Part shown: positions 1 to 64,000 of the stretch, piece by piece
Numbering within the stretch: the first letter of the stretch is position 1
Layout of the letters: every line of letters starts with the position of its first letter
Origin: Methylobacterium sp. Leaf91
Lineage (GTDB): Bacteria; Pseudomonadota; Alphaproteobacteria; Rhizobiales; Beijerinckiaceae
NCBI RefSeq assembly: GCF_001422815.1
Contig: NZ_LMMP01000034.1
Span: forward strand, 71,442-135,441
Length of the DNA: 64,000 nucleotides
Direction: 5' to 3'
Program-made: the position numbers and the translations under genes
The notes under the pieces: model-generated
Databases searched by the model: none
The model's input: the letters and a program-made list of their open reading frames with translations, nothing else
Told to the model about the DNA's origin: nothing

Positions 1-658
1 CGGCCACGGCCACGCTGTTCACCGGCGATGGGAGTTGAACGATGCGCGGTGGCTCGTCGGTCTCGGCGAGGGGCCAGACTCGAAGTGTGGCGTCATAGCC
101 CCCGGTGACCAATCTGCCATCGGGTAGGAAGGCGACGGCGTTGACGTTGCCCGCATGTCCCCGCAGCACCCGCACCGGCCCGCCGGCGAGGGACCGGATA
201 TGCGCGGTTCCATCCCAGGAAGCGGAGGCGAGGCTCGACCCGTCCGGCGAGACGGCGAGGGCCGCGATGGGTCCGGCATGGTCGGAAAAGATCTCGACGG
301 GCTCGGGACGTCCGGCCTGCCAGAGGGCGATGCGCCCGTCCTCGCTGGCCGTGACGAAGCGGCCGCCATCGAGGGCAGCGACGGCATTCACCGCACCGTC
401 GTGGAAACGAAGGACCGAGAGGGCGGTCCCCTGGTCGATCGCCCACAGAATGCCGGAATGGTCGAACCCGCCGGAAATCGCGATGCGTCCGTCCGGGGCA
501 ATCGCCAGCGCCCGCACCGGACCACCATGACCGCGAAGCTGCGCTGAGCCCGGAAGCGGTGCGGAGAGGACGAGGAGCATCGCGCAGATCGGCCAGACGC
601 GACGGAGCGTCTGTCGAGAGAACCGAGGTCGAACCGACAACCCTGATATCCGCGCCAC
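1..658 (-). CDS. WD40-repeat exported protein (partial, 3' end beyond the window)
   Basis: Translating the minus strand gives a chain of WD40 blades. Repeated units end in motifs such as SGGFDHSGILW, TASEDGRIALW, SASWDGTAHIR and TGGYDATLRVW, separated by H-x-G-x-V/I-x-A-x-A turns. This is a beta-propeller of the protein-interaction type. The N-terminus carries a signal-like stretch (RRVWPICAMLLVLSAPLPGSA), so the propeller is probably periplasmic. I chose the GTG at 658 because an AAGAGAG Shine-Dalgarno-like run lies about 7 bases upstream; a TTG slightly downstream is possible. The gene continues past base 1, so a C-terminal domain such as a cytochrome c cannot be excluded. It is divergent from the molybdenum-cofactor operon. 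No specific function can be assigned. Confidence 0.75.
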   Translation of the reverse strand, partial: MARISGLSVRPRFSRQTLRRVWPICAMLLVLSAPLPGSAQLRGHGGPVRALAIAPDGRIAISGGFDHSGILWAIDQGTALSVLRFHDGAVNAVAALDGGRFVTASEDGRIALWQAGRPEPVEIFSDHAGPIAALAVSPDGSSLASASWDGTAHIRSLAGGPVRVLRGHAGNVNAVAFLPDGRLVTGGYDATLRVWPLAETDEPPRIVQLPSPVNSVAVA

Positions 659-777
659 GCCGTCGCTCTCTTACGGGATCGAGGACGTTGAGAATTAGAC
701 GCGGCGACGCAACCTGTCTTCCCTTCCGGCTACCACTCGGCTGATGCGCCGCAGGCGGGGTTGCTCACCCGCTCGCA

Positions 778-1884
778 ATGCCGCATCCGTCACGGCGCAT
801 GTCGATCCGGTCCGCGACTTCGGCCTTGATGCCCCTCGACGACGCCTTGGCGCAACTTCTGGTCGCCGAGCCGGTAAGCGCCATTGCCGTGCCGGTGGGC
901 GATGCGATCGGCTCCGTTCTCGCGGCGGATGTCGTCGCCCCCGCCGACTTACCCACGCATCCGCGCGCGCTGCGGGACGGCTGGGCCGTGGCCGGCAGCA
1001 CTGTGACGGGTGCCTCGGCCTATGCGCCGGTGACGCCGCTCTCGCCTCCGCCCTGGCTCGACGCGGGCGATGCGATGCCGCCTGGCACCGATACGATTCT
1101 GCCTCCTGACGCGATCGACACCGACGGGGACATCGTGGCGGATGCGGCACCGGGCGCAGGCGTGGTCGGCACCGGCCAGGAGATCGCTCGGGGAGACGTT
1201 CTGGCGCGATTCGGGGAACGGCTGACGCCGCTCGGTGCTCTCGCTCTCAGTGCCAGCGGGATCGACACAGTCGCGGTCCGCGTACCGCATGTTCACATCC
1301 TCGACATCGGGGGCCATTCCGCATCCACCATCGCGGCTTTCGCGAAGAAGGCGGGCGTTCGGGTGACGTCGAGCCGATGCTCGCGCGAAAGAGAGTCCAT
1401 CGCCGATGCGCTGCTCATCCCGGGGGCGGACGCGGTGTTCGTCGTCGGCGGCACCGGTTTCGGCCGCAATGACCACAGCGCCGAGGCCCTGGCACGGCGA
1501 GGCCGGCTCGGCGCGCATGGCATCGCGCTTCGTCCGGGAGACAGCGCCGGTTTCGGCTCGATCGGGTCTGTCCCGGTCCTGCTCCTGCCGGGCAGGCCTG
1601 ACGCTGCCCTCGCGACATTCCTTGCCCTTGGGCGTCCCCTACTGGCGAGGCTCTCCGGAGCGAGCCTCCCCGGCAGGGCCAAGGGGCGTCTCGCCCGCAA
1701 GATGTCCTCGACCATTGGAATGAGCGACGTCGTCTTTATCGGCCTGAAGAACGAGCGGGTAGAGCCTCTCGGCGGAGCGGATCTGCCGCTGCGACGGTTG
1801 ATCCACGCCTGGGGCGCGGTTCTGGTGCCGCCGGAGCGGGAAGGCTATCCCGAGGGCGAGTGGATCGAGGTTATGCCCCTGTGA
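778..1884 (+). CDS. Divergent MoeA-family molybdopterin-binding protein
   Basis: A 368-residue protein with the layout of MoeA (molybdopterin molybdenumtransferase) but shorter and degenerate. The N-terminal RDGWAV replaces the usual FDNSAxDGYA. The central MoCF-like domain has VVGGTGFGRNDHS where canonical MoeA has SGG-S-G-D, and LPGRPDAALATF where MoeA has LPGNPVA. The usual STGDEL loop is absent; the same place reads ILDIGGHSAS. It may therefore bind a molybdopterin intermediate without being a normal insertase. It is the first gene of a tightly coupled operon: its TGA overlaps the GTG of the next gene. An ATG at 799 is an alternative start; neither has a clear ribosome binding site. Confidence 0.8.
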   Translation: MPHPSRRMSIRSATSALMPLDDALAQLLVAEPVSAIAVPVGDAIGSVLAADVVAPADLPTHPRALRDGWAVAGSTVTGASAYAPVTPLSPPPWLDAGDAMPPGTDTILPPDAIDTDGDIVADAAPGAGVVGTGQEIARGDVLARFGERLTPLGALALSASGIDTVAVRVPHVHILDIGGHSASTIAAFAKKAGVRVTSSRCSRERESIADALLIPGADAVFVVGGTGFGRNDHSAEALARRGRLGAHGIALRPGDSAGFGSIGSVPVLLLPGRPDAALATFLALGRPLLARLSGASLPGRAKGRLARKMSSTIGMSDVVFIGLKNERVEPLGGADLPLRRLIHAWGAVLVPPEREGYPEGEWIEVMPL

Positions 1885-3875
1885 AGCGTCTCGACGCATC
1901 GGAGTCGAACGAGGATTTCCTGGCGAGGCTGTCGCGCGCGGCCCGTCAGGAGCAGTTCCTCCATGTGGTCAGCCGAGACGAGGCCGCATCGCGGTTTCGC
2001 GCGGCGGTGCCGCATGTGGCGCTGCCATCCGAGAGCGTGCCGCTCGCCGCAACGCTCGGCCGCGCGCTGGCGCGGGACGTTGCCTCGCCCATCGACGTGC
2101 CCCCCTTCGACCGAGCCCTCGTCGATGGGTTCGCACTCCGCTCCTCCGACACACTCGGCGCGAGCGAGGCCGAACCGGCCCGGCTCGGCCTCAACCACGA
2201 GATCCTCGCCTGCGGCGTCGCTCCCCGATTGGCGGTGGAGCCCGGCACGGCGACGACCATCGCCACGGGCGGCATGATTCCACGCGGCGCCGACGCGGTG
2301 GTGATGGTGGAGGCGACCGAGATCGCGTCCGGCGAAGGAGCCCTGGCGATCGACCTCGACCGGGGAGCCGCGCCCGGACAGTTCGTTGGTTATGCCGGGT
2401 CGGACATGGCGCGCGGCGAGACCGTTCTCCGCAAGGGCACCGTCGTCACCGCGCGCGAGATCGGCATGCTGGCCGCCTGCGGCCTCGATGCGGTCGAGAT
2501 GGTGCGCCGGCCGAGGGTCGCCGTGCTCTCCACCGGCGACGAGTTGTCGCCGCCGGGCCAGCCCCTGCCGGCAGCCGGCATTTACGATTCGAACGGCGCC
2601 ATCGTCTCCGCTTCGGTCACCGAGAATGGCGGCGAACCCTTGCCCTTCGGCATCGTCGCGGACGATGAGGCCGCTCTCGAAAGCGCAATCCGCGCGGCGC
2701 TTTCGGAGTGCGACGTCGTCGTCCTGTCGGGCGGTACGTCAAAGGGGGCGGGTGACGTGTCCCACCGCATCCTCTCCCGCCTGGGCGAGCCGGGTATCCT
2801 CGTCCACGGCGTCGCGCTCAAGCCCGGCAAGCCCCTCTGCCTCGCCAAGGCTCAAGGCAAGGCCATCGTCGTCCTGCCCGGCTTCCCGACCTCGGCGATA
2901 TTCACCTTCCACGAATTCGTCGTGCCCCTGATCCGCTCGCTGGCCGGGCTTCCCCCGCGCGAGGACGAGAGCGTCGAAGCTGTGCTGCCCCGGCGCATCC
3001 CCTCAGAACTCGGGCGCATGGAATTCGTGATGGCCTCCCTCGCCCATGGGCGGGACGCTCCGGTCGCCGTTCCGCTGTCCAAGGGTTCCGGCTCGGTGAC
3101 GGCCTTCTCGCAAGCCGACGGCTTCTTCGCGATTCCCGCCGCGCGCGCCGGGCTGGACGCCGGCGAGCCGGTGCGCCTCTCGCGGATCGGCGCGGGCACC
3201 CGCGCCCCCGACCTCACCATCGTCGGCAGCCATTGCGTCGGGCTCGATGCCGTCGTCGGACGCCTGGCCGAGCGCGGCATCCGGGCCCGCACTATCTGGG
3301 TCGGGTCCTCCGGGGGGCTTGCCGCCCTGAAGCGGGGCGAGTGCGAGATCGCCTCGATGCATCTCTTCGATCCCACAACCGGCCGCTACAATGCGCCCTT
3401 CCTGACCCCAGCCTTGCGCCTCGCCGAGGGCTGGACGCGGATGCAGGGATTGGTGTTCCGCCCCGGCGACAGCCGGTTCGCGGAACGCGACGCGGCGGGT
3501 GCCGTCGCGGCGCTCCTCCTCGACCCGGACGCCATCATGGTGAGCCGCAACACCGGCTCGGGGACGCGCCTCCTCATCGACGGGCTTCTGAACGGGGCGC
3601 GCCCTCCCGGCTACTGGAACCAGCCACGTTCGCACAACGCCGTGGCCGCCGCGGTCGCCCAAGGCCGAGCCGATTGGGGTGTCGCCATCGAGGGCGTCGC
3701 GAGTGCCTATGGCCTCGGCTTCCTGCCGCTGGTGAGCGAGCATTACGATTTCGCCTATGCCGAAGATCGGGCGCAGGAGCCGGCTCTCGCCACCTTCCTC
3801 GCGCTGCTCGCCGAGCGGGAAACGGGGGCGCTTCTCGCCGAACTCGGATTTTCCTTGCCGGAGGCCCAGCCATGA
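1881..3875 (+). CDS. MoeA domain fused to a C-terminal periplasmic-binding-protein-like domain
   Basis: About 664 residues. Roughly the first 410 form a MoeA protein, with PPFDRALVDGFAL, LSTGDELSPPG, LSGGTSKGAGD and LPGFPTSAIFTF. The remaining ~230 residues form a PBP-like (LysR-substrate/molybdate-binding type) domain containing GSHCVGLDAVVGRLAERG, ASMHLFDPTTGRYN and SRNTGSGTRLLIDGLL. Such fusions are a known MoeA architecture; the binding domain may sense or present an oxyanion or molybdopterin ligand. The start chosen is the GTG at 1881, which forms a GTGA overlap with the upstream stop. A GTG at 1860 is in frame and also possible. The stop overlaps mobB by ATGA, so translation is coupled. 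Confidence 0.88.
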   Translation: MKRLDASESNEDFLARLSRAARQEQFLHVVSRDEAASRFRAAVPHVALPSESVPLAATLGRALARDVASPIDVPPFDRALVDGFALRSSDTLGASEAEPARLGLNHEILACGVAPRLAVEPGTATTIATGGMIPRGADAVVMVEATEIASGEGALAIDLDRGAAPGQFVGYAGSDMARGETVLRKGTVVTAREIGMLAACGLDAVEMVRRPRVAVLSTGDELSPPGQPLPAAGIYDSNGAIVSASVTENGGEPLPFGIVADDEAALESAIRAALSECDVVVLSGGTSKGAGDVSHRILSRLGEPGILVHGVALKPGKPLCLAKAQGKAIVVLPGFPTSAIFTFHEFVVPLIRSLAGLPPREDESVEAVLPRRIPSELGRMEFVMASLAHGRDAPVAVPLSKGSGSVTAFSQADGFFAIPAARAGLDAGEPVRLSRIGAGTRAPDLTIVGSHCVGLDAVVGRLAERGIRARTIWVGSSGGLAALKRGECEIASMHLFDPTTGRYNAPFLTPALRLAEGWTRMQGLVFRPGDSRFAERDAAGAVAALLLDPDAIMVSRNTGSGTRLLIDGLLNGARPPGYWNQPRSHNAVAAAVAQGRADWGVAIEGVASAYGLGFLPLVSEHYDFAYAEDRAQEPALATFLALLAERETGALLAELGFSLPEAQP

Positions 3876-4426
3876 CGGACCGGACCATGCGGGTCATCGG
3901 CCTCGCCGGCTGGAGCGGGGCGGGCAAGACCACACTTCTCGCCAAGCTCATTCCCGAACTGATCGCCCGCGGCTTCACGGTCTCGACGATCAAGCACGCG
4001 CACCACGCCTTCGACGTGGACCAGCCGGGCAAGGATTCCCACCGGCACCGGCAGGCCGGCGCATCCGAAGTGCTGATCTCGTCGGCGGCCCGGTGGGTGC
4101 AGATGCACGAAGTGCGCGACGGCGCCGAGGCGGGCTTGGCCGACCTGCTGCGCCGCCTCAGCCCCTGCGACCTCGTGCTGGTGGAAGGATTCAAGCGCGA
4201 GGGGCATCTCAAGATCGAGATTCATCGGAACGCCAACGGCCGTCCGCCGCTTCACCCGCAAGACGAGAACATCGTCGCCGTTGCGACGGATGCGGAATTC
4301 CCCGACGCTCGGATTCCGGTGATAGACCTCGACGATGTCGGTGGAATCGCCGGTCTCGTGGCGGTCATGGCGGAGCCGATCGAGGTCGTCCTGAACAGGC
4401 TCGGAGGCCATGGCGCAGCTGACTGA
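3872..4426 (+). CDS. mobB: Molybdopterin-guanine dinucleotide biosynthesis adapter MobB
   Basis: A 184-residue P-loop GTP-binding protein. Walker A is GWSGAGKTTLL near residue 15, and the family pattern STIKHAHHAFDVDQPGKDS follows. LVLVEGFKREGHLKIE is typical of MobB. MobB assists conversion of Mo-molybdopterin to the guanine dinucleotide cofactor used by DMSO-reductase-type enzymes such as formate dehydrogenase. It starts at an ATG overlapping the stop of the MoeA fusion (ATGA), and its own 3' end overlaps the next MoeA by 17 bases, so all four genes appear to be one operon. MobA is not in the window. Confidence 0.93.
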   Translation: MTDRTMRVIGLAGWSGAGKTTLLAKLIPELIARGFTVSTIKHAHHAFDVDQPGKDSHRHRQAGASEVLISSAARWVQMHEVRDGAEAGLADLLRRLSPCDLVLVEGFKREGHLKIEIHRNANGRPPLHPQDENIVAVATDAEFPDARIPVIDLDDVGGIAGLVAVMAEPIEVVLNRLGGHGAAD

Positions 4427-5663
4427 CGATTGCTTCGCCTTCGGTGGGCAGCTCATGAGCGTGGACGACGCCCTGGCGCTGATCGCCGAGCGGCTTCCGG
4501 TGGTCGCCGGGATCGAGACCGTACCGCTTCACGAGGCGGACGGACGCATCGCGGCGGAGGACGTTATCGCCGCTATCGACTTGCCGCCATTCGATAATTC
4601 CGCCGTTGACGGCTACGCGTTGCGCCACACTGACCTTGCTCCCAACGGCGAAACGCGGCTGCCCGTGGAAGGCCGGATCGCCGCCGGCCAAGCCGGTCGG
4701 GAGATGGGAAGCGGGCCGAGCGCGGTCCGCATCTTCACTGGCGCCAGAATGCCGGACGGCGCCGACACGGTCTTCATGCAGGAGGACGTGACGGTCGAGG
4801 GCACCGAGGTGGTCCTCCCCCCCGGTCTGAAGCGCGGATCGAACCGGCGGCTCGCCGGAGAGGATGTCGCAAAAGGCACCACAATCATCACGGCCGGCCG
4901 TCGACTCCGCCCGCAGGATATCGGACTCGCCGCCGCCATAGGCCGCCCGCATCTGACCGTCCGGAAAAGCCTGAAGGTGGCGGTGTTCTCTACCGGCGAT
5001 GAACTGGCCGAGCCGGGGGGCGCCCTGCCGCCGGGGGCCATCCACGATTCCAACCGGGTGATGCTGGTCGCACTGCTGAAACGCTTCGGCGCCGAGGTGA
5101 GCGACCTCGGCATCCTGCGCGATGACCGAACTCTTCTCGCGGCACGCCTCACGGAGGCGGCGTCCGCCCATGATCTCCTTCTTACATCCGGCGGTGTCTC
5201 CACCGGGGAGGAGGATCACGTGAAACCGGCCGTGGAGACCGTCGGCAGCCTCGTTTTCTGGCGACTTGGGATCAAGCCGGGCAGGCCGGTGGCTATGGGC
5301 CTCGTGCAGGGGACACCCTTCGTGGGATTACCGGGCAATCCCGTCGCCGCCTACGTGACCCTGCTCTTCGTCGTACGTCCGCTCCTGGCGCGGCTCGGTG
5401 GAGAAGATTTCGTTCCACCATTAGGCATTCCCGTCCGCTCCACCTTTGCCTATCGCAAGAAGGCTGGCCGCCTGGAATTCATACGGGTAAGCCTGCAGCG
5501 CGCCGCCGATGGACTGCTCGAAGCGGTAAAATTCCCCCGCGATGGGGCCGGTATCCTCTCGTCACTCACCGACAGTGATGCACTGGCTGGCCTCCCGGGC
5601 GAGATTACCCGAATCGAGCCTGGCGATACGATCGAGGTATATCCGCACAGGATGCTGTACTGA
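4410..5663 (+). CDS. moeA: Molybdopterin molybdenumtransferase MoeA
   Basis: A 417-residue protein of normal MoeA length with all hallmark segments: PPFDNSAVDGYAL near residue 60, RIFTGARMPDGADTV, FSTGDELAEPG, SGGVSTGEEDHV and LPGNPVAAYVTL. MoeA ligates molybdate (or tungstate) to adenylylated molybdopterin in the cytoplasm. Of the three MoeA-type genes here this is the only fully canonical one, so it is the best candidate for the housekeeping insertase. It starts inside the end of mobB (17-base overlap). Confidence 0.95.
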   Translation: MAQLTDDCFAFGGQLMSVDDALALIAERLPVVAGIETVPLHEADGRIAAEDVIAAIDLPPFDNSAVDGYALRHTDLAPNGETRLPVEGRIAAGQAGREMGSGPSAVRIFTGARMPDGADTVFMQEDVTVEGTEVVLPPGLKRGSNRRLAGEDVAKGTTIITAGRRLRPQDIGLAAAIGRPHLTVRKSLKVAVFSTGDELAEPGGALPPGAIHDSNRVMLVALLKRFGAEVSDLGILRDDRTLLAARLTEAASAHDLLLTSGGVSTGEEDHVKPAVETVGSLVFWRLGIKPGRPVAMGLVQGTPFVGLPGNPVAAYVTLLFVVRPLLARLGGEDFVPPLGIPVRSTFAYRKKAGRLEFIRVSLQRAADGLLEAVKFPRDGAGILSSLTDSDALAGLPGEITRIEPGDTIEVYPHRMLY

Positions 5664-5760
5664 CGCGGAATCGCCTGTCCTCATACCCGTAAGCGTGACT
5701 GAAGCTTGCATTGCACGGGCTTCGGTACGATGTGCCGGGTGCCCTTCGAGACCGCATGCT

Positions 5761-5778
5761 CCCCGCTTTCGAGCGGGG
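5761..5778. other. Perfect hairpin with TTCG loop between moeA and terC
   Basis: CCCCGCT-TTCG-AGCGGGG forms a perfect 7-bp stem, about 100 bases after moeA and 50 before terC. It is followed by GGCCGCTCG rather than a T-run, so a classical terminator is uncertain. It could be a weak terminator, a processing signal or part of the terC leader. Confidence 0.45.
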
Positions 5779-5826
5779 GGCCGCTCGTTCCGACTCCCTG
5801 CCCCTCCGACCTGATCGAAAGCGCCG

Positions 5827-6528
5827 ATGGATTTCCTCGACTCGCACTTCCTCGTCTCGGTGCTGCAGATCGTCTGGATCGACCTACTCCTTTCCGGCGA
5901 CAATGCGGTCGTCATCGCCATGGCCTGCCGATCCCTTCCCCCGGAGCAGCGGCGCACCGGGATCCTTCTCGGGGCCGGTACGGCAGTTGGGCTTCGCATC
6001 CTCTTCGCCGTCATCATCACTCATCTTCTGGCGGTACCGTTCCTTCGGATCGGTGGCGGGCTGCTTCTCCTTTGGATCGCGGTGAAGCTCGCGCTCGGCG
6101 AGGATGACGAGGCACATGCCGTCGGCGACAGCAAAACCTTATGGAAAGCGGTACGGACCATCGCCATCGCCGATGCGGTGATGAGCCTGGACAACGTCGT
6201 CGCCATCGCAGCCGTTGCGAAGGGCGAGGTGTCGCTATTCGTCTTCGGTCTTCTGCTCTCGATCCCTCTCATCGTCGCGGGCGCATCGCTGATCACGACG
6301 TTGCTGAAGCGCTTCCCCTTGGTGATCTGGGCGGGCGCGGCGCTTCTCGGGTGGATCGCCGGGGAAATGATCGTCACCGATCCCTACATTGCCGAACACG
6401 TGGCCTCGGTGCCCCACGCCCATCAGATCGCGGCTGCGATCTGCGCCGTCATCGTCGTCGCCGCGGCCTTCATCTGGAAGCGCATCGCGGCACCGGCTCG
6501 GACAGTCGCCGGCCACGGCCATCTGTGA
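5827..6528 (+). CDS. TerC family integral membrane protein
   Basis: A 233-residue protein with about seven hydrophobic segments. Two TerC hallmark motifs line the internally repeated halves: LLLSGDNAVVIAMA near residue 20 and VMSLDNVVAIAAVAKG near residue 120. The acidic residues in the membrane are thought to bind metal ions in this family (TerC/Alx/YkoY type, manganese or other metal export). It follows the cofactor operon but is separated by about 160 bases with a hairpin, so it may have its own promoter. I looked for the manganese yybP-ykoY riboswitch that often precedes such genes and did not recognise it. Confidence 0.88.
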   Translation: MDFLDSHFLVSVLQIVWIDLLLSGDNAVVIAMACRSLPPEQRRTGILLGAGTAVGLRILFAVIITHLLAVPFLRIGGGLLLLWIAVKLALGEDDEAHAVGDSKTLWKAVRTIAIADAVMSLDNVVAIAAVAKGEVSLFVFGLLLSIPLIVAGASLITTLLKRFPLVIWAGAALLGWIAGEMIVTDPYIAEHVASVPHAHQIAAAICAVIVVAAAFIWKRIAAPARTVAGHGHL

Positions 6529-6546
6529 GATGCATCACGAACGAGA

Positions 6547-6570
6547 AGAGGCCCCTGTCAGGGGGCCTCT
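6547..6570. terminator. Terminator-like hairpin between convergent genes
   Basis: AGAGGCCCC and GGGGCCTCT form a perfect 9-bp stem with loop TGTCAG, lying 18 bases after the terC-family gene and before the convergent secreted-protein gene. There is no strong T-run on either side, but position and stability suggest bidirectional termination. Confidence 0.65.
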
Positions 6571-6607
6571 CATCTCGCAAAGCTCCTAAATTCTGTTTGG
6601 GGTGATC

Positions 6608-7156
6608 TCAGTTCGCTGTCTCGAGGATTTTGAGATCGAGGGCAGCGAGAGCCATTAGCGGGGGCGGCATGACGACCCCGTCGCGGCGAATCTGCCGAGC
6701 GACCCGCTGGCAACCGGCAATGTCATTGGCAGCCGCAGCGGTATTGCCCTGCTCGATGAACTCGGTGCTCGCAGCCTTGGGCGGTGGTGCGGCGGGGGCG
6801 GCAGCGGGCGCTGGGGCCGATGCGCCCGAAGGCGCAGCGGCATTCTGTGTCGCTCCCTGGGGGCCGGCCGCGCCGGGACCATTCGGGGCGGTCGGCCCGC
6901 TGAGGCCCGAATCCTTCTGTGTCTCACTGCCAGAAGGTTTCTGCGATCCGGAGCCGGGTGCCGTGACCGCTGTGCTAGTCTGGCTCGTAGCTTGACCGGA
7001 TGCTGCCGCCCCAGCGGGCGCATGCAGGAACGCGGTGAGTTCCTTGCAGATATTAGCGGGCTTGCCCGTCGGTTCGGCCAGGGCAACGACCGGCAGCAGA
7101 GACGCCATCGCCGTCCCCGCTGCGGTGGACAATGCTACGATACGGAAACTCATCAT
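6608..7156 (-). CDS. Secreted Ala/Pro/Gly-rich hypothetical protein
   Basis: A 182-residue protein. A signal peptide (MMSFRIVALSTAAGTAMASL, ending near LAEPTG) is followed by a short conserved-looking part, ANICKELTAFLHAP. A long low-complexity linker rich in Ala, Pro, Ser and Gly spans roughly residues 50-125. The C-terminal segment has EQGNTAAAANDIAGCQRVARQI and a final LDLKILETAN. The two cysteines (CKEL and GCQR) may form a disulfide. The start at 7156 is backed by GGGAGG 8 bases upstream. I do not recognise a domain. It lies upstream in position but on the same strand as the tungstate operon, from which it is separated by 139 bases. Confidence 0.7.
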   Translation of the reverse strand: MMSFRIVALSTAAGTAMASLLPVVALAEPTGKPANICKELTAFLHAPAGAAASGQATSQTSTAVTAPGSGSQKPSGSETQKDSGLSGPTAPNGPGAAGPQGATQNAAAPSGASAPAPAAAPAAPPPKAASTEFIEQGNTAAAANDIAGCQRVARQIRRDGVVMPPPLMALAALDLKILETAN

Positions 7157-7295
7157 GTCACGGCCCTCCCAAGGCCAAGCCGTCGCATACGTGACGAAAC
7201 ACTTAGTAGGAGAAAGTGCGACGGCCGAGAGGGGTGTCAAGGGCGGGCAATGGCGGTTCGACCGATCGTACTGCGCATTTGATAGGAGCCAAGGC

Positions 7296-8132
7296 TCATC
7301 TGGCTCCCGCGTTAGGGAAGAAGAGTTGTTCCCCCCCGATCCGGTATGCAGCGATGGCGTTCTGCCCCGGGGTGGAAACGAGCCAGTCGATGAAGGCCTG
7401 TCCCGCCTTCGCCTTCACGTGTGGATGCTTCTCGGGGTTCACGAGCATCACGCCATATTGGTTGAAAAGACGCTTATCGCCTTCGACCAAGATCTTGAGA
7501 TCACCACGATTCTTGAATGACAGCCAAGTGCCCCGGTCGGTGAGCAGATAGGCATTGGAGGCCGATGCGGTATTGAGCGCCGGCCCCATTCCCTGACCCA
7601 CATCCTTGTACCAATCGCCGCGTACCGCGCCGAGATCGAGACCGGTTTCGTTCCAGTAGCGCAGCTCGGCGGTATGGGTGCCCGACCGATCACCGCGAGA
7701 GACGAAGGGTGCCTTGGCGGCGGCGATCTTGCGCAGGGCCTCGACGACGCTGGCGCCGGCCGCGCCGGCCGGATCGTCCTTCGGGCCGACGAGGACGAAA
7801 TCGTTGTACATCACGGGATAACGCTTCGTACTCCATCCCTCGCTGACGAATTTCTCCTCGGCGGTGGTGTCGTGGACGAGGGCGACGTCGGCATCACCGC
7901 GTCGGGCGGCATCGAGTGCCTGTCCGGTGCCGAGGGCGACGACCTTCACGGCAATCCCACTGGCCAGCGTGAACTTCGGCAGCAAATCCTTGAACAGGCC
8001 GGATTGCTCGGTGGACGTGGTGGACGCCACCGTGATCGTCTCCTGGGGGGTGGCCAGAACTGGGCCTGTCGCCAGACCAAGGACGGCAATGAGGAGCCCG
8101 AGGCTCAGGGTAGAGCGGCGAAGGCGGTCCAT
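7296..8132 (-). CDS. tupA: Tungstate ABC transporter substrate-binding protein TupA
   Basis: A 278-residue periplasmic binding protein with a signal peptide (RRSTLSLGLLIAVLGLATG). The mature N-terminus carries the tungstate/molybdate-binding signature ITVASTTSTEQSGLF. DVALVHDTTAEEKFVSEGW and SRGDRSGTHTAELRYW are typical of TupA rather than ModA. TupA binds tungstate with high selectivity in the periplasm and delivers it to TupB. It is the last gene of the tup operon on this strand, overlapping the ATPase gene by 28 bases. Confidence 0.92.
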   Translation of the reverse strand: MDRLRRSTLSLGLLIAVLGLATGPVLATPQETITVASTTSTEQSGLFKDLLPKFTLASGIAVKVVALGTGQALDAARRGDADVALVHDTTAEEKFVSEGWSTKRYPVMYNDFVLVGPKDDPAGAAGASVVEALRKIAAAKAPFVSRGDRSGTHTAELRYWNETGLDLGAVRGDWYKDVGQGMGPALNTASASNAYLLTDRGTWLSFKNRGDLKILVEGDKRLFNQYGVMLVNPEKHPHVKAKAGQAFIDWLVSTPGQNAIAAYRIGGEQLFFPNAGAR

Positions 8133-8836
8133 GGCATTTCTCCAGCGAGGTAAGCTCGCGCCTGCGGCGAGTGTGGGGATGAGAGAGTGCTGCGGACAGG
8201 CCCGTGCTCAACGGCGAGTCCAGCGGCAAGGACGACGACATCTTCGGCGAGACGCATGACCTGGCCGAGATTGTGTGAAACGAGGACCACCTTCGTACCG
8301 GCTTCGGCCATCGACACGACGAGATGCTCGATGGCGTGAGAGGAGGCCGGATCGAGATTGGCGGTGGGCTCATCGAGAAGGAGGAGATCGGGCGCTGTTG
8401 CCCAAGCTCGCGCGAGGGCGAGCCGCTGCTGCTCACCCCCCGACAACCGCGTAGCAGGTGCTCCGGCCTTCTCCGCAAGTCCGACGTGATGCAGTGCCGC
8501 CCGCACACGGTCGTGTCGCTCGCGCCGGCTTAGCTTGAGTGGCGCTAGAGCCAGCGAAACGTTCGCGGCGGCGCTCGCCCTGATGAGACCGGGCCGCTGG
8601 AAGACGAATGCGGTACTTGGTCGAGGATGCGCAGATACGCCGATGCTGATCGTGCCGCTCGTGGGCGCAAGCAGCCCATCAATGAGGCGCAAAAGCACGG
8701 TCTTTCCCGCACCGTTCGCACCGATGATCGCCGTGATGCCGGGCGCTGTCACCGCCACATCGACACCGTTGAGGATCGGCATATTTCCGGCTCGGTAGCA
8801 CAATCCGTCGATCACAAGAGGAAGTGCGGCGCTCAT
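8105..8836 (-). CDS. tupC: Tungstate ABC transporter ATP-binding protein TupC
   Basis: A 243-residue ABC ATPase. Walker A is GANGAGKTVLL near residue 37, the signature is LSGGEQQRLALARA, and Walker B is LLLLDEPTANLDP, followed by an H-loop VSHNL. It energises tungstate import with the permease encoded immediately upstream (4-base overlap at 8833-8836). It lacks the C-terminal TOBE/Mop extension of ModC proteins, which fits TupC. Confidence 0.9.
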   Translation of the reverse strand: MSAALPLVIDGLCYRAGNMPILNGVDVAVTAPGITAIIGANGAGKTVLLRLIDGLLAPTSGTISIGVSAHPRPSTAFVFQRPGLIRASAAANVSLALAPLKLSRRERHDRVRAALHHVGLAEKAGAPATRLSGGEQQRLALARAWATAPDLLLLDEPTANLDPASSHAIEHLVVSMAEAGTKVVLVSHNLGQVMRLAEDVVVLAAGLAVEHGPVRSTLSSPHSPQARAYLAGEMPWTAFAALP

Positions 8837-9528
8837 CCATAGGCCCGCATCGCGTAGGACCTGAGCAACGAGGCAACGGCACTGACGGCGATGACGACGG
8901 CGATGAGGACGACACCGAGCGCCAGCGCGAGGGGAAGGTCTCCCTTCTGTGTCTCGAGGGAGATCGCCGTGGTCATGGTACGGGTATGCCCGTCGATGTT
9001 CCCACCGACGACGAGGACGGCGCCAATTTCCGATATGGCACGGCCGAAAGCGGCAAGAAGCGCTGTCACCAGCGAGAAGCGCGTATCGAAGATCAGGATC
9101 GCGGCGCGCTGTGCTCCATTGAGGCCAAGAGAGCTGAGTTGCTCGCCAAGGTAATCTTGCGCATCCGCCACGATTTGGCGCGTGAGTGCAGCGATCAGTG
9201 GGACAACCAGGACGGTCTGTGCCGCGATCATCGCACTCGGCGTGAAGAGCAAACCGAGACCGCCGAATGGGCCGGAACGAGACAGGATGAGGTACAGGAC
9301 AAGGCCGATAACTACCGGCGGTAGGCCCATGGCTGCGTTGAGCAGACCCACAACGAGCCTTCGCCCCGGGAATTGAGACACGGCGACAAGGGCACCGAGC
9401 GGCACTCCAAGCAACGTGCCAAGACCGACCGCCGAGAAGCTCACGCGGAGCGAAAGACCGGCGATGGCGATTACGGCTGGATCAAGGGCTGCGAGCCGCG
9501 AGAGCGTCTCCTGGAGGGTTTGAAGCAT
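8833..9528 (-). CDS. tupB: Tungstate ABC transporter permease TupB
   Basis: A 231-residue inner-membrane permease with several hydrophobic helices. It has a binding-protein-dependent transport loop (SSLGLNGAQRAAILIFDTR) near residue 150, which contacts the ATPase, and AVGLGTLLGVPLGALVA in the first half. It is the first gene of the minus-strand tup operon. Its start at 9528 faces the divergent regulator gene across a 68-base gap, the usual position for an autoregulated, metal-responsive promoter. Confidence 0.9.
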   Translation of the reverse strand: MLQTLQETLSRLAALDPAVIAIAGLSLRVSFSAVGLGTLLGVPLGALVAVSQFPGRRLVVGLLNAAMGLPPVVIGLVLYLILSRSGPFGGLGLLFTPSAMIAAQTVLVVPLIAALTRQIVADAQDYLGEQLSSLGLNGAQRAAILIFDTRFSLVTALLAAFGRAISEIGAVLVVGGNIDGHTRTMTTAISLETQKGDLPLALALGVVLIAVVIAVSAVASLLRSYAMRAYG

Positions 9529-9561
9529 GGCTCTGATGCTGTGGCGACCGAACCCCTCATG

Positions 9562-9580
9562 CTATCGCCGGGGAGTATAG
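9562..9580. promoter_or_regulatory. Candidate oxyanion-regulator operator
   Basis: In the 68-base gap between tupB and its divergent regulator, CTAT and ATAG form a dyad separated by 11 bases. Paired CTAT/ATAG half-sites resemble ModE-type operators. This is a weak, visually spotted candidate. Confidence 0.3.
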
Positions 9581-9596
9581 TTCAATAGGAAACGAC

Positions 9597-10583
9597 GTGC
9601 CTATGAAGGTCGAGTTGTTTGTCGATGGCATCATCTCGGTGGCGAAGGGGCGCATCGCGTTTGGCCCCACGCTGGCGCTCTTGGATGCGGTCGCCTCGGA
9701 AGGCTCGCTTCAAGGCGCAGCGATGCGACTGCACGTGTCCTATCGCTCCGCGTGGGGCCGTCTCACCCTCTTGGAGGATATCCTAGGACAGCCGGTCATC
9801 AGCAAGACGAAGGGCCACGGTACCGTTCTGACATCTTTCGGCACTGTCTTTCTCGAGGCACTCGGTCGTGCGTCGCGAGCGAGCCAGGAAATCATCGGGC
9901 TGGAAGAGAGGCGATTGGAGATCGCCCTCGCCGTTCTGTCAGGCCTTGCGACCGCACCCCTGGCATTGGCAGTGAGCCACGATTCAGTGTTGCTGGATGC
10001 GCTTCACTCCATGGGCGACATAACGGTTTCGATTGCTGGGAGCACGGATGCCCTCGCACAATTGAAAAACGGTCAGGTCGATGGTGCGGGGTTTCATTTC
10101 GGCGCGGCGGTCCCAGAGCCGGGCACGATCTTCGCTGACGTTCTGGCCGATCCGAACCTGATCGCCCTTCCGGTTCTACGGCGGGAACAAGGCCTCATGA
10201 TGGAGGCGGGCAATCCCTTCGCCATCTCCGGCATCGTGGACTTGGCAGCGACCGGTCTCCGCTTTGTAAACAGACAGCGGGGTGCGGGCACACGGATATG
10301 GTTTGACAGATTATGCGTGGAAGCCGGCGTCAACGGGCCGGACATCCAAGGCTACCAGACGGAAGAGTTCACGCATCAGGCCGTCGCGGCCTTGATCGCT
10401 TCAGGTGCAGCGGACGTTGGAATGGGCACCCGCGCCATCGCGAAACGCTTCAGTCTCGCATATCTGCCCCTCGGTGAGGAAACCTACTTCCTCGCCGTGA
10501 GGTCGTTCGTTGGCCTACCACGCTTGGAGGCGATCAGAGCAGCAATAAACCATCGTGCTGCAATCACACCGGGTTATGCGTGA
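9597..10583 (+). CDS. ModE-like/LysR-type regulator with PBP-like ligand domain
   Basis: About 328 residues. The first ~110 form a winged helix of the ModE/LysR type (LLDAVASEGSLQGAAMRLHV, then SYRSAWGRL and LEDILGQPVI). The rest resembles the molybdate/tungstate-type periplasmic-binding fold (VNRQRGAGTRIWFDRL, ASGAADVGMGTRAIAKRF), the same kind of domain as is fused to the MoeA protein at 1881. It probably senses tungstate, molybdate or cofactor status and controls the divergent tup operon. The GTG start at 9597 follows AGGAA at proper spacing; the ATG at 9603 is an alternative. Confidence 0.85.
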   Translation: MPMKVELFVDGIISVAKGRIAFGPTLALLDAVASEGSLQGAAMRLHVSYRSAWGRLTLLEDILGQPVISKTKGHGTVLTSFGTVFLEALGRASRASQEIIGLEERRLEIALAVLSGLATAPLALAVSHDSVLLDALHSMGDITVSIAGSTDALAQLKNGQVDGAGFHFGAAVPEPGTIFADVLADPNLIALPVLRREQGLMMEAGNPFAISGIVDLAATGLRFVNRQRGAGTRIWFDRLCVEAGVNGPDIQGYQTEEFTHQAVAALIASGAADVGMGTRAIAKRFSLAYLPLGEETYFLAVRSFVGLPRLEAIRAAINHRAAITPGYA

Positions 10584-10648
10584 GCGAGATCATTTGAGTA
10601 ATCCTAGAGGGACGAGAGTCGATGCGGCCCTCGCCCTTCGTCTGCAGG

Positions 10649-11413
10649 TCAGTGAGCCAGGATCTTTGAGAGGAAGGTCTGAGCCCGCTCCGAGCGAGGC
10701 TTGTCGAAGAAGTCGTCCTTCGTAGCGTCTTCGACGATCTCCCCACGATCCATGAAGACGACGCGGTTGGCGACTTTCCGAGCGAAGCCCATTTCGTGGG
10801 TGACGACCATCATCGTCATACCCTCGCGGGCGAGCTCGATCATCACATCCAGCACCTCTCCGACCATCTCGGGGTCGAGAGCCGAGGTCGGCTCATCGAA
10901 CAGCATGACGATGGGGTTCATCGACAAGGCGCGGGCGATGGCGACGCGCTGTTGCTGACCACCGGAAAGCTGGCCCGGATATTTATGCGAGTGCGCCGAG
11001 AGACCAACACGACCGAGGAGCTTGAGGCCGCGATCGTGTGCATCGTCCTTCGACCGTCCGAGGACTTTGCACTGGCCGAGCATGAGGTTGTCGATGATCG
11101 ACAGGTGTGGAAACAGCTCGAAATGCTGGAACACCATGCCGACGCGCGCACGAAGCTTGGGAAGGTTGGTGCCCTTCGCCTGAACACCGATACCATCGAC
11201 GGTAATGGCCCCTTTCTGAATCGGCTCCAGGGCGTTGACGGTCTTGATCAGGGTGGATTTGCCGGAGCCTGAAGGACCGCAGACCACGACGACTTCGCCC
11301 TTGGTGACCTGGGTCGTGCACCCGTTTAGAACCTGAACCGGGCCGTACCATTTGCTGATGTTGTCGATGGCGATCATCGGCTTTGCCGAAGCCTGGGGAT
11401 CGATGGCGGACAT
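10649..11413 (-). CDS. gltL: Glutamate/aspartate ABC transporter ATP-binding protein
   Basis: A 254-residue polar amino-acid ABC ATPase (GltL/AapP/GlnQ class). Walker A is [13 protein letters not shown], the signature [15 protein letters not shown] and Walker [40 protein letters not shown] is typical of amino-acid importers. The start at 11413 was chosen because it begins immediately before the domain and follows the upstream permease gene by 17 bases. It is the last gene of the four-gene importer operon. Confidence 0.93.
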
Positions 11414-11430
11414 GGCGGATCCTCGGAAGC

Positions 11431-12123
11431 TTAGCGAATGATGGCGACACGGCGCTGAAGGCGCCGGACGAGAGTCGAGGCGGTGATGCAAATCACCAGA
11501 TAGATCGCAGCCGCGAACAGATACATTTCCACGAGACGCCCATCGCGCTGAGCCACCTTGGATGCAGCACCGAGGAAATCGGTAAGCGAGATCACGTAGA
11601 CGAGGGACGTATCCTGGAACAGCACGATGGTCTGGGTCAGCAGCAAGGGCAGCATGTTGCGGAAGGCTTGAGGCAGGATCACTGTCCGCATGGTCTGCCC
11701 GTAGGTGAGGCCGATGGCCTGGGCCGCGGATGTTTGTCCCTTCGGAATTGCCTGGATGCCGGCGCGCATGATCTCCGAAAAGAATGCCGCCTCGAACAAG
11801 GTGAACGTTACGAGCGCTGAGGTGAAAGCGCCGACCGAGATCGGACGCGAAGCACCCGTCATCCACTGTCCGATATAGGGAACGAGGAAGTAGAACCAGA
11901 AGATCACCAGCACGAGCGGCAGCGACCTCATGAAGTTCACGTAGATCTTGGCCGGGATCGCCAGAGCAGCGATCCCGGAAAGTCGCATCATCGCTATGAC
12001 GGTGCCGAGAATGATGCCGCCCGAGGCGGCGAGTGCGGTGAGCGTCAGCGTGAACACCATTCCCGTACCGAACAGGTACGGCAAGGATGAGAGGACGACC
12101 CCGAAGTCGAAATCCGTAAACAT
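11431..12123 (-). CDS. gltK: Glutamate/aspartate ABC transporter permease GltK
   Basis: A 230-residue permease of the His/Glu/Gln/Arg/opine family. [19 protein letters not shown] opens the first membrane segments, [17 protein letters not shown] follows, and the EAA loop is [20 protein letters not shown]. It forms a heteromeric channel with GltJ. It lies between gltJ and gltL on the same strand. Confidence 0.9.
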
Positions 12124-12180
12124 CGGTCCTCTAGTCCCGTCTGGCGGTCGCGAAGGATGGGAAGGCGGATGGTGCGGGCA

Positions 12181-12903
12181 TCAGCGCGATCCCGGGACAG
12201 CGATACGTGTCTCGAGCTTGCTCGACAGGGTCACCACGATCAGGCTGATGCCGAGATAGATCACCGTGGCTGCCGTAAAGGATTCGAAGACCTGCGAAGA
12301 GAATTCCTGCATCGAGCGCGCCCGCGCGGTCAGTTCGAGCAGACCGATGGTGAGCGCCACCGACGTATTCTTCAGGTTGTTCAAGAACTCCGATGTCAGC
12401 GGGGGTAGGATCACCCGGTAGGCATTGGGCAGCAGCACGTAGCGATAGGTCTGCCAAGTGGTGAGACCGATGGCGGTGCCAGCCATCCGCTGGCCACGGG
12501 GCAAGGTCTCGATGCCGGTACGGACCTGCTCAGCGACTCGTGATGCGGTGAAGAAGCCGAGACAGATGACCGCCGTGTAGAACGATGCATTGGGCAGCTG
12601 TTTCAGCCAAGTCCCCCAGGAGCCGGGAAGGAGCTCCGGCACGACGTAGAACCAGAGGAACATCTGAACCAGCAGGGGAATGTTCCGGAAAAGCTCCACA
12701 TACATGGTGCCGATCCGCTGAGCCCCCCGGCTCGGAAGGGTGCGCAGCACCCCAATGAGCGAGCCGAGGGAGAAGGCGATGATCCAGGAACAGAGCGCCG
12801 TGGCGATCGTCCAAGACAGGCCGGAGAGAAGCATGTCGGCATAAGTACCGGTGCCTTCCGGCGACGGGTCGAAGAAGACCCGCCAGTTCCAGTTGTAATT
12901 CAT
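12181..12903 (-). CDS. gltJ: Glutamate/aspartate ABC transporter permease GltJ
   Basis: A 240-residue amino-acid permease. It begins MNYNWNWRVFFDPSPEGTG, a common N-terminus of GltJ proteins, and has ELFRNIPLLVQMFLWFYVVP and an EAA loop EQVRTGIETLPRGQRMAGTA. It pairs with GltK as the transmembrane part of the importer, 57 bases upstream of gltK and 28 bases after gltI. Confidence 0.92.
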   Translation of the reverse strand: MNYNWNWRVFFDPSPEGTGTYADMLLSGLSWTIATALCSWIIAFSLGSLIGVLRTLPSRGAQRIGTMYVELFRNIPLLVQMFLWFYVVPELLPGSWGTWLKQLPNASFYTAVICLGFFTASRVAEQVRTGIETLPRGQRMAGTAIGLTTWQTYRYVLLPNAYRVILPPLTSEFLNNLKNTSVALTIGLLELTARARSMQEFSSQVFESFTAATVIYLGISLIVVTLSSKLETRIAVPGSR

Positions 12904-12931
12904 CGCCTGTCGTCTGCTCCCGTGCGGCGGC

Positions 12932-13870
12932 TTAGTAAGCGGCCGGGTCGGCGCTGTCGCTCGGCGACGCGAAGGCCTTGATCATCGGCTCGCTCATGGG
13001 CAAGCTGAGGTTGATGCCGCGCGGCGGGATCGGCTTGGTGAACCAAGTGTCGTAGAGGGCCTTGCCCTCGGGGCTCTTGTAGAGCTTGGCCGTCGCCTCA
13101 TCGACCACGGCCTTGAACGGCGCGTCGTCCTTGCGGAGCATGATGCCGTAGGGCTCGGGCTTCGACAAGGCCTCGCTGGAGATGGCGTAGGTACCGGGCT
13201 CCTTGGAGCTGGCGGCGAGCGAGGCGAGCAACACGTCGTCCATCACGAAGGCAGCGGCGCGGCCAGTCTCGACCATCAAGAATGCTTCAGCGTGATCCTT
13301 GGCCGGCAGAATCGTCAGGCCGAGGTTGCGCGCGGTATTGGCCTCGTTGATCTGACGGATATTGGTGGTGCCCGAGGTGGAGACGACGGTCTTACCCTTG
13401 AGATCCTCGATGGCGTCGAGTTTGGCAGACTTCTTCGCGACGTAGCGGGTCGCGGTGAGGAAGTGGGTGTTCGTAAAGGAGACCTGCTTCTGGCGATCGA
13501 CGTTGTTCGTGGTCGAACCGCATTCGAGATCGACGGTGCCGTTGGCGATCAGCGGGATGCGTGTGGCGGAGGTGACGGGATTGAGCCTCACCTCGAGCTT
13601 CGAGAGCTTCAGGTTGGTCTTCACCGCTTCGGCGATCTTCTTACAGATCTCGAAGGCGTATCCGACCGGCTTCTGATCACCGTCGAGGTAAGAAAACGGA
13701 ACGGAGGCGTCACGATAGCCGATCGTAATTTCACCGGTCTCTTTGATCTTTTTGAGGGTGCCGGTCAGTTCCTGGGCATTGGCGCCGGCTGCGCCGAGCG
13801 TGAAGCTCATTGCCGATGCTAGGACGACCGTCGCCTTCAGAGCGACGGACCTGTGATGACCAAAATGCAT
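12932..13870 (-). CDS. gltI: Glutamate/aspartate-binding periplasmic protein GltI
   Basis: A 312-residue family-3 solute-binding protein. The signal peptide ends near GAAGANAQ. ETGEITIGYRDASVPFSYLD starts the mature domain, and LECGSTTNNVDRQKQVSFTN is characteristic of the glutamate/aspartate subgroup. It captures acidic amino acids in the periplasm for GltJKL. As first gene of the operon it should be the most highly expressed. The neighbouring aspartate ammonia-lyase could use imported aspartate. Confidence 0.92.
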   Translation of the reverse strand: MHFGHHRSVALKATVVLASAMSFTLGAAGANAQELTGTLKKIKETGEITIGYRDASVPFSYLDGDQKPVGYAFEICKKIAEAVKTNLKLSKLEVRLNPVTSATRIPLIANGTVDLECGSTTNNVDRQKQVSFTNTHFLTATRYVAKKSAKLDAIEDLKGKTVVSTSGTTNIRQINEANTARNLGLTILPAKDHAEAFLMVETGRAAAFVMDDVLLASLAASSKEPGTYAISSEALSKPEPYGIMLRKDDAPFKAVVDEATAKLYKSPEGKALYDTWFTKPIPPRGINLSLPMSEPMIKAFASPSDSADPAAY

Positions 13871-14213
13871 GTGAAGGCTAACTCCCGAAGGGGTTTCCGC
13901 CGACCGAATGATCGGCTCTCGAGGCTCAACGTAGCAGCGGTCGCGCCCATCGCAATCGGTGAATAAGGGACCACCGGAGATGTCAACCGCTCAGGAAGAC
14001 TATAGCAATCAACGTGCCGTGCGGGCGGGCTAGATCGCTTTTGGCGAGACAATGCCCTGCGTTTGAAATCACCGGATCCAGAAGGAAGAGGCCGATTATC
14101 GATGTGCGGCAGTCACGAAAAAGGCCCGGCTTTTCAGCCGGGCCCATTTTGAACCGTTTCCTTGCATCTCCCAGGGTCGGCGCACGAAGCGCCAACCCCA
14201 AAATCGCAGAGGC
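13871..14213. other. Intergenic region upstream of gltI
   Basis: These 343 bases lie between the gltI start and the end of the porin gene, both on the minus strand. They hold the porin terminator (14117-14144) and must contain the glt promoter. I see no convincing promoter boxes and no reading frame with coding character. Confidence 0.5.
14117..14144 (-). terminator. Rho-independent terminator of the porin gene
   Basis: GGCCCGGC-TTTTCA-GCCGGGCC is a perfect 8-bp stem. Read on the minus strand it is followed by TTTTTC, a good U-tract. It lies about 70 bases after the porin stop codon. Confidence 0.85.
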
Positions 14214-15815
14214 TTAGAAGTCGCGCTGGACGCGCATACGCACCTGGTAGGTGTCGTCGGCGGTCACGGTGCGAACGGCGCCGGAGGCGATGTTCGCAGC
14301 GTTGACGGTGCCGCTCGACTGGGTGCGATCCACGACACGGCCGTTCTGAACGCCGACCTTGGTGTAGAAGCCCTCGACACCGATATCGAGGTCCTTCACT
14401 GGCGACCAGATCAGGCTTGCGCCGGCGACGATCTGGTAGGTGTCACGGAGAACCGGGCTCACGTCGAAGGAGACTGTGCCGGGAGTGCCAGTGAACTGAG
14501 TGGTGGCACCATTCGTCTGGAAAGCAGCGGCATTGGCGGCGCGAGCGCCACGGGCGAAGGAGAGCTCGCCGTAGCTGCCGAACACGGCCGAACGCCACTC
14601 AGGCGACCAGTAGTGCAGGAACGAGCCAACCACCGTGAAGCTGGTGGAGGTTTCGATCTTGCCGGTGAGAGGGTTCAGCGTGGCGTCGGACATGAAGGGA
14701 TCGAAGGCAGCGCCGTTGATGGTGCTGGCAATCGCGGTGTAGCTGCCGTTGTAGGACGAGTAGCCCGTGTAGAGGGTCGAACCCTCACCGTAGGCTCCCT
14801 GCAGGTACAGCGTATCGCCCGGAGCGATGAACGGGGTGTTGATCTTCACGCCACCCTGGACAGCCCAGCCGTACTCGCTCGAGGGATGTCCGGTCACAGC
14901 AGTCCCACCAAGACCGGGAACCGAAGCCACAGCGAAGGTAGATCCAACGGGATTTTGGACGTTGATTTCCTTGACGGCAGCTGAGATCTGAGCCGAACCC
15001 CAGGCAGCATCGTAGCGCAGAACGCCGACGAAGTCGGGCATCCGGTTACGCTGCGACACGTCGAAGTTCTGGAACGTGTTCGTTGCGCCGAGTCCGACGA
15101 GAACCGGAGACGGAGCGCCGGTCACGCCAGTCGCCCCGAAGGTCTGCGAGTAGACGGTGTTGCGACGGAAGGTCGGGTCTTCGAGCGAGACCGTGGCGGA
15201 GAAGCCTTCGCCGAACTTAGCCGAATAGGCGAGCAGGTTGGTCGACTGAACGTCGGAGTTCAGGGTCGCGCCAGCAAACTCGAAGTCGTGAGCGTAGAAG
15301 TCGAAGAACGAGGAGGCGCGACCAGCGGTGAGGCCGGCGAACTGAATGAACGCCTTATCGGTGTTCACGAACTGCTGAGCGCGACCAGCCTGATCCTGAC
15401 CGGTTGCAGCGAAGGCGGAGCCGATGCGCTCTTGGGTGCCGGAGCGGAGGCCGCCGGTGCCGCCGGTGCGCGAGGCGAACTGGATACGGGTGAAGGCGCG
15501 CAGGGTGCCGTAGGCCGTCTGGGTGCGGGCATCGACGTTGATGCGGGCGAGGCCGATATAGCCGGTCGTGTCACCATTGCCCGAGCCGGAACGGCTGTCC
15601 GTCGGCTGGTAGCCGATGTCGAGGCGGGCACGGCCCGAGAGACGGATGCAGGTGTCCGTTCCGGGGATGTAGAAGAAGCCGGCGCCGTAGGCGGAGCAGA
15701 CGCGGACGTATTCGATCGGCACGGCCTTCTTCACAGGAAGATCGGCGGCATGCGCTCCAACGACCGACGCAAAACCTGCGGCGGTACCGAGGAGTGAGCT
15801 CTTCAAGAGCTTCAT
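14214..15815 (-). CDS. Alphaproteobacterial outer-membrane porin
   Basis: A 533-residue porin of the Rhizobiales type. The signal peptide (MKLLKSSLLGTAAGFASVVG) ends at AHAADLPVKKA, and the characteristic start VRVCSAYGAGFFYIPGTDTC holds a conserved cysteine pair. Alternating polar/hydrophobic beta-strand sequence follows, ending YQVRMRVQRDF with the terminal Phe needed for outer-membrane insertion. It forms general diffusion channels. The start at 15815 has GGAG about 6 bases upstream. It is slightly longer than common porins of this family. It has its own strong terminator and appears monocistronic. Confidence 0.93.
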   Translation of the reverse strand: MKLLKSSLLGTAAGFASVVGAHAADLPVKKAVPIEYVRVCSAYGAGFFYIPGTDTCIRLSGRARLDIGYQPTDSRSGSGNGDTTGYIGLARINVDARTQTAYGTLRAFTRIQFASRTGGTGGLRSGTQERIGSAFAATGQDQAGRAQQFVNTDKAFIQFAGLTAGRASSFFDFYAHDFEFAGATLNSDVQSTNLLAYSAKFGEGFSATVSLEDPTFRRNTVYSQTFGATGVTGAPSPVLVGLGATNTFQNFDVSQRNRMPDFVGVLRYDAAWGSAQISAAVKEINVQNPVGSTFAVASVPGLGGTAVTGHPSSEYGWAVQGGVKINTPFIAPGDTLYLQGAYGEGSTLYTGYSSYNGSYTAIASTINGAAFDPFMSDATLNPLTGKIETSTSFTVVGSFLHYWSPEWRSAVFGSYGELSFARGARAANAAAFQTNGATTQFTGTPGTVSFDVSPVLRDTYQIVAGASLIWSPVKDLDIGVEGFYTKVGVQNGRVVDRTQSSGTVNAANIASGAVRTVTADDTYQVRMRVQRDF

Positions 15816-16005
15816 TGATATCTCCAAAAGCTTCGAGACCCGAGGGATAGGCAACTTCAACACGGCGTCGACCGATGTTCGTTTGCCTTTATTTGTTAGC
15901 CAGGGGAGCGTTTCATCGCCCCGTTCCGGCTGTGCCCCGGGGTTTCCCCAGTGCGTTTTCACTCTGTGCGAGCGGGTCCCGCCGGGCAACTCGGAATCGT
16001 GAATG

Positions 16006-16030
16006 CCACAGCGGTTGTGAACCGCTGTGG
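16006..16030. repeat. Perfect inverted repeat upstream of the porin gene
   Basis: CCACAGCGGTT-GTG-AACCGCTGTGG: 11-bp arms, 3-base spacer, no mismatch. It lies about 190 bases upstream of the porin start. There is no T-run on either side, so it looks more like an operator or structured leader than a terminator. Confidence 0.7.
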
Positions 16031-16219
16031 CGGCGTTGCAACGTTTGTCAGGCGGCAAACCATGTCATCGCTGAGGTCGCATGCTGTGCAGAGGTTGGCC
16101 CCGGAGAAGAAAAGCAATGCATCGCGCTGCGCTAATGGCATTACTTGTTCACGCCAGCGCACCCTTTGCTTAGTTTTTGTGCTCTGCACCGTCACTGAAC
16201 CGTCATGAAGAGAGCCAGG

Positions 16220-16254
16220 GCCCCGTTCCAGCGCCGGCACCGGAACGACGGGGC
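16220..16254 (-). terminator. Probable terminator of aspA
   Basis: GCCCCG-TTCC pairs with GGAA-CG-CGGGGC with a small bulge, about 20 bases after the aspA stop. On the minus strand it is followed by a pyrimidine-rich CTCTCTTC. Imperfect stem, so moderate confidence. Confidence 0.45.
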
Positions 16255-16273
16255 AGTCGGGACGCGTTAGCCG

Positions 16274-17779
16274 TCAGGCCCCCTGATTGGTCCGTCTCAC
16301 ACGCGAAGGACGTGTCATGGCCTCGAGCTCCAACAGATGCTCGAGCTGATTCTCCGTCAGCAATCCCTCCTCCAACACGATCTCGGCGACGGGGCGATTC
16401 TCTGCCAAGGCACGTTGGGCGACTCTAGAGCAAGCCTCGTACCCCAAGGCCGGCACAAGGGCGGTAACGAGGCCGATCGAACCATGGACGAGGGAGCGGC
16501 AGCGTTCGCGATCCGCCTCGATCCCTTCGATGCACCGTTTCGTGAGGGTATCGACCGCGGCGGTGAGCATGCGCAGGGAGCTGAGAACGCAATACCCGAT
16601 CGTCGGCTCGAAGGCGTTGAGCTGAAGCTGGCCTCCCTCTGCGCAGAGGGTCACGGTAAGGTCGTGGCCAATCACCAGGAAGGCGACCTGGTTGACCACC
16701 TCAGGAATCACCGGGTTGACCTTACCCGGCATGATCGAGGAACCGGCCTGGACGGCCGGCAGCCGTATCTCGCCGAACCCAGTGCGCGGGCCGCTGGAAA
16801 GCAGGCGCAGATCGTTGCAGATTTTAGAGAGCTTCACCGCCACACGTTTCAGCACGCCGGAGAACAGAACGAACGCCCCAAGATCGGATGTCGCCTCGAT
16901 CAGGTTCGATGCGAGGACCATGGGGTACCCGGAAATCCGTGACAGCTCTTCCACCGCCAGGGACGCGTAACGAGGATCGGCATTGATTCCGGTGCCGATG
17001 GCTGTGGCACCGAGATTGACCTCGCGGAACAGCCCGACGATCTCGTTCAGTCGGGCCACGTCCTCTTTCATGGTGGCGTGGAACCCATCGAATTCTTGGC
17101 CGAGGGTCATCGGTACCGCATCCATGAGTTGGGTGCGGCCCATCTTGAGGACATCAGCGAACTCAACGGCCTTGCCCTTGAAAGCGTAGGCAAGGTCGTC
17201 GAGCGCCTTAATGAGCGGCTGGGTGGCGAAAATGACCGCAAGTCTCAGCGCCGTCGGATAGGCGTCGTTGGTGGATTGCGCCATGTTGACGTCGTCATTG
17301 GGGTGGAGCGCCTCATAATGCCCTAGCGGGTGCCCCATCAGTTCCAGGGCGACATTGGCGATCACCTCGTTGGCATTCATGTTGGTCGACGTGCCAGCGC
17401 CGCCCTGAATCGCATCCACCACGAAGGATTCGGCAAAGCGCGGCTCAGTGGCGACGAGAATACAGGCGCGGTCGATGGCGTCGGCCTTGTCGGCGGCCAG
17501 GTAGCCGAGTCGCCGGTTGGCGCGCGCAGCGGCCTGCTTCACAAGAGCGAGGCTTCTTACGAATTCAGGAAAGTGCCCCACCGGAACACCCGTGATGGGG
17601 AAGTTCGCGACCGCGCGCTTGGTATGGATCCCCCAATAGGCGTCGGCGGGGACTTCGCCGTAACCGAGAAGGTCGTGCTCCGTGCGCGTCCGCGCGCCCT
17701 CCATCTCGACGGTTCGCACTGTTGCGACAGCGATGTTCTCGGTCGGTATCTCGGTGACCGTCTGCGTGTCCGTCGCCAT
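16274..17779 (-). CDS. aspA: Aspartate ammonia-lyase
   Basis: A 501-residue member of the aspartase/fumarase superfamily. The signature GSSIMPGKVNP is present, as are GAGTSTNMNANEVIAN, NDDVNMAQSTNDAYP and GRTQLMDAVPMTLGQE. The last two and the GAGTSTNMN loop favour aspartase over class II fumarase. It deaminates L-aspartate to fumarate and ammonia in the cytoplasm. The start at 17779 has GGGAGAAG just upstream; it is preceded by about 30 residues without similarity to the fold core. The acidic amino-acid importer nearby could supply its substrate. It appears to be a single-gene unit. Confidence 0.9.
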   Translation of the reverse strand: MATDTQTVTEIPTENIAVATVRTVEMEGARTRTEHDLLGYGEVPADAYWGIHTKRAVANFPITGVPVGHFPEFVRSLALVKQAAARANRRLGYLAADKADAIDRACILVATEPRFAESFVVDAIQGGAGTSTNMNANEVIANVALELMGHPLGHYEALHPNDDVNMAQSTNDAYPTALRLAVIFATQPLIKALDDLAYAFKGKAVEFADVLKMGRTQLMDAVPMTLGQEFDGFHATMKEDVARLNEIVGLFREVNLGATAIGTGINADPRYASLAVEELSRISGYPMVLASNLIEATSDLGAFVLFSGVLKRVAVKLSKICNDLRLLSSGPRTGFGEIRLPAVQAGSSIMPGKVNPVIPEVVNQVAFLVIGHDLTVTLCAEGGQLQLNAFEPTIGYCVLSSLRMLTAAVDTLTKRCIEGIEADRERCRSLVHGSIGLVTALVPALGYEACSRVAQRALAENRPVAEIVLEEGLLTENQLEHLLELEAMTRPSRVRRTNQGA

Positions 17780-17916
17780 CGATCTTCTCCCTCGCCCTGC
17801 GCTCGCAGCGGCTCTGCGGAAGGCCACACGCGGCGGCACGAGCGTCAAGCGCTTTGGAGGTCCAATCCTGACATCGGCTCAGTCCTGAAGCCGCATGAAT
17901 AGCCGCCGACCTCAGG

Positions 17917-18257
17917 TTATCGACTCATTCCGCGTCGCTGCAGACGCCGATGCAGCGATGATCGGATGAGGTGCGAGACGGCTACCCGGAGCGCGTAGAA
18001 ACAATCGTCGAGCGACAAAAGCTTGTGCCGGTGGAAGGTGACGATGACCGCCGCTTCGTTGGTCGCAAGCACGGAAGAGAGCGGCGTCTTCGACCCCGTC
18101 GCCGCGTCCTCCGATAAGACACGCTCTTGCCACTTCACGACATCTTGGAGGTCAGTCCATGCTTGGCGGCGAGATATTCAAGTGAAGCTATCGATCGCTC
18201 TAGCGCTGCTATGATTGCCTCAATCGTCGTGGCGCAGCGGTGAAGATCCTGTCCAAT
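17917..18257 (-). pseudogene. Remnant of an IS481-family transposase (frameshifted, truncated)
   Basis: Minus-strand translation gives the N-terminal helix-turn-helix of an IS481-type transposase in two frames. The first part, IGQDLHRCATTIEAI through LAAKHGLTSKM, ends in a stop. Shifting frame at about 18138 continues with VKWQERV, then TPLSSVLATNEAAVIVTFHR, LLSLDDCFYALRVAVSHLI and RSSLHRRLQRRGMSR, matching the familiar SSLHRCLQRHGISRLP segment. There a TAA replaces the expected Leu, followed by PEVGG. The catalytic DDE domain is absent. So this is the first ~110 codons of a dead element, left between aspA and eda. No terminal inverted repeats were found. Confidence 0.75.
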
Positions 18258-18342
18258 GACGCCTCCCGGATGCGGCGGCCGTAGCTGACCCCATGCCGCC
18301 ACACCGCGGGACTGCGCATCCGAGAGTATTCCTCTTGGCGGG

Positions 18343-18960
18343 TCAGTTCCTTCGTAGGCCTGACGCGACCCTTGCTGCCCTACGGATTGCTTCAGGCTGC
18401 GGCTCGCCGGCCGGCACGACCCAACTGCCGCCGACGCAGAGGACTTGGCCGACGGCCAACCAGTCCGGTGCCGTCGCTTCGGTGATTCCACCCGTCGGGC
18501 AAAAACAGACCTTTCCGAACGGGCCGGTGAGGGCCTTCAGCGCCTTGACGCCCCCGGCGGCCTCGGCAGGAAAGAACTTGAACCGGTCGAGCCCGTGATC
18601 GAGGCCGCGCATGATGTCGGCGGCATTGGCAATCCCCGGCAGGAAGGGAATGCCGCGGTCTAGCGCGGCTTTCGTCAGCGGATCGGTGAGACCGGGGCTG
18701 ACGATGAACTGCGCGCCGGCGTTCATTGCCGCATCGAGATCCCGCTCGTTGAGTACAGTGCCCGCGCCGACCACAGCACCCTCGACCTGCGCCATGATGC
18801 GGATCACCTCAAGGGCAGCGGGGGTCCGCAGGGTGACCTCCAGCGCCGTCAGGCCGCCATCGACGAGGGCCCTGGCGATCGGCTCAGCATGGGCAGCCTC
18901 TTCGATCACGAGGACAGGAATCACGGGAACGGAGCGCATCAGCGCGTCGATGGTCGTCAT
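18343..18960 (-). CDS. eda: 2-dehydro-3-deoxy-6-phosphogluconate aldolase
   Basis: A 205-residue, full-length KDPG aldolase. Visible are LEVTLRTPAALEVI with the active-site Glu, VGAGTVLNERD, and RFKFFPAEAAGGVKALKAL, which holds the Schiff-base lysine. FCPTGGIT binds phosphate. It cleaves KDPG to pyruvate and glyceraldehyde-3-phosphate, the second Entner-Doudoroff step. The first step is encoded by edd immediately upstream on the same strand (95-base gap). AAGGA precedes the start at 18960. Confidence 0.94.
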   Translation of the reverse strand: MTTIDALMRSVPVIPVLVIEEAAHAEPIARALVDGGLTALEVTLRTPAALEVIRIMAQVEGAVVGAGTVLNERDLDAAMNAGAQFIVSPGLTDPLTKAALDRGIPFLPGIANAADIMRGLDHGLDRFKFFPAEAAGGVKALKALTGPFGKVCFCPTGGITEATAPDWLAVGQVLCVGGSWVVPAGEPQPEAIRRAARVASGLRRN

Positions 18961-19055
18961 TGAGAACCGTCCTTGGCGAAGGGTGGAGTGTTCGGTCGGT
19001 CGTGGAAGCGTCATGCGGAGAGCCAATGCGCCCTCCCCGGACCGGACAGCGTTGG

Positions 19056-20879
<1,824 letters not shown>

Positions 20880-21028
20880 GGCAGATCCTTCCCTCGCTGA
20901 TGCGAAGCCACCTGCTGTCAGGAACGTAGAGGGCTCGCCTCGCAGGCGATAGATCGGTCGCCGCGCGGTACGATCAATGACCGGATCGGCTCAGCACGTT
21001 TCAGGCCATCGCGGTTCGAAGCGGGTGA

Positions 21029-21115
21029 TGGTGCGGACGGCGGGACTCGAACCCGCACAGCCTTTCAGCCGCAAGATTTTAAGTCTCGTGCGTCTACCGG
21101 TTTCGCCACGTCCGC
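21029..21115 (-). tRNA. tRNA-Leu (anticodon UAA)
   Basis: On the minus strand the 7-bp acceptor stem GCGGACG/CGTCCGC closes the gene, followed by discriminator A and an encoded CCA (21029-21031). The anticodon loop CTTAAAA has stem CGAGA/TCTTG, giving anticodon UAA at 21079-21081. A long variable arm (class II, Leu) and the T-arm GTTCGAGTC are present. Length 87 with CCA. It decodes UUA, a rare codon in this GC-rich genome. Confidence 0.95.
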
Positions 21116-21152
21116 ATTGCGAGATCAGCGGTAACGAGGCGAGGCTCCGAGA

Positions 21153-22370
21153 TCAAGGCGCCCAGCCGTAGAGCCAGTCGTAGCGGCGGCCCATTCCGGT
21201 GGGACCGAGCCGGCGCATCACGGTATTGCGGGCAAAACCGAGGAGCGCCCCGGCATGATAGGTCCGGCCGTTGCCGCGTGCCGCCGCTTGCACGCGCTTG
21301 GTGCGAGGCACGCGTCGTTTCGCGTAAGCCACCATCGATCCCGCTACGTCATCGGCTCGCAGCGTCACGGCGAGGACGGCTGCGTCCTCAATGGCGAGCG
21401 CTGCGCCCTGAGCCAGGAACGGTAGGACGGGATGGGCCGCATCGCCTAGCAGGGCCACCCGCCCCCGCGCCATCGGTCGCGCAGTCGGCCGGTCGACGAG
21501 CGACCAGACCAGCCAGGAATCAGGTGCAGTCAGAAGCTCGGCAAGAACAGGGGTCGCGTCCGGAAACTGCGCTCGCAGGACCGCAGACTCGCCGAGCTGC
21601 CCCCAACCCTCGCTGCCGATGCGCTCGGGCACGACCGCCACGATGTTGATGCTCCGTCCACCCTGGATCGGGTAATGCACGACGTGCCGTCGACGCCCGA
21701 GCCAAAGACCGGTCTCGTCGCCCTGTAGTTCCGGCGGGGCGGAATCGATCGGTATCGTCGCCCGCCAGGCAGCCTCTCCGCAGGACCGCAAGGGCTTTCC
21801 GTCGAAATGGCCCCGCAGCGTGGATCGCACACCGTCGGCGCCAACCACGAGATCGACCGCCAGCGTGTCGGTTTTCGAACCCTGCCCGCTTTCCAGTGTC
21901 AGTTCGACGGAGGAGGCCGACTCGGCCAGCCCTCGCACATCCCGCCCCATAAGCAACCGGATTCCCGGCCGGCTACGGACGGCATCGAGAAGGAGCGTCT
22001 GCAGATCGGCCCGGTGGATGACATAATAGGGGGCGCCATGGCGACTGCGCAGATCGGCACCGAGTTCGACACCGCCGATCTCGCGGCCCGTCCCGAGGGC
22101 ACGCACCACGACCCTTGGCGGTTCGCTCGCCGCCCTGCGAAGGGCCGCACCGAGGCCCAACCCAATGAGAACGCGGCTCGCATTCGGAGAGAGCTGCAGG
22201 CCGGCCCCGACCTCACTGAACCCCGTCCTCCGCTCGACGAGCGTCACTTCATGCCCGGCGGCATCGAGAGCGAGAGCGGCAGTCAGGCCTCCAATGCCCG
22301 CGCCGACGATAGCTACAGAAAGGCCAGTCCTGACTGAAGGGATTCGAACGCCATGAGAATCGTCGGACAC
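21153..22370 (-). CDS. FAD-dependent aromatic monooxygenase
   Basis: A 405-residue flavoprotein hydroxylase of the salicylate/6-hydroxynicotinate type. The N-terminal Rossmann motif is VAIVGAGIGGLTAALAL, then EVGAGLQLSPNASRVL, the DG motif LVVGADGVRSTLRGHFDG, and the GD motif GRVALLGDAAHPVLPFLAQG. It would use NAD(P)H and O2 to hydroxylate an aromatic ring; the substrate cannot be told. The first start, GTG at 22370, has no clear ribosome binding site and the true start may be a little downstream. It is followed by a tRNA gene and preceded by a zinc-finger protein on the same strand. Confidence 0.85.
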   Translation of the reverse strand: MSDDSHGVRIPSVRTGLSVAIVGAGIGGLTAALALDAAGHEVTLVERRTGFSEVGAGLQLSPNASRVLIGLGLGAALRRAASEPPRVVVRALGTGREIGGVELGADLRSRHGAPYYVIHRADLQTLLLDAVRSRPGIRLLMGRDVRGLAESASSVELTLESGQGSKTDTLAVDLVVGADGVRSTLRGHFDGKPLRSCGEAAWRATIPIDSAPPELQGDETGLWLGRRRHVVHYPIQGGRSINIVAVVPERIGSEGWGQLGESAVLRAQFPDATPVLAELLTAPDSWLVWSLVDRPTARPMARGRVALLGDAAHPVLPFLAQGAALAIEDAAVLAVTLRADDVAGSMVAYAKRRVPRTKRVQAAARGNGRTYHAGALLGFARNTVMRRLGPTGMGRRYDWLYGWAP

Positions 22371-22403
22371 CTGCGGGTCTCGTCGCTACGAAACGCTACG
22401 CGA

Positions 22404-22658
22404 TCAGGCCGCCTTCGCCCCGTGGTCATCCCAGACGGCGGCGGCCGGATCGGCAGTCCCAGCTTTGAGGGTCGCGCGGTAGCGGTAAAGCGTCGAGCAG
22501 TACTGGCAGATGATCTCGTCATCGCTACCCATATCGAGGAACACGTGCGGATGATCGAAGGGCGGCTTGGCGCCGATGCACATGAACTCCTTCGAGCCCA
22601 CTTCGATGAGGGCGACCCCGAGGTCGTTGTGGAAATGCGGCACCGCCTTGTCAGCCAT
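22404..22658 (-). CDS. CHCC-type zinc-finger domain protein
   Basis: An 84-residue protein matching the small zinc-finger family related to the NDUFS6 subunit of complex I. The Cys-His-Cys-Cys pattern is visible: C in FMCIGAKPPFDHPHVFLD, H in DHPHVF, then IICQYCSTLYRY with the last two cysteines. Such stand-alone proteins are widespread in alphaproteobacteria and presumably bind one zinc. The role is unknown. It lies 33 bases upstream of the monooxygenase, so the two may be cotranscribed. Confidence 0.85.
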   Translation of the reverse strand: MADKAVPHFHNDLGVALIEVGSKEFMCIGAKPPFDHPHVFLDMGSDDEIICQYCSTLYRYRATLKAGTADPAAAVWDDHGAKAA

Positions 22659-22929
22659 CGCCCGATCCTGCCTCCGGCCCGCCGAGGTGACCCCCGACCG
22701 GGCAACATTGGTCCATCGCAGGCATTCTCTAGCCCCTCGGCGGCGTGAAGCCTAGCGCCGACGATTCCCCAGGCCCAGCAAAAAGCCGGCGGCGGATTGC
22801 CTTCACCGAACACGAAACCGGAAAAGCCGTCGCTGCCGGCAAAACCGCCTACAGTCGAGGGTTGGCCTCCAGCGCATGCCGCCGTAGATAGATGGTTCTC
22901 ATCGCTGCTTTTACGAAGCCACACTTGTC

Positions 22930-23760
22930 ATGACCCAGAACGAACAGGCCGTTGTCGAAGGCGGACGCCGCGCGCCTCGGCCGCCGATTCACGGTCCCGA
23001 AGGGTTCGAGGGCATGCGCAAGGCCGGTCGCCTGACGGCAGAAGCCCTCGACGTGCTGATGGAAGCCACGGCGCCGGGTGTGACCACGGAGGCGCTCGAC
23101 CGCCTGGCCTACGAATTCGCGATGGATAACGGCGCTTACCCGGCCTCGCTACTCTATCGAGGCTACCCGAAATCGATCTGCACATCGATCAACCACGTCG
23201 TCTGTCATGGGATCCCCAACGACAAGCCCTTGCGCGAGGGCGATATCGTCAATCTCGACATCTGTTTGATCGTCGACGGATGGCACGGGGATAGCAGCCG
23301 CATGGCCTATGTCGGCGAGGTGCCGCGTAAGGCGGCACGCCTGTGCGAGATCACCCACGAATGCCTCATGCGTGGCATTGCGGCGATCAAACCGGGAGGC
23401 TCGACTACGGATATCGGCCGCGCGATCCAGGCCTATGCCGAAGCGGAGCGTTGCTCGGTGGTGCGAGATTTCTGCGGGCACGGTCTGGGTCGCACCTATC
23501 ACGATGCCCCGACCATCCTGCATTATGTCGAGCCGAGCTACGACGTGGCCTTCCAGCCCGGACAATTCTTCACGGTCGAACCGATGATCAATCTCGGTAG
23601 GCCGGCGGTGAAGGTTCTCTCGGACGGCTGGACAGCCGTAACCCGAGATCGATCGCTCTCGGCTCAGTTCGAGCACACCGTAGCCGTGACGGAAACCGGG
23701 GTCGAAGTGTTCACCTTCTCACCCAAAGGCCTGCATCAGCCAATCAATCCATCTGCCTGA
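22930..23760 (+). CDS. map: Type I methionine aminopeptidase
   Basis: A 276-residue metalloprotease. The five metal ligands sit in the expected blocks: [17 protein letters not shown] (two Asp), [17 protein letters not shown] (His), FTVEPMI (Glu) and [13 protein letters not shown] (Glu). [17 protein letters not shown] holds the substrate-facing His. It removes the initiator methionine from nascent proteins. The Anbu peptidase encoded 4 kb downstream would need such processing to expose its Thr. radC follows after 25 bases. Confidence 0.95.
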
Positions 23761-23785
23761 AAGCGATCGATCCGGAGGCAACACG

Positions 23786-24505
23786 ATGACGCGCCTCCCC
23801 GTCGCATCGGCGAGCGAGACCACAGGATCGCTGGAACCGCATTATCTCGGACATCGCGACCGGTTGAGGGCCCGATTCGCCCAAGCCGGCGCCGATGCTC
23901 TGCCCGACTATGAGCTGCTCGAACTCGTTCTCTTTCGAGCGATCCCGCGGCGGGACGTAAAGCCCCTGGCAAAGGCTTTGATTCGACGGTTCGGCAGTTT
24001 CGCGGAAGTCGTGAGCGCAGAGCCGAACCGCCTCGCGGAGGTGGACGGCGTCAGCCAGGGCGTGATCGCCGATATCAAGCTGATCGAGGCGGCCGGCCAT
24101 CGCCTCGCTCGGGGTGCCATCGCCGCGCGCCCCTTGCTGTCCTCCTGGGCTGCACTCCTCGAGTATTGCCGCGCGACCATGGCCTTTTCGCCGCGCGAGC
24201 AGTTCCGCGTGCTGTTCCTGGACAAACGCAACCACCTCATCGCCGACGAAGTTCAAGGTCGGGGCACCGTCGACCATACTCCGGTCTATCCACGTGAAGT
24301 CGCCCGCCGCGCCCTCGAACTCTCGGCCACCGCCATCATCCTTGCCCACAATCACCCATCCGGTGATCCGACACCGTCGGCGGCGGATATCAAGATGACG
24401 CGGGAGATCGTTGGAATCCTCGATCCACTGGGAATTATCGTCCACGACCATGTCATTCTCGGACGCGATGGACACGCGAGTCTGAAAGGGTTGAAGCTGA
24501 TCTGA
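23786..24505 (+). CDS. radC: RadC family JAB/MPN metalloprotein
   Basis: A 239-residue protein with an N-terminal helix-hairpin-helix part ([20 protein letters not shown]). The C-terminal JAMM domain carries the metal motif [19 protein letters not shown] and an upstream Glu in the [18 protein letters not shown] region. The family is annotated as DNA repair, but its biochemical role is unsettled. It follows map closely and is probably in the same transcript. Confidence 0.92.
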
Positions 24506-24643
24506 ACGTGCTACTCTGACGTTAGGATTAGGCGGATCGTTTGGCGGACGGCGATCGGGAGACAACGTCGGCCTGATGTGACGTGCACATCGACCCGGTG
24601 GCGCGCCTCTTGCGACGATGCCGAGATAAAAGGGGAGGCGCGA

Positions 24644-26083
24644 ATGGCGCTCGCTGCGTTCGACGAGATGAATGGGATACCCGGCGCCGCAATGGGCGAT
24701 TCCGCGGTACGAGAAGCCTATGACAGTCTGAAATCCTGGCTCGACACGACTCCGCCCGAGCATTTCAATACGCGTCGTAGTCAAGCCGAAATGTTGTTTC
24801 GGCGGATCGGCATCACTTTCGCCGTTTACGGTGCAAACGAATCCACTGAGCGACTGATCCCTTTCGACATCATCCCACGGGTTATCACCAAGCCGGAATG
24901 GAGCTTCCTGGAGCGCGGGCTGAAACAGCGCGTCACCGCGATCAATGCCTTCCTCAGCGACATCTATGGCGCGCAGGAATGCATCAAAGCCGGGATCATT
25001 CCGGCTGATCTGGTCTATCGCAATCCGCACTACCGGATGGAGATGCGGGCCTTCAAAGTCCCGCACGATCTCTATGTGCACATCGCCGGTATCGATATCG
25101 TCCGTACCGGCGAGAACGACTTCTTCGTGCTCGAGGACAATGCCCGCACGCCGTCCGGCGTCTCCTACATGCTGGAGAACCGGGAAGTGATGCTGCGGCT
25201 CTTCCCCGAATTGTTTTCGCGCCATCGCGTGGCGCCGGTGGAGAATTATCCGGATTCCCTGCTCGCGACCCTACGCAGCCTGGCCCCGCAGACGGCGACC
25301 AGAGATCCCTCCGTCGTATTGCTCACCCCCGGTCGCTACAATTCGGCTTTCTACGAACACTCTTTCCTGGCCGACAAGCTTGGCGTCGATCTGGTGGAGG
25401 CATCTGACCTCTTCACCAAGGACGACGTCGTCTACATGCGCACCACGGAAGGCCCGCGCCGAGTCGATGTCATCTACCGCCGCCTGGACGACGATTTCCT
25501 CGACCCCCTGGTGTTTCGCCCCGATTCGGTTCTCGGCGTGCCCGGCCTCATGAATGCCTATGAGCGCGGGACGGTAACCCTTGCCAACGCGGTCGGCACC
25601 GGTATCGCGGACGACAAGGCGGTCTACAGCTACATGCCGGAGATCGTAAAATTCTTCACCGGCGAGGAGCCCATCCTTCACAACGTGCCGACATACCGGT
25701 GCCGCGAAAAGGAGGCCTTCTCCTACGTGATGGATAATCTGGCCGATCTCGTCGTGAAGGAAGTCAACGGGTCGGGGGGCTACGGCATGCTGGTCGGTCC
25801 GCATGCCACGAAGCGGGAAATCGAAGATTTCGGGCGCAAGCTCCGCCACTCACCGGATGGGTTCATCGCCCAGCCGACCCTTGCTCTCTCAACGTGCCCA
25901 ACATTCGTTGCATCCGGCGTCGCACCGCGCCACGTCGATCTGCGACCGTTCGTGTTATGCGGCTCCGACGAAATCAGGATCGTTCCCGGCGGTCTGACAC
26001 GTGTTGCCCTCAAGGAAGGGTCGCTCGTCGTCAATTCGAGCCAGGGCGGTGGCACCAAAGACACTTGGGTACTCGACGCCTGA
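24644..26083 (+). CDS. Circularly permuted ATP-grasp protein
   Basis: About 479 residues of the circularly permuted ATP-grasp family (formerly DUF404/DUF407). Visible conserved blocks are PFDIIPRVITKPEWSFLERG, VLEDNARTPSGVSYMLENR, VVKEVNGSGGYGMLVGPHAT and RHVDLRPFVL. ATP-grasp enzymes join a carboxylate to an amine using ATP; permuted members are proposed amide-bond-forming ligases. GGGGAGG lies 6 bases upstream of the ATG at 24644. It heads a four-gene unit with the alpha-E, transglutaminase and Anbu genes, a conserved neighbourhood of unknown substrate. Confidence 0.9.
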   Translation: MALAAFDEMNGIPGAAMGDSAVREAYDSLKSWLDTTPPEHFNTRRSQAEMLFRRIGITFAVYGANESTERLIPFDIIPRVITKPEWSFLERGLKQRVTAINAFLSDIYGAQECIKAGIIPADLVYRNPHYRMEMRAFKVPHDLYVHIAGIDIVRTGENDFFVLEDNARTPSGVSYMLENREVMLRLFPELFSRHRVAPVENYPDSLLATLRSLAPQTATRDPSVVLLTPGRYNSAFYEHSFLADKLGVDLVEASDLFTKDDVVYMRTTEGPRRVDVIYRRLDDDFLDPLVFRPDSVLGVPGLMNAYERGTVTLANAVGTGIADDKAVYSYMPEIVKFFTGEEPILHNVPTYRCREKEAFSYVMDNLADLVVKEVNGSGGYGMLVGPHATKREIEDFGRKLRHSPDGFIAQPTLALSTCPTFVASGVAPRHVDLRPFVLCGSDEIRIVPGGLTRVALKEGSLVVNSSQGGGTKDTWVLDA

Positions 26084-26151
26084 CATCACGTTCGAACTCA
26101 CCTCGCGCGAGAGGTGGATCGTTTTCTCGTCTATCGCCTTAACGGAAGCCC

Positions 26152-27096
26152 ATGCTGTCCCGGACCGCCGACAATCTTTACTGGCTCTCGCGCTACGCCG
26201 AGCGGGCCGAATTCGTGGCTCGCATCCTCGATGCGGCTCACCGGCTCGCGGCCCTGCCGTCGAGCTACGGCGGTGGCGAGACCAACGAATGGGCGTCGGC
26301 ACTGGCTTCGGCGGGAGACCCGGAAGTGTTCAAGACGCTTTATGACAGCGTCAACGAAGCGACCGTGTGCAACTTCCTGGCTTTCTCACCGCACAACCCT
26401 TCTTCGATCCGCTCCTGCATCGAGACGGCGCGAGAAAACGCGAGGTCCGTGCGTACTGCACTGACCACGGAAATGTGGGACGCGATCAACGGTGCCTGGC
26501 TCGAACTGCGCAACTACGAAGGTCGTGACCTCACTCGCGATGAGTTCAGCCGTTTCCTCGAATGGGTGAAAGGTGTGTCCCTCGCGTTCGACGGCTCAGC
26601 CTATCGTACGATGCTACGGAACGACGCCTATTGGTTCACAAGACTCGGCACCGCCATTGAGCGGGCGGATAATACCGCCCGTATCCTTGATGTGAAATAC
26701 CGTATTCTTCTGCCGGCCACTGAGAAAGTCGGTGGAAGCCTTGATTATTTCCAATGGACTACGATCCTTCGTGAGGTTTCGGCTTTTAACGCTTATCATT
26801 GGGTGTACCGTGAAAGCGTCAAACCGCTCCTGGTGGCCGACCTGCTCATCCTCAACCGGCAGATGCCGCGCTCCCTCACCAATTGCTACGGCATGCTGGT
26901 GGAGCATCTCGATCTTATCGCCGACGCCTATGGCAGGCGTGGGGCTAGTCAGCGGTTGGCGAGCAACACTCTCGCACGCCTTGAAAGCGAGAATATCGAC
27001 CGGGTCTTCCGGTCGGGGCTACACGAGTTTGTCACTGCCTTCATCGTCGAGAACAATCGCCTCGGCGCGGCCGTCATCGAACAATATCTGGTGTAG
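26152..27096 (+). CDS. Alpha-E domain protein
   Basis: A 314-residue, mostly alpha-helical protein (formerly DUF403). Typical blocks are MLSRTADNLYWLSRYAERAE at the start, RNDAYWFTRLGTAIERADNT in the middle, and a helix-rich C-terminus. It has no known catalytic motif; the paired conserved Glu residues in ERAE and ERAD give the family its name. It is almost always next to, or fused with, the permuted ATP-grasp protein, suggesting a partner or scaffold role. It lies 68 bases downstream of the ATP-grasp gene. Confidence 0.9.
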   Translation: MLSRTADNLYWLSRYAERAEFVARILDAAHRLAALPSSYGGGETNEWASALASAGDPEVFKTLYDSVNEATVCNFLAFSPHNPSSIRSCIETARENARSVRTALTTEMWDAINGAWLELRNYEGRDLTRDEFSRFLEWVKGVSLAFDGSAYRTMLRNDAYWFTRLGTAIERADNTARILDVKYRILLPATEKVGGSLDYFQWTTILREVSAFNAYHWVYRESVKPLLVADLLILNRQMPRSLTNCYGMLVEHLDLIADAYGRRGASQRLASNTLARLESENIDRVFRSGLHEFVTAFIVENNRLGAAVIEQYLV

Positions 27097-27132
27097 GGTT
27101 CCGTCGAATCCTGAGCTCTGCAAGAGACGTCC

Positions 27133-27960
27133 ATGCGCATCCGCGTTTTCCATGAGACCAACTACACTTACGAGCAGCCCGCTCGCGGCCTGATCCAACT
27201 CCTGCGTCTTCGTCCGCGTGACCATGACGGGCAATACGTCCGCCGCTGGCGGATCGAGCCGTCTGTGGATGGGCGGGTCAGCGAGCGCGAGGACGGCTTC
27301 GGTAATGTCACGCACTGGTTCACGGCGGACGAGCCTGCGGATGCCCTGACCATCCGGGTGACCGGCGAAGTCGACACCAACGAGATGCATGGGATCGTCC
27401 GCGGCACGGTGGAACGCCTTCCAGACGTTTTCTACCTGCGCGATTCCGATTTAGCGGTGGCCAATACCGAGCTTCAGGCTTTTGCTAAAAGCGTGGTCGA
27501 CGAAGGGGATTCCTCAGTGCTCCCCTGCCTCCACCGTCTCCTTGCCGCTGTCTTCGACACGGTCGCTTTCGAGCCGGGTCCGGCCAGCGCCAGCACCACC
27601 GCTGCGCAATCCTTCGCCGCCGGAAAGGGCGTCTGCCAGGATCTCGCCCATATTTTCATCGCGGCCGCGCGACATCTCGAGATTCCCGCCCGCTACGTCT
27701 CGGGCTATTTCTTCCACGCCGAAGGCGGGGAGGACCAGGGAGCGGGGCATGCTTGGGCGGAAGCCCTGGTGCCCGGCCTTGGATGGGTAGGTTTCGACCC
27801 TGCAAATGGTATCGCTACGACCGAGGCGCATATCCGTGTCGCCATCGGGCTGGATTATTTGGGTGCGGCCCCGATCAGAGGCAGCCGGATGGGTGGCGGG
27901 ACTGAAACGCTCGAAGTAAAGCTTCGCGTCGAACAGGTCCAAGCCGCCGTCCAGGTTTAA
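27133..27960 (+). CDS. Transglutaminase-like cysteine protease family protein
   Basis: A 275-residue protein with an N-terminal bacterial transglutaminase-associated domain (MRIRVFHETNYTYEQPARG). The transglutaminase core has the catalytic Cys in AAGKGVCQDLAHIFIAAAR, the His in GAGHAWAEALVPG and the Asp in WVGFDPANG. It therefore has an intact papain-like triad and could hydrolyse or transfer an isopeptide or amide bond. It is the third gene of the ATP-grasp/alpha-E/Anbu unit. No signal peptide is evident, so it is probably cytoplasmic. Confidence 0.92.
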   Translation: MRIRVFHETNYTYEQPARGLIQLLRLRPRDHDGQYVRRWRIEPSVDGRVSEREDGFGNVTHWFTADEPADALTIRVTGEVDTNEMHGIVRGTVERLPDVFYLRDSDLAVANTELQAFAKSVVDEGDSSVLPCLHRLLAAVFDTVAFEPGPASASTTAAQSFAAGKGVCQDLAHIFIAAARHLEIPARYVSGYFFHAEGGEDQGAGHAWAEALVPGLGWVGFDPANGIATTEAHIRVAIGLDYLGAAPIRGSRMGGGTETLEVKLRVEQVQAAVQV

Positions 27961-28017
27961 TCTGTCGCATCGTGAGGCATGGCTCGAGATTCTCGGGCCA
28001 TCGGGGGTATCGGTATC

Positions 28018-28767
28018 ATGACCTATTGCGTCGGGCTCCTCGTCGAGGAAGGACTCGTGATGGTTGCCGATACCCGCACGAATGCGGGACTCGACGACAT
28101 CTCGACCTATCGCAAGCTGCATCATTTCAACGTGCCGGGCGAACGGGTGATGATGCTGGCCTCGGCAGGCAATCTATCTGTGACGCAGTCGGTTCTCAGC
28201 ATGTTGGCCGAGGGCGTCTCTGGCGATGACGGCGAACCTACACTGAAGATCACCGAAACCACGACGATGTTTCAGGCGGCCCAGCTCATCGGCAAGGCGA
28301 TCCGCCGTGTGCGTGCCATCGAGAAGGCCGGGTTCGAGGCAGCGAACCTGCGATTCTCCATCTCGCTGCTGTTCGGCGGTCAGATCGGCAATGAGCCGAT
28401 GCGCCTGTTTCTCATCTACTCGGCCGGAAACTTCATCGAGTGCAGCACCGACGCACCGTTCCTTCAGATTGGTGAGCATAAATACGGCAAGCCCATCCTC
28501 GATCGGGCCGTGAAGTTCGAGACGGACCTCTATGACGCCCTGAAGGTGGGCCTCGTTTCCATGGATTCGACGATGCGTTCGAATCTGGGTGTGGGTTTGC
28601 CGATCGATATCGCCGTGTGCCGACGCGATGCCCTCGACCTTGAGGTGAGCCATCGGATCGAGGCAGGAGAGTCATATTTCCACGATTTACGGGAGCGGTG
28701 GTCGGCCGCTCTGCGCGCGGCGCACCGGGCTATCCCACGTCCTCCCTACGGGCCTGCCCCGCGCTAG
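28018..28767 (+). CDS. Anbu (ancestral proteasome-like) peptidase
   Basis: A 249-residue protein of the proteasome-type protease family. The start at 28018 places MTYCVG at the N-terminus, so removal of Met exposes Thr1, the nucleophile. D17 (MVADTR) and K32 (TYRKLHHF) match the other active-site positions. RSNLGVGLPIDIAVCRRDAL is typical of Anbu. Anbu assembles into open-ring helices in the cytoplasm; its substrate is unknown. It is the last gene of the four-gene locus and overlaps the convergent thiE by 4 bases. An in-frame start at 27979 would bury Thr1 and is unlikely. Confidence 0.92.
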   Translation: MTYCVGLLVEEGLVMVADTRTNAGLDDISTYRKLHHFNVPGERVMMLASAGNLSVTQSVLSMLAEGVSGDDGEPTLKITETTTMFQAAQLIGKAIRRVRAIEKAGFEAANLRFSISLLFGGQIGNEPMRLFLIYSAGNFIECSTDAPFLQIGEHKYGKPILDRAVKFETDLYDALKVGLVSMDSTMRSNLGVGLPIDIAVCRRDALDLEVSHRIEAGESYFHDLRERWSAALRAAHRAIPRPPYGPAPR

Positions 28768-29396
28768 CCCGGAGCCTCCCAGGCTTCGCGATAGGCACGT
28801 ACCGCCCCCTCCGGATCCTTGGCCCTCATGACCCCGCCCATGATCGCAATTCCGGCAAAGCCGGCATTGCGGCAGGCGCGGGTATTCAGCGGGCTGATTC
28901 CCCCTAGGGCAAGGACTGGTATCTCACGCCTACGAGCAGATTGGAGCGCAGCCGGCCCGAGTGCGGGCCCGTATCCCGGCTTGCTTTGCGTCGCGAAAAT
29001 TGGGCTAAGGGTCGCGTAGTCCACGCCCAGTTCAGCGGCCCTGTCGATCTCGGCTGGAGAATGGGCCGAGATGCCAACCAGGCATACGGATGGAAGTTGT
29101 TGCTTTGCCGAAAGGATATCCTCTCGCTTAGCGCCACCACTGAGATGGACACCGTCTGCTCCGATCGCACAGGCGAGCGCCACGTCTCCCCCCACAATGA
29201 AAGCGGCACCCATCCTACGCACCGGAATGATCAGGTCTTCGGCAAGGGATTGGCGAGAGGCCGCGTCGAGATCGCGGTCCCTGAACCAGATCCAGCGGAC
29301 ACCGCCGGTGAGGGCCGCCTCGACCCTTTCAACCAACGGGATGTCACTCCCCGTCCGGTCCGTTACGACGAGTAGACCGGATGGTTTCGGCGTCAC
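28764..29396 (-). CDS. thiE: Thiamine phosphate synthase (ThiE/TenI fold)
   Basis: A 210-residue TIM-barrel protein. [47 protein letters not shown] and [13 protein letters not shown] match the ThiE family order. ThiE couples the thiazole and pyrimidine phosphates. Two positions are unusual: WFRDRD where ThiE often has LREK, and [11 protein letters not shown] where ThiE has VHLGQ-D, so a TenI-like variant is possible. Its GTG start overlaps the thiG stop (GTGA) and it ends the thiOSGE operon. Confidence 0.82.
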
Positions 29397-30187
29397 GAGC
29401 CCACGAGACCGAGTTGCGGGCTCGACGGATCTGCGCGGCCTCGCTTAGGGATTCGCCCAGCAAGATGGGCGAGGCGACCGGCCTCGACGGCATGACGCAT
29501 GGCGCGAGCCATGCGAACCGGATCGTCCGCTTTGGCCACAGCGGTATTGAGAAGACAGCCCGCCGCGCCGAGCTCCATGGCGACCACAGCATCGGAAGCG
29601 GTGCCGATTCCGGCATCGACAATGACCGGCACACTGGCCCGCCGACAGATCAACTCGAGATTAGCGGGGTTGGCGACCCCCATACCAGACCCGATCAGGG
29701 AGCCCATCGGCATCACCGCCGCGCAGCCGATATCAGCAAGCCGCTGACATACGACGGGGTCGTCATTGCAATAGGGCAGGACGACGAACCCATCATCGAC
29801 GAGATGGCGACAAGCGGCCAGCAATTCGGACACGTCCGGGTAAAGCGTTTCCCGGTCACCGATGACTTCGACCTTTATCCAGTTCGTATCGAGGGCTTCA
29901 CGGGCGAGATCGGCGGTCATGATCGCATCGCGAGCAGTCTCGCAGCCAGCAGTATTGGGCAGGAAACGATAGCCCTTCAGGCGCCGCACAGTATCCGAAC
30001 CATGGCCTTGCAGCGAGACGCGGCGAATCGAGGCGGTGACGACCTCTGCACCGGATGCTTCGACCGCATCGACCATGATGCTCTGCGTTGGATAACCAGC
30101 AGTGCCGATTAAAAGGCGGGAGCTCAAGGCCACGCCGGCGATGACCAATGCATCGTCCGCAGCAGTTTCGATCGTACGTCCGTTCAT
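29393..30187 (-). CDS. thiG: Thiazole synthase
   Basis: A 264-residue thiazole synthase. [19 protein letters not shown] opens the barrel, [11 protein letters not shown] carries the Schiff-base lysine, and [20 protein letters not shown] and [16 protein letters not shown] are typical. It forms the thiazole phosphate from deoxyxylulose phosphate, ThiS thiocarboxylate and dehydroglycine made by ThiO. The start at 30187 has GGAGG about 9 bases upstream. It follows thiS by 16 bases. Confidence 0.95.
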
Positions 30188-30203
30188 GATGATTGTCCTC
30201 CGG

Positions 30204-30416
30204 CTATCCGCCCTGCATGGCACGCACGATCTCGACCTTGTCGCCTTCCGTGATGGCGGTCGTCTCCCAATCCCGCCGGCGAACGACCGTGCCGTTCACC
30301 GCGATGGCAATGCCCTGCGGGCTCTCAATTCCGGTCTGCTCCGCCTCGAGCCGGAAGAGCGCCGACACATCTCCGGCCTCGATCTCGCGAGGCTGTCCGT
30401 TGATGCTGATCTTCAT
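30204..30416 (-). CDS. thiS: Sulfur carrier protein ThiS
   Basis: A 70-residue ubiquitin-fold protein beginning [15 protein letters not shown] and ending in the required Gly-Gly (VRAMQGG). [15 protein letters not shown] is the usual ThiS core. The C-terminal glycine is thiocarboxylated and gives sulfur to ThiG. Its ATG overlaps the thiO stop by 4 bases, so translation is coupled. Confidence 0.94.
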
Positions 30417-31633
30417 GCGAAGGCCCTCCTCTCGCGCTGCACAGATCGGTGGAATCGAGCGAGACCGAAACTGCTTGCGATATCGGGCAACGCGCCGGTG
30501 GTAACGAGCTCGGCCACGCAATCGGCCGTGGCTGGAGCGAGAAGATATCCGTTGCGGTGATGCCCGGTGGCGACCACGAGGCCAGGAGCCAGAGTATCGA
30601 TGATCGGCGCATCGTCGTCGGAGGTTGGCCGAAAACCACTCCAGACCGCCTCGACCTCCATCTCCTCAATGCCGGGTAGAACCCGACGCGCTCCCTCCAA
30701 CAACGCATAAAGACCACCGGCGGTGACGCCGGGGACGAAGCCGCAATCCTCGACCGTAGCGCCTATGATAAGATGGCCATCTGCCTTCGGGGCCATATGG
30801 ACCTGCTCGGTCCAGACCATGTGCGAGAGATTGCCGGTCCGTGTTGTAGTCTTCAGCGCCAGAGATTGACCCCGCAAGGGTCTCACCGGCAAAGCAAGTT
30901 CATCGGGAAGAAGGCTGTCGTCGCCGCTCCAGGCACCGGTTGCAAGGATCAGGGTCGCCGCCGAGATATGCCCGCGAGACGTGGCAGCACCGCAGACCCG
31001 GTCGCCTACCCAATCGAGCGCCTCCACTGCGCATTGCTCGACGATTGTGACACCGGCAGCCTGATTGGCGCGGGTGAGCCCGGCCATCACGAGACGTGGA
31101 TCGACCTGATGGTCGTCAGGGCAGAACAGACCAGCCGTCACGGAGGGGCGTAGGGTAGGCTCCAAAGCACGAACCTCCGACCCCGGCAACCAGCGGGCGG
31201 AAAGTCCAGACCGGATCTGCAGGTCGTGCCGAAATCGAAGGCGGTCGACCTCATCGCGACCGATGGCTACGACGAGAGTCCCCTCCTCCCGGTAGTCGAT
31301 GCTAATACCCGAGGCGGCCTGGAGTTCGTCGCGAAAGCCCGGCCAGCGTGCCAAGCTTTCAAGCGCCAGACGCAGTAGAGGATCCGAACCCGGCTCATGC
31401 TCCGCAGCCGGTGCCAGCATCCCCGTTGCGGCGAGGCTCGCGCCGACGCCGACGGTGTCGCGCTCGATGACCGTGACGCTTAGCCCGGCTTGAGCCAGAC
31501 GCCACGCACAAGAGAGACCGATCAATCCTGCGCCCACAACGACGACATCGCTTCGGGTTGGCAAAGCGTTGCTATCAATGACGATACCCGTCGCTCTACG
31601 GGAACCGATGGTCGGATTAGCTGAGACGTCCAA
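30413..31633 (-). CDS. thiO: Glycine oxidase ThiO
   Basis: A 406-residue FAD-dependent amino-acid oxidase. The dinucleotide motif is VVVVGAGLIGLSCAWRLAQ, followed by the DAO-type blocks LAATGMLAPAAEHEP, LILATGAWSG and ATGHHRNGYLLAPATAD. It oxidises glycine to dehydroglycine for thiazole synthesis, the aerobic alternative to ThiH. The start is a TTG at 31633 preceded by GGAGG at 6-7 bases. It is the first gene of thiOSGE, about 90 bases after a TPP riboswitch. Confidence 0.92.
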   Translation of the reverse strand: MDVSANPTIGSRRATGIVIDSNALPTRSDVVVVGAGLIGLSCAWRLAQAGLSVTVIERDTVGVGASLAATGMLAPAAEHEPGSDPLLRLALESLARWPGFRDELQAASGISIDYREEGTLVVAIGRDEVDRLRFRHDLQIRSGLSARWLPGSEVRALEPTLRPSVTAGLFCPDDHQVDPRLVMAGLTRANQAAGVTIVEQCAVEALDWVGDRVCGAATSRGHISAATLILATGAWSGDDSLLPDELALPVRPLRGQSLALKTTTRTGNLSHMVWTEQVHMAPKADGHLIIGATVEDCGFVPGVTAGGLYALLEGARRVLPGIEEMEVEAVWSGFRPTSDDDAPIIDTLAPGLVVATGHHRNGYLLAPATADCVAELVTTGALPDIASSFGLARFHRSVQRERRAFA

Positions 31634-31720
31634 AAGGAACCTCCGCGATGCTTCGCAAAGATTGGTGTCCTTCAGCTCCGATCCGAAGCGTGCCGAGCTC
31701 CCTTCGAGAGAAACCCGCGG

Positions 31721-31832
31721 TCCAATCCCTACGCCGGTATGAGCCGGTTCAGGTTCAAAGGATTTCCGCGCCGCCCGGGCTCATGGCCCAAGCTCATCGG
31801 TTTCTCAGCCCCTTGACGGGGATCTCCCTGGA
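31721..31832 (-). ncRNA. TPP (THI-box) riboswitch upstream of thiO
   Basis: On the minus strand the conserved blocks occur in the right order: CAAGGGGCTGAGAAACC near the 5' side, then CCTTTGAACCTGAACC and GGCTCATACCGGCGTAGGGA. Closing stem P1 is TCCA (31829-31832) with TGGA (31721-31724). The variable P3 stem is GC-rich. Binding of thiamine pyrophosphate would repress the thiOSGE operon, most likely by hiding the GGAGG before the TTG start of thiO, since no clear U-tract terminator follows. Confidence 0.93.
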
Positions 31833-31840
31833 ACGCCCAT

Positions 31841-31869
31841 GATGTGGGTAACGATCGCGCCTCGGTCAA
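31841..31869 (-). promoter_or_regulatory. Candidate promoter for the thi riboswitch transcript
   Basis: On the minus strand TTGACC, then 17 bases, then CACATC. The -35 box is good and the -10 box poor, but a start about 7 bases later would fall exactly at the 5' end of the riboswitch. Confidence 0.35.
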
Positions 31870-31903
31870 TCCCCAGGGGCGCCTCGGGATACAAGAACCC
31901 GTG

Positions 31904-33211
31904 TCAGACGGGCACAGGTGTTCTCCCTGGCCGATAGACGCCCATTGGTTCGGCGAATCCATCGAGGTCGTGTTCGCCGAGAGCTTCCGACTCATCCCAG
32001 AGGAAATCGACGAACGGTTTCGACATGAGAAGCGGCTCTCCAAGCGTCTTGTTCAGGCGCGCGAGGCGGCTTGCAAGGTTCACATCGCGGCCGATGACGG
32101 TGAAGTCGAGCCGGGCGCCCGATCCGACATTTCCATAGGCCGCCTCGCCATGGTGGAGAGCGATACCCGCAACGACGGGTTGAGCGAACCGACCAATGGC
32201 ATTTGCCTCGTCGAGTGCGGCTAGGGCCGTTCGCGCTGCGATGAGTGCGCCTTTAGCGGCTCCGCCAAGGTCGTCGCCGCGTTCGCGGAAGATCGCCAGC
32301 AGCCCATCGCCGAGGTATTTCAACACTTCGCCACCTTCGCGCTCGACGGCCGGCACAAGGCAATCGAAGAAGATATTGAGGAGGTCCACAGCCTCCTCTG
32401 GTGTCATATTTGCCGAAATCTGGGTGTAGTCACGCATATCTGCAAAAAAAATCGCAGATCGAATACGCTTGACTTGCCCCCGGCGGATATCACCGGAGAG
32501 AATAGCTCGGTGAGGCTCGTCACCGACATAAATTCGTAGAACCTGATCCAGCGTCTTGTTGACGATCCGCATCTCCATCACTGCCGCCAGCGTGGGCATG
32601 ACGAAACGGAGGATCGCGATGTCTTCGTCTCGAAAGCCGCCGACCGCGCGAGTTGCGAAGGTGATGCCGTTACGCGTGCCATTGGTAAAGAACAACGGCG
32701 CAACGATATAGTGAGTGTAACCTTCGGCCTTGAGTTCGGGAATGATCGAGTACCGTAGATCCTTCGTGTCATTCAGGTCGACGATGAGCCATTCACCGGT
32801 CTCGTGGACGGTGAAGAACGGACTATCTCGATAGGCACGGTCGGATGCATCGCCGTGCGGGAACAAGCGGACCGTCGAGCCAGTCTCGCGCGTCCAAAAA
32901 CGACCCACGCCTGAATACTCGGAGTGCAACGTGTCGATGGCGGTCGATGCGCGATCGACAGGGACACCGAGAGCGATCAACCGCTCAGACATCCCGGCCA
33001 GAAGATCATCCGCCTGCGGCAGACGAGCCCCCTCGCTCAAAAGCCAATCCCTGAGGGCGACACTCTCCTGCAGCGACCCGAACGGTACGTCATTCGCCTC
33101 CGACCCGTCTGCATCGGCAGTCGGCGGAGGATGGGGCGGACTAAGATCGAGCATGATGCCAAAGTGGGTCGGGGTGGGCGGGGCGACAACAGGTGCCGTC
33201 AAGTTCGTCAC
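31904..33211 (-). CDS. Class III adenylate/guanylate cyclase
   Basis: About 435 residues. The C-terminal ~200 form a class III nucleotide cyclase: FFADMRDYTQIS and YLGDGLLAIF carry the two metal-binding Asp, and LDFTVIGRDVNLASRL holds the purine and transition-state residues. The N-terminal ~220 residues are a sensor region (RFWTRETGSTVRLFPHGD, SPFFTVHETGEWLIVDL) of the type common in Rhizobiales cyclases. No membrane segment is seen, so it is cytoplasmic and makes cAMP or a related nucleotide. The GTG at 33211 is the longest start; an ATG at 33154 is also possible. It ends 72 bases before the thi riboswitch. Confidence 0.87.
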   Translation of the reverse strand: MTNLTAPVVAPPTPTHFGIMLDLSPPHPPPTADADGSEANDVPFGSLQESVALRDWLLSEGARLPQADDLLAGMSERLIALGVPVDRASTAIDTLHSEYSGVGRFWTRETGSTVRLFPHGDASDRAYRDSPFFTVHETGEWLIVDLNDTKDLRYSIIPELKAEGYTHYIVAPLFFTNGTRNGITFATRAVGGFRDEDIAILRFVMPTLAAVMEMRIVNKTLDQVLRIYVGDEPHRAILSGDIRRGQVKRIRSAIFFADMRDYTQISANMTPEEAVDLLNIFFDCLVPAVEREGGEVLKYLGDGLLAIFRERGDDLGGAAKGALIAARTALAALDEANAIGRFAQPVVAGIALHHGEAAYGNVGSGARLDFTVIGRDVNLASRLARLNKTLGEPLLMSKPFVDFLWDESEALGEHDLDGFAEPMGVYRPGRTPVPV

Positions 33212-33316
33212 GAGTTCCCACGAAAATGTCGTCCTATTGGTGCCACGGTAATATGGAATTGGCCATCACCGGCCGATCGTGACGCCGATTTTCTATCTCT
33301 ACCATCGGATCAGCCC

Positions 33317-33706
33317 ATGCCTTTCGCACATCGCGTTGTCGCCCTCGTGATCGCCATGACGTGTACCGGGGTGGCAAAGGCCGAGCCTGTATCGCTTCCG
33401 GCCGCGAACACGCCATCCCGCGCGCAGGCTGCAGCAGGCGACGAGGCTCATGCTCGGACAACATCGAGCTTCTCCGAATCGAACGAAACCAGCAGCCGGC
33501 GCCAGGCAACCTTCAATGAACGGATCGCCCGGCGCGGTGAACGGGCTATCGCGTCCTTGTGCAATGGCTGTGGAACGGACGCATCTCGGCAAAAGCCCAG
33601 GGCCACCAATCCCGTAAATCCTATGGCAGGAGCCATCATGCCGGATGCAGAAAGTATCTATTCGCGCAAGCGCGGCTTCGACCCATCGCGTGCGGCAAGC
33701 TATTGA
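33317..33706 (+). CDS. Small secreted hypothetical protein
   Basis: A 129-residue protein starting MPFAHRVVALVIAMTCTGVA, a clean signal peptide with cleavage near AKAEPVS. The mature part is polar and low in hydrophobics, with a CNGCG pair of cysteines near residue 82 and a Tyr-ending tail SRKRGFDPSRAASY. I recognise no domain. It is divergent from the cyclase and separated from rpoD by a strong hairpin, so it is probably a single-gene unit. Confidence 0.6.
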   Translation: MPFAHRVVALVIAMTCTGVAKAEPVSLPAANTPSRAQAAAGDEAHARTTSSFSESNETSSRRQATFNERIARRGERAIASLCNGCGTDASRQKPRATNPVNPMAGAIMPDAESIYSRKRGFDPSRAASY

Positions 33707-33770
33707 CGCGTAGGTGGCCAAGGCCGACGAGCCGTCGCGTCCCTTATTTACGGGTCATAGGCCCTGAACG

Positions 33771-33800
33771 AGAATGGCGCACCGAGGGATGCGCCATTCT
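33771..33800. terminator. Bidirectional terminator-like hairpin
   Basis: AGAATGGCGCA and TGCGCCATTCT form a perfect 11-bp stem with an 8-base loop, between the ends of the convergent secreted-protein gene and rpoD. The outer AT pairs give a short T-rich edge on each strand. Confidence 0.65.
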
Positions 33801-33846
33801 AGATTCTGAAAGATGATCGTCGCCTGAAACGCGGAACGATCCGACC

Positions 33847-35847
<2,001 letters not shown>

Positions 35848-36044
35848 GTTCCGCCTATTGTTGCCCTGGTCGCGTTGAGCGGGAGCGTTCGGCTCACTCC
35901 GCGTCGTCCACGCCACCATTCTGTGATGTGCGGCGCGCACGAGGCGACCGCGTCGATATCTCATATTTCGGTGTACAAGCACGACGCTTGACCGATTGTT
36001 AACCATGCGCCGCAAGCGGCACCCTAAATCCTGTTTCGTCGTGG

Positions 36045-37967
36045 TTACGCGGCCGCCGTATCGTCTGATTCTGGCACGTCGGCGTCTGCCTCTGCCCCTG
36101 CGACTACGGCCATACGTTCCTTGACGTCGCAAAGCCAAGCGAAGTTGGCCTCGGATTCATCCTCGACCAGTGCGCGCTCGGCAGAGCGAAGCTCGCTATT
36201 TAGCGCGCCAGACTTCCGGTGCAAGATCACGGCCTGACGCAATGCGTCTTCCAGCCGCATCCGGTCTGCATGTGGATCGAGCGTCCAGCGGTCACCAGGC
36301 CGGACATGGGAGGCGAGCCGTATCGCTGCCTCGCCGAGCCCAGCCCTGCGCAAACGAGTTTCCAGCACCTCCACATCCGGCTGATCGGCGTCCGCGGCCT
36401 GGTCCAGCAGCAGGGACCGTAGCGCCTGTGCGTCGGGATCGTCGAGTTCCAGCGCTGCCAGATCCTCGGCTTCTATCCCCAATAATTCCGGGTGAGCCAG
36501 CAAGCTCGAGACGATCATAGCCTCACGATCGCGAAACATTGCCGTCCCGCCGGAATTAGTCGATCCAGCAAAGAGCGGGTTGAACTTCGTAGTGATTCGC
36601 GGTGATGGCGGCGGATCACCAGGTCGCGGTTTGCGCTGAAACGTCGATACACCACCGTTCCGGGGCTCATAACCGGTCCGACGCTGGCCACCGCTACTAG
36701 CGGGTGAGAGGCCACGAAGGCGCCCCTCTATCTCATCCTTATAGAACCGTCTCACTGTCTCGTCGCGGATCGAAGCGACCATCTCGCGAAGCCCTTTGGC
36801 GAGACCAGCCTTGCGTTCGGGCGTATCCGCTGGCGTGGATTCCGTAGCGCGCGACCATAGAACGTCGACAAGGGGGCGGGCGCCTTCGAGAACGCGATCG
36901 ATGGCCGAAGCGCCGGCCGAGCGGAGCAGGTCATCGGGGTCCTGCCCCTCCGGCAGAAGCGCGAAGCGCAGCGACTTTCCAGGCGTCAATCCCGGCAGGG
37001 CCACATCGAGTGCCTTGAACGCCGCGCGCTGGCCGGCGCCGTCACCGTCGAAACACAGGATCGGCTCGTCGGCATGGCGCCAGAGCAGCGCCAGCTGTTC
37101 CTCCGTTAAGGCCGTGCCGAGGCCGGCGACAGCGTTCGGGTGTCCGGCCATGGTCATGGCGATAACGTCGACATAGCCTTCCACCGCGATGATCGTCCCG
37201 CGATCATGGGCCGCCTTGCGGGCGCCGTGCAGGTTGTAGAGCACCTGCCCCTTGTGGAAGAGCGGGGTCTCCGGCGAATTCATGTACTTCGCCTTGGCGT
37301 CGGCCTGCATCGCCCGGCCCCCGAAGGCGATGACCCGGCCCCGGCTGTCGGTGATGGGAAACATCACCCGGTCGCGGAACTTGTCGAAGGGGACGGCGAT
37401 GTCGTCGCCGCTGACGAGCAGGCCCAGTTCGGCCATCAGCTCCTTGTCCACGTCCTTCGCGGCCAGATGATCGCGCAGGCCGTAGCGCTCCGACGTGGCG
37501 TAGCCGAGCCGGAAACGCGAGCGGATCTCGGGGCCGAGTTCGCGCCGGTCGAGATAGGCGCGGGCGCCGGTACCGAGGCGGCCCTTGAGCTGGTCCTCGT
37601 AATAGGCGGCCGCCAGTTCCATGACCTCGAAAGCGCCGGTGCGCTTGGTTTCCATCTCCCGCGTGTCGGCGCTGGGCGCGGGCAGGGTCACCCCCGCCTC
37701 CCCGGCCAGGCGCTCCACCGCCTCGGGAAAGCTGAGGCCCTCGGTCTCCATCAGGAACGTGAAGACGTCGCCGTGCTTACCGCTCGAAAAACAGTGGTAG
37801 AACTGCTTCTGGTCGTTCACATAGAAGGACGGCGTCTTCTCCGAGTTGAAGGGCGATAGGCCGCGCCACTCGCGGCCCGCCTTCTTCAGCCTAACCCGCC
37901 GCCCGACCACGTCGGAGGCGGGAAGCCGCGCTCTGATCTCTTCGAGGATGTGGGGCGGGTAACGCAC
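36045..37967 (-). CDS. dnaG: DNA primase DnaG
   Basis: A 640-residue primase with the N-terminal zinc-finger-fold domain (about 1-95), a TOPRIM catalytic core ([30 protein letters not shown]) and a C-terminal helicase-interaction region. It makes RNA primers for replication. Oddly, the zinc-ligand positions are mostly replaced: [12 protein letters not shown] has Ser38 and Asn41 in place of Cys and His, and [11 protein letters not shown] keeps Cys59 but has Ser62. Zinc binding is probably lost. The start is a GTG at 37967 without a strong ribosome binding site. It lies between yqeY and rpoD. Confidence 0.95.
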
Positions 37968-38062
37968 TGGGGCACCGAACCTTTGCAGAGGTTCATTCTA
38001 GCCCAGTGCGTTTAAAGAGTCCCGAACGCTTCGACGCGCGCTCCCCCCAGAAACCCCATCAG

Positions 38063-38524
38063 TCAGGATTTGGCGTTCAGCACGTCCTTCACCAGACCGC
38101 TAGCCTTGCCGAAATCCATCCGGCCCGCGAAATTTCCTTTCAACACGGCAATGACCTTGCCCATGTCCTTAGGACCAGCCGCACCGGTTTCCGCGACAGC
38201 CGCCTCGATCGCAGCTCTCGTCTCGGCCTCATCCATCTGTTGGGGCAGATAACCCGCGATGATCGCAGCCTCGGCCCGCTCATTCTCGGCGAGTTCGGGG
38301 CGGCCACCCTGATCATAGACGCCAGCGGATTCGTTCCGCTGTTTGATCATTTTCTGCAGTAGTGCGAGAATTTCTTCCTCTGTGGCTGGCTCTTTGCCGA
38401 GACCGCGGGCCTCGATGTCTTTGTCCTTCAAAGCGGCTTGAATCATCCGCACAGTGGCGAGCTTGGCCTTGTCGCCGGCCTTCATGGCCTCTTTCATGTC
38501 GCTGGTAAGGCGGGCGCGCAGCAT
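38063..38524 (-). CDS. GatB/YqeY domain protein
   Basis: A 153-residue helical protein with the YqeY pattern. MLRARLTSDMKEAMKAGDKA opens it, then ATVRMIQAALKDKDIEAR, YLPQQMDEAE and MGKVIAVLKGNFAGRMDFGK. The domain is homologous to the tRNA-binding tail of GatB; stand-alone members are of uncertain role, possibly binding tRNA. The start at 38524 has AGGAGA 5 bases upstream. It precedes dnaG by 95 bases, a common arrangement with dnaG-rpoD. Confidence 0.92.
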   Translation of the reverse strand: MLRARLTSDMKEAMKAGDKAKLATVRMIQAALKDKDIEARGLGKEPATEEEILALLQKMIKQRNESAGVYDQGGRPELAENERAEAAIIAGYLPQQMDEAETRAAIEAAVAETGAAGPKDMGKVIAVLKGNFAGRMDFGKASGLVKDVLNAKS

Positions 38525-38696
38525 GGTTGTCTCCTGAAAGTAGTCCCGATAACGGGAATGGTGTGCGAATTGCGAGATTCTGCGAATCGAAGTGGTTGAG
38601 CCGGTCGAACGCCGAGGCCACATTGACCCCATCACGGCCCGCTCGTTATGAGCGCCGCACAATGCGTCACCCGCACGCGCCGTCGTACCGGCGTCG

Positions 38697-39968
38697 ATGG
38701 GTCGGCCGGACATAAGCGAGATCGCGACGATGCTGCAAGACGAAGGCGCCCCAGCGCAATCATCCTCCACGCCCGCACCGTGGGCCGAGCCCGTCGCGAC
38801 AGCCCTCCTCGTGCTGGCCGACGGCACCGTCCTCGAAGGATTCGGCATCGGTCAGACCGGGGCCGCCGATGGCGAGGTCTGTTTCAACACCGCAATGACC
38901 GGCTACCAGGAAATCCTCACCGACCCCTCTTATGCCGGCCAGATCGTCACCTTCACCTTTCCGCATATCGGCAATACCGGCACCAACGACGAAGACCTGG
39001 AGAGCCTCGACGCGGCCCCCGCCTCCGGCGTCCGCGGCGCGGTCATCGCCTCGGCCGTCACCAACCCGTCGAGCTGGCGCTCGTCGAGCCATCTCGACGC
39101 CTGGCTGAAGGCGCGCGGCATCGTCGGCATCACCGGGATCGACACGCGGGCGCTCACAGCCCTCATCCGCGACCACGGCATGCCCAACGCCGTCATCGCC
39201 AACGATCCGGAGGGGCGGTTCGACCGCGAGGCACTGAAGGCGCGCGCCGCCGCCCTCGCCCCGATGGAGGGTCTCGACCTCGTTCCGCCGGTCACGAGCC
39301 GCGAGACTTCCGATTGGTCGCAGACGACCTGGGCGGTGAAGAGCGGCTACGGCAGCCGCCAGATCGGCGAGGGCCTCAAGGTCGTCGCCATCGATTACGG
39401 GGTGAAGCGCAACATCCTGCGCCTGCTCGCCGAGGCCGGCTGCGACGTCACCGTCGTGCCTGCCACCACCTCCGCCGCCGCGATCATGGCGATGAAGCCC
39501 GACGGTGTCTTCCTCTCGAACGGTCCAGGCGATCCGGCCGCCACCGGCGAATACGCGGTCCCGGTGATCCGCGAGCTTCTGGACGAGAAGGTGCCGACCT
39601 TCGGCATCTGCCTGGGACACCAGCTCATGGGCCTCGCGCTCGGCGGACGCACCGTGAAGATGGCTCAGGGCCATCACGGGGCCAACCACCCGGTGAAGGA
39701 CAAGACCACGGGGAAGGTCGAGATCGTCTCCATGAACCACGGCTTCGCCGTCGATCCGGCCAGCCTGCCCGAGACGGCGGTGGAGACGCATATCTCGCTG
39801 TTCGACGGCTCGAATTGCGGACTCACCCTCACCGACCGCCCGGCCTTCTCGGTTCAGCACCACCCGGAAGCCTCGCCGGGCCCACGCGACAGCCACTACC
39901 TGTTCGAGCGGTTCGTGGCGCTGATGCGCAGTGGCAAGGCCGAGACGGCTCCCACGGGCGCCGCGTAG
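38697..39968 (+). CDS. carA: Carbamoyl-phosphate synthase small subunit
   Basis: A 423-residue glutamine amidotransferase subunit. The N-terminal domain has CFNTAMTGYQEILTDPSYAG and VTFTFPHIGNTGTN. The class I GATase domain has FGICLGHQLMGLALGG with the Cys nucleophile and VQHHPEASPGPRDS with the His/Glu pair. It supplies ammonia to CarB for arginine and pyrimidine synthesis. An ATG at 38730 is an alternative start and neither has a strong ribosome binding site. It is divergent from yqeY and separated from carB by two unrelated genes. Confidence 0.96.
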   Translation: MGRPDISEIATMLQDEGAPAQSSSTPAPWAEPVATALLVLADGTVLEGFGIGQTGAADGEVCFNTAMTGYQEILTDPSYAGQIVTFTFPHIGNTGTNDEDLESLDAAPASGVRGAVIASAVTNPSSWRSSSHLDAWLKARGIVGITGIDTRALTALIRDHGMPNAVIANDPEGRFDREALKARAAALAPMEGLDLVPPVTSRETSDWSQTTWAVKSGYGSRQIGEGLKVVAIDYGVKRNILRLLAEAGCDVTVVPATTSAAAIMAMKPDGVFLSNGPGDPAATGEYAVPVIRELLDEKVPTFGICLGHQLMGLALGGRTVKMAQGHHGANHPVKDKTTGKVEIVSMNHGFAVDPASLPETAVETHISLFDGSNCGLTLTDRPAFSVQHHPEASPGPRDSHYLFERFVALMRSGKAETAPTGAA

Positions 39969-40017
39969 GGCCGTTTCGTTCGCCGCGTCAGGCGCTTTCG
40001 CACCCATCCATTGAGTT

Positions 40018-40035
40018 CCGGCGGATCGCCGCCGG
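40018..40035. other. GC-rich hairpin after carA
   Basis: CCGGCGG-ATCG-CCGCCGG is a perfect 7-bp stem, about 50 bases after the carA stop. There is no T-run. It may be a weak terminator or an mRNA-stabilising structure. Confidence 0.35.
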
Positions 40036-40168
40036 GGCATTCGCGAAATGGTTCCCTCGTTGTCACAAAAAACCCGGCTTTGACCGGCACTCCCCGAAGC
40101 CAACGACGATCGGCACGGTGACACCGCCGCGACGATCGTCCTACTGCCTTGAGCACGGGGTTTTCCAC

Positions 40169-40546
40169 ATGACGTTCGACGACGCGCGCGATGATTTCTC
40201 GCGCCTGCATCGGGTCTTCACGTTCCATCTCGGCGTGGCCGTCGCTCTCGCCTGGATGACCGCCCTGTATTCGGCCTGCTACGCCCCCTGGGTCCGCAAC
40301 ATCCGCGCGCTCATCGACCCGGCCGGCGGCACCCAGACCATCGAGAGCACCTGGTCCTTCCTGTTCGTCCTGCCCGTCGTCCTCACGATTGCCTGGCTCA
40401 GCCTGTTCTTCGGCCGCGAGATCCTGCGCCGCTCGCAGACCCTGCCCAACGTCGCCCTGGAATTCGCCGCCGCCGCCGCCGTGGCCTTCGGCGTGTTCTA
40501 TCTTTCCATCGATCGCGCGGTGGCCGCCCTCTATATCGGCCTCTGA
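40169..40546 (+). CDS. Small integral membrane protein
   Basis: A 125-residue protein with three clear hydrophobic segments: FHLGVAVALAWMTALYSACY near 19-38, FLFVLPVVLTIAWLSLFFG near 64-82, and FAAAAAVAFGVFYLSI near 99-114. The loops are short. GGGG lies 8 bases upstream of the ATG. I recognise no family. It sits between carA and a strong terminator on the same strand and may be cotranscribed with carA. Confidence 0.7.
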   Translation: MTFDDARDDFSRLHRVFTFHLGVAVALAWMTALYSACYAPWVRNIRALIDPAGGTQTIESTWSFLFVLPVVLTIAWLSLFFGREILRRSQTLPNVALEFAAAAAVAFGVFYLSIDRAVAALYIGL

Positions 40547-40565
40547 TCGTACCGCGCGGGTAGTC

Positions 40566-40595
40566 GGAGGCGGCTTGGCGCCGCCTCCTCTTCTT
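40566..40595 (+). terminator. Rho-independent terminator after the small membrane protein
   Basis: GGAGGCGGC-TTGGC-GCCGCCTCC, a perfect 9-bp stem, followed by TCTTCTT. It sits between the convergent membrane-protein and pseudoazurin genes. Confidence 0.85.
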
Positions 40596-40598
40596 ACG

Positions 40599-41039
40599 TC
40601 ACTGAACCTGGGCGAGCAGGGGCACGAACCGCTTGGCGGCGAGCTTGTTGTGCGTCACCGCCTTCGCCGCTTCGAGGTTCTCCGGCTTGTCGCCGACCAC
40701 CACCACGGCGATCATGCCCATGAGGTAATGCGGCGAGCACTTGATGCCGTAGACCCCGGGCTTGTCGAACTTGACGACCTCTTCTTTGCCCAGGACGGTC
40801 TTGAAGGTTTCCGCTCCCTCGGGCGCCATGCCCTTGATCAGTTCGGCATTGTGCCCCTTGTCCTGGGGGACGAACTTGATGCTGTCGCCCGGCGCCAACT
40901 TCACGAAGGCAGGGTCGAAGACCATTAGACCACCCGGCCCGCTGTTGAGGGTCTTCACGGCGATCTCGGCGGCGAAAGCGGCTGGGCCGGAGGCGATGCA
41001 CAGGGCCAGCGTGCCCATGAGCGTTCCTAGCTTTATCAT
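40599..41039 (-). CDS. Pseudoazurin
   Basis: A 146-residue type I blue copper protein. The signal peptide (MIKLGTLMGTLALCIASGPA) ends near AFAAEIAVK. Copper ligands are visible: His in DKGHNAELIKGM, then Cys, His and Met in YGIKCSPHYLMGMIAVVVVG. Pseudoazurin shuttles electrons in the periplasm, classically to denitrification reductases or methylamine-linked chains. GAGGA precedes the start at 41039. It is transcribed toward carA, inside the carA-carB interval, with an AT-rich upstream region of its own. Confidence 0.93.
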   Translation of the reverse strand: MIKLGTLMGTLALCIASGPAAFAAEIAVKTLNSGPGGLMVFDPAFVKLAPGDSIKFVPQDKGHNAELIKGMAPEGAETFKTVLGKEEVVKFDKPGVYGIKCSPHYLMGMIAVVVVGDKPENLEAAKAVTHNKLAAKRFVPLLAQVQ

Positions 41040-41356
41040 TCTTATCCTCGAATTAGTCTTGTTCGAGATCGACAACGCGCCGATCGTCTCAATTACACAG
41101 CTCCGTCTAGGGCGCAATATTTTGCATCTTCTTAGATTTATATTTATTATAGTTTGATTATTCTTGGCGGCGAACGAGCGGTCATCCGAGGCGGGCACAA
41201 TCGTCGCCAAGCCTCTCAACGCTCTTCCAAAACCCTCCCGCCGCGTGTAGACGCGACCCCTAACGATCATTCACGCCGCTCGCGTCCATATCCGGCCCGC
41301 TCCAGATTGTGGCGCCGCGCTTGACGGATGCGCGCGTCCGCAAGCCAAGGCGCCCG
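41040..41356. other. Intergenic region with an AT-rich island between pseudoazurin and carB
   Basis: These 317 bases separate the divergent pseudoazurin and carB genes. Bases 41097-41162 are markedly AT-rich for this genome (runs such as TTTATATTTATTATAGTTTG), which would suit a regulated promoter. I see TTGT-N9-ACAA near 41054-41070 but it does not match FNR or NnrR spacing. No gene is evident. Confidence 0.5.
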
Positions 41357-44300
41357 ATGCCGAAACGCACCGACCTCTCCACGATCCTCATCATCGGTGC
41401 CGGTCCGATCGTGATCGGGCAGGCCTGCGAGTTCGACTATTCCGGGACGCAGGCCTGCAAGGCCCTCCGCGAGGAGGGTTACCGGATCGTGCTGGTCAAT
41501 TCGAACCCGGCGACCATCATGACCGACCCGGACATGGCGGATGCGACCTATGTCGAGCCAATCACGCCGGAGATCGTTGCCAAGATCATCGAGAAGGAGC
41601 GTCACGTCCTTCCCGGCGGCTTCGCCCTGCTGCCGACCATGGGCGGCCAGACGGCCTTGAACTGCGCCCTCTCGCTCAAGAAGCTGGGCATACTCGAAAA
41701 ATTCGACGTCCAGATGATCGGCGCAACGGCCGAGGCCATCGACAAGGCCGAGGATCGGCAGTTGTTTCGCGACGCGATGACCAAGATCGGCCTGGAAACG
41801 CCGAAATCGGCCGTCGCCAACGCATCCGCCGCCAAGAAGGTGGATCGCGAAAAGTACCTCGCCGAGATCGCCCGGATCGAGACCTCCACCGACGAGGCCA
41901 CTCGCCCGGCCGCCCTCGCCGCATTCGAGAAGAAGTGGCACGCAGGCGAGTCCGACCGGCGCAAGCGCTACGGCGAGCATGCCATCGGACAGGCGCTGAT
42001 CGCGCTGGCCGAAGTCGGCCTGCCGGCCATCATCCGCCCCTCCTTCACCATGGGCGGCACCGGCGGCGGCATCGCCTACAACCGGGAAGAATTCCTGGAC
42101 ATCGTCGAGCGCGGCATCGACGCTTCGCCGACCAACGAGGTCCTGATCGAGGAGAGCGTCCTCGGCTGGAAGGAATACGAGATGGAGGTCGTTCGCGATA
42201 AGAACGACAACTGCATCATCGTCTGCTCCATCGAGAACATCGATCCGATGGGCGTCCATACCGGCGATTCCATCACCGTGGCCCCGGCCCTGACGCTCAC
42301 GGACAAAGAGTATCAGGTGATGCGCGACGCGTCGCTCGCGGTGCTGCGCGAGATCGGCGTGGAGACCGGCGGCTCGAACGTGCAGTTCGCCATCGACCCG
42401 GCCACCGGCCGGATGATCGTCATCGAGATGAACCCGCGCGTGTCGCGCTCGTCCGCGCTCGCCTCCAAGGCGACGGGCTTCCCCATCGCCAAGGTCGCGG
42501 CCAAGCTCGCGGTGGGATACACCCTCGACGAGATCGCCAACGACATCACCGGCGGCGCGACCCCGGCCTCGTTCGAGCCGACCATCGACTACGTCGTCAC
42601 CAAGATCCCGCGCTTCGCCTTCGAGAAGTTCCCCGGCGCCGAGCCGACGCTGACCACGGCGATGAAGTCGGTGGGCGAGGCCATGGCCATCGGCCGCTGC
42701 TTTGCCGAATCGCTGCAGAAGGCGCTGCGCTCCCTGGAGACCGGCCTCACCGGCCTCGACGAGATCGAGATCGAGGGGCTCGGCAAGGGCGACGACCACA
42801 ACGCCATCAAGGCGGCCCTGGGCACGCCGACCCCGGACCGTCTCCTCAAGGTGGGTCAGGCGCTCCGCCTCGGCGTCAGCCACGAGGAGGTCCACGCCTC
42901 GTGCAAGATCGATCCGTGGTTCCTGGAGCAACTCCAGGCGATCATCGACTTGGAGAACCGGGTCAAGGCCCACGGCATCCCCACCACGCCCGGCGCGCTG
43001 CGCCAGCTCAAGGCGGCGGGCTTCTCGGATGCCCGCCTCGCGGTGCTCGCCAAGACCGACGAGGACAGCGTCCGAGCCGCCCGCCGGGCGCTGGGCGTCC
43101 GCCCGGTCTTCAAGCGCATCGACACCTGCGCGGCCGAGTTCAAGGCGCCCACCGCCTACATGTATTCCACCTACGTGGCGCCCTTCGCCGGCGCCGTGGT
43201 CGACGAGGCGCAGCCCACCGACGCCAAGAAGGTCATCATCCTCGGCGGCGGGCCCAACCGTATCGGCCAGGGCATCGAGTTCGACTATTGCTGTTGTCAC
43301 GCCTGCTTCGCGCTCACCGAGGCCGGCTATGAGACCATCATGGTCAACTGCAACCCGGAGACGGTCTCCACCGACTACGACACCTCCGACCGGCTCTATT
43401 TCGAGCCGCTGACGCAGGAGGACGTGCTCGAGATCATCGAGACCGAGCGGCAGGCCGGCACGCTGCACGGCGTCATCGTCCAGTTCGGCGGCCAGACCCC
43501 GCTGAAGCTCGCCCGCGCGCTCGAAGCGGCCGGCGTGCCGATCCTCGGCACCTCCCCCGACGCCATCGACCTCGCCGAGGACCGCGACCAGTTCAAGCGC
43601 CTCCTCGACAAGCTCGGGATGAAGCAGCCGAAGAACGGCATCGCCTATTCCGTCGAGCAGAGCCGCCTCGTGGCCTCCGATCTCGGCCTGCCCTTCGTGG
43701 TGCGGCCGAGCTATGTGCTGGGCGGCCGCGCCATGGCTATCATTCGCGACGAGGTCCAGTTCGCCGACTATCTCCTCGACACTCTGCCGAGCCTGATCCC
43801 GTCGGACGTGAAATCGCGCTACCCCAACGACAAGACCGGCCAGATCAACACGGTGCTGGGTAAGAACCCGCTCCTGTTCGACCGCTATCTTTCGGATGCC
43901 ACCGAGATCGATGTGGATGCCATCTGCGACGGCAAGGACGTCTATATCGCCGGCATCATGGAGCACATCGAGGAGGCTGGCATCCATTCGGGCGATTCCG
44001 CCTGCTCGCTGCCCTCGCGCTCGCTCTCGCCCGAGACCATCGCCGAACTGGAGCGCCAGACCAGAGCGATGGCGCTGGCCCTACAGGTCGGCGGCCTGAT
44101 GAACGTGCAATACGCCATCAAGGACGGCGCGATCTACGTGCTGGAGGTGAACCCGCGGGCATCCCGCACGGTACCCTTCGTCGCCAAGGTTATCGGCGAG
44201 CCCATCGCCAAGATCGCGGCGCGTGTCATGGCCGGCGAGCCGCTCGCGAGTTTCGGGCTCAAGCCCAAGGTCCTCGACCACATCGCCGTCAAGGAAGCCG

Positions 44301-44842
44301 TGTTCCCCTTCGCCCGTTTCCCTGGCGTCGATGTCCTGCTCGGACCGGAGATGCGCTCCACCGGTGAGGTCATCGGCCTCGATTCGAGTTTCGGCGTCGC
44401 CTTCGCCAAGAGCCAGCTCGGCTCGGGCACCCTCGTGCCGAAAAGCGGCGCGGTGTTCGTTTCGGTCCGTGATGCCGACAAGGCCCGCATCCTGCCGGCC
44501 ATCCGGGAGTTGTCGGAGGCCGGTTTCGTCATCGTCGCCACCAGCGGGACGCAGCGCTACCTCTTGGAGAACGGCGTCCCCACGGAGCGGGTGAACAAGG
44601 TGCTGGAGGGCCGGCCGCACGTGGTCGATTCGATCAAGAACGGCGACATCCAGCTGGTGTTCAACACGACGGAAGGCGCAGGCGCACTCTCGGACTCGCG
44701 CTCCCTGCGCAGGGCGGCCCTCTTGCATAAAGTCCCGTACTACACCACTCTAGCCGGAGCGATGGCAGCGGCCGAGGGGATCAAGGCCTATCTCGAAGGT
44801 GATCTCCAAGTCCGCGCTTTGCAGGAATACTTCGCGGCCTAA
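41357..44842 (+). CDS. carB: Carbamoyl-phosphate synthase large subunit
   Basis: A 1161-residue protein, slightly longer than the usual ~1075, with the internal duplication of two ATP-grasp halves. The first half begins [19 protein letters not shown] and the second [22 protein letters not shown]-binding blocks [17 protein letters not shown] and [15 protein letters not shown] appear once in each half, and the C-terminal MGS-like allosteric domain has [19 protein letters not shown]. An insertion near residues 155-215 ([19 protein letters not shown]) explains the extra length. It makes carbamoyl phosphate. The start at 41357 has AAGG upstream. Confidence 0.97.
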
Positions 44843-44849
44843 CATTTGA

Positions 44850-44876
44850 TGCTGCGTCCGACTTGATTGGACGTAG
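44850..44876 (+). other. Hairpin immediately after carB
   Basis: GCTGCGTCC and GGACGTAGC form a 9-bp stem (one G-T pair) with a 9-base loop, 7 bases after the carB stop. No U-tract follows. Confidence 0.45.
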
Positions 44877-44908
44877 CAGGTGCCAAGGCTTCAAGACCAT
44901 CTTACTCT

Positions 44909-44942
44909 GGCCCGGAGGGAGCATTCCGCTCCCGACCGGGCC
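44909..44942 (+). terminator. Strong hairpin upstream of greA, likely carB terminator
   Basis: GGCCCGG-A-GGGAGC pairs with GCTCCC-GA-CCGGGCC (13 bp with a small internal loop, loop ATTCC). It is followed by TATTCATT. It lies only 20 bases before greA, so it could also attenuate greA. Confidence 0.65.
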
Positions 44943-44963
44943 TATTCATTGTGGCGCGAGACG

Positions 44964-45446
44964 ATGACGATAGACAAGGTTCCGATGACGGTGCGCGGGT
45001 TCGCTGCGCTGGAAGCCGAGCTGAAGCATCGCCAGCAGGTGGAGCGTCAGCGCATCATCCAGGCCATCTCTGAAGCGCGCGCGCTCGGCGACCTCTCGGA
45101 AAATGCTGAGTATCATGCCGCCAAGGAAGCGCAGTCCCACAACGAGGGCCGCGTCATGGAGCTCGAGAGCATGATCGCCCGGGCCGAGGTGATTGACGTG
45201 ACCAAGCTGTCCGGCACCAAGATCAAGTTCGGCGCCACCGTGAAACTGGTGGACGAGGATACCGAGGAAGAGAAGACCTACCAGCTCGTTGGTGAGCCCG
45301 AGGCAGATGTCCGTTCGGGTCTCGTCTCGATCACCTCCCCGATCGCTCGCGCTCTCATCGGTAAGGGCGTTGGCGACACCGTAGAGGTGACGACGCCGGG
45401 TGGCGGCAAGTCCTACGAAGTGGTCGCGGTCCAGTACGGCGTCTGA
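44964..45446 (+). CDS. greA: Transcription elongation factor GreA
   Basis: A 160-residue protein. The N-terminal coiled coil carries the acidic tip [20 protein letters not shown], whose Asp/Glu enter the polymerase secondary channel. The C-terminal FKBP-like domain ends [17 protein letters not shown]. GreA rescues backtracked RNA polymerase by stimulating cleavage. The start at 44964 was chosen; MTVRGF at 44985 is the next candidate. It follows carB as in many alphaproteobacteria. Confidence 0.95.
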
Positions 45447-45464
45447 CGTCGGAGAGATCTCATC

Positions 45465-46001
45465 ATGAAGCCGGCGGCATGCCGCCTTTCAGTCAGGATC
45501 TTGCAGAGAGCGGCGATCGCTATCGCCGCTCTTCTCGCTATGGCCGCGCCGACCCTCGCCCAAGGGCTTTCGTCCTTCGGTAGTTCGAAACTGTCGGCCA
45601 TCCGTGTGGATGTGGGGCCTTTGCTGGTTCAGGGCGGCGGTGCCCCCGCGGAGGCGCTTCGCGGGGATCTCCTGACTGCGTTGAATCAGGAATTTGCCGA
45701 CAGGCTCGGCGGGACCGGACCGGTTCTGGTGGTGAGGATCAAGAGCCTTTCGCTACGTCCCTATACCGGCAGCGAAGGCGGCCGCAGCGGCTTTGGTGGC
45801 GGCTCGCAATCCGACTATCTCGATGGCGAAGCCCTGCTCGTCGGGCGTCGGGGCGAGGTGCTTGCCCGGCATCCGCAGCTTTCAGCCCTGCCATCGAGCT
45901 CGGGCGGGGCATGGTATGACATGGATTCGGAACGCCGCCGCGTAGCCGCGATAGCCCGGCACTATGCCGGCTGGTTGCGCCGAGCATTCCCGTCGAACTG
46001 A
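45465..46001 (+). CDS. Exported hypothetical protein
   Basis: A 178-residue protein with a signal peptide (LQRAAIAIAALLAMAAPTLA, cleavage near AQGLSS). The mature part contains SKLSAIRVDVGPLLVQGG, LVVRIKSLSLRPYTGSEGG, a Gly/Ser-rich loop and DYLDGEALLVGRRGEVLARH, suggesting a small beta-rich periplasmic or lipoprotein-like domain, though no lipobox Cys is present. I do not recognise the family. It lies 18 bases after greA and 7 before the ELM1 gene, so it is probably in one transcript with both. Confidence 0.72.
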   Translation: MKPAACRLSVRILQRAAIAIAALLAMAAPTLAQGLSSFGSSKLSAIRVDVGPLLVQGGGAPAEALRGDLLTALNQEFADRLGGTGPVLVVRIKSLSLRPYTGSEGGRSGFGGGSQSDYLDGEALLVGRRGEVLARHPQLSALPSSSGGAWYDMDSERRRVAAIARHYAGWLRRAFPSN

Positions 46002-46008
46002 CGCAGCC

Positions 46009-47052
46009 ATGTCGATCTTGGGAGCAGCCGGTGTGATGCGACCTGCTGGTGAACTCGTGTCCGCAAAACTCGCTCATCTCGGCGCCTGGATCGTTACGGA
46101 CGGCAAGGCCGGCGATGAGAACCAGTGCATCGGTCTGGCAGAGACGCTCGGTCTGGACTACGAGATCCGCCGCGTCTCGCCGCGCCCCCCCTTCGGCTGG
46201 CTCGCCCCGTGGGGACCGATCGACCCGCGTGATCGCCCGGGCCAGCGAGGCGGTGCCTTGGCCGGTCCCTTTCCCGAGATCGTGATCGCCTCGGGCCGCC
46301 GCGCCGTTCCCTACCTTCGCGCGATCCGGAAAGCGTCGAAGGGCCAGACCTTTACGGCCTTCCTGAAGGATCCACGGACAGGCCACGACACTGCGAATTT
46401 CATCTGGGTGCCGGATTACGACGATCTTCGCGGGCCGAACGTGCTCACCACGCTGACGGCGCCGCACCAGGTGACGGCGGCACGTCTGGCGGCTGCGCGC
46501 CGCTCACCCGACCCCCGTCTGACTCATCTTTCGAAGCCTCGCGTAGCGGTATTGATCGGGGGTGACAGCCGCCATCTGAGCTACCGTACGACCGACATGA
46601 AGCGGCTTCTCGCCCATCTGACGAAGCTGGCCGATGGCGGTGCGTCGCTCATGCTCACGGTGTCCCGCCGCACACCGTCGCCCCTGCGTTCGGCCTTGCA
46701 GCGCCTCGTTGAAGAGAAACAGGGATTCTTCTGGGACGGTACGGGGGCGAACCCCTACGTGTCGCTGCTGGCGCTCGCCGACGCCATCGTGGTCACGTCG
46801 GATTCGGCCAATATGGTGGGGGAAGCGGTGAGCACCGGCGCGCCGGTGCTTCTCTTCGATCTCCCGAAAACCTACATCCGGCACAGGCGGCTCTTCGCCG
46901 GCCTGGCCATGGCGGGCGCGCTGAAGCCCTTCACCGGCCGTCTGGAAGAGTTGCATTACACCCCCCTCGACGCGACGCCGACCATCGCAGAAGCTATGGC
47001 CCGCGCCTATATCGAGCACCGCGCCGGGTTCGCACCTGCGTCGCGGCCGTAG
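46009..47052 (+). CDS. ELM1/GtrOC1-family putative glycosyltransferase-like protein
   Basis: A 347-residue protein of the mitochondrial-fission ELM1 family (formerly DUF1022). Hallmarks are [19 protein letters not shown] near the N-terminus, [36 protein letters not shown] and [20 protein letters not shown]. The fold resembles GT-B glycosyltransferases, suggesting an envelope glycan role in bacteria, but no activity is established. Start candidates are the ATG at 46009 (just after the preceding stop) and another at 46036. trxB follows after 14 bases. Confidence 0.85.
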
Positions 47053-47066
47053 GAGACGTCCGAACC

Positions 47067-48041
47067 ATGGCCCCCCACCATTCCAAGCTCATCATCATCG
47101 GCTCAGGCCCGGCCGGCTACACCGCCGCCATCTATGCGGCCCGCGCCATGGTCGAGCCGCTCCTGATCTCCGGCTTCCAGCCGGGCGGCCAGCTGATGAT
47201 CACGACCGATGTCGAGAATTATCCGGGCTTCGCCGATCCGATTCAGGGACCGTGGCTGATGGAGCAGATGAAGCTCCAGGCCGAGCATGTCGGCACGAAG
47301 ATCGTGTCCGAGTACATCACCAAGGTCGATCTGCAGGCGCGGCCGTTCCATCTGGAAGCCGATTCCGGCGAAACCTACACCTGCGACGCGCTCATCATCG
47401 CCACAGGGGCGCAGGCGAAATGGCTCGGCCTGCCGTCCGAAGCGAAGTTCCAGGGCTTCGGCGTGTCGGCCTGCGCTACCTGCGACGGGTTCTTCTTTCG
47501 CGGCAAGGAGGTCGTGGTGGTCGGCGGCGGCAACACGGCCGTCGAGGAGGCGCTCTATCTCGCCAACCTCGCCTCGAAGGTCACGGTCGTCCATCGCCGG
47601 GGCGAGTTCCGTGCGGAGCGCATCCTGCAGGAGCGCCTGTTCAAGCATCCCAACGTCGAAGTGGTCTGGCATCACGCGATCGAGGAGATCTGCGGCAGCC
47701 AGTCACCGCCCTCGGTCACTCATCTGCGCCTGAAGGACGTGCGCTCGGGCGCGATCACCGAGCGGAAGGCCGACGGCGTCTTCGTCGCCATCGGGCATCA
47801 GCCGGCGACCGGGATCTTCGAGGGACAGCTCGCCATGCGCCATGGCGGCTACATCGAGACGAAGGCGGGCACGACCGAGACGGCGATCCCCGGTGTCTAT
47901 GCCGCCGGCGACGTGACGGACGATGTCTACCGGCAGGCGATCACCGCGGCCGGCATGGGCTGCATGGCGGCGCTGGAGGCTGAAAAGTACCTCGCGGCCC
48001 TCGAACTGGGTGAAACCCCACAGCAGGCTGCCGCCGAATAG
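47067..48041 (+). CDS. trxB: Thioredoxin-disulfide reductase
   Basis: A 324-residue flavoprotein. The FAD motif is [19 protein letters not shown], the redox pair is in [12 protein letters not shown], the NADPH motif is [19 protein letters not shown], and the C-terminal FAD motif is [20 protein letters not shown]. It reduces thioredoxin with NADPH. It ends the greA-side gene run and is followed by a hairpin. Confidence 0.96.
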
Positions 48042-48110
48042 GGAAATTTTCGTTCGGCGCCTTGCGTCGGGCGTCAACCTAATCGCAAGATCGTTGTCCT
48101 AAAACCAGCA

Positions 48111-48132
48111 CGAGCCGAGTTCCATCGGCTCG
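48111..48132 (+). terminator. Possible terminator after trxB
   Basis: CGAGCCGA-GTTCCA-TCGGCTCG is a perfect 8-bp stem about 70 bases after trxB. The downstream sequence is only weakly T-rich (GTGTTGTTTGG). Confidence 0.4.
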
Positions 48133-48255
48133 GCGTCCCGTGTTGTTTGGCCGAACCGTAGGAAACGGCGGCCGGGCACACCGAGACACGGCAAAGACCG
48201 ATCCCAGACCGAACCGGGTCCGGCATCGGGAGTCCGGTCGTCGGAACGGGGCTGC

Positions 48256-49164
48256 GTGAGGGGGTTGGACGCCGTGGACTGGGACAAGATCCGGATCTTC
48301 CTCAACGTTGCCGAGGCTGGCAGCTTCACCCGCGCGGGCGACGATATCGGCCTGAGCCAGTCGGCGGTCAGTCGCCAGATCAGCGCCCTCGAACGCGAGT
48401 TGAAGGCTCCCCTCTTTCACCGCCACGCCCGGGGCCTCATCCTGACCGAGCAGGGCGACCTGCTGTTCCGGGCCGCGCGGGACATGAAGCTGCGACTGGA
48501 GAACACCCGGGCGCGCCTCGTTGAGACGAGCGAGCGTCCGAGCGGCGACCTCAAGGTGACGACCACGACGGGTCTCGGCACCTCCTGGCTCGCCCAGCGT
48601 GTCGCGGAATTCCTGGACCTCTATCCCGACGTCCGCGTCGAGCTCATCCTCACCAACGAGGAACTCGATCTGGCCATGCGCGAGGCCGACGTCGCGGTTC
48701 GGATGCGGCGACCCGCCCAACCGGACCTGATCCAGCGCAGGCTGTTCACGGTGCATTACCATGCCTTCGCCTCGGCCGATTACGTGAAGCGGTTCGGCGA
48801 GCCGAAATCCATCGCGGACCTAGACAATCACCGCCTCGTCTCATTCGGCGGCAACGAACCCTCCTACCTGCTGGCGACCCATTGGCTGTCCACCGTCGGC
48901 CGTGAAGGCCAGGAGCGGAGAACGATCCACTTCACCGTCAACAATATCGCCGCCCTGCAGAAGGCGATGGAAACCGGCGCCGGCATCGGTATCCTCCCGG
49001 ATTACGCGGTCGAGGGGCAGACCGGCCTTATGCAGGTGCTGCGCGACGTCGAGATGCCGCATATGGAGAGCTACCTCGTCTATGCCGAGGAAATGCGCTC
49101 CGTGGCGCGCGTGCAGGCCTTCAGGGACTTCCTCGTGGCGAAGGCCCAGCGCTGGACCTACTGA
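48256..49164 (+). CDS. LysR-type transcriptional regulator
   Basis: A 302-residue LysR regulator. The N-terminal winged helix reads FLNVAEAGSFTRAGDDIGLS followed by QSAVSRQISALERELKAPLF. The effector domain begins near SGDLKVTTTTGLGTSWLAQR. It lies upstream of msrP but on the opposite strand and converges on it, with a palindromic repeat between, so a regulatory link is not implied by position alone. The ATG at 48289 (MDWDK region, via an in-frame GTG) is near the domain start; the first start at 48256 is used here. Confidence 0.9.
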   Translation: MRGLDAVDWDKIRIFLNVAEAGSFTRAGDDIGLSQSAVSRQISALERELKAPLFHRHARGLILTEQGDLLFRAARDMKLRLENTRARLVETSERPSGDLKVTTTTGLGTSWLAQRVAEFLDLYPDVRVELILTNEELDLAMREADVAVRMRRPAQPDLIQRRLFTVHYHAFASADYVKRFGEPKSIADLDNHRLVSFGGNEPSYLLATHWLSTVGREGQERRTIHFTVNNIAALQKAMETGAGIGILPDYAVEGQTGLMQVLRDVEMPHMESYLVYAEEMRSVARVQAFRDFLVAKAQRWTY

Positions 49165-49212
49165 CCGGAAGAAGTCTCTCAAGGCCTGTTTGCGTTGTTA
49201 ATCCAGGGCTTT

Positions 49213-49327
49213 ACCTCATCCTGAGGTGTCGCGTAGCAGCCTCGAAGGAGGCTACCAGGGATAGCACGACAGCTGGAGCTCTCCTTCGAGGCCCTTTGCT
49301 CAAGCAAAGGGCTCCTCAGGATGAGGT
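49213..49327. repeat. Nested palindromic intergenic repeat element (115 bp)
   Basis: Three inverted repeats are nested or side by side. The outer arms ACCTCATCCTGAGG (49213-49226) and CCTCAGGATGAGGT (49314-49327) are exact 14-bp complements. The inner pair GCCTCGAAGGAG (49239-49250) and CTCCTTCGAGGC (49281-49292) is exact over 12 bp. GCCCTTTGCT-CA-AGCAAAGGGC (49291-49312) is a 10-bp hairpin. The whole can fold into a branched structure and looks like a dispersed REP-like element between the convergent lysR and msrP genes. Confidence 0.85.
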
Positions 49328-49389
49328 GATCTGCTGGGATGATCGGCTTCGGCATAAGCTTCCACCGAAAAAGCCGATCAAACCGGGCC

Positions 49390-50346
49390 TCAAACGAACA
49401 GGCGCTCGTTTTCGAGACCCTTGTAGAGCCCGGCCACCTGCTCGCCGTAGCCGTTGTAGATCAGCGTCGGAACACGCTGGTCGGTGCCGAGTACGCGCTC
49501 CGATGCCTGGCTCCAGCGCGGATGCGACACTGCCGGGTTCACATTGGCCCAGAAACCGTATTCCGAGGCCTGGAGGCCTTCCCAGAACGTCTTCGGCCGC
49601 TCGGCGACGAAGGACAGCTTCACGATCGACTTCACCGATTTGAAGCCATACTTCCACGGCACCGCGAGGCGGATCGGCGCGCCGAACTGGTTGGCGAGCG
49701 GCTTGCCGTAGATGCCCGTGGCGATGAAGGCGAGGTCGTTGTTGGCCTCCTCCATCGTCAGACCCTCGACATAGGGCCACGGATAGAGGAACGAGCGCTG
49801 GCCCGGCGCCATGGCCTTGTCCATGAACGTCTCCATGCGAACGTATTTCGCACCGGATGCGGGCTTTGCCAGGGCGACGAGCTTGGAGAGCGGGAAACCC
49901 GTCCAGGGCACCGACATCGACCAAGCCTCGACACAGCGATGGCGGTACAGCCGCTCCTCGAGGGTCATCTTGCGGACCAGATCGTCGATCCCGATCTCGA
50001 ACGGCTTTTCGACCAATCCGTCGATCTTGATGGTCCAGGGGCGGGTCTTTAGCGCATTAGCAGCCGGCAGCACGGTCTTCGACGTACCGAACTCGTAGAA
50101 GTTGTTGTAATCGGCCGAGAACTTCTCGGCCGTCAGCGGACGGTCGAGCGTATAGGCATCGTTACGCGCCGCCGGATAGAGACCGCTCGTCGGATCGGCG
50201 GCAGCGAATGCGTGCTCGACGCCGACGAGAGACGTCGCGGCGAGGCCCGCAGCCCCGCCCAGCAAGGCGCGGCGGTTGAGGAAGACGCTCTCGGGCGTCG
50301 CGAGGCGCTCAGGCATTTCCCAGCCGCGACTGCGCTTGATGTACAT
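49390..50346 (-). CDS. msrP: Protein-methionine-sulfoxide reductase catalytic subunit MsrP
   Basis: A 318-residue molybdopterin enzyme of the sulfite-oxidase fold (YedY). The Tat signal is NRRALLGGAAGLAATSLVG. The molybdenum-ligand Cys is in YRHRCVEAWSMSVPWTGFPL, and FGAPIRLAVPWKYGFKSVKS contacts the cofactor. It repairs oxidised methionines in periplasmic proteins, using electrons from a membrane heme protein, MsrQ. No msrQ is adjacent. Its cofactor is plain Mo-molybdopterin, linking it to the moeA genes at the other end of the window. Confidence 0.94.
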   Translation of the reverse strand: MYIKRSRGWEMPERLATPESVFLNRRALLGGAAGLAATSLVGVEHAFAAADPTSGLYPAARNDAYTLDRPLTAEKFSADYNNFYEFGTSKTVLPAANALKTRPWTIKIDGLVEKPFEIGIDDLVRKMTLEERLYRHRCVEAWSMSVPWTGFPLSKLVALAKPASGAKYVRMETFMDKAMAPGQRSFLYPWPYVEGLTMEEANNDLAFIATGIYGKPLANQFGAPIRLAVPWKYGFKSVKSIVKLSFVAERPKTFWEGLQASEYGFWANVNPAVSHPRWSQASERVLGTDQRVPTLIYNGYGEQVAGLYKGLENERLFV

Positions 50347-50485
50347 GTGCCGTCCTCGAAAATGGTGGGATCGCCGCTTGCGGCGGCTGTATCCCGCGAA
50401 GATCGTCCCCGCCGCGCATCAGCGCAAGCGAGGCCTATCGTCACCATTCGATGAGAGGCCGCCACCGGTTACATCGGCGTGCCGC

Positions 50486-52189
50486 TCAGGGGCGCGCCGC
50501 GTCGTCGCGCAGGGCCCGGCGAAGCACCTTGCCGACATTGGTCTTCGGCAGCGCGTCGTGGAAGACGATGCGCCTCGGCACCTTGTAGCCGGTCAGCTGC
50601 GAACGCGCGTAGCTTCGCAGCGCCTCGACATCGACGCTCTTATCCTTGAGCACCACATGCGCCACCACCATCTCGCCGGTCTCCTCGGATCGGGTGCCGA
50701 CCACCGCGCATTCGAGCACGCCGGGATGGCCGACGAGGATTTCCTCCACCTCGTTCGGGTAGACGTTGAAGCCCGAGACCAGGATCATGTCCTTCATCCG
50801 GTCGACGATGCGTACCTGCCCGTCCGCCTGAAGCACCGCTACGTCCCCGGTGCGGAAATAGCCATCGCTGGTCGTCGCCAGCGCAGTCTCGTCCGGCCGC
50901 TTCCAATAACCCGCCATGACTTGTGGACCACGCACGCAGAGTTCGCCCGGCTCGCCGGGAAGGACGTCCCTCCCCTCGGCATCACGGATCGCCACATCGG
51001 TCGAGGGAACCGGAAAGCCGATCGTACCGGTCCAATCCGCCCGCGGGTCGTTCACGCAGACCACGGGGGAAGTTTCCGACAATCCGTAGCCCTCGACGAT
51101 GGACTTGCCCGTGATCGCCTTCCATTTGGCCGCCACGGGAGCCTGCACGGCCATGCCACCGGCGATGACGAAGTGGATTGCGGAGAAATCCACCTCGGTG
51201 ATCTTCGGGTGGTTGTTGAGCATGTTGAAGAGCGTGTTCACGCCGGAAATATGCGTGAAGCGATTGCCCTTCAGGGTCTTCACGAACCCGTCCACGTCGC
51301 GTGGATTGGGGATGAGCAGGCAGCATCCGCCGATGCTCATGAACAGGAAGAAGCAGCCGGTCAGGGCGAAGATGTGATAGAGCGGCAGAGCCGTGACCAT
51401 CACCCGGTCGACCCCGTCGGTCTCCGACACGCAGAACCAGACCCGGCACTGAGCCACGTTGGCGACGACGTTGGCATGGGTCAGCATCGCCGCCTTGGCC
51501 GCGCCCGTCGTACCCCCGGTATATTGCAGGAAGGCGAGATCCTGCGGTCCGACCGGGACGGACACTTTCGGCAGGCTTCGCCCGCGGCGCACGACCGCGT
51601 CGAAGCGCAACGTCTTCCCCGTGGGCAGTCGATAGGGAGGCACCGCCTTCTTGATATGGCGCGCGGCGAGATCGATCATCCGGCCCTTGAGGCCAAGCCC
51701 GTCACCCGGCCCGGCGACGACGATCCGATCGAGGTCGAGATCGGCGCCCGCGCCGGCGACCGTATGGGCGAAATTCTCGAGGACGAAGAGCGCCTTCGCG
51801 CCTGAATCGTTGATCTGCACCGCCAGTTCACGGGGCGTGTAGAGCGGATTCACGTTGACCACGACGCAGCCGGCCAGCAGGATTCCATAGATCGTCGCCG
51901 GATAGGCCGGCACGTTCGGCATCATGATGGCGATCCGGTCGCCCTTGCCGAACCCCTCGGCGACCAGCCAGGCCGCAATGGCATCGGCGGAGGCACCGAG
52001 TTCGGCATAGGTGACGGATGTGCCGAAACATCGGATGGCCGGACGAGCGGCGCATTGCGTCGTGCTGAGCCGCAGGATGTCGACGAGGGTGCGCGGGCTG
52101 GTGACGTCGATCTCGGCGGGTATGCCGGGCGGATACATGGAAAGCCATGGGCGCACGGAAACCGGCCCGGGGGCCGTGCCTTGGACCAT
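50486..52189 (-). CDS. Long-chain fatty-acid-CoA ligase (FadD-like)
   Basis: A 567-residue acyl-adenylate-forming enzyme. The P-loop motif is LQYTGGTTGAAKAAMLTH, then EGYGLSETSPVVCVN, GYFRTGDVAVLQADGQVRIV and MILVSGFNVYPNEVEEIL. The C-terminal catalytic lysine is in PKTNVGKVLRR. It activates fatty acids to acyl-CoA with ATP at the membrane face. GGGAGGA lies 6 bases before the ATG. The substrate chain length is not readable, so FadD is the likely but not certain name. Confidence 0.9.
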   Translation of the reverse strand: MVQGTAPGPVSVRPWLSMYPPGIPAEIDVTSPRTLVDILRLSTTQCAARPAIRCFGTSVTYAELGASADAIAAWLVAEGFGKGDRIAIMMPNVPAYPATIYGILLAGCVVVNVNPLYTPRELAVQINDSGAKALFVLENFAHTVAGAGADLDLDRIVVAGPGDGLGLKGRMIDLAARHIKKAVPPYRLPTGKTLRFDAVVRRGRSLPKVSVPVGPQDLAFLQYTGGTTGAAKAAMLTHANVVANVAQCRVWFCVSETDGVDRVMVTALPLYHIFALTGCFFLFMSIGGCCLLIPNPRDVDGFVKTLKGNRFTHISGVNTLFNMLNNHPKITEVDFSAIHFVIAGGMAVQAPVAAKWKAITGKSIVEGYGLSETSPVVCVNDPRADWTGTIGFPVPSTDVAIRDAEGRDVLPGEPGELCVRGPQVMAGYWKRPDETALATTSDGYFRTGDVAVLQADGQVRIVDRMKDMILVSGFNVYPNEVEEILVGHPGVLECAVVGTRSEETGEMVVAHVVLKDKSVDVEALRSYARSQLTGYKVPRRIVFHDALPKTNVGKVLRRALRDDAARP

Positions 52190-52293
52190 CTCGATCCTCC
52201 CTCTGATGTGCGCGGCGGCTTGTTATCCGCGCAGCGGCTTGGTGCCGCCTTCGTTCATATGTAAACTATCTTTTCGACGTCCCTGTCATCGGA

Positions 52294-53073
52294 TCAAACC
52301 GCAATCGACGGGGCGCCGGGTTTCTTCCGCCGCGATCTGTCACGAAGTGCCAGCCACACGAGTATGGCATGAGGCAGAAACGCGGCGAGAACGAGGGACG
52401 CTCCCAAACCCGCCTCGCCGGTCGATAGAGCGCGCCTGGGCCAGGGGCCGAAGCCCGCCATATGAGCCTGCCCGATCACTGCGAAAGCGAACCATAACGC
52501 GAGAAAGCCCGCGGCGCTGCGGAGAAGGCCGGTGGCGAGGCGACGCCCCCAGGATGCCGCCGAGGTTCGGCCGCCGATCAGGAGTGCGCCCACCGCCAGG
52601 GCCGAGCCGAACACGAAGGCCGACGAAGCGGAACCGAGGGCGAAGGCAACGCTCATCGGCTGATAGGTGAGGAAGGTCATGCCGCCGGTGGCAAAGCCTG
52701 CGCGAAGCACCAAACCGCCGAAGGTCGGATAGAGGCTGAGGGCGAGAAGCAGCGTGCCCCCCAGCAGCACGCCGACGATGCGCCGGGGAAGGGACGCGGT
52801 GCTTATCGCCGCCATCGCAACGAGCCTCGCCAAGCCATAGACGATGGCGAAGGTGAAGAGCGGGTATTGCTGCAGGAAGAAGCCGTAGAACCGCGCCGCC
52901 AGCTCGGGCGGAAGCGGCGAGGCTTGGCTCAGCCCGGTCACGGCCGTGGCGCACAGCGCGAGGAACGCGGCCATCAGCGGGAATGCCGCAGGCACGAGCG
53001 GTGAGATCGCGCCTACGGGAGAAGTGGCGGCGGCCGGGACGAGCACCGCCGACGCGCCGCCGGATGGCATCAC
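52294..53073 (-). CDS. Polytopic membrane protein of unknown function
   Basis: A 259-residue protein with about six hydrophobic helices, including [38 protein letters not shown] and [17 protein letters not shown]. It ends in a basic tail [16 protein letters not shown]. No motif that I recognise. Its start overlaps the pepA stop by 4 bases (ATGA), so it is translationally coupled to pepA. Confidence 0.75.
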
Positions 53074-54566
53074 GCCTCGTAATTGTCGCGGACGAGCCGG
53101 TCGAGGAGGCGCACGCCCCAGCCCGCACCCCAGCTCCGGTTGATCTCACTGGGGCTCGACGACATCGCCACGCCGGCGATGTCGAGATGGGCCCAGGGAA
53201 CGTTGTTGACGTAGCGCTTGATGAACGAGGCGGCGGTGGCCGCGCCGCCATGGCGGCCGCCGGTGTTCTTCATGTCGGCGAACTTCGAATCGATGGCCTT
53301 GTCGTAGGCCGGGATCAGCGGCATCCGCCACACCGCCTCGCCGGTCGCCTCGCTGGCGGCGGCGATCTTGGCGGCAAGCGCATCGTCGTTCGAGAACATG
53401 CCGGCGATGTCCTGGCCGAGGGCGACGATGATCGCGCCGGTGAGCGTCGCCAGATCGATCATGAATTTCGGCTTGTAGGCGCTCTGCACGTGCCAGATCA
53501 CGTCGGCGAGGACGAGACGTCCCTCGGCATCGGTATTGATGATCTCGATGGTCTGGCCGGACATCGAGGTGACGATGTCGGCGGGGCGCATCGCGCCGCC
53601 ATCCGGCATGTTCTCGACGATGCCGATCGCCCCGATGGCGTTGACCTTCGCCTTGCGCGAGGCGAGCGCGAACATCGTGCCGACGACACAGGCGGCGCCG
53701 CCCATATCGCCCTTCATGTCTTCCATGCCGCCGGCGGACTTGATGGAGATGCCGCCGGAATCGAAGCACACGCCCTTGCCGATGAAGGCGATGGGCGCCT
53801 CGGACGCGTCGGCGCCGCCGTTCCACCGCATCACGACCACGCGCGCTTCGCGGGTGGAGCCCTGCGCGACGGCGAGGAGCGCGCCCATGCCGAGGGCTTC
53901 GAGCTTGCCGGGGCCGAGAACCTCGACCTCGACGCCGAGCTTGGTCAGCTCCTCCGCACGCCGGGCGAATTCCTCCGGGTAGAGCACGTTCGGCGGCTCG
54001 TTGATGAGTTCGCGGGCGAGCAGGACGCCGCCGGCCACGGCCTCGGAATGCTTGGCCGCCGCCTCGGCTCCCGAAGGATCGCCGACCATGAGCGTGAGCG
54101 CGGTGACGCGGCCTTCTTCGCCCTCGGGCTTCTTCTTCGTCTTGTAGCGGTCGAAACTGTAGACGCGCAGGCGCGCTCCGAGAGCGAAATCGGCGGCATT
54201 GGCCGGGCTCACAGACGCGCCGGGCCAATCGAGGGCGACATGGGCCTGGCGGCCGCTGAGCTTGCTCGCGGCATAACCGCCGAGCGCCGGCCAATCGATC
54301 TTGGCGCGATCCTTCTCCGAACCGAGGCCGATGACCAGCAACCGGTCGGCATCGAGCCCGGCGGGCGCGGGCAGCGCCAGGGAGGTGAGCGACTTGCCCT
54401 TGAACCGCTCGCTCGCGGCGGCGCGCGCCACCAGATCGGACGCGCCGCGGCCGACGGCCTGTGCGACAGCGGGGGAGAGAGCCAGATCATCGCCGACGAA
54501 GAGAACGATGTCGCCGTGGCCGACCGGGCCGAGCGGCCCGAATGCGATCGTGATACCGTCCGCCAT
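53070..54566 (-). CDS. pepA: Leucyl aminopeptidase
   Basis: A 498-residue M17 peptidase. The metal and catalytic blocks are [36 protein letters not shown] and the family signature [12 protein letters not shown]. The N-terminal domain has the usual macro-domain-like fold. It is a cytoplasmic hexamer that releases N-terminal amino acids; in some bacteria PepA also binds DNA and regulates carAB, which lies in this window. It is divergent from lptF. Confidence 0.95.
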
Positions 54567-54751
54567 AAGTCACGCTTTCCGAAGGTCAGGATTGGTGCGT
54601 GCGGCGGAACACGCGCCGCCGCGACACTCCCTGTGTACCCATTGATGCGGAGAACGCAACGCGATCCGCCCGCCGCGAAACCGCCCGAATTGAAGTGCCC
54701 CAGAGTGATCGACATCGGTGGACGGGCACGATGCCGGGGGGCATGAGGAAG

Positions 54752-54775
54752 GTCCGTGGGACGCGTCCCACGGAC
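54752..54775. repeat. Perfect 24-bp palindrome upstream of lptF
   Basis: GTCCGTGGGACG followed directly by CGTCCCACGGAC: two exact 12-bp arms with no spacer, ending 30 bases before the lptF start and about 190 bases from pepA. No T-run follows. Confidence 0.8.
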
Positions 54776-54805
54776 GCCATGCGCTAGGGCCCGCCGCGAG
54801 ATCTG

Positions 54806-55975
54806 ATGACGCAAATCGAGCGCTACATATTCAGGATCGCGGCCGGGGCCTTTCTCGCCTGTCTGATCGGCCTCACGAGCACGATCTGGGTGACGCAGGC
54901 CCTGCGTGAGCTCGACCTCATCACGGCCAAGGGTCAGACCCTCGTCATCTTCTTCCTGATCACCGGGCTTTCGGTGCCGACGCTGATCACCGTCATCGCG
55001 CCCGTGGCGCTGTTCATCGCCGTCGTCTACGCCCTGAACCGGCTGAACGGCGATTCCGAACTCATCGTCATGTCGGCCGCCGGCATGCAGCCGCGCCGGA
55101 TCCTGCGTCCCTTCCTCACCCTGGGGCTCATCGTGAGCGCGGGCGTCGCCTTTCTGACGATCCAGGTGATGCCGTCCTCGTTCCAGGAACTGCGCGACGT
55201 GTTGACCCGCGTGCGCGGCGACTTCATCGCCAATGTAGTGAAGGAGGGCCAGTTCACCGAGCTCGACAGCGGCATCACCTTCCATTTCCGCGAGCGCGGT
55301 CCCGGCGGCACGCTCCAGGGCATCTTCATCCAGGACAAGCGCGAGGCCGGGAAGACGGTGGTCTATCTCGCTGAGCAGGGACAGGCGGTGGATTACGAGG
55401 GGCAGAGCTATCTCGCCCTCGAGAAGGGCAGCATTCACCGGCAGCAGAAGGATTCGCGGGATTCCTCGATCATCACCTTCGAGCGCTACACGGTGGATCT
55501 CGCGGCCTTCACGCCGCCGGACGGCGAGACCGTCTACAAGCCGCGCGAACGGTCGACCGCGCAACTCCTCTTCCCCGACACCAGCGAATCCTACTACCAG
55601 ACGCAGAAGGGCCGTTTCCGCGCCGAAGTGCATGACCGGCTCTCGGCCTGGCTCTATCCTCTCGCCCTGACCCTCATCGCCTTCGCGGCTTTGGGCGATC
55701 CGCGCACGACGCGCCAGGGTCGCGGTCTGGCAATGGCGGGTGCGGTCATCGCCGTCATCGTGCTGCGCATCGCGGGCTTCGCCGCCAGCAGCGCGGCCGT
55801 GCGAAGCCAGGGCGCCGTCTTCGCCATCTACGCCGCCCCGATTCTGGCGCTGGCGATCTCCTGCCTCGTCGTGTTCAACGGGGCCGCCGTGCGGGACTGG
55901 AACGCGCGCGTCTCCATGACCCTGACGAATTTCGGCCGCGCCATCCTGCGCCGGCCGCGCCTCGGCGACAGGTGA
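54806..55975 (+). CDS. lptF: LPS export ABC transporter permease LptF
   Basis: A 389-residue inner-membrane protein of the YjgP/YjgQ family. Membrane helices flank a large periplasmic beta-jellyroll domain (about 130-260, with GITFHFRERGPGGTLQGIFI). Start MTQIERYIFRIAAGAFLACL is typical. With LptG and the LptB ATPase it pulls lipopolysaccharide from the inner membrane to the Lpt bridge. lptG follows 10 bases later. Confidence 0.94.
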   Translation: MTQIERYIFRIAAGAFLACLIGLTSTIWVTQALRELDLITAKGQTLVIFFLITGLSVPTLITVIAPVALFIAVVYALNRLNGDSELIVMSAAGMQPRRILRPFLTLGLIVSAGVAFLTIQVMPSSFQELRDVLTRVRGDFIANVVKEGQFTELDSGITFHFRERGPGGTLQGIFIQDKREAGKTVVYLAEQGQAVDYEGQSYLALEKGSIHRQQKDSRDSSIITFERYTVDLAAFTPPDGETVYKPRERSTAQLLFPDTSESYYQTQKGRFRAEVHDRLSAWLYPLALTLIAFAALGDPRTTRQGRGLAMAGAVIAVIVLRIAGFAASSAAVRSQGAVFAIYAAPILALAISCLVVFNGAAVRDWNARVSMTLTNFGRAILRRPRLGDR

Positions 55976-55985
55976 GGCCGCCGCG

Positions 55986-57074
55986 ATGATGATCGGCTTC
56001 ACCCTCGGCCGCTACTTCGCCCTGCGCTTCCTGCGCACGGTGCTCGGCGTGTTCATCACCGTCTTCGCCCTGGTCTACACCCTGGATTTCGTCGAATTGC
56101 TGCGGCGCGCCGGCGACACCGAGGGCGCGTCCACAAGTTTGATGGCCCAGCTCTCGCTCTACCGGACCCCGGCCGTCGCCGAGGGCGTCCTGCCTTTCGC
56201 GATCCTGTTCGGCTCCATGGCGGCCCTGCTGCAGCTGTCGCGCAAGCTCGAACTCGTGGTCGCGCGCGCCGCCGGAATCTCCGCCTGGCAGTTCCTCCAG
56301 CCCGGCATCCTGGTGGCGCTGGCCATCGGGGCTTTCACGGTGGGGGTCTACAATCCCCTCTCGGCGGCGATGAAGCAGCGCTCGACCGAGATCGAGGCCA
56401 GGATCTTCGCGAAATCCACGAAGGCCAATTCCGGCAAGGATTTATGGATCCGCCAGAACAGTCTCGACGGACAGGCGATCCTCCGTGCCGGGACGGCGAT
56501 CGAGGGTAGCACCACCCTGGCGGGGGTATCGGTCTACACGTTCGACGAGAACGGGGTGTTCCTGTCGCAGATCGAAGCCGCGCGTGCGACGCTGCACGAC
56601 GGTTACTGGTCCCTTCAGGACGCGCGGCTCCTCACCAAGGGCCAGCCGCCAGAGGGCTACGACACCTATATCCTCGCCTCCAATCTCGATCCCGGTCAGG
56701 TGAAGCAGCGCTTCACGCCTCCGGAATCTGTGCCTTTCTGGCAACTGAACGAGACCATCGCACGGACGGAGCGGGCCGGGTTGGATGCGACGCGCTACCG
56801 ACTCCAGTATGATGTCCTCATGGCGAGGCCCATTCTCTTCGTTGCCATGGTGCTCGTGGCAGCCAGCGTTTCCTTAAGGTTCTTCCGCTTTGGTGGAGTG
56901 GGCAAGCTTGTGCTTGGCGGCGTGGCGGCGGGGTTCTTCCTCTACGTCGCGCGGCAGGTCATGGAAGGCCTCGGCGCATCAGGCATCGTGTCGCCCCCGG
57001 TGGCGGCATGGTTCCCGGCCGTGGTAGGGAGTCTTCTCGGTACGCTCACGCTTCTCTATCAGGAGGACGGCTGA
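55986..57074 (+). CDS. lptG: LPS export ABC transporter permease LptG
   Basis: A 362-residue partner of LptF with the same layout: N-terminal helices (YFALRFLRTVLGVFITVFAL, LYTLDFVELLRR), a periplasmic jellyroll, and C-terminal helices ending near GSLLGTLTLLYQEDG. A second in-frame ATG at 55989 is possible. Its stop overlaps the lptD start by one base, with AGGAGG inside its own 3' end. Confidence 0.94.
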   Translation: MMIGFTLGRYFALRFLRTVLGVFITVFALVYTLDFVELLRRAGDTEGASTSLMAQLSLYRTPAVAEGVLPFAILFGSMAALLQLSRKLELVVARAAGISAWQFLQPGILVALAIGAFTVGVYNPLSAAMKQRSTEIEARIFAKSTKANSGKDLWIRQNSLDGQAILRAGTAIEGSTTLAGVSVYTFDENGVFLSQIEAARATLHDGYWSLQDARLLTKGQPPEGYDTYILASNLDPGQVKQRFTPPESVPFWQLNETIARTERAGLDATRYRLQYDVLMARPILFVAMVLVAASVSLRFFRFGGVGKLVLGGVAAGFFLYVARQVMEGLGASGIVSPPVAAWFPAVVGSLLGTLTLLYQEDG

Positions 57075-59770
57075 TGCCGTTGTCGGTGACGGGATGCGAA
57101 ACGAGGCCGAGGCAGAGGTTGGGACACGGGTTGCGTAAAGTCTCCGACATCGCGAAGCTCGCCGGCTTGCTGGCGTTCGTCTCCGGCGCCGCGCTCACGC
57201 TCGGCACCGATGGAGCGAGCGCGCAGGCGACCGGTCGAAGCGACAAGGGCCAGGCCCGCAAGGCTACTCCGCCCAAGGCTTCCGTGCAGCCCGCGCCTGC
57301 CCCCACGGGCAAGCCGGCCGAGCGGCTTCTCGTCGAAGCCGCCGAGCTGATCTACGACAACGACAACAACACCGTCACGGCGCGCGGCAATGCCGAGCTT
57401 CATTACGGCCCGCGTACCCTTCAGGCCGACCGTGTCCGCTACGACCGGGCCAGCAGTCGCGTCTTCGCCGAAGGCAATGTCCGTCTCACTGACGAGACCG
57501 GTGCCGTCGTGACCGGCGATACGATGGAGCTGACGGACGATTTCCGGAACGGGTTCGTCGATGCCCTGCGCATCCAGCAGACCGTCGAAATGCGGGGCCA
57601 GCCGGTGCGGACGCGCTTCTCCGCGCCGCGCGGCGAGCGGGTGGACGGCGAGCAGACGACCTTCGAATCCGGCACCTACACGGCCTGCGAGCCGTGCAAG
57701 AACAACCCGGAGACGCCGCCGCTGTGGCAGGTGCGCGCCGCCAAGATCATCCACAACAACGAGACCCACATCATCGGGTTCGAGGAATCGACCCTCGAGA
57801 TCGCCGGTATCCCCGTCGGTTACCTGCCTTATTTCGAGGCGCCGGACCCGACGGTGAAGCGCAAGACCGGCTTCCTCACGCCGCGTTTCATCAACTCCAC
57901 CGCGCTCGGCACTGGCATCTCGACGCCGTTCTTCATCAACGTCGCGCCGAATTTCGATATCACCCTGTCGCCCTCCTTCCTGAGCGAGCAGGGGATTCTC
58001 GGCCAGGGCGAACTGCGTCACCGGCTCGAGACCGGTTCCTATACCATTCGCGCCACCGGCATCTTCCAGACGACGCCCAGCGCCTTCCTTCCGGGCCCGC
58101 TCGGCGCGGGGGACCGCGACTTCCGTGGTTCGATCGAGTCCAAGGGTAATTTCTACATCAACGACCGTTGGCGCACCGGCTGGGACGTCGTCGGCGTCAC
58201 CGACAAATGGTTCCTCGACAATTACCGCGTTCGCAATTCGAGCATCACCACGGATTACTTCCGTGAAGCAGTGTCGACGGCCTACCTGATCGGTCAGGGT
58301 GACCGCTCGTGGTTCGAGGCGCGCGCATATTATTTCAAGGGCCTGTCGAGCTACGATTGGCAGAAGGAGCAGCCGATCGTCGCGCCGGTGATCGACTACG
58401 ATAAGCGGATCAACGGTCCGGGCTTCCTCGGCGGCGAAGTCCGCTTCGAGGCAAACATCACGCATCTCGACCGCGAGGCCACGGATTTCCAGGCGATCCC
58501 GCGCACGGGCTCCTACTACTTCAACCCCACGGTCAACGGGACGACCTATTCGCTCTACGAGACCTGCACCACCTTCACGCGCAGCACCTGCATCATCCGC
58601 GGCCTGGCGGGCAGTAACACGCGCGCATCGGCGCAGCTGTCATGGCGCCGGACATTCATCGACGATGCCGGCCAGGTGTTCACGCCCTTCGCCTATCTGC
58701 GCACCGACGCCTTCTTCGTCGACCCGCGTAATTCCGGCTATCAGAACGCCCTGGCGCAGACGATCAGCACCACGGATTCGGATTTCTCAGGGAGGGTCAT
58801 GCCGGCGGTGGGACTCGATTACCGCTATCCCTTCGTGAGCAATTTCGGCCCCCTCGGCGTCCACACGCTCGAACCCATCGCGCAGGTCGTGATCCGTCCG
58901 AGCGAGACCCATATCGGGCGCCTGCCCAACGAGGACGCGCAGAGCCTCGTCTTCGACGACACGTCGCTGTTCGAATGGGACAAGTTCTCCGGCTACGACC
59001 GCGTCGAGGGCGGCGTCCGTACCAATCTCGGCGCACAATACTCGGTGGTGACGCCGTCGGGCTGGTACGCGAACGTGATGTTCGGCGAATCCATCCAGGT
59101 CGCCGGGGTCAACTCGTTCCGTCGCGGCGACCTCGCCAATGTCGGCCTCGATTCCGGCCTCGAGCGTCGGGAATCCGATTATGTCGGACGGTTCCAGCTG
59201 TCGCCGAACCAGAACATCAGCTTCGTCAGCCGCGCGCGCTTCGAACAGCGGGATTTCTCCGTCAACCGCATGGAGACGGGCGTCATCGCGCGCCTCGCGC
59301 CTTTCGCGCCCATCGACCTGTCGATGTTCTACTCCTACTACGCTGCCCAGCCCCTGCTCGGTTTCAACAACCGCAGAGAGGGCCTGACCGCGTCGGCGAC
59401 CTACCACATCACCCCGAACTGGTTCGTCACCGGCTCGGCCCTCGTCGATCTCACGCACTATCTCGACGTGCGCGATAATTTCGCCAACGCCTACACGTCC
59501 TATCTCGCCAATCCCGTCGGCGCGGCGCCCGTCTATACCAATCCCGGCCGCGCCAACCTCGCCGGATTGAGCATCGGCGGCGGTTATCAGGACGAGTGCA
59601 CCACCTTCTCGCTCAACTACATCGTCTCTCCGACGGCTGCGGCCCTCGGCGTCACGGAGCGCAACCGCACCGTGCTGCTGCGCGTCGAGTTGAAGACCCT
59701 CGGCGAAGTCGACCTGCGCCAGAACGTCAACATCGCGAGCACGGCCGACGGCATCGCGGCGACCCGGTGA
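57074..59770 (+). CDS. lptD: LPS-assembly protein LptD
   Basis: An 898-residue outer-membrane protein, somewhat longer than the usual ~800. The signal region reaches TLGTDGASAQ. A Lys/Pro-rich linker leads to an OstA beta-jellyroll domain (VEAAELIYDNDNNTVTARGN, LQADRVRYDRASSRVFAEGN), and a long C-terminal beta-barrel follows. It inserts lipopolysaccharide into the outer leaflet. The start at 57074 follows AGGAGG (57061-57066) and overlaps the lptG stop. Cysteine pairs (CEPCKN, CTTFTRSTC) could form disulfides. Confidence 0.94.
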   Translation: MPLSVTGCETRPRQRLGHGLRKVSDIAKLAGLLAFVSGAALTLGTDGASAQATGRSDKGQARKATPPKASVQPAPAPTGKPAERLLVEAAELIYDNDNNTVTARGNAELHYGPRTLQADRVRYDRASSRVFAEGNVRLTDETGAVVTGDTMELTDDFRNGFVDALRIQQTVEMRGQPVRTRFSAPRGERVDGEQTTFESGTYTACEPCKNNPETPPLWQVRAAKIIHNNETHIIGFEESTLEIAGIPVGYLPYFEAPDPTVKRKTGFLTPRFINSTALGTGISTPFFINVAPNFDITLSPSFLSEQGILGQGELRHRLETGSYTIRATGIFQTTPSAFLPGPLGAGDRDFRGSIESKGNFYINDRWRTGWDVVGVTDKWFLDNYRVRNSSITTDYFREAVSTAYLIGQGDRSWFEARAYYFKGLSSYDWQKEQPIVAPVIDYDKRINGPGFLGGEVRFEANITHLDREATDFQAIPRTGSYYFNPTVNGTTYSLYETCTTFTRSTCIIRGLAGSNTRASAQLSWRRTFIDDAGQVFTPFAYLRTDAFFVDPRNSGYQNALAQTISTTDSDFSGRVMPAVGLDYRYPFVSNFGPLGVHTLEPIAQVVIRPSETHIGRLPNEDAQSLVFDDTSLFEWDKFSGYDRVEGGVRTNLGAQYSVVTPSGWYANVMFGESIQVAGVNSFRRGDLANVGLDSGLERRESDYVGRFQLSPNQNISFVSRARFEQRDFSVNRMETGVIARLAPFAPIDLSMFYSYYAAQPLLGFNNRREGLTASATYHITPNWFVTGSALVDLTHYLDVRDNFANAYTSYLANPVGAAPVYTNPGRANLAGLSIGGGYQDECTTFSLNYIVSPTAAALGVTERNRTVLLRVELKTLGEVDLRQNVNIASTADGIAATR

Positions 59771-59818
59771 GATTGGGCGAGAGCCCGGTCTCGCCTTCAT
59801 TCGGCGACGAAACAGGCC

Positions 59819-60838
59819 ATGACGGTGCATAGACCCATTGCGCTCACGATGGGCGATCCGGCCGGTATCGGTCCGGAGATCGCTCTCATGGCCTGGCTGG
59901 CCCGGGACGAAGGGGCCGGGCTTCCGCCGTTCTTCCTCATCGGCGATCCCGATTTCATCGAGGGGCGGGCGAGCAGCCTCGGCTTTCAGGTTCCGGTGGC
60001 GGAGGTCGGACCCGATCTCGCAGTCGAGGTCTTTCCCCGCGCACTCCCGGTGATGCCCTTGCCGAGCGGCACCCGGGTCGGCGCCGTGGCCGGACGGCCG
60101 AGTGCGGCGGATGCCGGCGCGACCCTCGAATCGATCATGACGGCGGTCGGTCTGGTCCGGTCTGGCGAGGCGATCGCCCTCGTGACCAATCCGATCGCGA
60201 AATACGTCCTGACCAGCGTCGGCTTCGCCTATCCCGGTCATACGGAGTTCCTCGCGGCCCTCGCGGTGGAGCCCGGCAAAGCCGCGCCCCTTCCGGTGAT
60301 GATGCTGTGGAGCGAAACGCTCGCCGTGGTCCCGGTGACGATTCACGTCGCCCTGCGCCGGGTGCCGGACCTGTTGACCCAGGACCTCGTGGTCCAGACG
60401 GCGCGGATCGTGGCGCGCGACCTCACCGATCGGTTCGGAATCGCCCATCCGCGCCTTGTCCTGTCGGGGCTGAACCCGCATGCGGGCGAGGCCGGCACGA
60501 TGGGAACGGAGGACCGCGACGTGCTCGAACCCGCCGTGGCGCAACTCCAGAACGAGGGGATCGATATCAGGGGTCCGCTTCCGGCGGACACGCTGTTTCA
60601 TCCCCGCGCCCGGGCGAACTACGACGTCGCGCTGACACCGACCCATGACCAGGCGCTGATCCCGATCAAGACCATCGCTTTCGACGACGGCGTGAACGTC
60701 ACCCTCGGCCTGCCCTTCATTCGGACCTCCCCCGACCACGGCACGGCCTTCGATATCGCCGGCAAGGGCATCGCGCGGCCGGACAGTCTCATCGGCGCCC
60801 TGCGCCTTGCCGCCAGACTTGCAGGTCAGCACTCTTGA
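59819..60838 (+). CDS. pdxA: 4-hydroxythreonine-4-phosphate dehydrogenase
   Basis: A 339-residue Pdx[19 protein letters not shown] opens the protein, [12 protein letters not shown] and YPGHTEFLA supply a metal/substrate His, [18 protein letters not shown] follows, and [20 protein letters not shown] closes the core. It makes the amino-ketone precursor of pyridoxal phosphate. It sits between lptD and rsmA; its stop overlaps the rsmA start. Confidence 0.95.
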
Positions 60839-61671
60839 GCGACGACGGTCTCCCGCCCCTGCGCGATGTCGTGCTGAAACACGACCTCGCGCCGAAGAAG
60901 GCGCTCGGACAGAACTTCCTGTTCGACCTCAACCTTACCGGGCGGATCGCACGCGCGGCCGGCCCGCTCGAGGGCGTCACGGTGGTGGAGGTGGGACCCG
61001 GCCCCGGCGGCCTGACGCGGGCCCTCCTATCGGCGGGCGCCGCCCGCGTGGTGGCGATCGAGCGCGATCCGCGCGCCCTCCCCGCCCTCGCAGAGATCGC
61101 CGCGCATTACCCCGGTCGTCTCGATGTCGTCGATGCCGACGCGCTTCGGTTCGACCCGCGCCCCCTCGTCGGCGACGGGCCGGTGCGGATCGTCGCAAAC
61201 CTTCCCTACAATGTCGGGACACCGCTGCTGACCGGGTGGCTGACCGAAGCGTCATGGCCACCCTGGTGGGAATCCCTGACGTTGATGTTCCAGCGCGAGG
61301 TGGCTGAACGGATCGTCGCGGACGAATCCGACCGTGCGAATTACGGACGCCTGGGCGTTCTCTGCGGCTGGCGCACCGAGGCGCATATCCTGTTCGACGT
61401 GGCGCCCTCGGCCTTCGTACCGCCACCGAAGGTGACATCGAGCGTGGTCCATTTGAGGCCAAGGCACACGCCCCTCCCCTGTTCGGTGACGGCGCTCGAA
61501 CGAGTGACGCGCGCGGCGTTCGGTCAGCGTCGCAAGATGCTGCGCCAGAGTCTGAAGGCCGCCACACCCGATCCGGCGCGCCTGCTCGACGCGGCGGGAA
61601 TTGTGGAGACGGCCAGAGCGGAAGAAGTACCGGTGGCGGGCTTCGTCGCGATGGCGCGCGCGCTGGACTGA
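60835..61671 (+). CDS. rsmA: 16S rRNA (adenine1518/1519-N6) dimethyltransferase
   Basis: A 278-residue KsgA/Rsm[21 protein letters not shown] begins the fold, the SAM motif is [15 protein letters not shown], and the catalytic NLPY motif is [31 protein letters not shown] is typical of the C-terminal part. It dimethylates two adjacent adenosines near the 3' end of 16S rRNA. The start is a TTG overlapping the pdxA stop (TTGA). Confidence 0.94.
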
Positions 61672-61691
61672 TCGCGCCGACGCTCGGCCGC

Positions 61692-62144
61692 TCAGAACTT
61701 TCCCAGCATCGGGAAATCGACGTTCAAGGCGGATTCGGCTGCAAGCGGCGCCTCGCGGCGGCGCGGCTTGCGGTTGATGACCTGCTTCAGCTTCGATTTC
61801 AGCACCGACATATCGAACGGCTTCAGGATGAAGGCGTCTGCGCCGGCCTGGTGAGCGAGGTTGATGTCCTCGAAATCGAAGGAGGCTTCGGTGAGGATGA
61901 AAGGCGTGTTCATCAGAGCATCGTCGCCGCGGATTTCGCGCAGCAATGTCAGCCCGTCCATCGGCTCCATGGCCAGATCCGAGATGACCAGGGCGTATTT
62001 GCGCTCGCGCAGCCGCTCCAACGCGTCGGGACCGCTGGTCACGCCATCGACGTCGGGGAAACCGATCCGCGTCATCAGAAGGATGACCAGCTTCAACAGT
62101 TTCTCCTGATCGTCGACAATCAGGATCGGTGGCGTCTCGCTCAT
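61692..62144 (-). CDS. Stand-alone response regulator receiver protein
   Basis: A 150-residue CheY-like receiver. Acidic pair D11-D12 (ILIVDDQEKLL), phosphoacceptor D56 (LVISDLAMEPMDG), conserved Thr85 in FILTEAS and Lys108 in ILKPFD. A short basic C-terminal tail follows (RKPRRREAPLAAES) with no output domain. It probably relays a signal by protein contact. It lies 55 bases downstream of a BLUF photosensor gene on the same strand. Confidence 0.92.
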   Translation of the reverse strand: MSETPPILIVDDQEKLLKLVILLMTRIGFPDVDGVTSGPDALERLRERKYALVISDLAMEPMDGLTLLREIRGDDALMNTPFILTEASFDFEDINLAHQAGADAFILKPFDMSVLKSKLKQVINRKPRRREAPLAAESALNVDFPMLGKF

Positions 62145-62199
62145 GGGCTTTCGAAGCTCAGGGTCGGATATCCGACGTCAGGAAGGCTGAGATGGAATA

Positions 62200-62667
62200 T
62201 CAGACGAAAAGATGGTCGATACCCTGTTTGGCCATGGATTCGGCCTGGAGTGCAACCGCGAGAGAATGGATGACCCCGGCTTTCGGCGTGCCGCGCTGAA
62301 ACATCGGCAGCAAGCCGGCCTTCTGGAAGACCGCGTCGTTCGCTGGGTTGCGGATGACGGTCACGAACGAATTGACGAATTCCCGCTTCACGATCTCGCG
62401 CCACTCGACGATCTGGACGTCGCGATGCCGGGTGTCGTTGCTGATCCGGCCGAACGTGTCGTTCACGGAGGTGCGCTCGCCCTCGATGATCTGGGCGGCG
62501 AAATTCTGCTCCACCAGCAGGAAACTGGTGATCACCGAAAATTCGTTCTTCTTCTGAGCCTGACGGGTGATCTCGCCGAGCTGACGCGTCCGGCCTGCCG
62601 CGTCCGCCGCGAGATTCAGGCGGGAGAAGTAGATGAGGTGGACAAGGGTCGTCCGCTTGCTCTTCAT
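62200..62667 (-). CDS. BLUF-domain blue-light sensor protein
   Basis: A 155-residue protein made almost entirely of a BLUF (flavin blue-light) domain. The flavin-contact residues are in place: Tyr13 in LVHLIYFSRLN, Asn41 in KKNEFSVITSFLL, and Gln59 in QNFAAQIIEGE. The RISNDTRHRDVQIVEWREI segment matches the family's D-x-RH block. After blue-light absorption it should change contacts with a partner. It is upstream of a stand-alone receiver and divergent from the flagellar hook gene. An alternative reading as a degenerate BLUF is unlikely given the intact triad. Confidence 0.88.
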   Translation of the reverse strand: MKSKRTTLVHLIYFSRLNLAADAAGRTRQLGEITRQAQKKNEFSVITSFLLVEQNFAAQIIEGERTSVNDTFGRISNDTRHRDVQIVEWREIVKREFVNSFVTVIRNPANDAVFQKAGLLPMFQRGTPKAGVIHSLAVALQAESMAKQGIDHLFV

Positions 62668-62838
62668 GATCCCCGCCCGTTGCGCTCACGGCTGGATGAT
62701 AACCGGCACAGGCATAACGCTGGGTAAACGATGCGCCAAGCTTTTACGGAACCGGCAAAAGCTGCCGGGTGCCTCGGGGAAAAGGCCATTCTTGCCGGCC
62801 GGCCATAAATATTATCTCGTTATTTCAATGGCTTAGAT

Positions 62839-62854
62839 TTGGCATCCCGCTTGC
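62839..62854 (+). promoter_or_regulatory. Sigma-54-type promoter upstream of flgE
   Basis: TTGGCA-TCCCGC-TTGC matches the -24/-12 consensus (TTGGCA-N6-TTGC) with correct GG-to-GC spacing of 10 bases. Transcription would start near 62866, about 45 bases before the flgE ATG. Confidence 0.6.
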
Positions 62855-62910
62855 GGATGATGGAATGAACCAATTTCGGTCCACGTTATTTTCAACAAAG
62901 GTTGCCGGTC

Positions 62911-64000
62911 ATGGATGTGTTTTCCGCGCTGCAGACGGCGGTCTCGGGCATGAAGGCCCAGGGCTTCTCTCTGGAGAACATCTCCGGCAACATCGCGAAC
63001 TCGCAGACAACGGGCTTCAAGCGGGTCGATACCAGCTTCGTCGACCTCGTCGCCGAGCAGGCGCCCGATCGTCAGGTCTCCGGCAGCGTCAGGGCGAATT
63101 CCGTTCTGACCAACTCGATTCAGGGCAACATTATCGCCACCGAGATCCCGACCAACATCGCCTTGAACGGGCCGGGTTTCTTCGCCGTGCAGACGAAGAC
63201 CAGCGACGTCAACGGTCAGACTTCGTTCTCGGCAGGAAACCTCTACACGCGCCGCGGCGATTTCACGAACGATGCTGAAGGCTTTCTTCGTAATGGCGGC
63301 GGTGCCTACCTGACCGGAACTAGTCTCGATCCAGCAACTGGTCTCGCTACGGGCGAAGGTCCGATTCAGATTTCAAGATTGCCGGTGCCTGCAAAGCCAA
63401 CGACCAAGATTGAATACACAGCGAATCTTCCAGAAACTCCTTCTGTTTCTTTAGTTGGAAAGACTTTTACTCAATCCTCAACGAATCCAGTGGTTTTAAG
63501 TGGCACTAATCAAACAGGGATCGTTAGTGCGGCCGACGCTGGTGTCCTTATTGCCGGTAGCCTTCCTGGCCCTTTGTTGACGGCTTATTCCGACAGTGGA
63601 GCACCAGCCACCTTGAACATGCGATGGGCCAAAGTTCAGGATGCCTCGCCTGCGGCAGGCACTGTCCCTGCCAAGGAGGATGTGTGGAACCTGTTTTACG
63701 CCAACAGCAGCACGAATGGCGGAATTGACTCGACCTGGACGAATGTCGGCACCGCGTTTCAGTTTGATGGGGGCGGTAAACTCACAAATCCTGCTGGTGA
63801 TTCCATCGCCCTCTCTGGCCTTACCATCGACAATGTTGCCCTTGGACCGGTGTCATTTGACTATGGCGCCAGTGGTTTGACTGCTCACAGTCAAGCGGGT
63901 CTCGTGACCACTGCTCTTCGGCAGGATGGTTTCAGCTCGGGTACGCTGAATAGCCTTTCAGTGAGCGAAACTGGAGATGTGGTCGGCAGCTATAGCAACG
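62911..64000 (+). CDS. flgE: Flagellar hook protein FlgE (partial, 3' end beyond the window)
   Basis: The reading frame opens MDVFSALQTAVSGMKAQGFS, followed by NISGNIANSQTTGFKRVDTS, the conserved flagellar rod/hook N-terminal motif. IALNGPGFFAVQ and LYTRRGDFTNDAEGFLRNGG are also typical of hook-type proteins. FlgE polymerises into the flexible hook joining the motor to the filament. AAGG lies upstream of the ATG at 62911. From about 63270 onward the middle, surface-exposed part is noticeably AT-richer than neighbouring genes. About 363 codons are visible without a stop. Confidence 0.9.
   Translation, partial: MDVFSALQTAVSGMKAQGFSLENISGNIANSQTTGFKRVDTSFVDLVAEQAPDRQVSGSVRANSVLTNSIQGNIIATEIPTNIALNGPGFFAVQTKTSDVNGQTSFSAGNLYTRRGDFTNDAEGFLRNGGGAYLTGTSLDPATGLATGEGPIQISRLPVPAKPTTKIEYTANLPETPSVSLVGKTFTQSSTNPVVLSGTNQTGIVSAADAGVLIAGSLPGPLLTAYSDSGAPATLNMRWAKVQDASPAAGTVPAKEDVWNLFYANSSTNGGIDSTWTNVGTAFQFDGGGKLTNPAGDSIALSGLTIDNVALGPVSFDYGASGLTAHSQAGLVTTALRQDGFSSGTLNSLSVSETGDVVGSYSN

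Follow-up and report, generated by a model that had tools for sequence, protein, structure and literature searches.

The question raised by this locus is whether a short BLUF protein, encoded next to a lone CheY-like receiver and facing a flagellar hook gene, gives Methylobacterium sp. Leaf91 a blue-light input to its flagella. The window analysed here is a stretch of 64,000 nucleotides of contig NZ_LMMP01000034.1 (GCF_001422815.1), and the features under discussion, all close to its right end, are collected in Table 1. The BLUF ORF scores 73.4 bits against the PF04940 profile (cut-off 25), which places it within the family. Pfam finds no second domain over the whole of either ORF (155 and 150 aa), and Response_reg is all it finds in the receiver, which bears out a preliminary description of the locus as a stand-alone BLUF protein and a stand-alone receiver on the same strand, with no output domains. 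The 55-bp gap between the two genes is consistent with a single operon.

Table 1. Features of the BLUF-receiver locus and of its divergent control region (window coordinates).
Feature	Position	Strand	Basis or remark
Lone CheY-like receiver	61692-62144	-	150 aa; Response_reg E 1.6e-21
Intergenic gap BLUF/receiver	62145-62199	-	55 bp; from ORF coordinates
Short BLUF protein	62200-62667	-	155 aa; Pfam BLUF E 1.6e-20
11-bp direct repeat GTTTACCCAGCGTTAT on the BLUF-proximal side, candidate operator for the presumed BLUF-receiver operon	62714-62729	-	conservation
Palindrome CCGGCA-N5-TGCCGG, candidate FlbD (ftr) site	62752-62768		conservation
Imperfect second CCGGCA element, flgE side	62784-62804		aligned columns
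Sigma54 (RpoN)-type promoter TTGGCATCCCGCTTGC, toward flgE	62839-62854	+	strict pattern match
flgE, flagellar hook protein	from 62911 (ATG) to window end 64000	+	FlgEFG_subfam

The pair and flgE lie head-to-head on opposite strands. The flgE reading frame extends 284 bases beyond the window, and its product reaches 239.8 bits against the FlgEFG_subfam profile (cut-off 70.25). Downstream of flgE, outside the window, the gene order is flgK, flgL, a divergent M3-type peptidase and fliP. FlgK and FliP match their profiles with 275.8 bits (cut-off 170.75) and 283.2 bits (cut-off 217.45), respectively, while the flgL product matches an FlgL-type profile under its cut-off and the peptidase was named by inspection of its translation. 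Except where a family profile match is given, neighbouring genes were partly named in this same way.

Within Methylobacterium, a BLUF ortholog was found in 110 of 111 genomes, one in each, with 65-100% identity. The sole genome lacking it (G013) is assembled in 420 contigs, and the one with flgE ends within that gene, so this absence is probably an assembly gap. The closest named locus to the window BLUF is that of Methylobacterium bullatum (98% identity), and the next three reach 95-97%. At each of the 45 named loci, of which 43 bear the title Methylobacterium or Methylorubrum and 2 are MAGs titled by family, the receiver lies directly downstream of BLUF in the same orientation. Some flagellar gene is a neighbour at every one of these loci, in two arrangements: flgE is the divergent neighbour of BLUF in 42, as had been described for the window, and the remaining 3 have the pair downstream of, and co-oriented with, flgI and a flgN-like gene. 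The arrangement of BLUF, receiver and flgE is kept across the genus and is therefore not due to chance; the BLUF gene is core, present throughout Methylobacterium, and tied to flagellar genes.

A separate set of 29 loci, partly from the same genomes, has flgE adjoining the pair in 28. The exception, G034, is apparently the same genome as the named locus L047, and its order, the only one of the three rearranged loci read at length, is flgG, flgA, flgH, flgI, flgJ, flgN-like, BLUF and receiver, with flgK on a different contig. Likewise, in the genomes where BLUF is not beside flgE, the best flgK match is distant from the pair. Since 7 of the 42 flgE-type loci carry a flgN-like gene beyond flgL, the pair may once have formed one contiguous stretch with flgLKE and the flgI...flgN-like cluster. 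The far side of the receiver is variable. There, rsmA is found in 4 of 45 named loci (at one locus the sequence stops within the receiver), and in five more the first gene past the receiver is of four kinds: DUF2189 (twice, one confirmed by Pfam and the other read from its translation), PAS-GGDEF-EAL, a GNAT acetyltransferase and a prfC-like gene.

To follow the pair outside the genus, 248 genomes of the family were searched with a 36-row BLUF profile (best 15 candidates per genome scored). Values of E < 1e-38 were reached only in Methylobacterium and in two sister genera, g44 (3 genomes) and g58 (4 genomes), and the next-best family match (8.4e-24) is a different BLUF protein. No further orthologs appeared among the best 12 candidates per genome from 297 genomes of the order, where the best value outside the genus was 2.2e-21, and among the best 9 candidates per genome from 385 genomes of the class only two Methylobacterium genomes match at E 1e-18; with candidates capped in this way, an ortholog may have been missed. 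In both sister genera the receiver directly follows BLUF (7 of 7 genomes), being 46-50% identical to the window receiver. Ten flagellar query proteins, searched at E 1e-4 against the surroundings (18 kb in 6 genomes and a 5.1-kb contig in 1; gene lists read for 4 of the 7), gave no match near the pair in any of the 7 genomes. The comparison of neighbourhoods across relatives, proposed in the preliminary description, thus came out in favour of a flagellar setting in the named Methylobacterium loci and against it in the sister genera. Because the latter keep the pair away from flagellar genes, the BLUF-receiver pair is a wider conserved unit and the flagellar linkage is restricted to Methylobacterium, having either arisen there or survived nowhere else. 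The pair is inherited jointly in three genera and stands beside flagellar genes in Methylobacterium. A natural experiment through the loss of flagella was ruled out, as the FliF/YscJ ring profile is matched over its cut-off in 111 of 111 Methylobacterium genomes and in 13 of 13 genomes tested; all 7 sister-genus genomes match it.

Does the BLUF protein still look like a photosensor? Its flavin triad (Tyr13, Asn41 and Gln59), previously described as intact, is shared by the window protein and all 75 aligned Methylobacterium rows (62 distinct sequences), and Arg74 and Asp78 are also kept in 75 of 75. The flavin residues of PixD are Tyr8, Asn32 and Gln50, with Asn32 as the flavin-contact Asn (PMC5899715), and the alignment pairs them with Tyr13, Asn41 and Gln59 of the window BLUF. 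Lys40 was considered as a substitute for the flavin Asn and ruled out, given that the PixD contact residue pairs with the invariant Asn41. The site of Lys40 corresponds to PixD Asn31; in 73 other BLUF rows (the best matches from the same order, with a few duplicates among them) it holds Asn in 52, Arg in 7, His in 5 and Lys in 5, and since it varies, Lys40 is unremarkable. In AppA this variable site is occupied by His44. The AlphaFold2 model of the protein (mean pLDDT 84.3) is predicted to adopt the BLUF fold, and its best solved-structure matches by Foldseek are PixD proteins (2hfo_E, TMq 0.73, rmsd 2.4 angstrom).

The beta-5 strand tells a different story. The Trp-x-Met motif is missing in all 75 Methylobacterium and 7 sister-genus rows; the alignment permits a shift of one residue here, with Trp and Met absent in both registers. 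Of the 73 other rows, 70 have Trp91 (PixD numbering), 68 have Met93, and 68 combine the two. As the motif is semi-conserved, being incomplete in 5 of these 73, membership in the BLUF domain stands despite the loss. Gly39 and Gln50 (same numbering) are each present in 73 of 73 other rows, and Ser48 replaces that Gly throughout the subfamily. The photoactive Gln is changed to His in 3 of 3 g44 rows and retained in 4 of 4 g58 rows, where the flavin-contact residues are intact. In a tree of 92 rows (12 Methylobacterium, 7 sister-genus and 73 others) the subfamily forms one clade (support 100/99, with the bootstrap not settled), on a stem of 0.91 changes per column.

Mutants of PixD help to weigh these losses. 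According to PMC5899715, M93A loses the light-induced protein change and keeps the red shift, and Trp91 to Ala has little effect on the light response, so that Trp loss alone need not abolish signalling and is, taken by itself, weak evidence. The beta-5 losses argue for an altered output rather than for a loss of flavin. With Trp-x-Met lost, Gly changed to Ser and Gln changed to His in one genus, it appears doubtful that canonical light signalling is the conserved function of the subfamily. The blue-light input originally put forward is therefore not supported in the form in which it was stated, given the missing Trp and Met and the loss of the photoactive Gln in g44.

In the receiver, the acceptor site D11/D12/D56/T85/K108 is invariant in 75 of 75 rows and has the complete CheY-type D/D/D/T/K set. 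Its best relative among solved structures is a designed protein, followed by CheY chains (79.4 bits). It differs from CheY in Phe105, found at the position of CheY Tyr106, and in a basic tail that ends in a conserved FP[ML]LGK. The AF2 model has a pLDDT of 82, with low confidence from residue 132 onward. No che genes were recognised in the neighbourhoods read.

In the divergent control region, the pair is preceded by its own conserved element, beside a sigma54-type flgE promoter. Of 70 loci, 56 show the strict sigma54 pattern in the direction of flgE and none shows it in the direction of BLUF; by distinct intergenic sequence, the pattern toward flgE occurs in 46 of 59 vs 0.3% of letter-shuffled ones. 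As intergenic rows are related by descent, this and the following counts express conservation and not independent events. A relaxed form of the BLUF-proximal element, GTTTAC-N4-NGTT[AG], is present in 56 of the 59, vs none of 5900 letter-shuffled sequences. A related form was recognised by eye upstream of BLUF in the 3 loci that are rearranged and in the 4 inspected from the sister genera, so the element is independent of the flagellar linkage. Its geometry (GTTTACCCAGCGTTAT) is CtrA-box-like, TTTA-N7-TTAT. The CtrA site is TTAA-N7-TTAA (PMC6180460); the element has this spacing, without the exact letters. The exact motif occurs once in the genome, and allowing one mismatch adds 5 matches vs 9 for a reversed control pattern, one of the 5 sitting between fliL and flgF-type genes. 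A CtrA-type full-site pattern, which the BLUF element does not match exactly, gives 15 genome matches vs 4 for the control; 2 of the 15 precede flagellar genes, namely fliL/flgF and a flgB-like gene (Pfam score 19.8, slightly below the cut-off of 20.7). Control of the pair by CtrA would be a reasonable guess from these patterns.

The palindrome of the same region, CCGGCA-N5-TGCCGG, a candidate ftr site, is found as CGGCA-N5/6-TGCC in 56 of 59 distinct intergenic sequences vs 0.6% of letter-shuffled ones. An FlbD ortholog is encoded in the genome beside fliG and fliF (790.6 bits; cut-off 750), and Caulobacter FlbD binds ftr sites at flagellar promoters (PMC3930126). The second CCGGCA element contains a five-column block conserved at 95% or more, in an alignment of 54 of the 59 sequences; as a raw count, the short word CGGCA lies between the palindrome and flgE in 56 of 59. 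A scan of 61600-63000 for sigma-70 promoters and terminators found none.

The closest known system is PixD-PixE of Synechocystis, a BLUF/response-regulator pair linked to motility (PMC5899715). PixD (Slr1694), too, is a short BLUF protein, and the predicted fold of the Methylobacterium protein agrees with it overall, C-terminal helices included; as with PixD-PixE, the Methylobacterium BLUF is associated with a response-regulator type of protein, here known as adjacent genes (45 of 45 named loci). PixE carries a PATAN domain besides its receiver, whereas the Methylobacterium partner is a bare receiver. PixD differs in having Trp91 and Met93 in beta-5, and acts on type IV pili (same source), while the Methylobacterium pair is linked to flagellar genes. 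The BLUF domain of AppA has its triad (Tyr21/Asn45/Gln63) at the same positions; its Trp104 and Met106, however, have no equivalent in the Methylobacterium protein, which also has no further domain. AppA has an extra domain of its own and a role in the control of photosynthesis genes.

We suggest that a derived PixD-like BLUF protein regulates a CheY-like receiver that acts on the flagella of Methylobacterium, a tentative reading to which we give a little less than an even chance. The BLUF protein would bind and regulate the receiver, by analogy with the way PixD holds PixE, and the receiver, possibly phosphorylated at Asp56, would act on the motor switch or on flagellar assembly, reaching the flagellum through its signalling face and conserved tail. 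Light, flavin redox or a partner might determine the state of the BLUF protein and, with the beta-5 Trp-x-Met gone, this state is probably relayed otherwise than in AppA or PixD. The biochemistry is likely that of BLUF acting on the receiver, and the flagellum is likely the target of the pair in Methylobacterium; since none of the 7 sister-genus pairs adjoins flagellar genes, this target may not be the conserved function of the pair. Light is the weakest step of the whole reading.

Two alternatives concern this step, and both overlap with the explanation that we prefer. The one closest to the initial proposal, that BLUF photocycles on FAD and frees or captures the receiver, altering motility or flagellar expression, would account for the strict conservation of Tyr13, Asn41, Gln59, Arg74 and Asp78, for the likeness of a short BLUF and a receiver to PixD-PixE and for the flagellar neighbourhood, and the tolerance of PixD to Trp91 replacement speaks for it too. 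But the absence of both Trp and Met from 82 of 82 subfamily rows, the behaviour of M93A and the His of g44 go against it, and we consider it rather unlikely. If instead the BLUF fold serves the receiver as a binding module or a flavin-redox sensor, photochemistry not being its function, one would expect the loss of Trp-x-Met throughout the subfamily, Ser in place of an otherwise universal Gly, the long stem, and a g44 protein that has lost Gln and yet keeps its receiver. What this leaves unexpected is that flavin contacts are strict in Methylobacterium and g58, as an empty pocket would hardly require it, and we take it as possible at well under an even chance. A more specific version, in which a photosensor became a dedicated receiver partner, had its light-output motif replaced and was recruited to the flagellar regulon, reading redox or a partner and not light, appears somewhat improbable.

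The remaining alternatives concern the flagellar side. The pair may have landed by flgE in the ancestor of Methylobacterium and been held there by a shared promoter region, with no relation to flagella. The sister genera, which also have a related upstream element, fit this, and so does the distance correlation (mirror-tree) over 41 loci, where BLUF-receiver co-variation (r 0.868) is not above that of BLUF with flgK (r 0.888); the sister genera and this lack of an excess tell against a flagellar role. On the other hand, at 3 of 45 named loci the pair, though separated from flgE, still lies downstream of flgI and a flgN-like gene. As a flgN-like gene lies beyond flgLKE in 7 loci, such a position would need no relocation of the pair. 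We find an accidental neighbourhood of this kind doubtful. The receiver was also considered as a Cle protein, that is, a CheY-like c-di-GMP effector with an arginine-rich tail, tuned here by BLUF. It shares with the Caulobacter Cle proteins a single receiver domain, a short basic C-terminal extension and a flagellar setting; however, these proteins are defined by a tandem [YF]xGPx[RK]R in the tail (PMC5677366), of which the 75 Methylobacterium receivers contain not one copy. This candidate was rejected as highly improbable.

Methylobacterium species are commonly leaf-dwelling and live in strong light, and a genus-wide BLUF gene tied to flagellar genes connects a sensor to swimming in a concrete way that experiments can test. 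A light-blind protein would be a natural example of a photosensor that changed function, with the sister genus in which Gln became His as a ready comparison; a light-active one would mean that BLUF signalling can do without the Trp/Met pair, a point of relevance to the debate on how BLUF output works.

In the open-licence literature, judged on titles and abstract openings, no paper on this locus was found. Methylobacterium BLUF proteins have already been tallied, since PMC4844311 counts them, describing the genus as rich in BLUF and M. populi as having two short BLUF proteins. The Leaf91 genome also encodes a second short BLUF protein (C12 copy), and the 3.3 kb examined around it yielded no recognisable flagellar gene. 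This copy belongs to the same family and has a similar size, is 28% identical to the window BLUF, and keeps both the Trp and the Met.

The identity of flgE to its four closest loci is very uneven along the protein, being 88-100% in residues 1-100 and 401-450 and only 42-74% in residues 151-350. The GC content also falls to about 0.50 in the middle of the gene, versus 0.65-0.72 in flgK. Because of this identity patchwork and the fall in GC, we suggest that the exposed hook domain was recombined or imported. The coordinates of this and other features are in the table below.

Features in and outside the window (positions without a locus or contig label are window coordinates; G000, genome of Methylobacterium sp. 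Leaf91, with contigs C4, C34 and C49; L-numbers, extracted loci)
Feature	Position	Setting or basis
Patchwork middle of flgE	63361-63960 (L079 2803-3402)	identity to four closest loci and GC
Third BLUF gene	L003 1303-1788 (G000 C34:292093-292371)	outside the window
161-aa flagellar-cluster protein	L047 5435-5917; L135 10484-10969	upstream of BLUF in rearranged loci
CtrA-type full site	G000 C4:53927-53942 (L185)	sequence pattern; between fliL and flgF-type gene
CtrA-type full site	G000 C49:34761-34776 (L198)	sequence pattern; before flgB-like gene

The third BLUF gene of the genome is flanked by frr (RRF) and by a gene for an amino-acid kinase, apparently pyrH. With the photoactive Tyr replaced by Phe and the flavin Asn by Asp, it is, judging from these residues, another altered BLUF. 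In the sister genus g44, the BLUF orthologs (L090, L091 and L093) have His at the photoactive Gln position in all three genomes, and the receiver partner is still present beside them.

Neither Pfam nor NCBIfam gave a match to the 161-aa protein at E 0.001, and its assignment as a FlgN-type chaperone is only a guess from position. In Methylorubrum aminovorans, the first far-side neighbor of the receiver is a same-strand PAS-GGDEF-EAL gene (L059 7293-9305), of the c-di-GMP turnover type.
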